64,000 nucleotides of DNA, from positions 23,374,001 to 23,438,000 of the forward strand of contig OX485803.1 of assembly GCA_950295325.1 (NCBI GenBank). The letters are read 5' to 3'. Numbering within the stretch: the first letter of the stretch is position 1; every line of letters starts with the position of its first letter. Shown piece by piece: positions 1 through 64,000 of the stretch. The position numbers and the translations under genes were made by a program. The stretch is from Polytrichum commune. Its lineage: Eukaryota; Streptophyta; Polytrichopsida; Polytrichales; Polytrichaceae. The notes under the pieces were generated by a model. The model made no database searches and had not been told where the DNA came from. It saw nothing but the letters and a program-made list of their open reading frames with translations.

Positions 1-725
1 AAGCAATGAGATTTGTAAGTATATTGCTTGATTTTAGCAAAAATAAAATGTATACAGGGGTATTTTAATAAGGGGCATGCACGCACGTGATGCTTGGTTT
101 TAATGAATAGTGCACTCCCTGAGACCATTTATGACAAGAAGCAACATACTTTGCCCCTCAACCACGATTCTTAAACCGGTGTTAGATTTATATTTGAGTT
201 TGTGGCTTTGATCAATGATGTAGTGTCCCTCATTTACACCAACCATTAGTTGACGTCATCTCTCTCTTTTGAGATCATCAAGGGTCCACTCACGAACCAT
301 ATTTGCACATACCTCTCACCACCGAAAAGAGCTGAGTGCAAATAATCATTGTGCCAAGTAGCCCAAATATAACAACCTCCAAGTCCTTTGTCCTTTTTCT
401 TCTTCTAAAGCTCTTTTCATGGGAATGGCTTGAGGATGCATGGATCATGTGAGGGCTCTTTGCATGTGAGGGTTTTGTCATTCCGAACCCCTCCGAGACA
501 TCACTCTACTTCCACGCCATCAAATTTCCAACCCTTGCACTTTATGTCTTCTTGATACCCAAATAGAGAAAGTAGAAAAGAAAACAAGCATTAATCATGT
601 TGCCAATGTGAATTTGAGCCCATTGGTTCGTCCTTGTTCAAGAGTCCCCTTGATACACGAAGAGATATATTGCTTACCTCACGGTAGGTGGACCTTAGAT
701 TATACACAATTGTTAAGTGAAGATA

Positions 726-728
<3 letters not shown>

Positions 729-756
<28 letters not shown>
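729..756. repeat. (TA)n microsatellite
   Basis: Uninterrupted TA dinucleotide run in intergenic DNA. Confidence 0.9.
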
Positions 757-894
757 GCATAAATGGACACCCAATTTCTTTCATTTGGGCCATGTCATAG
801 CTTCATCCCTTCTTGGTCTAGATCAATACATTGTGTGAATTCACTAGAGGAAATCGTGTCGAAATCAACCATGTGCCATGATGTTGGTAGTGGC

Positions 895-1370
895 CATGTC
901 CACTTAATATTCACCAAGTAGCATTCAACAACCACCCAACACCCATCTAGTAGCAGTTACGATCCATCCAACATACACCAAGCAACATCCACGGCTCACC
1001 CAACAACAAGCCGGTAGCATCCACAATCTACCCAACATCCATTAGGCAACACCTATGCATGAGCTCCGCAAACCTGAATCACCGCCCATGATGGGGTGGA
1101 GAGGTGCACTCCAAACTCAATACATCCACCCTTTATTTTTGGTGTATTTGGCATTTGGTATGCATCGCCCATAATGAAAACACTCACCCTCGCATCATTG
1201 TATGTTACTAAAACATTAAACACCGCCATAAGACCAACCCTTTTAACTTGGCCATCAAGACTACACCCGATATTGCACAAATTGGCTACCGGTGACCATT
1301 TCCACTACAATTTCAACTACCCTACATGGTTCATTTAGACATGATTTCATGCAGTGATTGGCTTCACATT
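895..1370 (+). repeat. Dispersed repeat, copy 1 of 2 (inverted relative to 62830-63260)
   Basis: This block, rich in CCAACA and CATCCA, is followed by sequence containing CACTCCAAACTCAAT, GGTGTATTTGGCATTT and CCCTACATGGTTCATTT. The same order of landmarks is found on the opposite strand at about 62830-63260. The short ORFs here, at 1053-1280 on the minus strand and 1096-1338 on the plus strand, are by-products of the repeat. No transposase or RT motif is seen, so the class is unknown. Confidence 0.75.
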
Positions 1371-2649
1371 TTGGAATGCCTTGACTCCTCATGTAAAGCG
1401 GACCTAAGTTAAGTTAAGTAGCAATGACATGGTTTCCACTCACTACCGAAAACATACCCTTTCATCCTACTTTCTAAGGGTACTATATTTTCGATGAACA
1501 TTCAACATCTGAGGTTACAAACTATTGATTAGAATTAATGGTTACCGGATACCAATTAAGTGTTTGCTCCCTGCAAAAGGTGAAGTAAGTTTACATCTAA
1601 TGTTATTGCCCTTGAGGACATGGTCAAGGATGTTCTACAAACAAACACTCTCTTCATTGCAGTTTTCAAAGTCCATAATTATTCTTTTAATACCCTCCCC
1701 ACACCTATTGGTGGGCACAACCAACGGATAGCTCCCACTGGTATGGGGGGCTTTTCTATTGTTTTTAGGCATGAATAAATGTGATGTATGCAAGTTTCAA
1801 TTGTTTGTTGGCTAAGTTTGGATGTAACTTATTCCAACTATGCTATCCACATATTCTTACAAGAGATGATGACAATTGAATGTTTTAAAGTAATAACAAA
1901 GAGCAAGGTGGAAATGGAACATTGTGGGGAACATGAAATCCACTCCCACCTTGTTCTTTATTGGCTCAGTCTGTAGGATAGAGACTATGCATCAACTTCT
2001 ATGTTTCAAAAGCAAATTTCCTAACCACTTTGCATTCACACTTGGACGTTACTTGTTCATGTTATTTTTGGTTCAGTTTATTTAATGTGGAGGTTAACTA
2101 TAGTTATATATATCTAGTTAACTATAGTTGCTCCCTAAAATGTACTGAAAAAATCTAGTTAACTATAGTTATTTTGGCAGTTGTTAATTATTTATTTGAA
2201 AATTTTCGGGTGATAAATAAGTAGCTTCAGTCCTTGACCCACATTTGAGAAGAATGTGCACAAAATCCAAGAAAGATTTGGTTATAAGTATAGTAAATAG
2301 CCGTGAACTAGCATGAGCAAAATGGACAACTATAATTGTAATCTTTCATAATAAAGGACAGAGCCTCACGGTTCCACCGTTTTCTTGTTATCGAGACTCT
2401 CTAGGGAACAAAATGTGAGGAAACGATGATCTACCACGTGCACCTATCATGATTATGCATCATTTATGTAGCGTAATACCGCAACACTATAATATTACTA
2501 TTACATAACACTAGTAACACTTACAATACTAGAACATTGAGAATTACAAAAATACAAACAACACAAACAAAAACGTGCAAACAAACGAACAAACAAAAAT
2601 AGGTACTACACCACACTAGAGGTGAACCAACTTAAGGTGAACTATTAAA
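1371..2649. other. Intergenic AT-rich DNA, no gene seen
   Basis: No coding exon, RNA gene or complete mobile element was recognised. The motif TAGTTAACTATAGTT occurs several times around 2090-2175 as a short local palindromic repeat. The ORFs at 1525-1731 and 1788-1976 show no recognisable protein family. Confidence 0.5.
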
Positions 2650-3316
2650 AGAAGGCTAAAAACGAATACATGGGAGGGCCGTGAGAACTACATACCTACC
2701 GTGCCTTGAGGAAAGGAAAAAAGGAAAGGAAAGGAAAGGAAAGGAAAGGACGTTAGCATGCAGCCCAAGGCTCGGTGCTTCGCAATTGCCTCAATTGTTG
2801 GTAAGTCGGGACTCGCGTTTCCTCGGTCTTCCTTCGCACCTCGCTGCAGATCATGCTCGCCATGGCCTCCTCGTCCTCCTGCAAACCCTAGATCTGGACT
2901 GCTCTCGCACCGACCACAACTCCCGCCTTCTGTCTGCAGGCTCGCGGAGCTTCTGCGAATTCGCACGCCTTCAGCATTGCGCCCCGGGCGACCCAAGTCT
3001 CGCTCAACATGGTAATGTATCGGGGCAACTAGGTAGATGCCTTCGTCGGCGAATGACAATGCGTGCCGTGTTCGAATCCTCGTAGGCTCGCGGCGGGGGA
3101 AGGCTTGTGGAGGAGCGGAGGACGAGGGTGTCGAGTTCCTGCGGAGGTTGGGAGAGCGATCTTGTGGACGACTCGAATTTGGAGGCCAGGGGAACAGGAG
3201 GGTGAATGGTTTGAGCGAGTGTGTGTGTGTGGTGGGGGGGCGGATTCCGGAGGAGGTTAGTTGTCAATAGAGGAGGAAGGAGGAGGAGGAGAGAGGAAGA
3301 GGAGGAACAGCGTGCA
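2650..3316 (+). promoter_or_regulatory. Probable promoter and 5' leader of the IST1-like gene
   Basis: Base composition changes sharply from AT-rich to GC/CpG-rich at about 2750, and purine-rich GGA tracts run up to the first coding exon at 3317. A (GGAAA)n pentanucleotide run lies at 2709-2750. A strong donor-like GTAAGT occurs at 2803 in the leader, so a 5'-UTR intron is possible. The transcription start and TATA box cannot be placed with confidence. Confidence 0.5.
2709..2750. repeat. (GGAAA)n pentanucleotide repeat
   Basis: A GGAAA purine repeat just upstream of the CpG-rich 5' region of the IST1-like gene. Confidence 0.85.
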
Positions 3317-4400
3317 ATGAATTTCTCCTTTGGAAAGGGCTTTAAAGCCTCTCAATGGTGAGACTTACCTCTGTTTGTTCGTTTGGTGTTTTTGGTAAGG
3401 TTGCACAAAGGGGTTTGGGGAATCGATGACACTACTGGAGCGGGAAGGGAACGGGAAGGAAAGGGAAGGAATATAGCTGGACCACAAGTGTCGTTGCAAT
3501 GATCTGCGTGATTCCGATTTCCAGGCATAAAAAAGGCTTGAAAGCCTCGCAATGGTGAGACTTATGTATCTGTAGTTCGGTCTTCTTTTGTGGTCCTCTT
3601 GTTTCACGGTGGAGTAGCAAGCTGTTCACTGGCACTGTTAGTTGTCAGGGGGGGGGGGGAGGAATGAGGAACAGCGTGCAATGAATTCATCCTTTGGAAA
3701 GGGCCTCCAAGCCTCACAATGATGAGACATACCTCCGTTCGGTGTCTTTGTTTTTGTTGAAAAGGATTCTGAGGAATCGATACACTACCGGCAAGGGTAA
3801 GGATTGCAGCTGGACATCAGGTGTCATTGCAATGATCCGCTCGTTTCCGCATTCCAGGCTCGAAGGCTTTAAATCCTCGTAATGGTGAGAGTTATGTATC
3901 TGTTGTTCAGTCTTCTGTTTTGGTCCTCTTGTCTTACGGTGGGATAGCAATCTGTTCACTGGCGCGGCTAGTTATTAATAAGGAGGAAGGAGGAACAGCG
4001 TGCAATGAATTTCTCCTTTGGAAAGGGCCTCGAAGCCTCACAATGTTGAGGCATACTTCCTTGAATGGGAGTTTGAGAAATTGATACGAAGGATTGTGTA
4101 GCCAATAACGTAGCTGGATCTCAGGTGTTGTTATTGCCATGATCTGCTTGTATCCACATTCCAGTCTTAAAAGGCCTTAAAGCCTGGCAATGGCGGGACT
4201 TGTATATCTGCTTGGAGTTCTTTTAGATCCTCCTGTCTCACGATGGGAATGCAATCTGTGCACTGGCACGGCGAGAGCATTGTGTAGCGTAAATCGGCCA
4301 GGCGTGTCGTTGGACCTCGGGTGTTGGTTCAAGGATCTGCTTTTCCTGCGTGGAAGTTACGTTGAGCTGCATTTCAGGCTTTAGATGGATTGCAAGCAGA
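3245..4400 (+). repeat. Tandem array of first-exon copies (3 full A+B units, 1 degenerate)
   Basis: Three successive units of about 325-365 bp each hold two related half-units. Half A begins GGAACAGCGTGCAATGAATT, with ATG at 3317, 3681 and 4005. Half B begins near TTGCAATGATC, with ATG at 3499, 3832 and 4139. Both halves end with a core like AAAGCCTCNCAATG followed by the splice-donor position. Shared spacer sequence, for example CTGTTCACTGGC and GGTCCTCTTGT, follows each B half. A fourth, strongly decayed B-like copy lies at about 4310-4400. Only A1 (3317-3357) and B1 (3499-3554) have both an open frame and a GT donor. A2 has an AT donor, A3 a TT donor, B2 an in-frame stop, and B3 a frame lesion plus a GC donor. 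Confidence 0.88.
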
Positions 4401-7400
4401 TATCTGGAGTATGTTGTCGAGCTCTTGATAGATATCACGAAATAAAAAGAAAGGCATTTACTCTGAGACCTAGTCCTGCATTCCTTCTGTGCATGTTGTC
4501 AAGGAGGTGATCATGTTGAAGGAGCCTAGTTTATAGATTGAGTAAGTTGCAATTTTAGTTTAGAACTGTGAGTTTGACATGTTCTGAATATTCCCGTTGA
4601 GAGGCCTCTTCGATTGCACGACTGGCTTAGAGCAATACGGTGCCGAAGAGTTACTGTGTTTGTCAGGGTTTTGTCAGGGTTTTTGATCGAGCATAGAGAA
4701 CATAGCGATATCCATGAATTTTACCATGAGTGATGTAGTTGCATGGTGCTATTCGTGGCAGGTCTATAATTGTCTTGCATGAACTTCAGATACATCAAAA
4801 TTTGTGCAAGGGATTTTTAATGTTGACTGTCCTTCAATTTGGTGTCTCATCTGAGGAGTTTTGTTTTGTGTGCTACTTTTCCAGTGTTTGTTGAGCTGCA
4901 AGTACAGGATAACAGAGTAATAAGATATCTTGGTCAGAGGTGAACGGTGACTGAGTTCTGGCAACATCCTGAACGTCACTTTTTCTTTCCAGAGTTGAGC
5001 ATCTTGTTTTGCAACTTGCAAGTATGTTGGTGAATTCTCAAGCATCGTCCAGGAGCTGGCATAATTGGAGTCTCATCAGCAAGCCTGCATCATTGAATTG
5101 GAATGTGCCAGTCTGGTTTGACAGTCTATTGTGGGAAATATCATTTCTTACAGAAACTCCACTCAACAGTGGACGAAAGGATCTTCTTTCCTTTTTAGAA
5201 GTCTATGTCTGTTCAGCACGTGCAGCTGCATTGTTTGCCCATGAACTGATATTTGAAAACAATTTACTGCTTAATTTGTTTGCAGTAAAACTGATCTGCG
5301 ACTCGCCATTGCACGAATTAAGCTACTTCGAAACAAGCGAGATTTGAATGTGAAAGCTCTGAAGAAGGATATTGCCCAGTTGCTGATGGGTGGGAATGAG
5401 AGCAGTGCCCAACTTCGGGTACTTACTCCACTCTTTTACTTATTATATATGCAGTGAAAGAGAGTTTTCTAAGTTTATTTATTTAAACTGATCAATTGAA
5501 CAATTGTAATTAGTTGTATCAATTTTATCATGGTTTTAATTGCAGCAAGCAGCTTGGGTTGGGAATTAATTGATGTGAATATTCTTTTAAAGCTGATGTG
5601 AGGAGCTTATGAAGGTGTCCTACTGCTCTGGATATCCTTTGGTTAAATATATTGTAATCACCTGAGCACCTATTTATGCTCTACACGACATTTGAGATCG
5701 AGTGATTTGTAAGGTTAACCATTAACTCCTGTATTTTTAGTATTTAATTGGAGAGGTACTTCCTTCACTGAAGATTGCTCCACCTAGCTTGTATCAGCTT
5801 TGGTCAGTAGTTTGTTTGACCTGTTTGGGAATTCATCTGGTAACCCTGGGTTGGTTTGGCCTATGCAGGTGGAGCATGTCATCAGGGAACAGAGCTTGAT
5901 TGAAGCATATGATGCACTTGAAATATTCGCTGAACTTGTTGTTGTTCGCCTCCCAGTAATTGTGTCCCAGAAGTAATTGACCCATCCATTACCAAATTAC
6001 TGAAACTCTGTTTGCAAAGTCATCTAAGATAAATCTGCACTGTACTCTTGATTTGTTTCAGAGACTGTTTTGAAAGGTTGAATGTAACTTATCCTCCTTT
6101 GGCTCATCTGTTGTTGGTCTTTGGTGTGATTGGCAGGTTTTGCTCTGCAGACCTAAAAGAAGCTGTTGCAAGCTTGATTTTTGCTGCTCCAAGATGTGCT
6201 GACTTACCTGAACTTGCTCGGGTGCGCACTCAGTTTCAGGCAAAATATGGCAAAGAGTTTATTGCCGCAGCTGCAGAGCTGCGTGCAGACTGTGGAGTGA
6301 ATCGACGAGTAAGTCCAGATTCACTTAAATCCAACTTTGATGAATCTAATATGAGGAGGATTAAGAGTTACCTCAAGTATGTGTGTCCAGGGATTTTGAA
6401 AGTAGGCCTAAACAGTTTTGCAAATGTAGGCATCCATCGCCAATCTACACCGTTTATCTTGCAATGCAGATGTGAAGAAGTTGGCTATCGACCTGAATGT
6501 CAACTGTACAGAGTTTGCATGTATGAAGCTTGGAATATGGTTGATACTACAGGTAATAGAGAAGCTTTCAGCAAAACGACCTTCAGGGCAAACCAAGTTG
6601 CAGCTGATGAAGGATGTAGCAGTCGAATTCAATATTGAGTGGGATTCATCTGTTATTGAGAAAGAGCTCACCACAGCCCCTGCAGATTTGCTTGTAAGTG
6701 TGGAAACTTCGTCTACAGCCATACTATGTATGATAGACGCTCTAAGAGTGTTGAATTGTTTGTTCTAGATGTGAATACAATTTTGACAGTTCCTTCACCT
6801 ATTGCAATTGAGCTTTCTTAAATACTTGCAAGTATGGTATCCACCTATGGATCTTCTGTTGGTGCAGTCTATTGTGGTGTTTGCTGAAGGTGATACTATT
6901 TCCTTGTGGTGCTGCAGGAGGGGCCCAGTCGATTCACTTGTGCACCTGAAGCAGACCTGAAGGAGTTTCCTTCTGTTCCTACTCAAAGTATAAAAACTCC
7001 CAGCTCTATGAAACCACCTTCTGTGCTGGATAAGCCTATTCCATATGTTCACACTCAGGGGCCACCACCTAGTGAGAAGTATGATTCACCTTTGGGGCGT
7101 AGTGACCTCCCTCCCAACCAGCCAGACTCTGATAGTTTCCCCCCTCAAGTTTCTAAATTGGTAAATGAGAAACCTCAGGAACGTGGTAGGCGCCATTCCC
7201 TGGGGTCTGTGGGGGATCTGAATCCAGAGAGAAGGGATCTTGACAACGAAAGAAAGGCAAGGCGTGAGTCTGATGTATTTCCTGCTAAAGCATCACAAGG
7301 GTGGGATCAAAGAGCTAGCGGTATTACAGGAGAAGTGCGTGGTCGAGCACCATCTCGAGATGCACCAACTCGACCAGCACCATCTCTACATGCAAATAGA

Positions 7401-10346
7401 GCTTCAACCGATTTGGACAAGCCAGTGTCCGCCACAAATGTAGGAGTGCACTTTAACAATAATGCAAAAAACTTGCAGTCTAGTGAGGGTCATAAAGGTA
7501 GGAATACACCAGCACCTGTTCATAACCCAAAAGAGTATGAGTCTGATGAATATACCTCTCTTTCTGATGGTGACTTCAATATGGCCCCTTCTGTTTCTAA
7601 AGCTGTAAGCAAAGCTGGATTGGAAGACATTTCAGAAAGTGAGGACTCTGAGGAAGAGGATAGTCGCCCTGTAAAGAAAGAAATGGCTCAGCAGACTAGT
7701 TCTCGAAGGCGACAATCGAACAATAGAGCTATTAACCGGCAACAGAGTGATTTAATTATGTCATCTGAATCTGATGACAGTGGTCCATATGAGGGTTCTC
7801 AGGGTAGGGGTTCTAGGTTGCATCTACCTAAAGACAACTTAAAGAATGGTTCTCGACGCCCTCTCAATTCTGAGAAGGAAGAGGCTGCACAAGGTAGTTC
7901 CAGAATGGGTACCAATGGAAGAAATACTGTATCTTATGTCCAGAGTCCCTCCAAGAGTGACTACAGGCAGAGCCAAAAGGGGTTTGCAGAGCAGGCAGAA
8001 CCAGATGTTGAAGAGTACAGCCCCAGGAGGGTTAACCTTCAAAGAAACACTGAGCCCCAATTTGATGGCAAATATAAGCGTGACCACAGGCAGCGCCAAA
8101 AACAGGAGTTTGCAGAGCTGGAGCATGACGTAGATGTTGAGGAGTCTACGTCCAGAAGGGGTAGCAATGGAAGAAAAATGGGTCTTCAAACTGAGACCCG
8201 TCACAAGGGTCTTAGGAGGCAAAGCCAAATGTATGATGATGATGATGAAGAATTTGTAGAGCAGGTGCATGAACCAGATGCCTTCCAGCAAAAGGTTTCA
8301 CGAAAGAAGGGTTCTGGACAGACAAAGTTAAGATCCTCAGCTGATGGCTTTAGTCGGAGCAACTTGCGTAGCCCTCCTGTCTCTGATGATGAAATACGTA
8401 GGGAGGGCTCTCAAAGGAAAGGTTTTACGTACGCTAGGACTGATAATAATGTATATAATAGGGTTCAACCTTCTCACTTTCATGATTCTGAAGAAGAGAT
8501 CATTGATGAGGTTTCTCGCAGAAAGAGTTATGGGAAGGTAAGGTCTAAAGATGATCTATATCGGACTAATGGTTCGCATGCATCACATGACAAAGAAACA
8601 TTCAAGGGAGAAGGGTCTCAAGGTCGATCTAGTGGCAGGAGGTCAAGGACTACAGCAGAGGAATATCACAAGACTTTCTCTGGTAAGTCCTATAATTCTG
8701 ATGATTTGGATGAGGTTCATGAGGGGGCCTCTCAGCGGGGCAAGGCATCCCATGCTAAAGGAACGATTGGAAAAGTTAAGCCTGTGCATGATGGATATCA
8801 TGACCAAGATCAAACTTCATTCAATAGTAAGGCTCGTGGAAAACCCAAATCTTCACATCAGGAATCTGAGAGAGTTAGAGGCTTCAGCAATCATCGTCGT
8901 GAGAGTGAGTTGAGCAGTTCATCGGGTTATGAGAGTCCAGGATATTCCAAAGGTAGCAAAGGTGCAGCAAAGGTCACGAATCTGCAACCAGAGGAGCATG
9001 GAAGGTATGAGAATGTGTCCCATGGAAGTGAGGATGATGCGATCCTTCCTCCCTATGGTAGTACAAAGGCAGGAGGATCATATGGTTCTAAATATGACCA
9101 CAGTGAGATGTCCTCTGTGCATGAGGAGGGTAATATTCCACAAGGAATGCCCAAGCTCCGCTCTCAAGTAGATGACTTTCAAAATATCAACCCTGGCAGG
9201 GCACGGGGTTACGAAGATTACCCCCCGACTTCTGGAGATGGAGGTTCTCAGAGGGGTGCTGGCAGAGTAAAAACATCCTATCTTGATGGTGGGAGGGACA
9301 GGAGTTTATTCAATGAACCAGAGGAAGATACCGCAGAGCAACTGCGGGAGGGAAGCAGGAATTTGAGGCTCAACTCAAGTCATACCCGAGGCCAACGATA
9401 TGGGAGGGGGAACCCTGACCCTGATGGACCCAAGTTTGATGATGAGCTGGAAGGTTTTGAAGACATTTTCATCTCAAAACCAAAGACGAAGAAGTATCAG
9501 AGCAGTGAAAACAATGGGTTGTATGGTAGTGAGAGCACCTCTGGGAAGCGCATGAGCTTGCCAGGTGGTCTGTCTTACGAGAAAACAAAGCTCCAGCAGC
9601 CAAACAAGGTGAGAGGAGATGTTGATGTGTATGAAGATTTTCCTTCCATTGTGGACCGGCGGAATGTGCGGCGCTATACTGTTGGAGGAGAAGAACTCCG
9701 TGCAGACGTAAACAGAGAGAGCGGCCATGAACTCAGCAAAACCAGGGCTGCGGTATCATTAAGAGCTTATGAAGAGGACTCTCAAGCAGGGGAAAACTTC
9801 GAGGATTCATTGCAAGCGAAGAAGCTCGAAAGTAAGAACTTCCTTAAACCCCGCCCAAGGGCTCGAGATCCTCCTTATGTGGCCAGTGAGAGGCGTGATG
9901 ATTCTGTTGAGAGGGACCGACAAGGAAAATCCAGCAACGCCTCACGATACAGCTACAACAATGATGATGAGGACGTTCTTCCTCGGACACCAAATCTCGG
10001 TAAGTTGAGGGTTGGGAGACAACCCAGTTCTGTGGATGCATCAGGTTATGAGGATGCATCACCTGGTGGTGGCCGGCCTATGCGGGCCTCTCGAGGTGAA
10101 AAGTCTCAGAAGTCGGTGGATTCGCCTCGTAGATCTGAACTCGTGCCACCACCATCAAACCGTGTAAGGTCTAACCTAGCACACACCAAAGCTCCTTCAG
10201 ACTCATGGGCTCAGCAGAAGGTAACTTTGCCGGATCCTCGCAGGACCGTGTCAGCTGCCAAGGAAGACATACCTGACAAACCCAAGATTGTGAAAGTGCC
10301 TGATCTGGCCAATTTTTATGCCACGGTGCAGAAAGGAAGAGGCTAG
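3317..10346 (+). CDS. IST1-like protein (regulator of Vps4/ESCRT-III), 1339 aa, 6 coding exons
   Basis: Exons: 3317-3357, 5286-5418, 5869-5972, 6137-6308, 6553-6693 and 6918-10346. All phases close and the stop is TAG at 10344. Residues about 12-176 form the IST1 domain. Recognisable pieces are CKTDLRLAIARIKLLRNKR, VEHVIREQ, ADLKEAVASLIFAAPRC, AKYGKEF and VIEKLSAKRPSGQTKL, each matching the plant IST1 family in order and spacing. IST1 proteins bind ESCRT-III and regulate the Vps4 ATPase at multivesicular bodies; that role is inferred from family. Residues 198-1339, nearly all in the last exon, are predicted to be disordered and rich in Ser, Arg, Gly and Asp/Glu. They carry degenerate SRR-type and acidic repeats, for example around 7960-8320. 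The start chosen is A1, the copy with an intact GTGAGA donor that gives the family-like MNFSFGKGFKASQ. Intron 1 is 1928 bp and contains the exon array. Plants have several IST1-like paralogs, so no symbol is given. Confidence 0.9.
3499..3554 (+). CDS. Candidate alternative first coding exon (B1) of the IST1-like gene
   Basis: ATG at 3499 opens 18 codons and ends in phase 2 before an intact GTGAGA donor at 3555, the same phase as exon A1. Spliced to 5286 it would give an N-terminus MICVIPISRHKKGLKASQ followed by CKTDLRLA. The last residues, GLKASQ, match the GFKASQ of A1. This is an inference from frame and splice sites only; whether it is transcribed is not visible. Confidence 0.5.
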
Positions 10347-12317
10347 CTGCATACATTTGTATAGTAAAACCTATTACAGTTCGTTCCCCTTTTAATACAT
10401 TTCTATGACCTTGGGAGTTTTTTCCTTCTTTTCTTGGTGCAATTGAGTTCGCTAATTAGTGATATGTTTTTACTTGTGCATAATTCAGATCTCCATTCAA
10501 AAGTTGAGATACCAATAGCCCCCCATATTGCCCGCGGGTCCGGACAACTGCTCTGCATCAAACATCAACGTGTTTGATTAGCCCCCAGAGATGTGATGTC
10601 TCAGCAGGAAGTCCTCATCCTTCCTGGGTTCATTGAAGTTCGAAGGATTTAGACAGTCACCAAGCTTGCAAATCAAAGCTTTGAGGAAATAAAGTACCAC
10701 TGTGACATCTTCACATTAAGTGTCCATGTTTGGTTGGCGTTTTGGCTCAGTTTCAGTATTTTAAAATCGCCTCCACATTCTCTTTGTGATGAAGGCTTCT
10801 TCTTCCCTTGATGTATCTTTTCGCTTCCTGTGTTCCGTTCACTAAATGCTAATGTGTTTGCTAATGCATGTCTTGCAGCATCTTGAAGCGTTCTTTAAAA
10901 TTGTGATCCTACACATTCACTTAAGTTGTATCGTGTATTGTGATATTAATCATTTCATTGGCAACTCTACCTATTGAAACTCTATTCACTTAGCAAAAGG
11001 GTAAAAAAGAAGGGGTCTATGTCATAACAAAGGTGCCTCAGTCACATTTCTCAAGTGCAAAGGAGAAGTCCTCTTGAGAAAAGTTGCTCCCTTATATGCA
11101 TGCACACATGACACAACCACCTTCCATACTCAAGCGAGTGTTGTAGTGCCTAGCCTACTTGGAATTCATTTCCTTACTTGCTTCATGCACCTATCCATGA
11201 GTCGGTTCAAAAGTTTACTTGCAAGGGGCACTTCCTTCATGTGGTTCACATGTTTAATAAACCGATGACCAATGAAAGAAAACCTATCTCACTTCGATCT
11301 CGATCTGCCTATTATATTTATACCTTGAGTATAACTTTATATTTTTTCTTTGGAGTCTTTTGGAGAAACTCACAAAACTAACTTAAGGCGGGTGTACTAT
11401 TCTAAGGAACAATCAATGACAGATTGCATTTTGTTCTTGTCTCCAAAGTCCCAATGGGGCTTGGATAACATTTAATACCTAATTACCTACTAAGAATGAA
11501 TAAATCTTATGTGTTTCCACTTTATATGTATAGTACCATGTTCTAGTATATGTACCACTTTGAACAACTGGTTAAATTTGTACCACTTCAATCTATAGTT
11601 TAGTTTAGAACAATTTCAATATGTATATCATTGGTTCTCCATATTCTGCTCCAAGCTATTTTAATCAAACATGTATCCAACCAAAAGCTCTATGCAATTG
11701 TTTACAAGGTTTCTATACTTGGGGGTCACCCCTTAAAGGTCTAAGGAGCTTGACGTACAACCTATGCACACAACTTTCATGAGCGAGGACTATATTTTAT
11801 GAACATCATAGTTTACATATATGGGCACTATGTCATTCAAACTTGGTAGGCATGTAACCAATTCAAGCTAGCGGGGCTAGTATGTCAACCCAACTAATTG
11901 AATAATGTTATGATGAAATATGCAGGGTCAAATTCATGTTTTTGTGTATGGGGAAGCCAAGATATATATAGGGTCTATCGGTGGATGCTTAGAAGTTAGA
12001 GGTTAAGGGTTTAACTAAAAGAAGTCATCATCACCATCATTTTAGCAACTCAATCTGCAAATGTATAACATGCATTTATAACATGCCCACGCTAGGACCA
12101 ATAATTGGTCCACAACAGTGAGAGAATTTCCATTTTGATAGTGAATAGGTGAAAGTTCACTATATTACATCCAGTGAGGTTATTGAGAGTGGGACAAAGA
12201 ATCCTTACTGATAACAATAAATTTTGAAAAGAGATGATAGACATTCCCATTTAAGAGGGACTCCTTATGTTACCAAGGAGCACCAACTGGCCCTAGTGTG
12301 GCCATGACATTATAGTT
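10347..12317. other. 3' UTR of the IST1-like gene, then intergenic DNA
   Basis: The first few hundred bases after the stop are likely 3' UTR. An AATAAA-type hexamer occurs near 10690, but an AATACA near 10395 could also serve. From about 10900 the sequence is AT-rich, with only short ORFs that match no family I know. Confidence 0.45.
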
Positions 12318-12796
12318 CTACACCGTTTATGGTGTTTAGTGTCACATGCGTAGTACTGCCACGTGCCCTATTTTGAGGCGTATGTTAGGTTACGGTAACG
12401 ATCAACAATTTCATCATTAGTGTCACCTCATGACACTTGGCGTTCATGTGTGCTTTCTAATATCTTGGCATGAGCATGTTGAATAGTGTGATGAGGTGTA
12501 TGTTTATGTTACAATGGTCTACAAGTTGACTAAAGTGTATACAAATGCCACTTGCCAGTAGTATCCTCAAAAATATCTTCCCCTTGCATACTAAAACGCA
12601 AAACTATCATCTCAAGTATCTCAATGTGCTACGCTAAACATCATAACGTAGATACGTTTCACTCAAGAAAACTACTTACGTTGACGAACAATAATACATT
12701 GGCAATTAGTGGACGTGACACTCTGGGGCCTCTAGGCATCTAGTTTAGGCCCTTTGCAAACAATGCACGTGACACTAAATATCATAAACGGTGTAG
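12318..12796. mobile_element. Non-autonomous TIR element (MITE), 479 bp
   Basis: The left end, CTACACCGTTTATGGTGTTT, is mirrored at the right end by the reverse complement of a closely similar sequence ending in CATAAACGGTGTAG. Terminal repeats extend about 30 bp, including GTGTCACATGC/GTGCATGTGAC-like parts. There is no coding capacity. A target duplication is not clear. The right end could be read as a CACTA-type terminus (TAGTG), but the left end does not match that. Confidence 0.65.
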
Positions 12797-13283
12797 TGGT
12801 AGAGAACAAGCCTTTATTTGGATGTACTCCCTGGGGCTGATATTTATACTATAATCGTACACATCAATTCCACCTTGCATTCATGCATGTACTCACGTAC
12901 ACAGAGCATTAAAACAACACTTTCGATTCTCGGGTCCTACTATATATTCATCACATCCGCACATGCTCATAAATTGTCTCCTCATGCAGCATTTGCATAA
13001 CTGCTCATAATTTTTATGTTATTTTGAAAACTGTGCATGAGAAAGAGAGAGGGGCCTTTCAGATTCGGCTTTGTCATTGTTGGACTCTGGGTAGCTTTGG
13101 GCACATGAAAAACAATGCCTTCCCACGTGCTCTTCCAGTCGCAGATCAGCAAGCTTCAAGCCTAAAGATATTAATATAAGTTTCTCAAAAGACCAACAAG
13201 GAATTCAAGGCTGGCTTAATTACCTCTCTAAACAACCCACTCATAAGCCTGCAAAATCACCAACCACCAAACTGCATAAAACT

Positions 13284-13299
13284 ATATATATATATATAT
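13284..13299. repeat. (TA)n microsatellite
   Basis: Short TA run in intergenic DNA. Confidence 0.8.
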
Positions 13300-14577
13300 A
13301 AACCCATCAAGAAATACCAAAAGCTCCTAAACACAAAACCAAGGAAAATTCACCAACGCATCTTCAATTTCCAGACTCAACCCCACTAGACTGCTTAATA
13401 AACAAAGATAGCAGCTTGGCTACGCACCTGGATGGAATAGCCAATGTTATCTACTCCACCCAACAACAATCTTTCCATAGGCAGGTCCCCCTATGCTCGG
13501 ATCCAACAAACCAAACTTCAACCCCTAGCATCCATTACATACCTCAAAGTGCGAAACACTAATTACAAAAATCAACAACTTCCAATCTTATCCCAAAATG
13601 AACCTTACATGTCTTTAGGAATCGAACTAGCCCCCTTCCTGACATCGACTATCCAAAAAACCACGACCAATCAAAAAGTTTTAAAAAAAAGGTGCTAAAT
13701 TACTACTTTCCCCTGCATCCCTACAACAACAAAAAAACCAAATTCTAATTACAGTCATTCGTCTAGGCATAGAATATGAAATCTACGTTGCCTCCTTCTT
13801 AGTCCCGTATATTTGCAAAATGGACAAACTTCTCATAAAACTAACAAAATTGGCATGGGGCACATGCATGGTAAAGTGGACCCAAAAAGTGCTCCAATAT
13901 CTTGTAACCATAGTTTTTTTGGTCAAACGCCTAGAAGTAGTAGGATTATGTTGTTTCAATTGAATTTGTTTTTCATGGTGTCCTCTATTGTTGTGTTAAG
14001 TACTCAATGTAGAATACCAAGATGAGATATTCAAAATTCATCATTAAAAGTAATGCTTAAATGCAAATAGCTAGATCTAGTTTGGGACGTAAATTTCACA
14101 ACCTTAACTATTTTGAACCTAGTTTTTATTCCATATTCTTGAATGCATCATACACCTAACATCATCATCAAACTTTTTTTTTAAATCATCAATTCCATGT
14201 CAATTTATCATATTTAAACAAAATCTAGACAAGTACTTGTTCAACATCACCACTTGTACACCCACTTGCACCTTCTTCTAAAACATGTAGATTTTTTTTG
14301 GGGGGGGGGGATTGTTGTATCAACAAAATTGCTTGGCTTTGTTACTTAATATGCTTTAAAATGTTTATGATTTTTTCCTTCACAGAATTCAAAGTTAGTA
14401 AACATAGTTTTGAATCACTTTCACTTAAACATGTGCAAAGATCAAGAATTGTCCACTTTACCGTGCTTACACCCTGGGCATCGAGAGACAACACTGCAAT
14501 AACCTTTCCTCTTATAAAACTCTACTGGGGGAAAGCAATTCTAACTTTGCAAACGGATGGCAACATGTGGGGGAGCT

Positions 14578-14589
14578 TGGTGGTGGTGG

Positions 14590-14626
<37 letters not shown>

Positions 14627-14655
14627 AGTAGTAGTAGTAGTTTTAGTAGTTGTCG
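14578..14655. repeat. (GTT)n / (GTA)n trinucleotide microsatellite
   Basis: GGT, GTT and GTA trinucleotides run for about 75 bp. Any ORF crossing it becomes poly-Val or poly-Cys depending on frame. Confidence 0.9.
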
Positions 14656-15019
14656 TAGCAAAGACATGCTAGAAGATAGTATACAAGATGCCTTGTTGTG
14701 GGAGTTGTGCTCGGAAGAAGAGTGCTTAAAATGTTTTCTCCTTCCAGAAATTTAATTCAACATATAAATTTCTAGGCATCTTTGTTGACAAAAATGATAG
14801 GACTTTGGCATACCTAATCAAATGCTCATAGCCATGTACATGTTAAAAATTTATATTGTTTGTTTGGATGGGTGGCACAACTTGTTCAGCAGTGTCTTGA
14901 AAGCATTTAGGTGTAACAAATGATGTCTACAAAATCGAGATATCTTAATTAACTCCTAAGTGTCTACACGATCCTACATGAGCTTGGACATGCACAAAAA
15001 TGTGCATTTGAGCTACTTA

Positions 15020-15558
15020 GAGGTTGTTTACACCATGGACCATGAAGTCGTCCCAAGGCCCTGTAAATTTGTGATTGGCTGTTGAACTCGTCCTGGTACC
15101 ACTTTGGTCTACACCAAAGAAAAAAATGTCAGAGTGACTGTGAAGTTCGAGGTCCCTAAAAGATGTGTTTGAAGGCCTACATTATCCACTGACATGGCCC
15201 AACGGGTTTTGCGGTGGGAGAGGCAAAGGAGGTGCTCTAGTAGAAAAAGGCAGGGGCCCAGGGTAGAGAAACACCGTTATGATAAATTCTTAATGAAATG
15301 TTTTTTGGGGGAAGAAAAGATGAAGACAAGAGAAGACAAGATAATGTTCAAACTTGATTTTGTTTTCAAAACTACTGTTTTTTATGCAGTGGTCATTCCT
15401 CTTGGTCCACATTCAGTTTACACCTAGTGAGGTGCCCAAAGACTTTGTGAATTGATTTTTAAAGAGACATGACGATGGAAGTTGGACCATCAAGTCGGAC
15501 CATGGGAAAAGGCCATCTTCCATGGTCCGACTTGATGGTCCATGGTGTAAACTGACCC
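15020..15558. mobile_element. Harbinger/Tourist-like MITE, 539 bp, TTA target duplication
   Basis: The left end GAGGTTGTTTACACCATGGA is matched by the inverse of the right end, where GGTGTAAACTGACCC is the last sequence. TTA flanks both sides (15017-15019 and 15559-15561), the 3-bp duplication typical of PIF/Harbinger elements. Near the right end a perfect 22-bp inverted repeat beginning GGACCATCAAGTCGG (about 15486-15543, short loop) gives a strong hairpin. The ORF at 15194-15427 inside it is not recognisable. Confidence 0.75.
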
Positions 15559-16129
15559 TTACTTTCATTTTAATCATATTGCATCGAAGTCGACGCTATC
15601 TCAAATTAGTTCATGTATATAGTGTACTTCTAAAGTCGGTTTTATAATACATAACTAACCAAAGATCTAAGTTCAAATAGACAACTTGAGTGCCCTTGGA
15701 TACAAATACATATTTACTTCATATATTGATCATCAATGTCACATATGACCATATTTTTTAATTTTCTCCATAATAAGATAATATACGATATGATATTTCA
15801 TATCCAAAAAAATCAAAAAAATCAAATGATTTAACAAACTTGGTGACAATGGTGTAGATTGTTGTACAATGTGGTTTCCACCTTACACGTACACAAAAAA
15901 GAATCAAGTCTACACCAATCTCAATTTGTCCTACTTATGTACTAGTTTAGTTTGTACTCTTCAAACTATAGTCGCCACTTCAAGCCATAGCTTATAAAGG
16001 TTCTAGTACGGACTATTCATTTCAATATGTATTGAGCACTTCTAGCTATAGTTGGCACTTTGATGCCACTAATCAACATGCTATCTAGCGAGATGCTCAA
16101 TATGTGCATTGAAGAAATTATGCAATTTG

Positions 16130-16545
16130 AAAGGGTTTATAAAAGGTTTTGGATTCAAGAAAGTTGGGTATCAAACACCCTTAAATGGACCTTACTATTG
16201 GACTCAAGATTGGATCCGAGCTTGAAGGTTGGTTACTCAAAATTTGACAAGAAGTGATTTGATATTGGCACTACTTTCTTTTGTCGTACTTTGGATCTGG
16301 CCCCCTTCTATAAATTCGTTAAGTTCAATATTATGCTCTTGACCAAATGCAACTCTAGGTTTTGGAGATTTGGTTGTCTTGGACCCCAATGTAAGCTCAC
16401 CCTAGAGTGGATTTACAATAGAGTCCGGGTGCAAGAGACTTGGGGTCCAAAACCCTTAAATGGACCTGACCATCTATTCTCGACCAATTACAACATCGCT
16501 TGGTTTTGGAGTTTATTTGGTCTTGGACCCTAATGTAAACCCACT
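16130..16545 (+). repeat. Diverged local duplications
   Basis: ACCCTTAAATGGACC occurs near 16178 and again near 16455. GGTTTTGGAG...TTGGTCTTGGACCC-like sequence occurs near 16350-16395 and 16500-16535. The pattern fits an old local duplication of non-coding DNA. Nothing else is recognised between 15560 and 18250. Confidence 0.4.
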
Positions 16546-18269
16546 CGAAGGAATCACTTTCAAAAAAAAATTCTAGCTATTAGTAGCCACTTTTCTATGG
16601 TGAAGTGAATTGATTTGCAAACACATATTGAGGATATTTGTTTTTTTTGTCTTGGAAGGTGCCACCTCCACTGTTTGTGGGTAACAGGTGGCGCTGACCA
16701 ACATCCCATGGGTGGAGTGGAGTCGCATAAAAATCGGAACCCACTACTACACTTCAATATTGGAAGTTAGCCAATGAGCTCCATTGCGAGTCGTGAATGA
16801 AGCCCATCCTCCCATCCAAGGGCTCACATTGCCTAGGGTTGAGTTGGGTGGGGTGAGTGAGGTTGCCACCCACTTGCTCTCTATGCTTGTACCTTGTCTC
16901 CCTCCCCTGCTTGTTCAATTTGGGTGCACATTGATGTTTAAGAGGGATGGTGCAACACTTGTTGGCCTAAGATGTTTGCTAAGTGCTTGGAAATGTATGA
17001 TATGTGTATACTAAGTCCTCTCATACTGCAAACTAGTTGAGCTTGGAAGCCTCTAGAGGTTTAAGGTGCTCAAGTGGTAGCACCTTAAACCGAGAAGTTA
17101 AGGTATTTGGCATACATGTGTTAGTAGTATGAATCCCCCAAAAAAAATCCCAAATAGAAAAGAAAAAAAAAAGACCATGTGAATTGCAACTTTTTATCCC
17201 CTCCCCCCCCCTCAACATTGAAACAAATGTTAAATTTTGAAGTGAAAATTGTGTTGGCACCCAAAAGCGTTGGGGGCCCTTCATGCTCACATGGTGAACA
17301 TTCTCAAATCAACATGTACTTATTATGCAAGATTTTGGGGTGTTTTTCTCAGTTTAAGGTGCTCCTACTTTAGTGCAAAATAAAATAAATTGTGTAGCTA
17401 ATTTCAATGGGCTTCTCTAATTTCAATACATAACCAACTACCCACTTAGTTTATGGGGTGTGGCCACACGTGGATTGCAAATATAAATATGGGGCCACAT
17501 AGTCACTTATTAGTTTATTTGTGGGGCCATTGTTCATCTTATTAAAGCAAAATTGTAGCCTTAAATTTCTTTCATGTATAATCAGAAGTCATCATCCAAA
17601 GTAACACATACAATAGGTTATGCGCATTCGCCAAATACTCCCTTCAATTCATCTAAATGTAGCCACCCTAAACAACACAAAAAATCTCAAGCTCGTCACC
17701 TTGACTACTTCTGGACTCAGGATGTAGCCAAACCTACTACTTTTCAAAATAATAATAAGAAGAAGGGGTGGTCACTTTCAAAATGAATTGAAGCAATGCT
17801 CAAACATTAGAGCATGCTAACTTAATATGGTAGATTCGTGGTACTAGGCTGTGATCTTAGTCCCCAAGTAATGGCCCATGTTAACACCGTACTCACAAGG
17901 TACTCACTTGCACATGTAACTTATGTCTTGGAAAAAGCTTAAGTACGCTACCGGTGGATTGTTATTGATTATATATATGTATGAATGACAACCTATGATT
18001 TGGGATGATTCAAGAGATGAATGTGGGCTTAGTTGGATCCAACCCCGCATTTACCCATCCCAATTATGGGGGATTACATATTAACCAATTTTAAATGATG
18101 TGTCTAGTTCATCCAAAGAATTTCTAGAAACTATAATCAACTATGCACAAATTCGAATCAAAGTGTGCGTTTATGTATGCATATACATATGGGAAATGTT
18201 AAATTGACCATGTAGTTTGTTACAACGACCACGGAGACACATCATCCAATCACCTGACCTGTCAAAATT

Positions 18270-18570
18270 TAATTAAAATCGCACTTACTTAGAATGACAA
18301 AGGTCCTTTCAATGGTAAGTCACAGAATTTATAACCTTAGTGTTAATGAGGGTTTTGTAATGATTCCGAGTTAATTACATGCTTTATTGACGGTTTCACT
18401 TCAAAAATGACATCCGAGTCAATTGCTTATTTACTTGATGGAAGCGCACATATATAATGGATTTTGGACCTTGAAGATGAAGTGCACACAATATGGGTTA
18501 TATGGACAAGCGGCCTTCAAGAATGCAAGGGCAATTTCATTTTCGAAGTCAGTAGAGCATGCAAGGAGCA
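18270..18570 (+). mobile_element. Diverged single-arm fragment of the foldback element family
   Basis: Landmarks such as AGAATGACAAAG, CAATGGTAAGTCACA, ATGAGGGTTTTGTAAT, TTAATTACATGCTTTATTG and GGCCTTCAAGAATGCAAGGG occur in the same order as in the right arm of the foldback element at 61160-61400. No second arm is seen nearby, so this is a deletion derivative or a solo arm. Confidence 0.7.
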
Positions 18571-20006
18571 TGGGCTTCATCTGGGTAGTGAAGGAGGCGT
18601 GCCCGGGGTGGGGCCCAACCCCTGGGCAGATGCGATCTAGCATGGGGATAGTAACTTGAATTGAAATATATTTGGAGTTATGCATGAAATTTGGTCAATT
18701 CCAACCGCCAATATGGTGTACATTAATAAGAAAAAAACCACACAAATATGATGGTTGGAGAACATGGAATACAAACATGCGAAGTTGTGCTTGTGTTTGT
18801 CACTTTTGTTATTGCCTTGTGATGTGTTTGTCCCCACAAATACACATCCCCTATTATTGTTGAACAAGCAGTTTGCTCAAATATACTTAAATGACAGTTC
18901 AATGTTTCCAAGTCCAACCGGGTACATGTTTTCCTTTATTCATTCAAGGTATAAGGACCGTAAAGGCCCCCAAGGGGCTTTTGATTGTAGAAAAGTGCAA
19001 ATTGGATGAGATTGTTCCAAAGAAGCCCAAATTTGCGGGGAGAGGACCCTGACTATTTTTGCGAGATGAATCCAATGGTTTTTTCCGATCAGAATATGAT
19101 GAAGGATTGGATTTTTGGCGAATTCTTTGAGTTTTCAGTTTTTGGGCCCAATCTCATTGCTTGGAGACTTCAAAGTCCCATATCTTTTCTTCCACACCTC
19201 AGAATTTGACGAAAAAAATTCCAAATGAGGGTCATAATGTTCTTTACATGTGATAGAAATTTCAGATGTTTTGGAGCACTTCTAAGCAATCTGATTCTAG
19301 CATAAGTATGAAGTACCCCCTGCCCGAACAATTTCCATCAATCTTCTCAACGGTGGTAATTTCTCAGAAATTGTGCGATCTTGTTGATCTTTTTTTCATA
19401 AACAAGCTATGTAAGTCTTCTTTAGTTTCAATGGTGCCGATTGTGAAAATTACCCCACACTAATAAGAAATTGAGCTTGCTACAAGAGCTAATCAAGAAA
19501 ACATGACCTAAGCTAAAACACCCCCGGTCCTTTAGGGGTTAACTAAATTCCTCTAAAATGATGGGTAATTTTCCTTGAAGTCTCTCGAACTCCAACCGGT
19601 TATTTCTCAAACTCAACCGGCTTATCTATAACTAGTGGTCGGTTCGATCTCCCCATGCATTCATTGTGGTCTTGGACTCAATGCCAAACCTGAGTCCTTG
19701 GTTCTACTTCTTAACTCATTTGGGTGTTGGCTTTTTGGCCTACTAATTAAGCCTGTCTCCCAAAGGAGTAATAAATAAGTAGATTCAAACTTGATGACGG
19801 GCATCGAGCATCTATTGAAGAGAGTCTTGGTGAAGAGTCAGTCAAGGGTACAGGGGCATTTAAATCCATCGCTTTATGTGAATTTTGAATACCTAAAGTG
19901 AGCCCTAGGACTCATGCTCAAATGGATCATGTTGCAGTTCAAATCTCACGAATAACGACAAAGCCCAATCAGTACCTGCACCGGTGTGTGATGTGGAGTT
20001 AGCTAA
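18571..20006. other. Intergenic DNA, no gene seen
   Basis: No exon, RNA gene or complete element recognised. Short ORFs at 18637-19463 lack family features. Confidence 0.5.
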
Positions 20007-20511
20007 GGCCACTTCACACACGAGCCAAGAGCCGTGACCATGAAATTGTGAGAGCCCAAAAGAAGAGTGTCCAAAGGCCGTCCCAACACACCTCCAACAT
20101 CACGTAGTGTGGTCACGGACCCTCAAGTGTAGTGTGAAGTCGTATGTGACCGGGCCCTCAACCCAATGTTGTTTCAATGAATTTTTGTTCACGCAGGTCC
20201 TCGCATGCGATAACACATAATAAATCAACGGTTGTGAGCGTTTGGAGTGCCGTGGTCTCCTGGTTTTGTGTTAGGCCTACCTCCAAGAGCTGGTTTTTTG
20301 GAGAATAGTCCAAGTGACCATGAAACATGATCCATTCGATGACCTATAGGAATCCATGTAGACTACTTTACATTCATCTTGCATTCACATAGTGTGTTGG
20401 TCCCCTCAAGTGTAGTGTGAAGCGAACTTGGATCAGCTCTGCCTTTTCCACCAATGAGAGTGCTTGAAGTGTGATGGTCACGGGCTCTCAGTCTCGTGTG
20501 TGAAGTGGCCC
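20007..20511 (+). mobile_element. MITE family GGGCCACTTCACACA, copy 1 (505 bp)
   Basis: Starts GGCCACTTCACACACGAGCC and ends with the inverse, CTCGTGTGTGAAGTGGCCC. The internal sequence, such as AAGAGTGTCCAAAGGCCGTC, CTCAAGTGTAGTGTGAAGT and CAACGGTTGTGAGCGTT, is shared with copies at 23632-24132 and 28225-28629. The left flank is TAA and the right flank TTG, so the target duplication is imperfect. It has no coding capacity and was probably moved by a PIF/Harbinger-type transposase, inferred from the TAA duplication of copy 2. Confidence 0.85.
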
Positions 20512-20749
20512 TTGGGTTGCCCCGCGCTAATTTATTGGCATTCCACATTATTTTGGATATATTATATCGAAGTTTAAAAAAAACAAGAATAATGTTTTTA
20601 ATTGTGATTTCTATACGGATGAACAAAAAAAGTTTTATGTTTTTGTAGTCTAATATTGGACCAAAGGTAATTTGCATGGGTAAAGAGGCAAGATGTTTGT
20701 GAAGGTAACATGTACACCGCAATCTTGGACACCGTAGTCTATGCAAGAG

Positions 20750-21260
20750 TTTAAATTAATGGCGGCACACATGGTGAAGTAATGTGTGACGTTGGTGTTA
20801 AACAAGGATGTCTCCTATCTCTCTCCCACACTATTTGGCTTGAACATTGATGAACTTGAATTGAATTTGTATTTTCTCAAATACAAATGTGAATTGTATC
20901 TGAAGTAGCCATTGAAACCACCATAACACAAGATCATTGCGACTTATCGCACCTTGAACCATAGATTAGCCAATGAAATTGGATGATGGGCAACTATCCC
21001 TATTTCTAGAGATGCTAGACCACGCCGCTTCTGTAGTTGAAAATGAGGCACATTTCGTGTTGGAATGTCCCCTATATAAGCCCATTACCAACAAGTTTCC
21101 ACCAAGTTGACATTACCCTCTAGCTCACGGAGGCTACCGCACTCAACCACTCTAGAGAAATAGCTAGTTTGAAATCATCATGATGTTCTTTCAATCCCAT
21201 TACCCTTTTCGGCTTCTTGGACTTTGCAATCAATGTCATTTCATTTCACTTGAAATAGGC
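20750..21260 (+). pseudogene. LINE (non-LTR retrotransposon) remnant 1
   Basis: Around 20760-20870 a decayed reverse-transcriptase stretch reads GVKQGC, then after a one-base frame slip SPTLFGLNIDELE, the RT motif of plant LINEs. After an internal deletion, around 21035-21080, comes VENEAHFVLECPLY, the C-terminal zinc-binding segment that follows RT in such elements. Frameshifts and missing sequence show it is dead. The C-terminal part is shared with remnant 2 at 24296-25500. Confidence 0.75.
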
Positions 21261-21407
21261 TCCCTTACCTATCTGAAAGTGTAGTACTAAGAAGCCTCAA
21301 GTCTTCCTGCCAATTAAACCATCAAGTTGATATTTGCCTTTATCTCATGGAGGTCACTGCACCATGCTACTCACGGGGGTTGGCATTTTTATCAATATCT
21401 TGATGTA

Positions 21408-21618
21408 CTACACCATTCATGGTATCTAGTATTATTTGGAATTCTGCAATGCAATAACTTCTCAATCATGAGTTCAATTTTTATTGACAAAAGTTGACAA
21501 GTAGTTCAAACACTATGAAATATATGTGACTTTTCTTGGTAAAATGTTACATTCTCAATAAATAGATCTAGCATTGTGTAACCCTATATAGTAAATGACA
21601 CTAAATACCATAAACAAT
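21408..21618. mobile_element. Short deletion derivative of the CTACACC-type MITE
   Basis: Left end CTACACCATTCATGGTATCT and right end near GACACTAAATACCATAAACA are the same inverted termini as the element at 12318-12796, but only about 210 bp apart. Confidence 0.55.
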
Positions 21619-22466
21619 GCACTTTTAGTCCCACAAGCCTTGTGGCTTCCTGGACTTGAAATCGACTCATTTCACTCAAAATGAATGTCCATACTAAAAC
21701 ACCCATTTAGTTATTAGATGAAACAAAAATCGGGTTCCCATTGACTTGAAATCGATTTAAAGTTCAAGAAGTCAAATGACTTATAAGGCTAGAAGCACAT
21801 CAAAATGATGTTAGAAAGGCTAATTCCCTAGAGTATTGGAGTACAATGGCCCTATGTAAAATAAAGACTACAATCAACTTGATGGTCTAATTGGAAGAAA
21901 GACTTGGGACTACCTAATACCACTTAGAGCAAGCCAAGTCGTTCCTGGATACTACATCTGCATCCAAGAATGAAAAGTGGCATCTGTCCACGATGCAAAT
22001 GAAGACCTAGGCAAAACTGCCACTCATCCTACATTGCTTTCTTCACTAACTTTTGGATTTCCTCTAGAATGATCGGTACTTTTCTGCAGTCATGAACCTC
22101 AACCGGTTATTTCTCAAACTCAACCGCTTCATGTGATACTAGGGAAACGTAATAGGTCAAAGATTTTTCTAAAAAAAATCTCATTATATATAACCCTCCC
22201 TACATATATTCTCACATATGCAGGGCATTCGAGGCTTCCGGCATCACTTTTCATCCGAGACGGAACTACAAGCAAGTGAGTGGGCAACTTCCCTGCATCC
22301 GCATATGCATTGCGGATGTAAAAGTACATTAGCAAACGCATATACAAGGTGAGTGGCCTTACCCTTACATCCTAAAAACCTACAGGGGAAGAAATCCTCT
22401 CCCTAATGAAGTTGTAGAGAGGGGACACCCCAACACAAAGCGTGCCTTCGTTTCAGAACATTAATA
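21619..22466. other. Intergenic DNA, no gene seen
   Basis: No exon or element recognised. The minus-strand ORF at 22129-22347 has no family features. Confidence 0.45.
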
Positions 22467-22621
22467 GCCCACTCACACTTACTGGTGCGGGCCACCAATG
22501 AACTATTCCTACCAGCATGGGGTCACTTTTAAAGCCGGTTTAGCCAGTGAGAGCCACTGGTTGTAACCAGTGTTGGTACTCACCGTTCACTGGTAGCCCA
22601 CACCAGTAAGTATGGGTGGGC
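22467..22621. mobile_element. Small MITE with TA duplication, 155 bp
   Basis: GCCCACTCACACTTACTGGT at the left is mirrored by ACCAGTAAGTATGGGTGGGC at the right. TA flanks both ends (22465-22466 and 22622-22623), as in Tc1/mariner-derived Stowaway-type elements. The inverted arms also share GTTCACTGGT-like inner sequence, so the whole can fold into a hairpin. Confidence 0.7.
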
Positions 22622-23230
22622 TATAAGTGGCCAACTAGTCCAACTAACTAGCACTGGGCCTAACCTAATCATCTGCCCAGATTCAGTGGGGAAAACAAAG
22701 AAAGAGAGAGAGAGGAAAAGGATTGCCGCCCCTAGCCTGCCAACATGTACCATTCATCACATCTGCCTATTTCTATCTACAAATGGGCCATCCTTGACCC
22801 AGTCTTTGGTGCACCCACCACTAGTCTAGCAAGCCTCCCTTGGAATTTTATTAATAAATCTAACCAGCTGGGCTCATGATGGGTCTCCTTCATATTTAGC
22901 CTTACGACCAGGCATTTATGGCTCATCATATTCCCCCCCCCTCCTCCCTCATTAAAATCCTCACCCTTTTCTGTTAACATTCACTACACACTGAGTTGTC
23001 AAATGGTTATATACTTCATGGCCCTAAGCCCGGCCAAGTCTATTGTAATTAACAATATTTTGAAATTTTAATGGACGTTTTCCCAATTATTTTCCCATAA
23101 AAAAAATCAGCCAGGGCTTATATAGAAAGAAAGCGAGTGGGTAGGCACCAAGTGCAACGGGCCTATGAATTCCATTCAAATTTTCAGTGATTCTTTCTCC
23201 TCCTACTGTAGGTGGCTATTTGGAAAGGGG

Positions 23231-23252
23231 TAAGGAAGGAAGGAAGGAAGGT
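23231..23252. repeat. (AAGG)n microsatellite
   Basis: Tetranucleotide run within intergenic DNA. The surrounding 22622-23480 holds nothing else recognised. Confidence 0.8.
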
Positions 23253-23480
23253 GGGGGACAGCTTCCTCAGGGCCCCTATTTCCGTCCACAATTAGCCCCA
23301 CTAGAATAGTACCCAGTAGTTGGGTTTTTATTACTATTATAATGCGCGCTGATGTTTAAAATCTTTGCTTGGGGGAGTGTGCTCAGGCATAAATCCTCCT
23401 CCTCCTCCTCCTTTACTTTGCCTTCCCGCTTCATTCCACAACGGCTCTCGATCGCCCACCTCTCTCTTGGCTACTTATAT

Positions 23481-23531
23481 AGGGCCACTTCACACACGAG
23501 CCAAGAGCCGTGACCATGAAATTGTGAGGTC
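23481..23531 (+). mobile_element. Solo terminal fragment of the GGGCCACTTCACACA MITE
   Basis: About 50 bp, starting GGGCCACTTCACACACGAGC and continuing to ATGAAATTGTGAG, is identical or nearly so to the left end of the full copies. It then stops abruptly. It lies only 100 bp upstream of full copy 2. Confidence 0.85.
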
Positions 23532-23631
23532 GTACTTTGGATTTATCTCTTAAACCCCTAAGGTAGGTAGGTTTAATTCGGTTAATTATCATGATTAGAA
23601 ACCTACATTTGAGTGGATGTGATGGATCTAA

Positions 23632-24132
23632 GGGCCACTTCACACACGAGCCAAGAGCCGTTACCATAAAATTGTGAGAGCCCAAAAGAAAAGTGTCCAA
23701 AGGCTGTCCCAACACACCTCCAACATCATGTAGTGTGGGCATGGACCCTCAAGTGTAGTGTGTAGTCGTATGTGACGGGGCCCTCGACCCAATGCTATAT
23801 CAATGGATTTCTATTCAAGCGGGCCCTTGCACATGAAGAAATAGAATAAAACAACGGTTGTGAGCGTTCGGAGTGCCATGGTGTCCTGGTTTTGTGTTAG
23901 GCCTACCTCTAGGAGACGATTTTTGAAAATAGTCCAAGTGACCGTGAACTATGATCCATTCGATGCCATGTAGGAATCCATGTAGACTTTACGTCCATCT
24001 TGCATTCACATACTCTGTTGGTCCCTCAAAGCGTAGTGTGGAGTGAACTTGGATTGGCTCTGCCTTTTCCACCAATGAGAGTGATTGAAGTGTAATGGTC
24101 ACGGGATCTCAGTCTCATGTGTGAAGTGGCCC
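23632..24132 (+). mobile_element. MITE family GGGCCACTTCACACA, copy 2 (501 bp, TAA duplication)
   Basis: Both ends are intact: GGGCCACTTCACACACGAGC on the left and TCATGTGTGAAGTGGCCC on the right. TAA lies on both sides (23629-23631 and 24133-24135), the 3-bp duplication expected for PIF/Harbinger-type insertion. The interior matches copy 1 along its length. Confidence 0.88.
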
Positions 24133-24295
24133 TAAGTAAAGCAACCTCACTATCCCAACACTTGGTTGAATAAGGATTTAACACTTGGTAAAAAATTGAC
24201 AACCATGTGGATAAACATCTTAACATGGTAAAAAAATTACATTAATAGTAAGAGGATATAGGAATGTGTAACTCCAAATATATTACACCTCAAGG

Positions 24296-25500
24296 ATTTT
24301 TCTAAATATGGATGTGAATTGTACTTAGTGCAACCATTGACTCCACCGCAATGCAAGATCATCGTTGCCTATCGCACCTCAAACCATATATCGTACATAT
24401 GCCACTTACCGCTCACAGCCACTAACCGTGCACTTTACCGTGCACTTCACCGTTCACTACTCTATTGTTCACCGTTCGTCTCCTCTATTGTTGTTTTGTT
24501 CTTTGACAATGTATCTTGTGATACTGCATGTGTATGAGCTTTGCTTTGAATATATCATCGGGATAATATGCTTGTTTGAAGGAAGTTAAAATGCCAGTGG
24601 AAACATACAGAGGTAGATGGTTTACAACGATATCTTACTGCATAAAATTGGTCAATGGAGTAGCACACTAGAGTGAATCTATGTAAGCGTGATGAAGCTC
24701 AAAATCACTCATGCAAGTGGAGCGAAGAATGATGAAAAAATCCGGAAGCAGCTAGAAAAGGAGAAGGTAGCAGAACTGAAGAAGAAAGAAAAACAAGAAT
24801 GCCCAACAGATAATAAGGTTGAGAAAAAACAAGAAATGAGGCTTAAAAGCCAACAACGTCCAACAGTCGTGTTTGCCAGAAAGAGAGCTTCTTTTGTAAC
24901 GATGTAACAAAAGTTGAATGAACATTGATAGTGCACGGTTAGTGGTTAAGGTAGTTAATTTCCAATGCCCAATACAGTTGTATGAAGAACTATGAAAAGG
25001 CCATGATTTTTCAATAAAAATTTCCATTTTACTTTTCAACACTAATATTAGGTGATCCATTAATTTAATTCAAATACCAAATTTGGAAAATTTTGCTACC
25101 CACCTCAAAAAATAAAACATCAAAGTCAAATGTGCACAGTTAGTAGCTTGCTTACGATACTTGTTATTCAAATTGGACAATGGACGAGTTTCCCTATCTC
25201 TAGAGATACTAGACCATGCCACTTTGCTCCTATGATGCAATTGAAAACGAGGCACATTTCGTGTTGGAATGTCCCCTAGACAACCCCGTTAGAGATAAGT
25301 TTCCATCACCATTTGAGAACGTAGTTCCAGGGAGCCTCAAGTCTTTCTTTCAATCAAACCAATAAGTCAACATCAACCTCTATCTCACGAAGGCCATCAC
25401 ACTCCGCCACTCTAAAGAATCAACTGGTTTGAAACCATCCTAATGCACTTTTAATCCCATTAAGTAAGGCCTTTTTCGACTTCCCGAACTTTAAAATCAA
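24296..25500 (+). pseudogene. LINE remnant 2, interrupted
   Basis: At 24305-24395 the sequence GGATGTGAATTGTA...AAGATCATCGTTGCCTATCG matches remnant 1 near 20885-20955. The similarity resumes at about 25180 with CTAGAGATACTAGACCATGC, then IENEAHFVLECPLDNPVRDKF and, further on, PGSLKSFFQ. About 750 bp of unrelated DNA (24396-25170) lies between the two parts. A small Lys/Glu-rich ORF (24689-24907) sits in that insert; it has no recognised family and I do not call it a gene. Confidence 0.7.
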
Positions 25501-28224
25501 GTTCATTCATTCATTCATCATCACCATCATCATCATTATCCCATTGTTTTTACCCCAGCCACATCATCACATGATCCCCATGACCACACTCAAAAATGGA
25601 AAAAGAAAATTGAGGTTTGTCTTTCTTTCTCACTTTCCCACGTGGCTTTTTGTTAACCACGTGGCTATTATCAATGTTCAAGTAGAATACAATGTTGCAA
25701 ATCCCCAACATGCGGTCTTTATGGACAAGCAACAACCTTGACTTCCGTGCATTAATACATACAAAACGATGAACTCTGACATCATTAGTACATATGCATG
25801 TGTTCCATAGAATCCATCTCGCCCATGACAACTACACCCAAACTTAAGGTAGATATACGGAAAACGGTGACAATAAGTTGATACGGCCATAAAGAGTGGC
25901 TTGAAATTTGTGCAATATTTTTTAGAGATTGTGTAGAGGAAATGACGAGGAATGTAAGTTCTTTCGTAATTTTATCCCATGTAGATAATTGGTTGCATTT
26001 TCTCAAAGAGGCAGTTAAGTGAAACCTCATGTTTGTACACTAGAGTCTCCATGATCTGACCATCAAAGTATCCTACTTTGCATACAAACGTACAGAATCA
26101 TTTGAAGGTCAGGTAGGGTCCATCTCCAACTCAAAGATATTTGGTCTTTGATGTGCGTTTTGCAGACGGATTTTGAAGCGAAGAACGATTGAAATAACAT
26201 ACATTCAAGAGGATTTTGTTGTTAAGTGGCAAGTATCAAGTTACAAACTACAACGTTGTTGAGAATGTTTATAACTACTTACCCATATGTTATCAAATGG
26301 CTATCAAACACGGACTTACAACTCATGGTCTAATCTCTTTTGAGACTTAAAGCAAACTTCGGACATGCAAATGACACAACTCTTCAAATTTGGAAATGGG
26401 GAACTATAGGAAACCAAATAAATAATTGTATATAAGAAAAACCATAGACTCCAATACTTCTCCACATGCAACTTGTGCGAACTCAAGCATACTAACACAT
26501 GCCTCCATCTTCTTTCCAACTACACTAACAAACACATTGCTAACCTTCACATAAAACTGTCATAACGAAGTTGTAGACATCACTGCTAAAACCTTGTTAG
26601 CACACCCCAACACCCCCCACTCGCCACACATGATGATAAACTCTCGGATAGCATTATCCCCTTAGGGTAAGTTTCTTGATTTTGCTACCAATCTAAATGC
26701 AAATGTCTTGCTTGATTGTTCTTGGAAATCCTTTGTCTTCAAGGGACAATCCCCCATGATAAACCGTTGTTCTCTCCCTCTTCCTCCTTTGAAGTTTAAA
26801 TTATTAATTTTACCTATTATAATGATAGATTCTTTGATATTCCCACCATTTGTGAACACTCTAAACTTAATGTGATGATGCCCTTGTCCTACACCTTCAC
26901 CAACATGGGTGGCAAACCCTACCCCCCATCATTATTACCGTTGCCAATTGAAGTGCCATTCACCAACATTCTATTGACAAACTACTTGACCTAGGTATTC
27001 CCTCCTCTAAAATGAAATGACTTATGCAAGTTGTATCTAGCAATGCCATCAACCATCTTACGTATATGATTTTAAAGAAAATAAAACTTGAAAAATGCCA
27101 AGCCCTTGCCCCCTTTGACCAAACTACATCCTTGTCATGGCCACATGGTCCATCAAGGTGAAAAATGTGCATTTCACCATCCCCTCTTTCATATCATGAT
27201 GGAAAAGATAAGGAGATGATAATTTAATGGATCACTGACATGCCATAATCAAAATCTTTTTCTTTCTTTTCTTCATGTTTAGTGTTGCCTAACAAGTTTT
27301 GAAGTTGCTTTGTGTGGAAACGTTTTACTTGTGTTGTCATTTTCGACCAAGTGAAGTATTCTATGTTCTACAATGTCATATTACTTATTTTTACTTGATT
27401 TTTTAAATAAAGAAAAATATAGTAAAAATTATAGCACCATTTAATCTCAAATTGCAAGTGACACTAAACATAATAAGCAATGTAACACTATACCTTTTCA
27501 AATCCATTCACATATAGCACCGCATATTCAAATTCAAACAACATAATCTAATGTTTAATATAAGACATGAGTTGCATAACATAGTGTGGAGTGGGAAAAA
27601 AGTGTTTAGTGTGTTGGAACTGAGACCCATTTCTAAGCTTTCCAATGGGATAACTTCATTGCATAGTACCGCTTATGAATACATTATATATCTTATTTCT
27701 TCAAAGAGACAAGGAAGTGAAAACCCCTACTTGGTGTAATAGAGTCTCCTTAATTTGAACAACAAAATATCCTACTATAAATACGAATGCATACAAAACG
27801 GTTAACTCAATGGCACCCAAAAGTTATCGCAAGTGTTGTGAAACAACACCTATATGACCAATCGTTACATCCCACCTATCACTGCATCCTTATTCGGCCA
27901 CCACTTTTACAATTAGCCATTTTGGGTCCATGCAAGAACCATTCTACCCCTAGTCCAGTGCACCATAAGTTGTTGTTCATCATTTTCGGTGGTTCTGCTT
28001 TAGTTGGGTGCTTTCGGCTTTGCTAGCCCATGAAAGTTACATTGTTGCCATCATCAACACGCTAGTCAACTAAATTAATATGAAAAATTATTGTTTGTTA
28101 TAACTACACTAAATATAAAATTTAGTGTCATTGTGGTAGCTTTTTTAATGATACTTCTTATGAATAGTTTAAAAGTATTGTTAGACCAACTTAGGTTCTT
28201 CCATTGTCCAAAAACCTATATGTT
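25501..28224. other. Intergenic DNA, no gene seen
   Basis: AT-rich, with many short ORFs and no family features. A (CAT)n-like stretch lies near 25503-25540. Confidence 0.5.
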
Positions 28225-28629
28225 CCACAAGACCAACGGAATATGTGAATGTAAGATGGATGTAAAGTCTACATGGATTCCTACATGGCATCGAATGGAT
28301 CATGGTTCATGGTCACTTGGATTATTTTCCAAAACCACCTCTTGGAGGTAGACCTAACACAAAACCAGGAGACCATGACACTCCAAACATTCACAAACCG
28401 TTGTTTCATTCTAGTTTTATCATGTGTGAAGGCCCGCGTGAACATAAATTCTTTGAAACAACATTTAATTGAAGGCCCGGTCACATACGACTTCACACTA
28501 CACTTGAGGGTCCGCGACCACACCACATAATTTTGGAGGTGTCTTGGGACGGGCCTTTGGACACTTTTCTTTTGGGCTCTCACGATTTCATGGTCACGGC
28601 ACTTGGCTTGTGTGTGAAGTACATGGCCC
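28225..28629 (-). mobile_element. MITE family GGGCCACTTCACACA, copy 3, reverse orientation and truncated
   Basis: In reverse complement the element begins at 28629 with a slightly altered GGGCCATGTACTTCACACA-like terminus and runs through the same interior as copies 1 and 2: CGTGACCATGAAATCGTGAG, CAACGGTTTGTGAATGTT and ATGTAGACTTTACATCC. TAA follows the terminus at 28630-28632. The other end fades out near 28190-28225, so this copy is truncated or strongly diverged there. Confidence 0.8.
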
Positions 28630-30650
28630 TAAGCAGCAAAGGGCTCATGATTAATGTTATAATACACACAGATACACACAGAGAATGTCTTAGCATTTAA
28701 CTAGGAGCTTCTGCTACATTACCACATGTGTGTACCTACCCAGTCAGAGAAATACACGTGCCTGGTGACGTGGCAACCCCAAAGACCCCTTCCACATGAC
28801 CGTTACTATTAATGATATGTTAATTGGACTAATGGATTAAACTGCAAGAATTCAAACACCTGGTCGGCTGGTCCATTTGTTCAACTGAAGTTTGAATAGA
28901 ACTTATTCAACAAATAACCAAGTCTTGGATTTAGTAGCAATAATGGAACATTAAAGTATTGGAGCCTTGTTCTCTAGCTAGCTAGTAGGAAGTGAGAGGC
29001 TAGGCTGACATGTATATATACTACGATTGCACAGCCATTACTAGAGTTATTTGTAAAGTAAATGTCATGAAACCATGGGTTTAGTCCCAAACCCTAAGTT
29101 TATGCGTTACCCGAGTTTCTTAATGCTTAAAACTTTGTACACAAAGAGTGGTGTCAGGCTAGTAAAAGACCAATTTCCTAGCTTGTTCTGTTACGACGGG
29201 TGGGCCAAGGTGACTTTGGATAGGTTGATCTGGTCAGGGTGTATTTTTGATAAAGTTTTTGACATTTGACACGCAAAAATTTGCACAATTTTCTTTAAAA
29301 AATGCACGTCAATTGACACTCACAATTTGGAATTTGACAAGTTTTGACTTGTGAAGGAATTAAACAACCACACGTTGGAAATCGAAATGACACGTATTAC
29401 GAGGCATGTGACATCGAGGTGACATTTTGAAAGGAAATGTAGATGCCAATTGACATTTTGGGATTTGAAGTTGAACGTCAAAATGAAATTTGTCAAACAT
29501 GCACACTAGATCTAGGATTTAGGACAACGGATCCCATGCGAATACCCTATTTTAGATCCTAAAATTCTCTCAAAATTTGAGAAGTGAAAAACAACAACTT
29601 TAACAACAAGATAAACCGAGTTGTTATCATCGAATTGTTACTTTGTACAAGTGTGGTGTGGAGTATTTAATAAACATGTCTGGGCCTTCTGCACATGGTC
29701 ATGTGTGGGCAAGGCCACTAGCTAACTTCCTCTATAAGTTAATTCAATTATGAACCAGATAGGAGCTCCAAAGTTGAAGATACATAGGTCACACATGTGG
29801 TCAATGGAGTTGCAGCCAAGCTTATTAAATCATCGCATGGTCAAATGGCAAGTCAAACTTACGTATCAAATTAATTAGTGGTAACCAAGAAATAAAAAAT
29901 AAATGCACATAGTTAGTTGGGTCTCCTAGGGTATCCTTCCGTCAATGCTTCCGGTAAAGTGTGAAGTGAATGTTGTGTGTTGGATAATGGGAATTAATGG
30001 GGACGTTCTCTCTCATGGTCAATGTCTGGGGAGGATTTTGAGCATAACCGGTCAAAATCCTAGTGTTTCCAAGTCCAATTGGTTACATGTTGTGATATTT
30101 AGGGTTTTCTTTTATTAATTTACAGTGTGTTTTATATGCTCCTCTAAATTGATTGGTAATTTTTCTAAAGTCTTGAACTTCAACTTGTTATTTTTTCATA
30201 CTCAACTGATTCATTTGTAACTAGAGGTCGGTTCTCTCAGTTCAATGCTCATGGTGTGGTTATATTTGATACAAAAGACTCATTTGGTATGAGTGAGTCT
30301 AATATCCTAATGACAAAGGTCAATATCCCCGACAACTATCATTGTCCTTTGCACGATCAAAACCCAAATTCAATCTGAATCGGGGTCGAAAGATATCTCA
30401 AAGGAACTCCATGAGAATAATTATCCATGACATTAATCATCCATAGACTAAACCCATAATACAAGGTGACATTGCTGATTAATATTATCTATCTCAATTG
30501 GATCACACTAGATTAAATCGAGTCTCAAAGCCCGATTTAAAATAAAATAAAATAAAATATTGAGGTTAAAACATGACTTTCATTTATTTTTCATTTTTTC
30601 ATTTTCAAAATAATTTATTTTTCATTTTATTCAATACATTGATTTAGTAT
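28630..30650. other. Intergenic DNA, no gene seen
   Basis: AT-rich. The stretch 29250-29500 repeats TTGACA/TGTCAA-like words many times without a clear unit. An (AAAAT)n run lies at 30539-30560. Confidence 0.5.
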
Positions 30651-31377
30651 ACAATGTTTCTCTACGTTTTCACCATCCCCCACAGTAGGTGTCACAAGAC
30701 TTCATCCGAATCCTACCGAGGTGCTCCAATATACCAATTACATGCACATGGTTGTGAGTTACCAATTTGGGAACGCAGGTTCTCAAATAGGCAGAGTACC
30801 GGGTCACCCGGTGTAATGGCGGGGAAAGGTGGACCCGCCTCTTTTTCCCACCACCGGGCCACCCGGGCAACCCGCCTCCACTCACCAGCTCACTCTCTGG
30901 GACCTCGTGCATCCGTCCATTCAGTCAGTATGTTGAATCTCATCCGTTCAATTTTCACCCCAAGGAAACCTCACTCACCTTTCCCCATTTCAACATAAAA
31001 ACCATCCCATTCGGAGACCGTCAGATCAGGAACCCGGTAAGATCGTGGACGTCGATTCTTAACAGTAGGCCAGGCTCTCGGGCTCTTTCGATTTGAGTTC
31101 TTGTGCCGGAACCAGTTGGGACCGTCAGATGTAGAGCACACTGAGATCGGGACCGTCGATATGGGAAAGCGGGGGGGGGGGGTCTGCTTCTGGTTCTTGT
31201 TCATGGAGAGGAGTTTAATGATTTTGCACAGGGTTTCGGAGGGAAGCACATGTCGATGCATTTTGGTTAAGTAATTTCTACTCGCAGGTTTAATTTGGCC
31301 CCGCTGTGGTAAGGACACCATTGCAAGTCTCTCCCGCCCTTTATCTCAGAAAATTCTGTTTGCTGTCGACGGAATTT
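30651..31377 (+). promoter_or_regulatory. Probable promoter/5' region of the coiled-coil gene
   Basis: After 2 kb of AT-rich DNA the composition turns GC-richer at about 30780, with CCGGGTCACCCGG-like and CCACCGGGCC words, as seen upstream of the IST1-like gene. No TATA box or start site could be fixed. ORFs here on both strands have no recognisable product. Confidence 0.4.
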
Positions 31378-31830
31378 GGTTCAGTTGTTGCAGTTCTTGA
31401 TTACCGTGATTTCCAGGCCTAGAGCTGTTTGGTTCCCCCGCTTTCCTGGTCTAGTGTGCTCTAACTTAGTGAAAGGTGACTTGTGTCTAAGCCATTCCCT
31501 GTGTTCAAATTTCTTCACCTTAATTTCGGTAGTGCAGGATATTCTTTTACCTCTTGATTCTTTGTGGTTTCGTTAGTAGTGGCAATTACCCCTTTCCCTT
31601 GGCCAGTTTTTGCAGTTCTTGATTGTCGTACAAGTAGAGAGGTTCCCCCGCGTCCCCCCCCCCCGCTTTCCCGGTCTACTCTGCTCTAGTGGAAGGTGAT
31701 TTGTGTCGAGTCCACTCCACCGTGTTCCATTTTCTTCACCTGAGTTTCGGTAGTGCAGGAAGATTTCACCTCGTGATGATTCTTGTCAGTTCGTTTGTAG
31801 TGGCAATTCCTTTCCCTGGTCCTGCAATTC
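31378..31830 (+). repeat. Tandem duplication in the 5' region (about 225-bp unit, 2 copies)
   Basis: TTGCAGTTCTTGATT, GGTTCCCCCGC...CTTTCC.GGTCTA, TGCTCTA and TTTCGGTAGTGCAGGA occur in the same order at 31390-31545 and 31612-31765. Copies are diverged by substitutions and by a poly-C expansion in the second. Both contain the same donor-like GGTGA and acceptor-like GTAGTGCAG, so they may be duplicated leader exons or introns. Confidence 0.8.
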
Positions 31831-32054
31831 GTGTGGGGAGCGTGGAGCGTGCTTCTACTACAGCTGGAGCTCACTTGGAGTTTGCCTCGAAGTTGACGTC
31901 GGCTTCGTAGTCCGTAGGCTTTTGAAGCTTTATCAGCTGAGAGTGCGGGTGCTGCTCGTGCAAGGTTTCTTGTTAATGCTGGAGGCTGGGGTACCCGCAT
32001 TTGTCTCGGTGGACGTTGTCGACAGCGTAGTAATTTTCTCTCTTAGGGGATGCT

Positions 32055-33020
32055 ACACAGGATGCACATCAGTTTCGGCATTTGTGGCTGGAGGCTGAGA
32101 TGAAATCTGGAAAGCCAAGAGTCTTAGAACAAGGTGCAACCATTTGAAAATTTCTCGGGGATTGGCTTAGAACAGTGTGCAGGCCTTGTTACGGATACAA
32201 TGTCAAGCATTCGAACAGCTTGTTTCTTCCTCCTAAAATTCTTAATGTGTTTCTTGTAAATAATTCAACCTCATTAAGCAGAAGAGTTAGAGGAGTAGAG
32301 TGTTCGAAAGGCTCTCGGACTTCCTTCCCTTTGCAGTTCCATCTCATGTTGTCTCTCTCGTGAGAGTCTTTTTGTAAAAAATTCAAAGCCTCCAAGTAGA
32401 AGAGTTATAGGAGTGGAGTTCCGAATACTCTTGGACTTCTTCCCTTGAAACTCTATCTTTTGGATGCACAGCATTTTCGGTGTTTGTCGCTGGAGGCTGA
32501 GCTGAAATCTGGAAATCAAGAGTCTGAGAACAAGATACAACCATTTCAAAAATTTCTGGGGGATCGGCTTACAACAGTGTGCAGGCCTTGTTACAACACA
32601 ATTGTCACGCATGCGAACTACTTTCTCTCTTTTTAAAGCCTTAAGGTGTTTTTTTTTGCTACATAATTCAAATTCTTCAAGTAGAAGAGTTAGAGGAGTA
32701 GAGTGTCCCGAATATTCTTGGACCTCCTTCCATTGAAGTTCTATCTCTTGTTGTCTTTCTTTCGAGAAATCCTTGTTTTCTGTAAAATTCTCAATGCCTT
32801 CAAGTAGAAAAGTTACAGGAGTGGAGAGTTCCAAATACTCTGGAACTTTCTTCCTTGAAATTCCATCTCTTGTTGTCTCTCTTGTATAAGTCCTTGTTTT
32901 TTGTAAACATTTCAAGGCCATCAAGTAGAAGAGTATAGGAGTAGAGAGTTCCGAATACTCTCGGACTTTCTTCCCTTGAAGTTCTATCTCTTGTTGTCCC
33001 TCTTGTGAGAGTCCTTGTCG
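32055..33020 (+). repeat. Compound tandem repeat in the 5' region (alpha x2, beta x5)
   Basis: Alpha (about 175 bp, with GGCTGGAGGCTGAG and CAGTGTGCAGGCCTTGTTAC) occurs at 32055-32230 and 32463-32638. Beta (about 90-140 bp, with AGTAGAAGAGTTA.AGGAGT, GAATACTCT.GGAC and ATCTCTTGTTGTC) occurs near 32235, 32366, 32640, 32776 and 32896. The alpha-beta-beta block was itself duplicated, giving a period of about 400 bp. It lies 1.2 kb before the start codon of the coiled-coil gene, so it is promoter, leader or leader intron. Confidence 0.82.
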
Positions 33021-34186
33021 AATCGCACCTCATGTGCTTCATAACAAAGCGACTTGACAGGGGTGGAGCAATATGTTGTGAGGTTTTCTTTGGTACTTTT
33101 TGGTTCTGAAGCCTTGCGTACGCCATTTTGTAATCAAACAAGAAAAGTTGTGGGAGGAGTCTTTAAGCAACAACCTATGAAGCAGTTAGTAGGACAGAGA
33201 TCCCCTTACCGTGCTCTGCATTATCGTAATCAGGATCAATCGCCAAAATCCTTGAACGCAGTTTCTTTGGTGTCCTTAGTACGTAAGGTTCTCATTCAGC
33301 TGTCGAGGCACCGTCGTTTGGCAAGATTCTTACTCTTTATGGAAACAAGCGTGAAGAAATTCTCTCTCATGCTCCGTGGCAGGATATTTACTCTTTTCAC
33401 ACTTACCTTAGAGTGTCACCTGTAGAGTCTCATCAACTCTGTTATTAACGAGTCGCGTATGCTCTCTGCAGCTCTCGTGAACTTCAATGACGCGAGAAGC
33501 AACATCCTCTATTCAAACCATTGATTGAAAGATTCCAACCGGCGTATCGGGGCAGGCGAATCACAAGCGGCGTTTCATCCTTTAATAACAACAAGCTGCG
33601 CTACGAAGTATCGGTCTGCGCCACGTTTGTTGGACTTCGCAACGCTGTATTTGCTGGAGATAGCCAGGCCAGCGTTTCAATTCACTTGTGCAGTATGAAG
33701 TCGCAGCGACAGCTATTCTCTTCGGTGAGTGAGTCTTTTCACTCCTTTCTCACGACGAGCTTAGTCACTCGTTACTCTTTCTTCGAGCTGTCGGCTGCTT
33801 GCAATTTTTTGAGATTTTTCGAAATGCAGTTTGGTGTCCCGTCTTCCCGATATTCTCTTTCTTCTCTTTCCTCGCTAAATATGCGCAATGCAACGCGACT
33901 ATCATATTAGAAGGCCTCTGGGAAAGAATCAAATTTGAGTAGTCTTCCCGTCTTCTGAAGACACATCCAAGTCTGTAGTGTCAATGTAGAAAAGAAAGAT
34001 GTCATTTGCAGGGATAAGGTGCATCTTGTTTTCTTCTCCCTCACAATTTTGCACTGCCCTCATATTTATTTTCGTTTGTGCAGTTTTCCAAGGTACTCCA
34101 TGAAGCAATTGTTGCGATAAATGCAGCATAGCCACACTGGATCCCAAATGCTACGTGCACCAAAATTAGATTAAGCCGTCAATATC

Positions 34187-37100
34187 ATGTGCACTGGTGG
34201 TAAGGCTTCCTCTACTTTAATAATGGAAGCGTCGGAGCTGAAGGGGTCGCCTCCAAGTACTCCACGCTCACAAACTGATGACCATGCGGATATTGCTGGC
34301 TCTCTACTGGACCTCACACGACGCCCCAAGACCTTCATGGACAAGTTTCTATGTAAAGAAAAAGGCGACCAGCAGGTGCCAATCTTAGCAGAGTACTTTG
34401 GTGTGGCTCTCGCATTTGCGGCACTTGGGGCATTGATCCGCGGAGACAAATTAACTTCAGAGATGAAGTTTAGTCCGAGACTCCAGAAACTAGGACTACA
34501 AGTTATGCTGAAAAGCGCCATGGACCGTTTACAAGTGCTGGCACTCAATGCACAAGACTTGGAACAAAGAGTGAAAGAAAGCAAAGATGCAACTCGTAGG
34601 GATTTTGAAGCATGGGAGGCGGAGAAAAGAACTCTCGTGCAGAAGTTGTCTGTTGCAGAAGCACAGATTGCTAGAGTGGAGAAAAGCCGTGTTGAGGATG
34701 CAAAGGCGAATGAGAAAGTTGTTGGAATTTTCGCCTCGTATGAACAAGGATGGAAGAACGAGAGAAAGAAATTGAGACGGGAGATCGAGCTTCTGAGGAA
34801 TGAGATAGTTGGGCTACGCAATCGAAGCCAACAAAGAGGTGGCGATGGATGTGACGAGTGTAAAGCGAAAGAGAGGGAACTTGAAAAGCTAGAAGATAAA
34901 CTGTGCGAGAAAGAATTTCTGATGATAGCAACGATGGAAGAAGCGCGATCTGACCAACATGAGAGGAATCAGCTAGCTGGTAAACTAGCTATGGTGGAAC
35001 TCCTCGTCGCAGATTTGAAGGAGAAACTATCAAACGAGACGACAAAGAAGGATGAGCTTTCTGAGCTAATGACTGACGTGAAAGGGAAGCAGGAAGAAGC
35101 CGAGAGCAAGTTGGCAGTTGCCATGTTAGATCTGGAGAATGCGCGAAGGGAGATCGAATCTTTGACTGCAACCAAGAATGATCAGAATGCTGTGATAGAA
35201 GAGCTTTGGGATGACCTGACATTGCTTCAGAAGGACGTGGACGAGAAAGAAGAGGTAATTGCTGTATTGCTAAAGAGAGCAAGCATCGACCGAGAGGAGA
35301 AGGAGGATCTCAGTATGCATCTCGCACAAGCAAAGTCTAAGCGAAAGGCTGCTGAAGCTGAGAAAGATAGATGGAAGAGGCTTGCAGAAGAGCGGGCGCG
35401 TATTGTTCCTGTAGGAAAAGAATCACATAGAGCAAGGCGCAGCTTGGGCAGTAAAGCAGAACTAGATAAGATCTCTGAGATTCAGAGAAATCACAATGAG
35501 GAGGTTCTAGGCCTCCGCTCCATGTATGTTTCTAAATTAGAGTCGCTTGAAAAGCAGTTGAAAAGTTATGAGGAGAAAGTTGCTTTGTTGGAGGCAAAAA
35601 TTCTAGTCCATAGCAAGCGTATAGTAAGCGAGGGAGAGCGAAGCAAAGAGGCATTTAAATCGAGAGAGATTTTGAACGGTCATGAATTGGTCACGCTCCT
35701 CGAGTCTATGGAGCCCGATGTGGAAGCGGTGCAGTTCGACACTGTTTCTGAAATACAAGGTGAGACACTTGGCAGCTTCTATGTTATGCATATTTTTTTG
35801 GTGGCCCAAGAGACGATCAGTAGCACTTTGAAATAATGTTTTTGAGCTCTCTGTAGAGCTCATGCGTAGTAAGTGGCTCTAAACAAATAGGACCCTTTTG
35901 AACTCATCTTTTTGAAAAGCAGAAAAATACCAGACCCTGAACCCTGACCTGCCCTTTCATGAATTTGGTATATCAGAGGTTCCAACGACCACCCTGGCAT
36001 TGAAGGATTGGCTCAAGAATTGGCTTCAAGCTGTTAAATCCCAGCACGCCCAGCATCTAGAGCAGAGGCACTGGCGAGAGCTTGATGCATTTGAAAGACA
36101 GATGCGAGTTAAAGACGAGAGAATGGAATCTTTCCGCTGGCAGTTGGTGGGTATGGAGACTGATTTCAAGAAGATGAAGTCAGAGCTTGAGACTCTTAGA
36201 AGCAGACTTGCAATGGCCTTGGATGAGAAATGTCGAGTGGAGAGAGAGGTCGAAGGGAAGGATAAGGAGTTGCGCGCTTTGTTGAAAACTATGCTGCACA
36301 ATTCAGAAACCTTATCAGCTCCTAACTCCGATTTAGACGAAATAAGTCATCATGAAGCTCAACAGAGGGTTCTTACTCTCTTACAGAAAGAGCTCAAGGA
36401 TGCCAAGTAAACAATCTGGAACCAAGTCATATGCAAGTGCCTTTGAATAAGGTTGTGGATGCGCTTGTATGTAGTGTAAAAATGTGTGACACCTCAGCAT
36501 GGAACCTGTGCAATGCTGTCGAGCTTGTGCTGAATCATTCATCTCTTTGACAAGAAGTGTGTGAAAATGGCAGGATGAGATTGATGGAGATTGAACAAGA
36601 GCATCACAACAATCTGTTGAAGGTGGCTGAAGATGCAGAGGTGGAGCTTGGGCAGAAGGACTATCAACTGGCTGTAGTTGAAGCGAAATTATGCCAGTTG
36701 AAGCTACAGATTGAAAATGAGAAACGGATGAGCCAAAAGTTGGCTCCTGATATTCCTGCTCAACAGGTATTCGATCGTCAAACTTAGTGATGTGCGGTGA
36801 AGAACTAGTAAAATGCTGCCTATTGTCTTTTTTTGTTCTACTCTTCTTCCAATACCGAACTGTTTGCTGTACGACTTCAAGACATTTTTCTGCTCTACTG
36901 CATCGTGGGGTATTTTCTTGCTGTTAATATGGACACGTCCCTTCAGATAGGGTCAAGCATTAACCTACATGCAGTAAAGAACAAGTACCGTTCCCGTATT
37001 TGGCGTTTGTTTTGTGAAGCCTGTGCTTTAGTTGGTGACGGTAGACTGAAAATTAGCCATTAATGGGTCACAGGTATGGATGAATTTGTTTCTAATCCTG

Positions 37101-39506
37101 ACTTACCTTTTTCATGATCATAGGTTGTTCCTGATAAGCCTCCCAAGGCCGCGGTTGCTGGAGCTCAAGAAAAGCATATCAAGCATGCAATAAGCACTGC
37201 CTGCTCAGAAGTTGAAAAACTTGCAGACAAGATTGCAGAAGTTCGTAAACAAATGATGGAATCCACTGATGGAAGTGGCTTGGTGGAACTTATTGACCAG
37301 GCTAATAGAATTTCAAACTCTCAATTAAAGTTATCAATACTGAAGGACACTCTTTCAGTGGAAACAGCTGATGACATTCTAATTCAGAATCAGGAGACAA
37401 TTGCCAAGGACCTGGAAGCTGTCAGTCAAGCGCTGCGAAATTTCTCTAGCGACCATTTAGAGTTGGTTGTAGAGCAAGAGAGTCTTGACTTGCCACATCC
37501 TCACACTGATGAAGCATCAACTTCAGGTGGTCTGCACATTCCCACATCCTCTTTTGAGTCAATATTCTGCTCTTCTAGGTTTGTCAAATCTCTCTGATCT
37601 TATCTACTCTTGTGTGACAAATGACTCAGATGTTCTTACAAGAATGTTTTGAACTTCAGGTGGAAATTCATGTGCCTATGGAGGAGAGCAAACCGAAGAT
37701 GATTACATGTACATGGAAACTGAAGGTGAAGTCAACTCAAAGCAAGAGCAAGAGCAAGAGCAAGAGCATGAGCATGAGCATGAGCATGAGCAGGAGCCGG
37801 AGCACGAGCTCGAGCTTGGGCATGAGCACGTACACGAGCATGAGCATGAGCAGGATGAAGACAGTGTGAGGCTTGGAGAACCTGAGATAGACTTTGATGA
37901 CATGACAGGAGATGAAGAGTCTGCAGACACGAGGACAACTGACACAATGTCACAAACATCTCGGAAGAGAGCAAGGAGGAAGACCTTGAAAGAGTATTTT
38001 CTTGATTCACCCCCTGAGCTTGCAGCAGAGAATGCTTACAATGGCCCAATTTTGGACCTGGTATTATTTCCTACCGGAGCTTACCATCCTTCGCATTATA
38101 GACTGCAATTTAATAAGTTCATTGGAGGGGTGAGCATGTATACAAACTGCTTCTACTGCATCCGAATCATCTTGTAGCTTGGGTTGGCTAACGCTAGCAA
38201 CAAGGGGCGGCTGCAGATTTTAAACTCAACTGTTAAGATTTAAGGAATAGTGCTCACTTTTTGAAGTTCCACGTGATGTAGCTGTCAATCAGTGTTGGCC
38301 TCGAAATTGGGAAACCTAATTTGTTTCATCGATGTTGACATCTATGAGCTGACAATGTGACTTAGTAGTAATATTTTAGTACCAATTTATTGATATACTC
38401 AAGTATATTACTGGTGGGACACAGGGTGTACAGAAGGACGTCTTCAAAGTTGCAGGACAAGGCATTCTCCAGACCAGAGAGAAAAATGTCTTAGCTGAAA
38501 TAACCCCTCTACAGGATGTAGCTGGAAATCCCTTGCAGTCAGCTACCCCCCTCTTTCAAAAACTGAAAAGCAAAAGGTGAGGACTTCATCTCACGATTAT
38601 ATCGCGGAATTAGAGTACAGCCTTCCCGACTTTTGATGCTCATGTCCTTTGCATGTAAATGGCCCTTCGGTAAGTGACGCATTGTGCTTGAGGCCCTCAT
38701 AGATTCGTCAATTTGTATATTGTAATTATAGGGAAATGATCAGCTAACAAGTGTGTTTCTTTTTGCAGGAGGGAATCCAATAAGACAAGGGAGGATATTC
38801 ATGTTCTAGGCCTTGCACTAGAAGTACGCAAGATTGAAGAACAGCTTGCTCAAATTGATAAAAGGTGTGCGAAATTAGCAGACGTGGTTGTGAACCCAAC
38901 AACTGGCTTGCCTATACCCAAAATCTCCCCTCCCAAGAAACAGAATAAACACTACGCTGCTCTTACAGGAAAGGTTGGTCAACTTGCTAAGCAAATGGTG
39001 AGTTTGGTTTGGTATTTTGAGCAGTTGATTAGAAGTGACATTATTTTCTTAGATGATAACTTTTTGTACATATAGGAATCACTAATTTCTGAAAAGAGGT
39101 CAGTTGTAATTCGTCTGGAGTCGCTGCCTCTGATTTGAGGTCACAAGAACGGGGTGGGGTTCAATGGAGCCTAACACTTGTCTGGTTCTTGTAGGGTCTG
39201 ACTTCGGATAGGAGTCCTGAAATGGTAACAGACAACGCTCTCTTCAACAGAATGCCAACGAAATCTGAGCTTCTTAGCTTGCAGCATCGTGCTGAAGCAG
39301 TAAACCAGCGCCTGGCATCAATTGAAGCACAAGAACCGGAGGATTCCAGTGATGAGTTTACCGTGCAGACTGGATATTCTAAGGACCGACTGGTTGACAC
39401 TGTCAAGGCTCATCTATTGCAAGTGCAGAGGAGTTTGAGTTCAAGAATGGCGCCCTTGATTGCACAGCAGGAGGCTCCTGTCCAGACACCTACAGAGCTT
39501 GTAAAA
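34187..39506 (+). CDS. Plant long coiled-coil protein, unknown function (C-terminus unresolved)
   Basis: Phase-consistent exons: 34187-35759, 35977-36406, 36574-36766, 37124-37526, 37660-38129, 38425-38576, 38769-38997 and 39195-39506, about 1254 codons. Two in-frame ATGs are possible; 34223 has the better context (A at -3, G at +4). Residues 65-84 form a hydrophobic stretch (ILAEYFGVALAFAALGALI) that might be a membrane-associated segment. Residues about 100-730 are heptad-rich and charged, typical of a long coiled coil. A conserved-looking block, LKNWLQ...RVKDERMESFRWQL, resembles plant proteins annotated only as myosin heavy chain-like; it has no motor domain. A Gln/Glu/His repeat lies near residues 892-930. 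The C-terminal third, with LALEVRKIEEQLAQIDKR, is again helical. After 39506 the GTAAGT donor may join 40042 (26 more codons to TAG at 40120) or end otherwise. A scaffold or cytoskeletal role is only a guess. Confidence 0.75.
37738..37855 (+). repeat. In-frame hexanucleotide repeat coding for Glu-Gln/Glu-His
   Basis: GAGCAA, GAGCAT and GAGCAG units are repeated within exon 37660-38129. They encode runs of EQ and EH, then a less regular EHELELGHEHVHEHEHEQ part. The strand-opposite and shifted frames read as poly-Ser/Cys or poly-Ser/Lys/Met and are artefacts. Such repeats change length easily. Confidence 0.9.
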
Positions 39507-41324
39507 GTAAGTAATGCATTTTTATGATATAGGTCACACCTCATAAGGTTATGCTAGAAAAGAAAAGCTTAATTTTTTTTTTTTGGTGTCTTACACAATT
39601 CCTTGATTGTGGTACTACAGTGAAAGGAGGCTGTTCTGGAACTTCCATTCTGCATTCACCTGCGACTTGTGGAGGATCAACAAGGTGCTCACATACAGAC
39701 AGGGGAGAGCAGCCTCCGTCACAGAATAATAATTTCTAAGGTACTACACCTACCAATCTTAATCTTTGTTTGCTTCTCAAAGGGAACCCACCTTAATAGC
39801 CAAACTATGTCTGTTGACCTTCAGGACAACAGTGTGTGAGGTGGTTGACGAAAGGAATCGCCACATCTAAATTTCATTTAGACATTGATTTAGGGATCAT
39901 CGAAACCAGATGTCTTTGTGACAAGTTCATAGCTTCTGAGATCATTATCTAGATGTTGTGAGATCAAATCCTTTGATTGGGTATCTTCTGGATTGGTATG
40001 ACTTGTGGGATATTCTGAAAACACCCTTCTTTCCATTGCAGGCTCAAGACAGATTGACTTGCAGACCCAACGTTCTCTTCACAGGACTCAGCAAGAACAT
40101 CATATTTGTTGCTCTAGCTTAGTGGAAGGATGTACAATACATTGTACATACTGAAAGGAAGCGGATGTTACTGCTTGATTAAGCCACGCGTTGGCTTGAG
40201 AACAACTGTGCAAATGCCTTTTCAAGTTTTCTTTGACAGGTACAATACTCGGCATTAAACTTGGAGCAGAGCAGAATGTCTTCACTCAATTCTGCAGTTT
40301 CCAGTATGCCAGCACGAAGTTCTTCAAGGATAATAGTTTCAAGTCCCCCCATATCTACAAACTGAAAGAATCACTAATACTCCTTCAAGCTTTACTGGTT
40401 CAGGTACCTTTTCCCGGGACCTTGAATTTCAACATCCTTTTACTCGCACCATACCTATCTTCTCCTCGACAAGGTTTCATTACTATACCTTCTACAGCTT
40501 ATGGACTACACCTCAAGAGTAGTTCAAGGAGTGCAGTAGCCATGATCAACAGTGATGTTGACCACATGTACATAATTATTTTTTCTAGAGGATAGTGCAC
40601 TGCACCAAAAGATTGTATACTGCATTTTTGGGCCTCTCCCAGGTGAGACTGGCCAGGATTCTTTATGTAGATTGAATGTCAATAAACTCGTCACTCTAGC
40701 GTGACATTAGGTTTGCAAACAATGTGGTTTGCAAACAATGTCTGTCCCTTTACGGACACTGTAATCTAACATGTAATCCTACTCAGGAAGTCCAGATTTT
40801 GGTTTGCACCATTTTATCGTACCAGCTTGGGGACAGGCACCCCTTATCATGGGCTGGGTACTTCATTCTAGGCTGGGTCAGAATTCCCGAGTGAGAATGT
40901 TCTGCAGTTGGATTTGTGATGGGAATTGTCAAAAGAGTAAACTGAAAATAAAATCAACAACCCTCGATCCAAGTTTTCTTTGCAGAGATAGAGATGCACA
41001 CCTCTAGTTTATGATACCAGTGGGATCTGATGTCTTATGCAAACCTCCGTTTGAGAACCATAAGGATAATGGTATTAAAAGTGGGTTAGGGTATAATTGG
41101 ATGCACTTGATGCCAATCCAATACATGCAATCTTATGGTATTGCCTCTACATGTCCACTGAGCTTAAAAGTTCACAACATGTTATTGGAATACTCAAAAG
41201 CATGATTAGCATCCATCAAACATAATTGTACATTACACAAAGTGTTGCCACATATTTATAGAACTCATCCTCCAGATCTTCTCCCATTTCGATCATTGCC
41301 CGGTCATTGAAGCGACCAAATTTA
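39507..41324 (+). other. 3' end of the coiled-coil gene and short intergenic stretch
   Basis: A good acceptor, CCATTGCAG, at 40033-40041 is followed by 26 open codons and a TAG. A hexamer AATAAA at about 40681 is the best polyadenylation signal. A different last exon, using 39619 or 39629, cannot be excluded. From 40700 to 41324 nothing is recognised. Confidence 0.45.
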
Positions 41325-41997
41325 GGACCGGTTCACACAGGGTCCCAAGTCCTAAGCCCTAGTTCAGGCGTGTGCCTAGACAAAAAGATTGTCAAAGATC
41401 ATTGGTTGAAAGAACAACTTTATCTAGTGTGTTCAAACCCATGTTTCTCCACTTTGTTGACCTATCAGCAAACAATGTAGCCACCTTGTGGAGGCACGCT
41501 CCTCCTTGTCCAGTTAGGGTTGCTAGCAAGTTTGAAGCTGCATATGATGAATTGGACGGCACACACAATGGCATGATGATGTGGAAACACTTTGAGGGAC
41601 GAAAGACTCGTTGAAGTGTCACTCACTACTTATGCTTCGTCCCGGGTGCTCGTCTGAAGCAAGCCTAAGGCCTAGTTCATTTGAGGTCAATCCATGCAAT
41701 CTCAGTTGTTGAGAGCATGGAAGTTGGGACTTACCACTTCACATGAGGTCCCCAAGTCCCAAGTCCCAATATATGACATGGATGTCTACATGGCAATACT
41801 TTTTGAAGGTGAGGCTCGAGACTTGGGTTGAAAGTTAGGTCGACTATAAAGCTAGACCCAACTTGCAACACAAGTCCCGACATTTTTTTGCATGTAATAA
41901 TCAAAATCAAAGTTCAATGAATTTAAACCATACTTTAATGGTTTCTTGGGGCTCAAAAGTTGGGACTTGGGACTTGAGGCCCCATGTGAATTGGCCC
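41325..41997. mobile_element. Harbinger/Tourist-like MITE, 673 bp, TTA duplication
   Basis: Left end GGACCGGTTCACACAGGGTC is mirrored by the right end, ATGTGAATTGGCCC. Inner CCCAAGTCC/GGGACTTGGGACTT words are also inverted. TTA flanks both ends (41322-41324 and 41998-42000). The terminus resembles the GGGCCACTTCACACA family, which suggests related elements. It has no coding capacity. It lies between the convergent 3' ends of the coiled-coil and EDR2-like genes. Confidence 0.78.
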
Positions 41998-43353
41998 TTA
42001 TTCAATTGTTACATAACCTACAACGACACCCCAAATTGGATGCCAAATGCTCATGCCCATCATTCTTCCCTCCATTAAAATGTTTCCCTCCATAGGACCT
42101 TCATAAATCGAAGGTAAATCTACACCAAAATTAGCAACAACTCTCCCCAATAATTATCAGTCTCCACATGGTTTTGGATTCATGAAAGACCCTAGTGGTA
42201 CGCTACTAAACTTGGATCGAGGATATTAATACCTTGGTAGTAGGATCCAAGGGAAAATTGCAGATATCCTACTCGATACCCTTAGAGAACCTATATACCA
42301 AATCAACATTGGTTTGCACACAAATATGCAACATGTGCAAGTTTCTTTTCTAATTGAGATACACAATGCACAATTGAAGTCTCAGATGAGAAACTCTATG
42401 CTATGTTTGTGAGTGTTTTTACCACTTTGGTTGGACATTGATACAAATCCTTGTACGCAAGAGTATAATGTTTTGATTGGCTATACCAATAGCATAAATT
42501 CAGTTTGAAGTGGGTAGGTTTTGCAATTTTCTTGATTTTCTTGAGTGTTTGGGACTTGAGCAATTTGGGTATTCCCATGATGAACGTGTGCATTGGTAGT
42601 GTGTGAATGGTTTGAAAGCCAGTTAGTAAGGTTAGATGGTGTTTTACATGTACTTGGATGCTGGTTATTATCCGATAATTCTATTTTAGAAATTTATGGA
42701 TGTATGATTATTTACAAAAAACATGCTCAATAATAGACAAGCTCAATAAAATTGAATTGAAATCCCCCACACAATCCAACTGAAAAACGATCAGTCATGA
42801 CCAGCGCATAGAGTATTGCTACTCCCTCTGACACATGATATTTCATCAAATTTCATCATGTTTTATGCATCAACTAGATTACAATGCATGTGAAGTGCTT
42901 ACATGGAGCTGACTTGCAAGACTGCAGCTATTCTAATTGTACACTTGCTTTGAGCATCTTGCAGGCTGCCTTCACTTATAGTGCTTCAGATGGAAGCCAA
43001 AATAAAGAAATTCAACCACTATGTCATCATCGCTTCTTTGAAGGTTTTGAATTTCAAAACCGACTAGGTATCCCTACTCCCTACATAATGTGTATCATTA
43101 CTATCATGTCTACAAACCCAACAACTTTTGGTTGCACCTCGGGATCATCGAGATTGGGAGAATTCGGTGAATGCTAATTTCATGATTGAATTTTTGGGGA
43201 GCTCGGGGCCTCACTATGAACACACGCGACTTAATTCACGACTTCAGTAAACTAGTTTTTTGGAACCCTACTAAACTAACAGCATGGCCATAGACTAGGC
43301 CATGTGCCGATGCAACGCTCTTTTTTCAACCTCTTCACATATACAGGGGTTAC
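41998..43353 (-). other. Intergenic DNA and 3' UTR of the EDR2-like gene
   Basis: The part next to 43354 should be the 3' UTR of the minus-strand gene; no clear polyadenylation signal could be assigned. The ORF at 42884-43177 is not recognised. Confidence 0.4.
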
Positions 43354-46300
43354 CTATGATGGGGGTGGTAGTACGGCTTTGTTCATGTCCAAGTTTGAGA
43401 GTTGGACTGTCCCTAGAAGATGCTCAGGAAGCTCCTCCTCTGTGTTTGCCTGCAACATTAAAAATATATAAATGCTTGCAATCGCTAAGATGATTGCATA
43501 TACTCTTGAAAACATAGAAAGGATTCCTTTCACAAAAATTAAATTTGTGTGATAGTTTTGGGTGTGACCTGTATTTATGAGTTGCTGGTCAATAAATGCA
43601 AAAGGCCACCTATAATCCGATTGTAGGTGAATGCTTCATTTCAAATGAGGGGCGACATTGTGAACCCTCCCTTTCTCTTATGGCTTTATATTAAGGTGTC
43701 TTTGGCTGGTCAATACAGAGGTGGAACACATCCAATCCCTTCCATAGGTTCTGTTCATTGATCAATCCCCAATCCCTCATTGCGGCTCACATTCTGTTGA
43801 CCGATAAGGTGTGGACAATACACACAAAGACAAAACATCCTAAGTAAATAAGTTTGATCAGTTGTTATTTACCCATGCATCATTACAGTCGCTTACATTT
43901 CTCACTTTAATGTCAATAGATCCACATTTTGTCACCATTTTACGTAAATTTTGTCATGGAGAAAGAATGACCTCATCTCAATGTTTGGCGGAAATTCTTC
44001 AAAAATGACTTAATTATCTTGATGTCATCTGGATACATTTTCATTGCATTATTCAGCAATATTTGGCTATGGGATCTCATAATTTTGTACCTGGATAAGG
44101 AAGGCCATCTCTATGACGAGCTTTCCGAGGTAGCCGCTTACAAGATTGACAACACCTTTTGCAACTGATGATGATCCAATGTCAATATCAAGCTGCGATC
44201 CAAAGAAGGATATATGTTAAGTTATTTCCCACCTATTCAAGTCTTTTGTAATGGTTCATTCAAAGTACAAAGTATAAAACATTATTTATTTGACACTATA
44301 AAACATTTGACAATGAGAATTTGTATAATTCACAAAAGCCGAGAATTTGTTGCATTGATGTGTTGTCACCAATTTCTACTACCCATAAATAATCTGATGA
44401 CACAGCTCAGGTTTACTGCACGTGTGCATGAGGTTCGGTGCTAATTAACTTTATTTTCAAGCTTCCTGCCACATGTCATGTCGACATTGGGTGGAACTTC
44501 TGAAGATCCATGTGTCAGGCAAAAACTCAATTATTTCTGCGAGAGTTGTCTAACCTCACAGGCACATACGGTAGTTAGGATGAGAGAGCAGAGATCTCGA
44601 CACTCAACTTTTGACGAATTTTATGAAGCCAAAATTGAAATCTAGCCCAATATAGACTAGCCTAATACACTGTCTACTATGCAAAATCCACAAAATGGGA
44701 AACTTAATGCATGCTCAGGTAAATCACAAGTAGCAAGTGAAGGTATTGACAATTACCTCCAAGTAGTTGTCTGAGGTGTGGTAGGTAATGTCGAGCGCCT
44801 CCCCAACCAAACATGCTGACTTTCCAACACTTTGCTTCACAATCCATGACCCCTACAACATTCCATCATTTCTTTTATAATCAACTCAAGTTCAAATAAG
44901 GCAACATATTTTTTTGTGTCTCATCCATAAGGGTTGCTCTTTCATAACTAGACTAACATGAGTAGACTCATGTCACACCCCTCGGCTATAGGTTTTATAC
45001 AGGTCTACCACTCGCCTATAAGGGGGTCACACATAGGGTATGGGGCACGTTTGCCCATGAAAAAATAATAAGGGCTGCACATGGTGCACACCCCACAATT
45101 CAGGTATCAATATCAACTTCTTGTGGTGCACGTGTAGCTGACCTGTAACTGAGTTCAGAATCAAAACTTTCTAATCTGCTCTTGCTTAATTTATAATGGT
45201 TTGAGACGTGGTGTACGAGAGAAAAGATATGGTCATACAAACCTTGGCAATGTGAGGGCAGAGTTTAAATCGACTATTCCGATACCGGTCGTCATTTTGG
45301 ACAAAGCTCTTGAGGAGCGGAAGGTCTTGAAGACTCTTATTGGCCATATAATACAGCACAAGACTGTATGATGGAGTTCCAGGTACCTGCAATCACCTCA
45401 TCTCTTAAGCCAAATACACCAAGGATTCATTGTGCTCGTCAATGTTTCTTTTTTAGTAACAATCTGTACCTCTGAAGTTTCCAGAAGTTTGAACATCTGC
45501 AGAATACTCAAGTAGCTTCTTTTTCTGTATTAGCAGAGAGCCAGAGCTAGCAAGATCAACTCACTTGAAGATTGATGACAAAGAAGAATGATTCGGCCAC
45601 TTTTTGGGTGCTCTTCTGTTCCCACAGGTCCCAACTTTAGAGTTAGCAAACGACACATAAAAGTATTTATCCTACTAGGTATGCCAGTTGTAGGTATTTC
45701 AAGAATCCATCCATCCATCCATCCATCCATACATACATACATACATACATACATACAAACAAACAAACAAATAAAGACTAGCAATATTGATATCTACGAA
45801 ACAAGTCAATCCAGAAGCTCAAAAATTTCATTGTCAGATGATACATACCTGTTTGGCAAAAAGCTTTTGAACGAGGCAATCCTTCCGACTAGCAATGTGA
45901 TCCTGTCGGTCACTAGATTTAAACCAATCTGCTGCTACCAGCTGCATGTCAGGAGGTCCTGCCTTCACCTGCACATATCATGATTTTTTCTACAATGTCA
46001 TCTTCAGACTAGTCCATCCAACAAAATCTAGTATGAAGAGGTGGCATTTATTTGACTCCTGTGCAGCATGCAAAAAGGAATGACATACCATAGTACCAAG
46101 GCGATTTCGGAATTGGATATATTATTTTGGTATTCTTTGATTTTTTGGGGAAGAAAACACGAGAATCTAGAAGAATATCCTATTTATCAAATTAAAATAT
46201 AGAAAACAAATGAATTATTTGATAACGGTTTATTGATTTCAAACACCACCTTTATGTTGTCCCGAAGGTACCGCTTGCCACGGATGAGGAATGTGGCAGG

Positions 46301-49300
46301 ATCAGCCATATCCCATGTCCCATTGGCAAGGGATGCTTCTCGCCCCATAAACTCCACATCCACCTCGTCCGTCAACCCCCTTCCAGATCCGTGCGGCTTC
46401 CTAGACGGCTGCTTTGGTGCTGAACTCAACAAACCCATATGTTAGTTGTCACTATACCATCATTCTTAAAAATTGTTTATTTTTATTTTTATTATTTTTC
46501 ACACTAAAGAGCAGCTTCCAGAATGTTCACACGTGTCAACTATGAATCAATTCTGATATTCGTCATAACACCATACTGCAGAACTGAACTTTTATTTTTT
46601 CACGGGTCCATGAGCTCTAACCAAGGTTGTGTGAGTATCTCAGTTCAACCTGGGTATCAATAAGGGTACGTGTATTGAGTATAAAAGACCTGACCCAGCT
46701 GGTATCACATCCCTCAATACCAATATTGATACTTATTTGATATTTGCACATATTGCAAAACTCCATGGTGTCACCTATTTACCCATGGACGTTTTCTATA
46801 TATCGCGACCTGCTGGATATCAAATTCTCAAGGACCCACGTTATATAAAATAACCGTATCCGCACAACACTGGTTCTGAGCAACTTAAGCTTGTGGGTGT
46901 AATGTTTAATACAGTGGCTATGGGAACCAGACTCTATTCAGCAAATACAATTTACCTGACTTGAGGTCCTGCAGCCGCCGGACGATGGTTTGTGCTTTTG
47001 ATACTCCTCTTTGAGGGCCGCAAGCCTGTACACAACCCACACTCTTCAGTTTCTGATTTCTGATCAGACTCTTCAGTGAGATGTTGTTTTGGATATGGTC
47101 AACGAACAAAAAAATTACAGCCTGTTGTCACAACAAATTCACAAAACTTCTGCACAGCAAGGAGGTAACTTGCATTTTTTTTTAAAAATTAGTTTGCAGC
47201 CTAAGCGTCCCTTGGATCTTGCTCCAAAATGAGAAATGTATGGACATTTTTTCCTCTAGAATGTATAGCTATTGAGATCGTCTTTCACCTCCAAAAGCTT
47301 GACCATCAAATTGCATGCATGCTTATCCTCTATACCTTAAGAAGTGCACAAATTTCAAGAGATATTTTGACAGTTTGATCACTTCAAGGTCGAATTATGC
47401 TTGCAATTTTCCATCAATGTGTAGTATCTGTGATGTCGATTAAATTTGTGATTTTGACGAGTTTTCAAAAAAAATCATTACAAAAGGAGTCCAAGATTAT
47501 TATTTGCAGTTTTAACCTTATGGATGTGATCCTTCAATGGTGCTCACAACTTCCCTTTTGTAATAGGTCTCAAGAAACACTTGGAAATGTTATTTCACAG
47601 CACATATTAGAAAATGTTTTTACCACTGAGGCCTTTAAGGGTTCAAAATGTCATACTTGGAGATCAGCGGCTGGTTCTTCCTCCTCAACCGATCCCTCCA
47701 TTTCATCTGAGGATTCGAGTGCTGGGTCATCGCCCCGATGCCACGACTGAGGCTCCTCCGCATCAAAATACTCATCATCTGCAACTTGCAGAAATGTGCT
47801 CTGTCGTTTTGGAACTTTAGCTTCGCCATCCAACGGCCCCACCTTCTCTAGCTCTGCACTTGAAGTGCCCTCACTCTCGTAGAACAATTCAGTGTCGTCT
47901 ATCGGCCCTTGGGTTCTTTCAGATCTTTCAGAAGACATAAATGGTCCCTCCTTCACCTTGTACAATTCCCGGATTGCTAGTGAAACAAAGACAAACTCTT
48001 AGACAATCTGATTCATCTCCTTTTTTTTGGTTAGTACACAACCATCACAAATATTCAAATGGTGGTGTATGATGCGATTATTATATTTATGTTGAAGTTA
48101 TATCTTGTGGTGTTTAATGTAATTATCTTACAATGTATGTATTATCTTATGTAACAATAAATCTTGTAATAAGGTCGTGGCACATGATAGAAGAAAATAA
48201 GAAAATCGTACACTTAAAATGACATTAAAACATGATGTTATTTCAACATTTTACTTTTTTTAAATAAATTTTTTGCTTTTCAAGTTTGTGATGTGTATTG
48301 TGGATGTCATAACCATTTAGCGCTTGAGTTCGTATTCCAAATTTGGGGAAGAGGATAACGTTCCAGGATTGGGGAAGGAGATGAGATTCCCAAAACATAA
48401 CCCTTACCCTCCTCTGAATCAATCTAGGCTGTCGAGCTCCATAATTGGACATTCCCAAAGGGCAAGATGTCGGTGGTTACCTTGTCCATTACCTTCTAGT
48501 GCACAACTTGCTTCGTTGCATTTCATATTGTGTGGGATACTGTTCTCCAATTACATTTCTTAACCCCTAAATGCTCCAGGTGTCCAGTTCAATTCAAGGT
48601 GTACAATGAAATAATGAGACCGTATGTGGGGTTGACATACCAAAGAAAGATGTCAATGATGAATTTTAGACTACATCCACATGGTTGGAATAAGGATCAT
48701 TGTCCTTGATTTCCACCACATCATTTCAGAAGCACGCTCCTCATCAAAGAAACATTAAAATTCCAAAGAAATAGAACTTGATCTTTGAATCAATTGGCTA
48801 AAAAATCAGAGCTTGGTGGGAAATCCAAAAATGTTCATGTCGGTGGCCTTGTTATTTTCCTCAAAAAAATTTTGTAAACAAGAAAGAGCCAAAGGGCTCT
48901 AACCACTTCAAGGTCCATAGAAACAACTCATTCGGAAGATAAATTCAATCACTTTGTTCAAAGTGGTGCACAACTATACTAATTCCAAGTGCAACGGAAA
49001 AAAACAACCTTGAGAAAAGTAACTTTAAAACATGCTTTTAACCACATTTTGGCTTCTTGCATATAGGGGGTTAGTTTAAGATGAACCAACCTTTGACAAG
49101 CATAAAGGGGGTTAGGTTCGAATGAACCAACTTTTGAAATCCAGAAAGTAAGTGCACACACCTGCAACACGCTCAAGAACAGTAAGGGTCATGTCTCGGT
49201 TGATGGTGGGCCTAAAAAACGTCTTCCAATTTTTCCAGTCCACAGTCATCATGTGTTTCACCATACAGCGTTCAACACCTGGCTTCTCTTGCTGCAGGGG

Positions 49301-52300
49301 CGATATCACATACCCTCCACCTTCACAGCAGATTCATCAGTAAAAACTCAAGAGATTACTTCCAGAATCTGAGAGTATGGTATACTTCATGCATTGCAGA
49401 GTTTGACCCTCAAAGGTGCTCGTATACCTTCTGAAGCATACATGATAATACTTTGCACGAGACCCCATCAAATATCAATGTCAAATTTTACTTGAGGTCT
49501 ATGAGAGTGAAATTATATTCAGCCCAACCTCCTACAAAGAGGAAGTGAAGTTACAGTTACAGGTGATAATGGTGATGAGATATACGAGAGAAGTGTTAGA
49601 ATGCAAGTAATTCATATATTACCCCAAATCTCCCAATATTTGATTCTACATATATGCACGTTACAAATGGAGAAATACAACTGATAAATGAATCAAATAA
49701 GTTTCACTGAAAGGTTGCATGTTTAGAATTTAGTAAACCTCAAAATATGCTTCAGTAGAATTCAAGTCCAGCAAATTCTAATAGACTCGTGCAAAGTCAG
49801 TGAGTGAGCTTACTTTTGATCCAAGCACGAGTGAAAGTTTTGCTGGGAGGACACTTTGGATGATTGAGGGAGTTATAGAGAATGACTGCGATGCAATAGC
49901 AAATACAAGGATAAGATGACTATTCAAATTGGAGTGAAGAAGCAGGTCCTTATCAACCGGCATTGTAGTTTATGTTTCTTTCCAAAAAAAAATTACACAA
50001 AATTTACAGAGAAAGAGAGAAAGATTTCTAATTCTTTCTTCTCTCCTACAAATATTAAATATTATATAAAATATAAAACATAATGAATCAAAGAAAATTC
50101 ACATTAACTTGTCACAAGATTTTCTTTGATAATGACCCAACATACCATAGGAGCCGTCATCTTCCCGGCGCCAGTACCGCTGAAATACTAAATCCCGAGG
50201 CTTCATGCGCCTGCACTAATTTCAAACAGGTCACAAATATTACGACATTGCAGATACAAAAAAAAAAATTCCAACTCAGGCATCAGCAACTTCATCTCCA
50301 TCCAGTTAGTGTGCTTCCTTCACACATCTCTTTGTTCACCCATTTTCAAAGAAATGTGAAAAATTTGATGTAAATGGGGCTTTTAGGATGTCGGCATCTT
50401 CCAAGGTTAATCTGGGGTCTAGGGATCCCATTCCAAGGTCATTTTGGGCAAAAGAGATGATTTCGATGGGAAATTTGTTGAACAAGCATGTCCGTCTTCC
50501 TTGGAGAATTCCATGATAGGATGGCTATGCTTTTAAGGTAACATTAAGTCTACAGGCAATATTACTTGATTGGAAATAGAAGGAAAGGAATTGAAAAAAA
50601 ATTAAAAAATGGGCACAACAAACGTACCTTGGAAGCCAGTGAGAATGGAACTGTTTGTGGACTATGTCAGTGTGTCCATGCAGGTGCTCTATGACTCGGC
50701 CGCGTAGAAAGCAGAAGTCCCATCTGCATTCCCTTTGGTGGTTAATAGTGTTGAACTAATATAACCTTATTCTGATACCACTCGGGTATACATAAGGAGG
50801 TTTTTCATTCTTTTGATACTGGTAGGTACGGGTACTTGAGAATATTTTTGTTTTTGTACCATTCGGGTCTATATACCATGTCCTACCTAGATAAAACAAC
50901 ATCCTAGTACCAATTTGGTATTAGGATGGCATTGACCCGATCAACAACTTGGATATATACAGTATTACCCAGTAGTTGACTGGTATTACAATTTTGATAC
51001 AAGTCAGCCTTTAGTAAATTTTCTTTGGGTCGGTTGGAACTGAAAGGATCTGTCCTTCATTTTATTAATGATGATAAGACGGGTCACGCCCTTAACCGTT
51101 GAGAGTGAAATCGAGGTTCTTTGATGCCCTTATAATATTTTGCATTGATACCATGCATTCACCTGTATACCGATCCAACATTGGTTTAAAGCTACTGGCG
51201 TCTTTAATGAACTGATGCTTAATTTGCAGTAGACTGGAATGCGATGGTCCAAAACTTACTCAGCACGTGAATCGCCAAGCGCCATGACTAACTCAAAAAC
51301 ACTTGCACACGAGGCCTTCACCACTCCGACGGCCATGAGTGCTGGGGGGTCCACTCCCCGCAGCTGAATTATCCAAAAAAACAAAAAACAAAAAAGCAAA
51401 GAAAACATATTAGGTACCCTCAAAACCATGATCATCTTGATTGTGTCTCATGTGTGCATAATATCCTTTTAAAGGTTTTTGATGTACATGGGCATAAACC
51501 CTGTTCAGGTTAAGTTAGTTTCAAATTATGTTCAAGAAAGATTATGGGCAGTATTGCAGGTCCAGAAATTGGGTTGATGTATAGGTGCTTTCTTTCATTG
51601 AGTTTGCTGATGAGATTGCTTTCCAGGACTGGGGGTGTGTTTATAAGGGGTGCATGACAATTTTGTATAAATTCCCAACAACTATTGAAATAATATTTAT
51701 TTGTTCTATGATGTTGAATCCGTATGTAGCACAACCTATTAAAAAGAGGAAGCAAAAAATAAAGTCATATGTGACCATGGTGATTAGATATATGTGGTAT
51801 GTATTTGAGTTTAGGTTTAAGTGATTAGATATATGTGGTAAGCTCAGATTCTCCTACATTCATTTTACAAATATGTAAGCTCAGATTTTTAAAAGGAAAA
51901 TAGTTAAATAGGCTAATAATATCAATAAGTGACCTTAGTCCCCTCCGTACCATGCCTTAAGGCCCAGTATAATTGCAACACAAGTCCTTTTCAAAGGTTA
52001 GAAATTTCAATTTACCTTGTCCAGAAAATTGTCATCGCCATCCGAGGTCTCCTTAAACAGACGCAATCCTGAGAATCACATTGGTAGACTCACATATAAG
52101 TGCGGCAGAGTAAACAAGATATTGGGACCCATCCAGAATTAAAATTTCACATTTACTTTCTCTACTTAATTTTTGTCAGTTCCAGTTGTTTTGGAATCCC
52201 CACGTCCGTAACATAGTGATCTATCTATCTATCTATCTATCTATCTATATATATATATATATATATCACCTCGTACTCATGTAACACTCTTAACCATGGA

Positions 52301-55300
52301 CTGCTTATTGGACAATCCACACACAGAATCACGAATTTATTTTGCTTCTGGAAGTCTAATACGACACACACCGTTCTTGCATCCAAAAATCTGCCATGGT
52401 GAAGATGCGACCACATCAGGAGATGCATCTTTTGCAAGCAGTGCACCAGTCCAGTCCACCTTATTTGCCTCCGGCAGATCTGGACAAATGATAAATCAAC
52501 ATTGTATATTACAACAACGCTGGTCCAAGGCTTAAAGTTGAATTTGTGTTCAAAGTGAAGAATATACATATCCTTGTAAGTATCCATGTTCAAACAACAC
52601 TTACAAGTACAGTGACCAGTGAACCATGAAATAAGAATCAACAGAGATGGTTAATACAAAGTTCATGGAGTTGCATACTCAATACAAAGCAATCAAAAGG
52701 ATGATATCAAAAACTAGAATGGAAAACAACACAAAACATACATGCAGCAATAGCCAAATGATGACAACCAATCGACCAGGGGCCATTTAACACCACATAT
52801 TGATTTTTTGCATTCAATTGAAAAAGTCCATTCAATAGTAGACCGACCTGCTTGAAGTGAACTTGTTGAATTCTCTCGATATAAGCCCTCTCCGGACCCA
52901 TCCCGTACAAGTCCACTTCCTCTTCTCCCTGAGCGTCTGCAACATTCCAATAAAGTTATCTGTAAAGTCTCCAGGTCAAATTCCAGGAGAGTTAGCTAAA
53001 TGAGTTTGAGAGCTTATGAAAAAAGTATTATAAAGGATCAAATTGACATGCTAAAAGAGTGGGGCCAGGTTATGAAAAAAAAAAATTGCTTCCTAGCTTG
53101 TCATACTAGGATCATTGGACCAAGCTAGCCTTGCATAGGCCAGGCTGGAATTCAAGGTGGCGGATCTTTTGGGTTAAACCCTATTCTAGATCCCAAAGAG
53201 TAAAAGAATTGATCTTGGTTTTTTTGAAATTGAAGGAGAACGTCCAAGGAATTCAGGCTCCAACACAAGATACTCTGACGAGTGCTTAAAAGAAAAGTAC
53301 CTGAAAGTGGCACCAAACTCCTACATATATATGTAAACACAGACTGTTTGCAAATCATTTGGTGTTTCTCTATATAACATTTGCTTCGTAATGCACCTTG
53401 AAATGTTGACAATCAGTGGCCCCTTGTTTCATGAGCTCTAATGCCCTAAATCTTCCATTAAAAGACTATCATGTGGTAATACCTGAGATTATGAAATCGC
53501 TTTCGTCCTCCTGCTGTTGGAAGAAATGTTTTATTGTTCCCAGGTGGCTGTGCCTGCACAACCACCCACAGACAGTTAATCACCAGAACAAGACACTTAC
53601 TGACCAATCTGACTAAGTGAAAAGAGCACCTCTTCCCACATAAGTACCTAGAGTATAAACTGTAGAACCACTGACTATTTTTCAGGATGGACGCATTCTC
53701 ATAGGATTTTTTGCACAGTGTTGCTCAAAGTATTACTAACTTAGGAAATGAACCTGATTAGCTTGCAAGATTCCAGATTACTTGGCTACAAATATACACA
53801 ATTCCAACTACATGTAGTTGGGGACATGGGAGGCAGTTCAGGTTCTTGATTATTCAGTATCAACCAATGTACCATTTGGGGTCATTAGTTCAGGGAGCAC
53901 ATTAATATGTAAAACGTCAATAGCAACAACCGATGAGAGCAAGGGACAATCAAGGCTGACAATGTAGTATTTCTGGTGTTAACTAGTGATTATATGTCGT
54001 ATATTAAAGATTTGCTTTGGTTATTGAATTGTTTCTTGCATGCCTCAACTTTACATTGTTACAATCTTGGAACTTCCTAGACCTTACTTGAACACAATGT
54101 ACATGAGGGCAAGGGAAGACCCAAGAAATGCATAACTTGGGAAGGAAGAAAAAGAGGAGAAATATACACGGAAGGAGGAGGCAAGGAAGGAGAGGATATG
54201 AATGAGAGGGAAGCTGAAAGTTTACTTTTTTTTGTTAGACTATATGTGGTCATCTTTCCAATGACGTGGCACCTCTACAAACTCTTCATTCTCTAAAAAC
54301 TTATGGGATGTTTTTAAAGGGGGTCCACTATTGAAAGGAGAGGTGAAATAAAGTTACAACATACCCGCTGGCTCTCGGCAGCCTCCCTGAATGCTCGCAT
54401 CCACTTCGCAGCATCCTCTGCACTTCGGACGCCAAACTACAAACATTTGTGACCACAAAAGGTAAGTAAAAAAGAAACTCATCTATAAATACTTGAAATA
54501 ATTGCATTCTCTGTGCAATTAAAGAGTCATCAACAATATGCCTCATCTATTCTCTCGAAGTTTTATTTCTCCTAACTTAACCTATTAGCAACATTTCATC
54601 TGCTGATGTGGGACATGCAATTAAAAAATTCCTCACCCGGATTTTGGCCTCATGTACGTATGGGTCGTTCAAGCTGAACATGAATAGGACCTGCACAACA
54701 CAACATGCAGACAAAACAAGGTCTTGACAACATATTCGCCATAGCCATCTCCATCCGCTTTGTCTTCGTGCTCACAAAATGCGCCCTAAAATTCATAAAT
54801 CTTTATATTGCAAAACCACAACATAATCAAACAATCTGAGAATGCAATGCCCGTGTGTCATCTCTGTTGCCATATAATACAACATGATTTCATAATTTGT
54901 GTATTCTCCGGAAGATTTGCAATTATAATTTGTGTGGGAGGTTAATAATTCCATGGCTAAGCTATGAAGGTGGAAGGTTAGGTATGTGTGTTTGGAGCGT
55001 ACTCGGCCATGGATGGCATCACGGCCGTGGTCAAACACACGAGTATCCGGGTCGATGATCCCTGACTTGATTGGAACCTGTAAGAAACAGCAAACATCTG
55101 AGCAACTTCTAATAAACTTTTTCAAAATCTGGTAGAGAGAAGGCTCATCAGTTGAAAAACAGGTGAATAATGAAACCATTCACCACACCCACATGGAAAA
55201 GGCACACACATAAACGTAGCCAGCCATGCCTTCTACTTGCATGCATGATATTTTGCACAATAAAATCTAGAACTAATGTATGTGGCCCTATCATGGGCGC

Positions 55301-56060
55301 TTCCAACTTCACAAACATCTTTGGCAGTTGGATCAGATGTGGAATTGTCTAATCTAATTAGCAGATGCGAATCACTCAGGTTGTCATTTTAAGTTTCATG
55401 AGATTCAAAATATTTAGGAGGTCAAAGTGAAGATCCTTTTTCTTTTTAGTAATTACACAGCCCCCCCTACCCAGTGGTCTTCAATATTGAGCCTAGAATG
55501 GTTGATACATTTTGACCACATAGTCCAATATCATAGTAAAACGTGTCCTTTTGGCGTCCATTCTTAACTACAAGCCTTGCCATGTACCACTCAAACATAG
55601 GTGTCTCATTGAAAAGAGTGATAACATACCATGACCACCAATGAGCTGGTTTTGTAACTATTTTAAAGCACACATGTCTATCTATTACAAAAACCTCACT
55701 CCCCTGAGCTTACTAAACCTGACTGCACATGTGAGAGGGCCACGTGTTATTTGGAATGCAATTTGATGTTCAAATAAATAGTGTTAATATTCATGAATAC
55801 TGCCCCCCCTAGAGAGTCATTCAATGAATAAGGAAATCTCAAGTTTGATCGTTAATAAGTATTGCAGGTGGTAAAATTTTAAGGAAAGAAAGTGGTAGAG
55901 TTAGTACCTCATTTTTTGATCTGGGTTTCTCTTTGTAAGAACTCGCTCGATTTCCGGCAAGAATTATGTACCGTTTCCTCGGATGGTTTAAACGCAATTT
56001 GTTGGAGCTCAAGTAGTACACCGATCCCTCCATCCTCACTCCACCACCACCATACTCCAT
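43354..56060 (-). CDS. EDR2-like protein: PH, START and DUF1336 domains, 779 aa, 22 coding exons
   Basis: Exons in gene order: 55908-56060, 55003-55077, 54637-54690, 54365-54436, 53483-53553, 52848-52936, 52372-52479, 52016-52068, 51260-51363, 50628-50723, 50146-50210, 49814-49885, 49162-49320, 47657-47976, 46956-47025, 46250-46419, 45849-45968, 45565-45615, 45243-45386, 44757-44852, 44091-44192 and 43354-43449. All phases close, from ATG at 56060 to TAG at 43354. Residues about 8-118 are a PH domain, ending in AEDAAKWMRAFREAA. Residues about 195-395 are START, with PWQIFGCKNGLRLFKE, AEWDFCF, GHTDIVHKQ, PRDLVFQRYWRREDDGSY and VAAIREL. An acidic linker follows. DUF1336 runs from about 555 (WDMADPATFLIRG) through YRNSRFKL, GSWIVKQSVGK, LDIDIGSS and VIEMAFLIQANTEEELPE. 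The domain order and length match the At5g35180-type branch of the EDR2 family, lipid-binding proteins; in EDR2 itself the role is negative control of cell death. The function here is inferred from family. Confidence 0.93.
45705..45773. repeat. Compound (ATCC)n(ATAC)n(AAAC)n microsatellite in an intron
   Basis: Successive tetranucleotide blocks inside the intron between exons 45565-45615 and 45849-45968 of the EDR2-like gene. Confidence 0.9.
52219..52266. repeat. (CTAT)n(AT)n microsatellite in an intron
   Basis: Tetranucleotide then dinucleotide run in the intron next to exon 52372-52479 of the EDR2-like gene. Confidence 0.9.
55250..55645 (+). repeat. Dispersed repeat in intron 1 of the EDR2-like gene
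   Basis: GTGGCCCTATCATGGGCGCTT, GTCATTTTAAGTTTCA, AGGAGGTCAAAGTGAAGAT, ACGTGTCCTTTTGGCGTCC and ACTACAAGCCTTG occur in the same order in a copy at about 62200-62710. It lies in the intron between the first two coding exons. The class is unknown; no ends with target duplication were found. Confidence 0.7.
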
Positions 56061-57640
56061 TTTGACCTAATTAGCTCCAAAACCTGGCCCCCTCAATTCT
56101 TCATTCCAATGACTACCTAACAGTGCTCTTACAAATCCAGAATGTGCTCATTACTGCCTGAGCATCCCCACCCTCGTTTCCGCTCCGCAACGGGTCGAAT
56201 TTCAGAATGTGACGAGAGAGTGATGTACCTAAGCTCCCTTAACTCTTTGATTTGTGATTGATTTTTGCAGGAAGATAAACTGCACCTCCCTGCAAAAAAA
56301 AATAAAAAATTACATATGAGTTTAACCCTAAGCAACTCAACCCCATCATTCACAACACCTGGAAAATTAGTGGAATATTCTCTCAATATACAATTATTCC
56401 AAAGGAATATTTGGTCCACTACACTTGAATGCCAAATCACTCTAGATGGTCTCGCGTGTGAGCGGGGTGAGATCCATAACATTGTTAAGATTGTTGCAGC
56501 CCAGAAAGCAGAGAGAAGGTGACTACACTACAAACCCAACCATCTAAAGCCAGAACTACAAAAGTTGAGTTGAGACAAGCTGGAATTAACATCCAAACAT
56601 CTGCAGATTCTACGTTCCTACCAGCATAGATACTTAGAGCCATTGCCAAAAGAAAATTAAATCTACTTTGGGAGAAAATTCAAAGTTTTGGAAACTTAGA
56701 CAAACCCTTTCAAGATCTCGTTACTATCACCAGAGAGCAGAGAGCTGGGTCGGTGGAGAACAGAAGTACTGCATAGAAATGGGATATGTTCTAGCTCTTC
56801 AAAGATGAGTTTATTTACCCTTTCCAAGTGTTTTTGCATCTCAGTCTTGAGGTAATTAACTTAGAGACTGAAAACCCACACAATAATCTACTCCCATCAT
56901 CACAGTTATGGTTATTTGGCACTTCACTTCAAGAGAACAAGACGTAAATGGGAATGTGATTACTTTAAGAAACATTTGCACGTACCCTAGATTCCCACAG
57001 AAATTCTTGTTCTAAGTTTCCAAGAGATTTTTGAATCCCAGGATGCAGAAAATGGAAAACCCACCTTCAGATGTCGACTGCCTGCAATACCACATACGGA
57101 AGTAACTTCTCTTAGACGAACTGCTTATCCATGTTGTAATTAATTCGACAAGAAACCCACCCAGAATTGCACATCCTCAATCGATTCCTGCTAACAATAA
57201 TAAATTACTCGATAAAGTTATCTCGACAGTCTCAGTACCACTATGGTCGTGATTGTAGCAGCCCAAATGGAGAGCTCATGAACATACTAGAAAAGAAACC
57301 CATCCATTCCACTTCAAAAGGATTGAAGATACAACGATCACATCAAGAAAAATCAAACAAGAACAAAGAATAAAAATGCACACCCTCCAGATCCCTGCAC
57401 ATAATTCTCTAATACGAGGATGATTTTCAGGAAATTCGTTTTTCCATCTTTGGCATTGAAACCCCCACCTTAAAAGGTGACGAATACTGTCCTTCCTTGA
57501 ACCGGAAAGACCTCAAATAAAAAACCCAGTACTTAGATGATGTTGTGATGAGTTTGGAAGCGATTTGTTAATCCGAGAAGCAGAAGGGATGAGGACTGAG
57601 CGAGTTACCTGGAATGTGGGAATAAGTTGGCGATAGGGAG
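56061..57640 (-). other. 5' UTR and leader intron of the EDR2-like gene
   Basis: On the minus strand an acceptor-like CTAATTAG lies just before AAAATGG at the start codon. A donor-like CCAG followed by GTAACTCG lies at about 57606. Together they suggest a leader intron of about 1.5 kb with a short first exon near 57610-57700. Other leader exons are possible. The ORFs at 56129-56522 and 57167-57373 are not recognised. Confidence 0.45.
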
Positions 57641-57807
57641 ATGCACCGGCAGTGGAGTGTTGTTGGAACGGGAGAGAGTCTAGGGACCAGCCCAGGCGAC
57701 AAGTGGACACATGACACGTGGGTCAAAGCGGACACCGTCAGTGCAGTCCACGTGGCAGGATAGCTGGACAACAGAACAGGGTGGAGATGTGGGCACCCTG
57801 GCAACAA
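57641..57807 (-). promoter_or_regulatory. Probable promoter of the EDR2-like gene with two G-boxes
   Basis: Two perfect CACGTG palindromes lie 34 bp apart at 57715-57720 and 57749-57754, the second within CCACGTGG. The sequence is GC-richer than its surroundings and is upstream of the gene on the minus strand. G-boxes are bound by plant bZIP and bHLH factors. The start site itself is not certain. Confidence 0.55.
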
Positions 57808-57810
57808 CTA

Positions 57811-57834
57811 TGTAGGTAGGTAGGTAGGTAGGTA
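57811..57834. repeat. (GTAG)n microsatellite
   Basis: GTAG tetranucleotide run just outside the putative EDR2-like promoter. Confidence 0.85.
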
Positions 57835-57944
57835 AGTTAAGCCCTTAGTAAATGCCTCATGTAAGCGGTCTTTATTGCGTCACCAATCTAATTGTGACAT
57901 CTAGAGTAGATAGGCCCGTTTCCGATTACCCCCACCCCCCTAAA

Positions 57945-57967
57945 ATATATATATATATATATATATA
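57945..57967. repeat. (TA)n microsatellite
   Basis: TA run in intergenic DNA. Confidence 0.85.
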
Positions 57968-60282
57968 AATCTTACTATATAGAGTCCCCTAAAGTCGTGA
58001 AGTTCCACACATGTAGCTGTCATTTTCTACAGTGATGGGGAAAAGTCTTGAAGAATCACACATGTACCCTTCACTTTCGACATGATGAAAAAAAAGAGTT
58101 AAAAGGTCATAGATTTGAGTTCCTTGAAAGAGACGCCCATAACCAATCACTGTAAGAGATTATGTGCCAAATTTGGAGAAGTATAAGGCGAGGCAATTTT
58201 TTCCTGTTAGGCAGGTATAAATCATGAGGATTGCAATTTTTTGGGTAATTTTATTCCTCAAATTGAAATTACTATGATATTTTGAAGCCAAAAGTTGGCC
58301 TAAACATATTGTCAAAGTGTAGAGTTTGCCATAACTACTCGTTTTGAGACGAATTCCTCCTCACTTTAGCACTCGAATCCACAGACATGTGTCATGGCAC
58401 TTTTAGTCCCAACCTAATCAAAAGACAATCCTAGCCTGATCGAAATTCCAATACCTTATAGACCCCTGATGGGGTCCTAATCAGGAATAGGTGGTTCGAC
58501 TCTAATTGTACTTAAGTTTTCAACGCCCAGTTATCAGAACTACCGTAGAGGGTTCTCTATTCTAACACAAAATATTTTTTTCCTCTCACATTTTGCCAAG
58601 TGCTCACATTTGCTATCTTTTTTATTTATCTGGCCCGAAAAAAATGGAAAATACATTTTGGCATATAACGATGAAATAGAGAGCCCTATATGGTAGGTTG
58701 ATCTATGCTATGAATATGGCTTGGGAGAGAAGCTTACCTTTAAAATTTTACAATAATTTAAAAACTTGGAATAAATTGTGATTTTTTTTGTTAAAATGTT
58801 GTGATATCAATTTCCAAACTTGTGAAAAATCATCCCAATATCACACATGTACTACACTTATGCAAAATTGCTTGAGTTATCAGAAATAGGTTTGTCTACT
58901 CCATATGTCATCCTCATAGTGTCAACAAGTGAGTGTGACGGTGCAAATACGGTGTAAGATACGAGAAAATTGAGAGCCACTATCTTAATCACATGCGGAA
59001 TTAAGTACAAACTAGCACCAACTTGGCCAATCATAGAAGCGGTGAAGAACGATGTAAGAATTGCTTAAGAAGAGCACCAACTTCGTCCAATCACAATGCC
59101 TGATCTAGGATCTCCTCACTCAACGAGGCGATGTAAGAAGTGTTCAACAAAAGGTCAACGATACCCTCATTCCAATAAAGATTCTCACGCACTGTAAGGT
59201 TGATTTTGTGGTGGCTTTCACCTACCGATCCAACAATAGTGGACATCTCTACCTGACGCCAAAAAACCCAATGTTGCAATGCACTTTGATGATTTATAGG
59301 GGCAAACAAATAATAAAAAAATAAAATGGTGGGAGTCTTTTTAACCTAATATTTGCTAACATAGGCTAGGTTTATTGAGTTTTTTCAAAAATGTTAAGGA
59401 ACTCATAATCAACAAAACCTATAGGGGTGTCAGTTTAAGGACCACTTACCTTAATATTGAGAAGTCCAAACAAAACTACCGAGAGCTTAACTTTTTACTG
59501 AGTGATACTAAATTCATGAATACATGCTCATTTACCATACAATTCAAGAAAAACGGTGCGTGCTCTATGACATCTATAGAATGATTGAAAATTTTGTATG
59601 CAACAATGCACAACTCCAGGATGAACAATGCCAATAATTTTAATGAATAATGACGATGCTATGAATAATATTTTAAAATAATAATGTTGGGATGAACAAT
59701 GCTTCTTAGATCTTCTGGTGGCACTAATTTCAAGGCATACATAAAATTGGTATCACCTTCAATAATTTCCCACACTCACTATTAACCCTCCCTCCCCCAC
59801 TAATTGGGGTAATAAGTGTAGTAACAAATATAAAGTATAGACCTTCAAGTGATTGAAACCTTTGATCTTAATCTCTACTATAACATCCATGCACTCATCA
59901 AATTAACACTTCACTTCCATTTTCCCCCATACCCATGCCTGTGCTCACAAATCCACACAACAAAGCATTGAGGCTTGGTGCATTTTCTACACGGTAGTAA
60001 ATGCTGAGTAGACTTTGGCACAGTTGATACTTTTTAAAGGACTTTTAACCCCACCGCGTAGTAATACTAAGGGAGTCAAGCATATATGCCTTAGGAGTTG
60101 TATCTTCTAAACAACCCATAAGTAAGTTGCTTACATGGTCCCTTTTGAGAGGTCCTTCTTCTCATTCTCTGGCAAAAGCACCCCTCGAATGCATACTTGC
60201 AATAGGCAAATGGATCACCTCGACCCCATTCTAATTAATGTAGAAGCGCCTATGGTGAACACTTTGAGCACTTACACAGTTC
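57968..60282. other. Intergenic DNA, no gene seen
   Basis: AT-rich with short ORFs only; no element ends recognised. Confidence 0.5.
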
Positions 60283-60291
60283 CTTCCTCAA

Positions 60292-61536
60292 GGAGGACGT
60301 TAAGTTCCACCTCCCCCCCAATGAACTTTTCGGGGGAGGTAGATTCGGGCAAGGGCAGCTACTCGTCCAGAAAATCCAATTTTTTTGGACCCGACCGAAA
60401 ACTGCTCCCTATCCGCTTGCCTGACTTTGAAAAAATCTTTGCCCTTGCATTCTTGAAGGCCACTTATCCACAAATCCCATACTAAGTGCACTTCACCTTC
60501 AAGGTTCAAAATCCAATATAGATGTCCATTGAGTTGATAAATAAGTGATTGGGATTTCATTTTCAAAGTGAAACCATCAATTAAGCATGTAAATAACTTG
60601 GAAGTCAAAAATATTTCAAAACCCTCATTAGCACTCAGGTTATAATTTTTGTGACTTACCATTGAAAGGGTCTTTGTCATTCTAAAATGGAATTAAAATT
60701 AATGATTTTTTTAGTATGTTAAATTATTATAATATTTTAGTTAATACCTTCTATTTTCACAAAGTTTTCATATGCATTGAAACTAATGGAGTGTGATTGA
60801 ATGTAATTGAGTCCAATTATCCTGATTGATTTGAATTAATTCCAATTAAATCAGGAAGCATGCTTACCAAATTAATTAAGCCTAATTAATTAAAATAACC
60901 AAATTAAGCCTAGTTAATTCCAGTAAACCTGGAATTAACTCCAGTAATTTTTAATTAATTAGGCTTAATTAATTTGGTAAGCATGCTTTCTGACTTAATT
61001 AGATTTAATTAGAATTAATCAAGATTAATTGGACTCAATTACATTCAATCACACTTAGTTAATTTAAATGCATATGAAAACTTTTTGAAAATAGAAGGTA
61101 TTAACTAAAATATTATCATATTTAACATACTAAAACAAATTATTAATTTTAATTCCATTTTAGAATGACAAAGACCCTGTCAATGGTAAGTCACAAAAAT
61201 CATAACCTCAGTGCTAATGAGGGTTTTGTAATATTTTTGACTTCCAAGTTAATTACATGCTTTATTGGCAGTTTCACATTGAAAATGAAATCCCAGTCAA
61301 TTGCTTATTGACTCAATGGAAGTGAACACATATATTGGATTTTGAACTCAATATGGGATTTGTAGATAAGTGGCCTTCAAGAATGCAAGGGCAATGGTTT
61401 TTTCGACATCGGAAGGGCATGCAACAATTTTTGGTCAGGTCCATAAAATCTGGATTTTCTGGACGGGCGGCTACCCCTGTCCGAATCTACCTCCCCCGAA
61501 AAGTTTGTGGGGGAGAGGGGGAACTTAACGTCCTCC
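60292..61536. mobile_element. Foldback element, 1245 bp, 9-bp target duplication (MULE-like)
   Basis: Two inverted arms of about 600 bp each (60292-60893 and 60946-61536) are separated by a loop of about 50 bp. The outer end is GGAGGACGTTAAGTTCC on the left, mirrored by GGAACTTAACGTCCTCC on the right. Near the loop the match includes GCATGCTTACCAAATTAATT and its inverse. CTTCCTCAA lies directly on both sides (60283-60291 and 61537-61545), a perfect 9-bp duplication as produced by Mutator-like transposases. No transposase is encoded. ORFs at 60135-60680 and 61335-61619 are arm sequence read as protein. Confidence 0.9.
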
Positions 61537-61545
61537 CTTCCTCAA

Positions 61546-62199
61546 CCCCAACCAAATTATCCAATGTTTTATTTGGCTTGGCAATTTTACGTTATAAGCC
61601 TATGAATGTGGAGATTTGATTGTTACTTAAAAATTGGCCAAATGAGTTTGAGAAATAGTAGGTTTAAAATCAAGAGTTTAGGTCAATTGCTGATCAATTT
61701 AGAGGAATATATGGAAATTACTTTAAGTTGATAAAGAAGATCTGCAAGAATATATATATATAAACCAACAGTAAACCGGTTGGACTTGAAAACTTTAGGA
61801 TGTTGATCGATTTTGCCCAAAATCTCCCAATTCATTGTTATGAGCACAATGGAATGAATATCACGTAAATCAAAGCATAATTTCTTTACACAATTCAAAC
61901 TCACAAACCTCATTTGACCCTTTCTAGTTACATAGCCCGCCCCCCTTCCTGGTCACTCTAAAGTGAACAGTGTTGATCGTTGAAGTTGTCTCTTTCAACC
62001 AAGGAGCTATGTTTTAAGCCTTTATTATAAATTATATAACAAGTGTTCATGTTGGAGTATGGAGTTGCCCACTTTGGAGGAAAGGTAGGTGTCGGAATTG
62101 GGGTCACCTATAGAGTTGGGCGCTTCTACCTTACTACACTTCTATCTTAAATTGTTGGGCTTGGAGGTAAACGTTCTCATGCTCGCTTCCTTTTACGAA
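61546..62199. other. Intergenic DNA, no gene seen
   Basis: No exon or element recognised. Confidence 0.5.
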
Positions 62200-62710
62200 T
62201 ATGCAATGTGGCCCTATTGTGGGCACTACCCAACTCTACAAAGAATAAGTTTGACCATTGGATTGGCCTACGAATCGTCTCGTCCAATTAGCAATTGTGA
62301 ATCATGCATATTGTCATTTCATACCACATATGGGCACTTGAACAAGAAATAGGGTATGTGGACATATTGAGGGCACTTCCAACTCCCCAACAATATTGGC
62401 CGTTGTATTGGATAAATTGTCCCACCTAGTAGCAATTGCCAATAATGGAGATTATCATTTCAAGTTCAAAACTGATGTTGAAATGCAAAAGTCATAGGAG
62501 GTCAATTCAGTGAAGATTTTCATCCTCCTTAAATGATCACATATGCCCTCCCAACTTTGTTAACAATTGAACCTAGAATATATATATATATATATCAAGC
62601 ACATGTACAATCTCATCGTAACACGTGTTCTTTTAGTGTCCGTCCTTGACTACAAGCCTTGTCTATATACCAATGAAATATAAGTATCCAATTAAGAAAA
62701 GTGGCCAAAT
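62200..62710 (+). repeat. Dispersed repeat, second copy of the 55250-55645 family
   Basis: Same landmark order as the intronic copy: ATGTGGCCCTATTGTGGGC, TATCATTTCAAGTTCA, AGGAGGTCAATTCAGTGAAG, ACGTGTTCTTTTAGTGTCC and ACTACAAGCCTTG. An internal segment near 62290-62400 is additional or duplicated here. A (TA)n run lies at 62578-62595. Confidence 0.7.
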
Positions 62711-62829
62711 AAGGCATGCATGCCTTAGTATCTTTGCAACACATACACTTCAACAAATTGCATTCATCTTCCCTTGACCAAGAACAACTTCTAAGCTATG
62801 TTGTTTTGGAAAGGGAATAAATAATTACT

Positions 62830-63260
62830 AAAGGCTATCATGTCCAAATGAACCATGTAGGGTAGCTGAGATTTGTAGTGGAAACGGTGTCTAGTGATCA
62901 GTTCCTACAATATTGGGTGTAGTATTGATGGCCAAGTTGAAAGGTCAGTGTTACCGTGATGTTTGATGTTTAGTTACATAAAATAATGTAAGGGTGAGTG
63001 TCTTCACTGTGGGTGATGCATAAGAAATGCCAAATACACCAATAAAGGGTGGATGCATTGAGTTTGGAGTGCACCATCATGGGTTGTGATTCATGTTTAT
63101 GGAGCTTATGTGTAGGAGTTGCTTGGTGGATGTTGGTGGATCGTGGGTGCTGCTGGTTAGTGTTGGATGGGTGTTTGGGTGTTGCTTGGTAGACATTGGG
63201 TGGACTGTGAGTATTGTTGGGTTGGGAGTCATGGTTCAAGGTGTTGTTGGGTGACACATG
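62830..63260 (-). repeat. Dispersed repeat, copy 2 (inverse of 895-1370)
   Basis: Read on the minus strand this gives CACTCCAAACTCAATGCAT, GGTGTATTTGGCATTT, AACTTGGCCATCAA and CCCTACATGGTTCATTT, in the same order as at 895-1370. The CCAACA-rich part becomes TGTTGG-rich here. The minus-strand ORF at 62970-63287 is a by-product. Confidence 0.75.
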
Positions 63261-64000
63261 ATGATAATTAGTAATTAGTTTATACACAAATTATGAAATG
63301 CAAAAGAAATGTGATTTCAAATAGACCATTTTTATGCGACAACCTTCAACATGCAAGATTGAGCGTGCCCAAAAATCTCCACGATCATTGGCTAGGACAA
63401 TGCTCATTGTTTGAATCCCAGAGATTCTCTATGTACGTAAGTGCTCCATTTCAAGGTTCAGCTTGAAAATTCATCCTGTTGAGAATATTCCTTAGCCGGT
63501 GGACCTGGCTAAATAAGGCTATGTCAATGTAAAGGATGGGTCCTAGTCATAATAAATTGCTTCTAAAATTCTCATTTGAAATTTGCATGGATTTGAGTCA
63601 TTGCTTCATGAAAACAAGCATGACATTTCTTTTTATGGTGTCTACCCAAAATCCTAGGAATTACATGTAATATTTTAGTCAACACCCACTTTCTATAAGA
63701 ATCACAATAATTTAAATTTTTTGACATTTGTTTTTCTTTTAATTCTGAGGTGATTAACTACTAGGTGCTTACATATCTATTGCTAGATGAAAAACATATC
63801 CATTTGTTTGTCATGAAATTCTCTAAAAGTGAAGGATTTGTTGAAGGGTGAAGTGGCCGGGTTGCACCTGGTGAACATAGCATGAAAGGGGAATTTAATG
63901 AGGTTGTATAACTAGAGAGGGTTGGGCATATTGATTCATTATGCGAGTCGGCCGTTGCGAGAACATGAAGAAATGGGAATGGGGTGGGATGAGGGCATAA
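63261..64000. other. Intergenic DNA, no gene seen
   Basis: AT-rich sequence up to the window end without recognisable exon or element. Confidence 0.5.

Follow-up and report, generated by a model that had tools for sequence, protein, structure and literature searches.

The window, that is, the whole 64-kb stretch of DNA that was analysed, contains an IST1-like plant gene for membrane remodelling whose 5′ end carries a tandem array of related first-exon copies (Table 1). The spliced protein matched the Pfam family Ist1 (PF03398) over residues 15–179 (E = 1.6e-56; 191.2 bits against a curated cut-off of 33.6) as well as the human IST1 structure chain (E = 1.4e-29), and these matches, together with the gene model, fit the claim of an earlier note on this DNA that a shared IST1 domain starts in exon 2. 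When the first copy of the array, A1, was joined to exons 2–6, the reading frame stayed intact and ended with a single stop, that of the last exon. Within this long last exon, a diverged coding duplication was also observed at 7953–8176 (offset of 123 nt, 73%). Arabidopsis is described as having 12 IST1-like genes (PMC12051064), and ISTL1 has been reported as not found in the bryophytes examined (PMC9209779).

Table 1. Features of the IST1 gene and of the array at its 5′ end (positions in the window).
Feature	Position	Strand	ATG to donor (nt)	Bases after donor position	Description
Unit 1 (A1 + B1)	3258–3638	+			Repeat search, self-BLAST, alignment
Unit 2 (A2 + B2)	3639–3968	+			Repeat search, self-BLAST, alignment
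Unit 3 (A3 + B3)	3969–4275	+			Repeat search, self-BLAST, alignment
Fourth-unit relic	~4272–4342	+			B-like; AGG where ATG expected
Leader-plus-start block	3302–3323	+			Identical in A1, A2 and A3
A1	3317–3357	+	41	GT	ATG, open frame, GT donor; reads MNFSFGKGFKASQ, then split C; proposed working first coding exon
B1	3499–3554	+	56	GT	ATG, open frame, GT donor; reads MICVIPISRHKKGLKASQ, then split C; possible alternative first exon
B1 cassette	3525–3554	+			30 nt after TTCCAG, in frame, adds ten residues; read by eye
A2	3681–3721	+	41	AT	ATG, open frame; donor not GT
B2	3832–3884	+	53	GT	ATG, GT donor; in-frame TAA just 5′ of donor
A3	4005–4045	+	41	TT	ATG, open frame; donor not GT
B3	4139–4192	+	54	GC	ATG, in-frame TAA; out of phase
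Exon 2	5286–5418	+			Start of shared IST1 domain
Exon 3	5869–5972	+			Gene model
Exon 4	6137–6308	+			Gene model
Exon 5	6553–6693	+			Gene model; acceptor possibly 3 nt later
Exon 6	6918–10346	+			Long last coding exon, ends in stop codon

Organization of the Tandem Array

Self-BLAST and repeat searches recovered the ladder that had been described at the 5′ end of this gene, with three A+B units followed by a decayed fourth one. The self-BLAST of the array gave an E value of 2.8e-103 at an offset of 366, and the repeat search placed the A copies at 3302, 3666 and 3990 and the B copies at 3489, 3822 and 4129, together with six copies of a 33-nt block at the exon end. Pairwise identity was 78% between units 1 and 2, 73% between units 1 and 3, and 76% between units 2 and 3. 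For the fourth-unit relic, the score of B3 against 4270–4440 was reached by 3 of 2000 shuffles. A further A half was found neither downstream (4262–5280; score reached by 388 of 500 shuffles) nor upstream of the array (2400–3250; 492 of 500 shuffles).

The A and B halves are themselves related, the local score of A1 against B1 being 33 compared with a null maximum of 22 (0 of 2000 shuffles). Identity amounted to 79–81% among the A copies, 82% between B1 and B2, 68–69% between B3 and either B1 or B2, and 48–62% between A and B copies; in the alignment, the B copies have about 12–15 nt more than A, inserted after the start codon and before the exon core. Because A-to-B identity lies below that within A and within B, the divergence of A from B appears to predate the multiplication of the A+B pair.

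The assembly searched comprises 408 Mb in 64 contigs (C1–C7 of 42–78 Mb, C8 of 0.15 Mb). A 1151-nt stretch of the array found no match in it but itself, and a 731-nt stretch across the 5′ end of the array (2690–3420) matched only itself and the array units; the search skips common words, so that rarity is not proved by these results. A dispersed repeat as the source of the array is unsupported, since the array stretches match only themselves or array units. Within the window, no Rfam family matched at gathering score and no tRNA was found, nor was a transposon identified at the array.

State of the Six Exon Copies

All six donor positions lie exactly where the earlier note had put them, and each of the six half-units has an ATG (ends and starts of the copies in Table 1). 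The additional claim that each half-unit holds a coding stretch and a donor in the same phase held for A1 and B1, whereas A2, B2, A3 and B3 have defects in donor, stop or phase. B3, because of its length of 54 nt, is out of phase with the other five copies. Since only A1 and B1 combine an ATG, an open in-phase frame and a GT donor, two of the six copies could code and splice. Their donors are identical through GTGAGACTTA, and the first ten bases of the intron are equal in both. The donors and stops of the other four copies ruled out six usable exons. In a variable-first-exon cluster of the UGT1A or sDscam type most cassettes would have an open frame and a donor; here two of six do.

Several comparisons concern A1 as the first exon of the gene. 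It encodes FGKGFKASQ, which aligns with the N-terminal LGSGFKAER of human IST1. Matches to the IST1-domain exons were found in at least four places of the assembly, on C1 (the array gene), C2, C6 and C7, and each of the three paralogs has a first exon that matches A1 (MFDVMLGKGFKASK on C6, MAMKSFLGPGFKASQ on C7 and MWDVMLGKGFKAS on C2). Where A1 has GFK, A2 reads GLQ, A3 GLE and B1 GLK. In a tree of the six copies (six short sequences, unrooted), the terminal branch of A1 had zero length and the other terminal branches 0.10–0.21. Counting against this assignment, the first exon of the C7 paralog was slightly closer to A2 (80%) than to A1 (78%) over 50 nt in BLAST.

We also simulated how often a copy would retain its ATG, open frame and GT under neutrality at 10%, 13% and 25% substitution per copy. 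At 13%, the ATG survived in 66% of cases, the open frame in 84% and the GT in 76%; copies with all three features made up 42%, compared with 52% at 10% substitution and 17% at 25%. The five copies besides A1 retain an open frame in three cases, the GT in two and all three features in one, a loss that fits neutral decay, with no need for selection on the extra copies as spliced exons. Standing against decay are the ATG present in all five extra copies, above the neutral rate of 66%, and the intactness of B1.

Conservation of the A Leader

The leader-plus-start block shared by the three A copies consists of 15 nt of leader, the ATG, one more codon and one base. Over the 295 ungapped columns of the three-unit alignment (65% invariant), 309 of 50,000 shuffles produced a run as long as the 22 invariant columns at the A leader, and 58 of 50,000 reached the best window of 50 columns. 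Conservation at the A leader and ATG exceeds that elsewhere in the array and is lower at the exon end and donor. When the pair of units 1 and 2 was taken alone no excess was observed (run reached in 26% of shuffles), and there was no comparable excess in eight other arrays or pairs, five of which are pairs with less power than the three-copy test. Because the A leader block is over-conserved, unlike these eight comparison arrays or pairs, at least one part of the copies does not seem free to vary. The identity of the block would follow from either a conversion event linking A1 with A3 or a constraint acting on a leader element.

Tandem Duplications Across the Genome and at IST1 Paralogs

Clusters of local direct repeats (offset 80–700, at least 50 nt, E ≤ 1e-6) were counted by the same procedure in all samples. 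An arbitrary sample of 88 kb, made up of the eleven 8-kb stretches that existed out of twelve chosen at round coordinates, contained 11 clusters in 7 of the 11 stretches, and the window contained 6, the array included, while one Markov null of 88 kb and one of the same 64-kb window contained none. Because local diverged tandem duplications are common, such an array is not unusual for this genome; the special part is that the duplication took in a first exon. Gene loci had fewer nearby duplications than the arbitrary sample, which counts against the reading of the copies as decaying relics. Three clusters were found in 2 of 20 ubiquitin-conjugating-enzyme loci, a sample that includes overlapping and near-identical gene copies, and duplications were present in 2 of 12 control stretches of 2.5 kb upstream of genes, four of which begin at matches from profile position 12 or 17 and are maybe not gene starts.

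Shortly before the first coding exon, the paralogs on C2 and C7 each have a tandem duplication of two copies, with spacings of 187 and 188 nt. In both of them a duplication lies within 2.5 kb upstream of exon 2, and in the C6 paralog only further out. If the array gene is included, three of four IST1 genes compare with 2 of 12 controls (p = 0.063, in a window chosen for its array); with two of three paralogs against 2 of 12 controls, IST1 genes may or may not be especially prone to duplication at the 5′ end.

Other local duplications were observed in passing. Within the window, a repeat region at 31435–33018 (offsets of 118–647 nt, 77–83% identical) precedes an open frame of 553 residues at 34175–35836 by 1.2–2.7 kb. 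An array with units of about 150 nt (69–84% identical) at C2:784850–787349 is located upstream of a single-frame match to the Snf7 family. On C5, about 95 kb (1751760–1846160) hold fourteen light-harvesting-protein matches of equal top score in mixed orientation, two near-equal ones being on C7; this cluster is strongly expanded or homogenised. The best Protein Data Bank matches of a light-harvesting protein of this genome were a chain named LHCI-2 (9vfj, from Euglena) and, after it, chains of 8htu and 7xqp, both from the moss Physcomitrium patens; the genome may be that of a moss.

A Probable Single Working First Exon and Its Possible Relics

We consider it probable, at roughly three chances in four, that A1 is the one working first exon and that the other copies are decaying relics within intron 1. 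The piece repeated in tandem would run from the leader through the first coding exon into the beginning of intron 1. A single exon-1 region would first have given rise to A+B, and the A+B pair would then have been multiplied to three or four units, probably through unequal exchange or slippage, which would be the source of such duplications across the genome. A1, as the 5′-most copy, would have kept its role, with transcription starting upstream, MNFSFGKGFKASQ being read and position 3357 being spliced to 5286. The remaining copies would lie within the 1.9-kb first intron, be spliced out with it, and be losing donors and reading frames without constraint. What the sequence shows directly are the repeats, the state of each copy, the unbroken gene model from A1 and the conserved peptide of A1, whereas the order and origin of the duplications, the use of A1 and the non-use of the other copies are what we infer. 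Tandem first exons had been put forward in the earlier note as a source of alternative N-termini; judged from the sequence, at most two of them (A1 and B1) could serve in this way, and the other four could not. The array has the look of a common duplication in decay, not of a switchboard that offers different protein beginnings. If only A1 is used, the locus would clearly capture the decay of tandem first-exon duplicates in an intron, in a genome rich in local duplication, and it would caution gene finders against spurious alternative N-termini.

The intactness of B1 in frame, phase and donor, with the start of its intron equal to that of A1, would also agree with a choice between two exons, in which A1 and B1 are both used and B1 either supplies a start of its own as an alternative first exon (MICVIPISRHKKGLKASQ) or is an optional cassette that follows A1 and precedes exon 2. 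There is a precedent in Arabis alpina PEP1, where both duplicated first exons are reported to be in use (PMC3527215). We regard such a choice as unlikely. B1 lacks the conserved LG/FG and the F of LGxGFK, which are common to A1, human IST1 and the three paralogs; both of the other B copies are broken; and one intact copy among five unconstrained ones is not unusual in the neutral simulation. Besides, over the three units invariant columns make up 68% of the exon and 67–68% of the downstream sequence, and the B exon is not kept better than its surroundings, because the similarity between B1 and B2 is equal in both. If B1 were used, a plant IST1 gene would be able, by its choice of first exon, to alter an ESCRT-III family protein at its conserved N-terminus, and use of both A1 and B1 would yield an IST1 protein (ESCRT-III-related) with and without the LGxGFK N-terminus.

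The A leader block bears on a different proposal, in which the array is a DNA or RNA signal and not a set of exons, its repeated leader, start-site or intron elements raising or tuning transcription. Such a role would keep the block alike, as its 22 invariant columns at leader and ATG are, and a two-copy duplication lies directly 5′ of exon 1 in two of three paralogs. Recent conversion between A1 and A3 would yield the same block, however, and the paralog duplications share no sequence with the array beyond exon-1 matches in the C7 comparison; two of three paralogs against 2 of 12 control stretches is a weak contrast, and duplications are common in this genome anyway. We find a signal of this kind improbable. 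A composite, in which the gene draws on A1 as well as B1, the two serving as alternative first exons or B1 serving as an optional cassette, and the A leaders are repeated transcription-start or leader elements, so that the array would be a small, partly decayed first-exon switch, also seems unlikely to us. As for an artefact of assembly, to which tandem repeats are prone, the copies differ at 22–27% of positions, far above sequencing error, which makes this explanation scarcely credible. The reading of A1 as the one working exon among relics is the one that we retain.

Comparison with Known Tandem First Exons

Tandem first exons as such are already known, and used, in PEP1 and in hydra. In the Arabis alpina FLC orthologue PEP1, a tandem duplication covers exon 1 as well as portions of the promoter and of intron 1 (PMC3527215), giving two overlapping transcripts with separate starts and one exon 2 (PMC3527215; reviewed in PMC7927791). 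The IST1 array similarly has homologous first-coding-exon copies with their flanks in direct tandem, as in a PEP1-type duplicated first exon; both are plant genes in which the duplication took in the first coding exon together with sequence 5′ of it and a portion of intron 1, with a single exon 2. The two PEP1 copies, 6.3 kb apart, are both used as judged from cDNA and 5′-RACE, with identical proteins predicted (one accession). By contrast, the IST1 array packs three units and a relic into 1.1 kb, and most of its copies are without frame or donor.

Among the literature matches listed, whose coverage leaves out most subscription journals, none described tandem first exons in IST1 genes, and the strings 'tandem' and 'duplicat' are absent from the main text of a paper that surveys rice and Arabidopsis for alternative first exons (PMC2174465). 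The hydra gene of Drosophila melanogaster comprises nine initial exons that are homologous, and transcription can start at four or more of them (PMC9013439). As in the IST1 gene, an initial exon was duplicated repeatedly and stands before exons common to all copies, but seven of the hydra copies are reported to be flanked by a transposon, whereas at most two IST1 copies look usable and no transposon was identified at them. Human UGT1A, with homologous first exons (PMC9013439), and chelicerate sDscam, with tandem 5′ cassettes (PMC4835542), likewise join one of several homologous 5′ exons, arranged in tandem, to a 3′ part that stays constant. Their cassettes, as described there, encode functional domains or binding sites and have their own promoters, while the IST1 exon encodes about 13 residues and most of its copies are broken.
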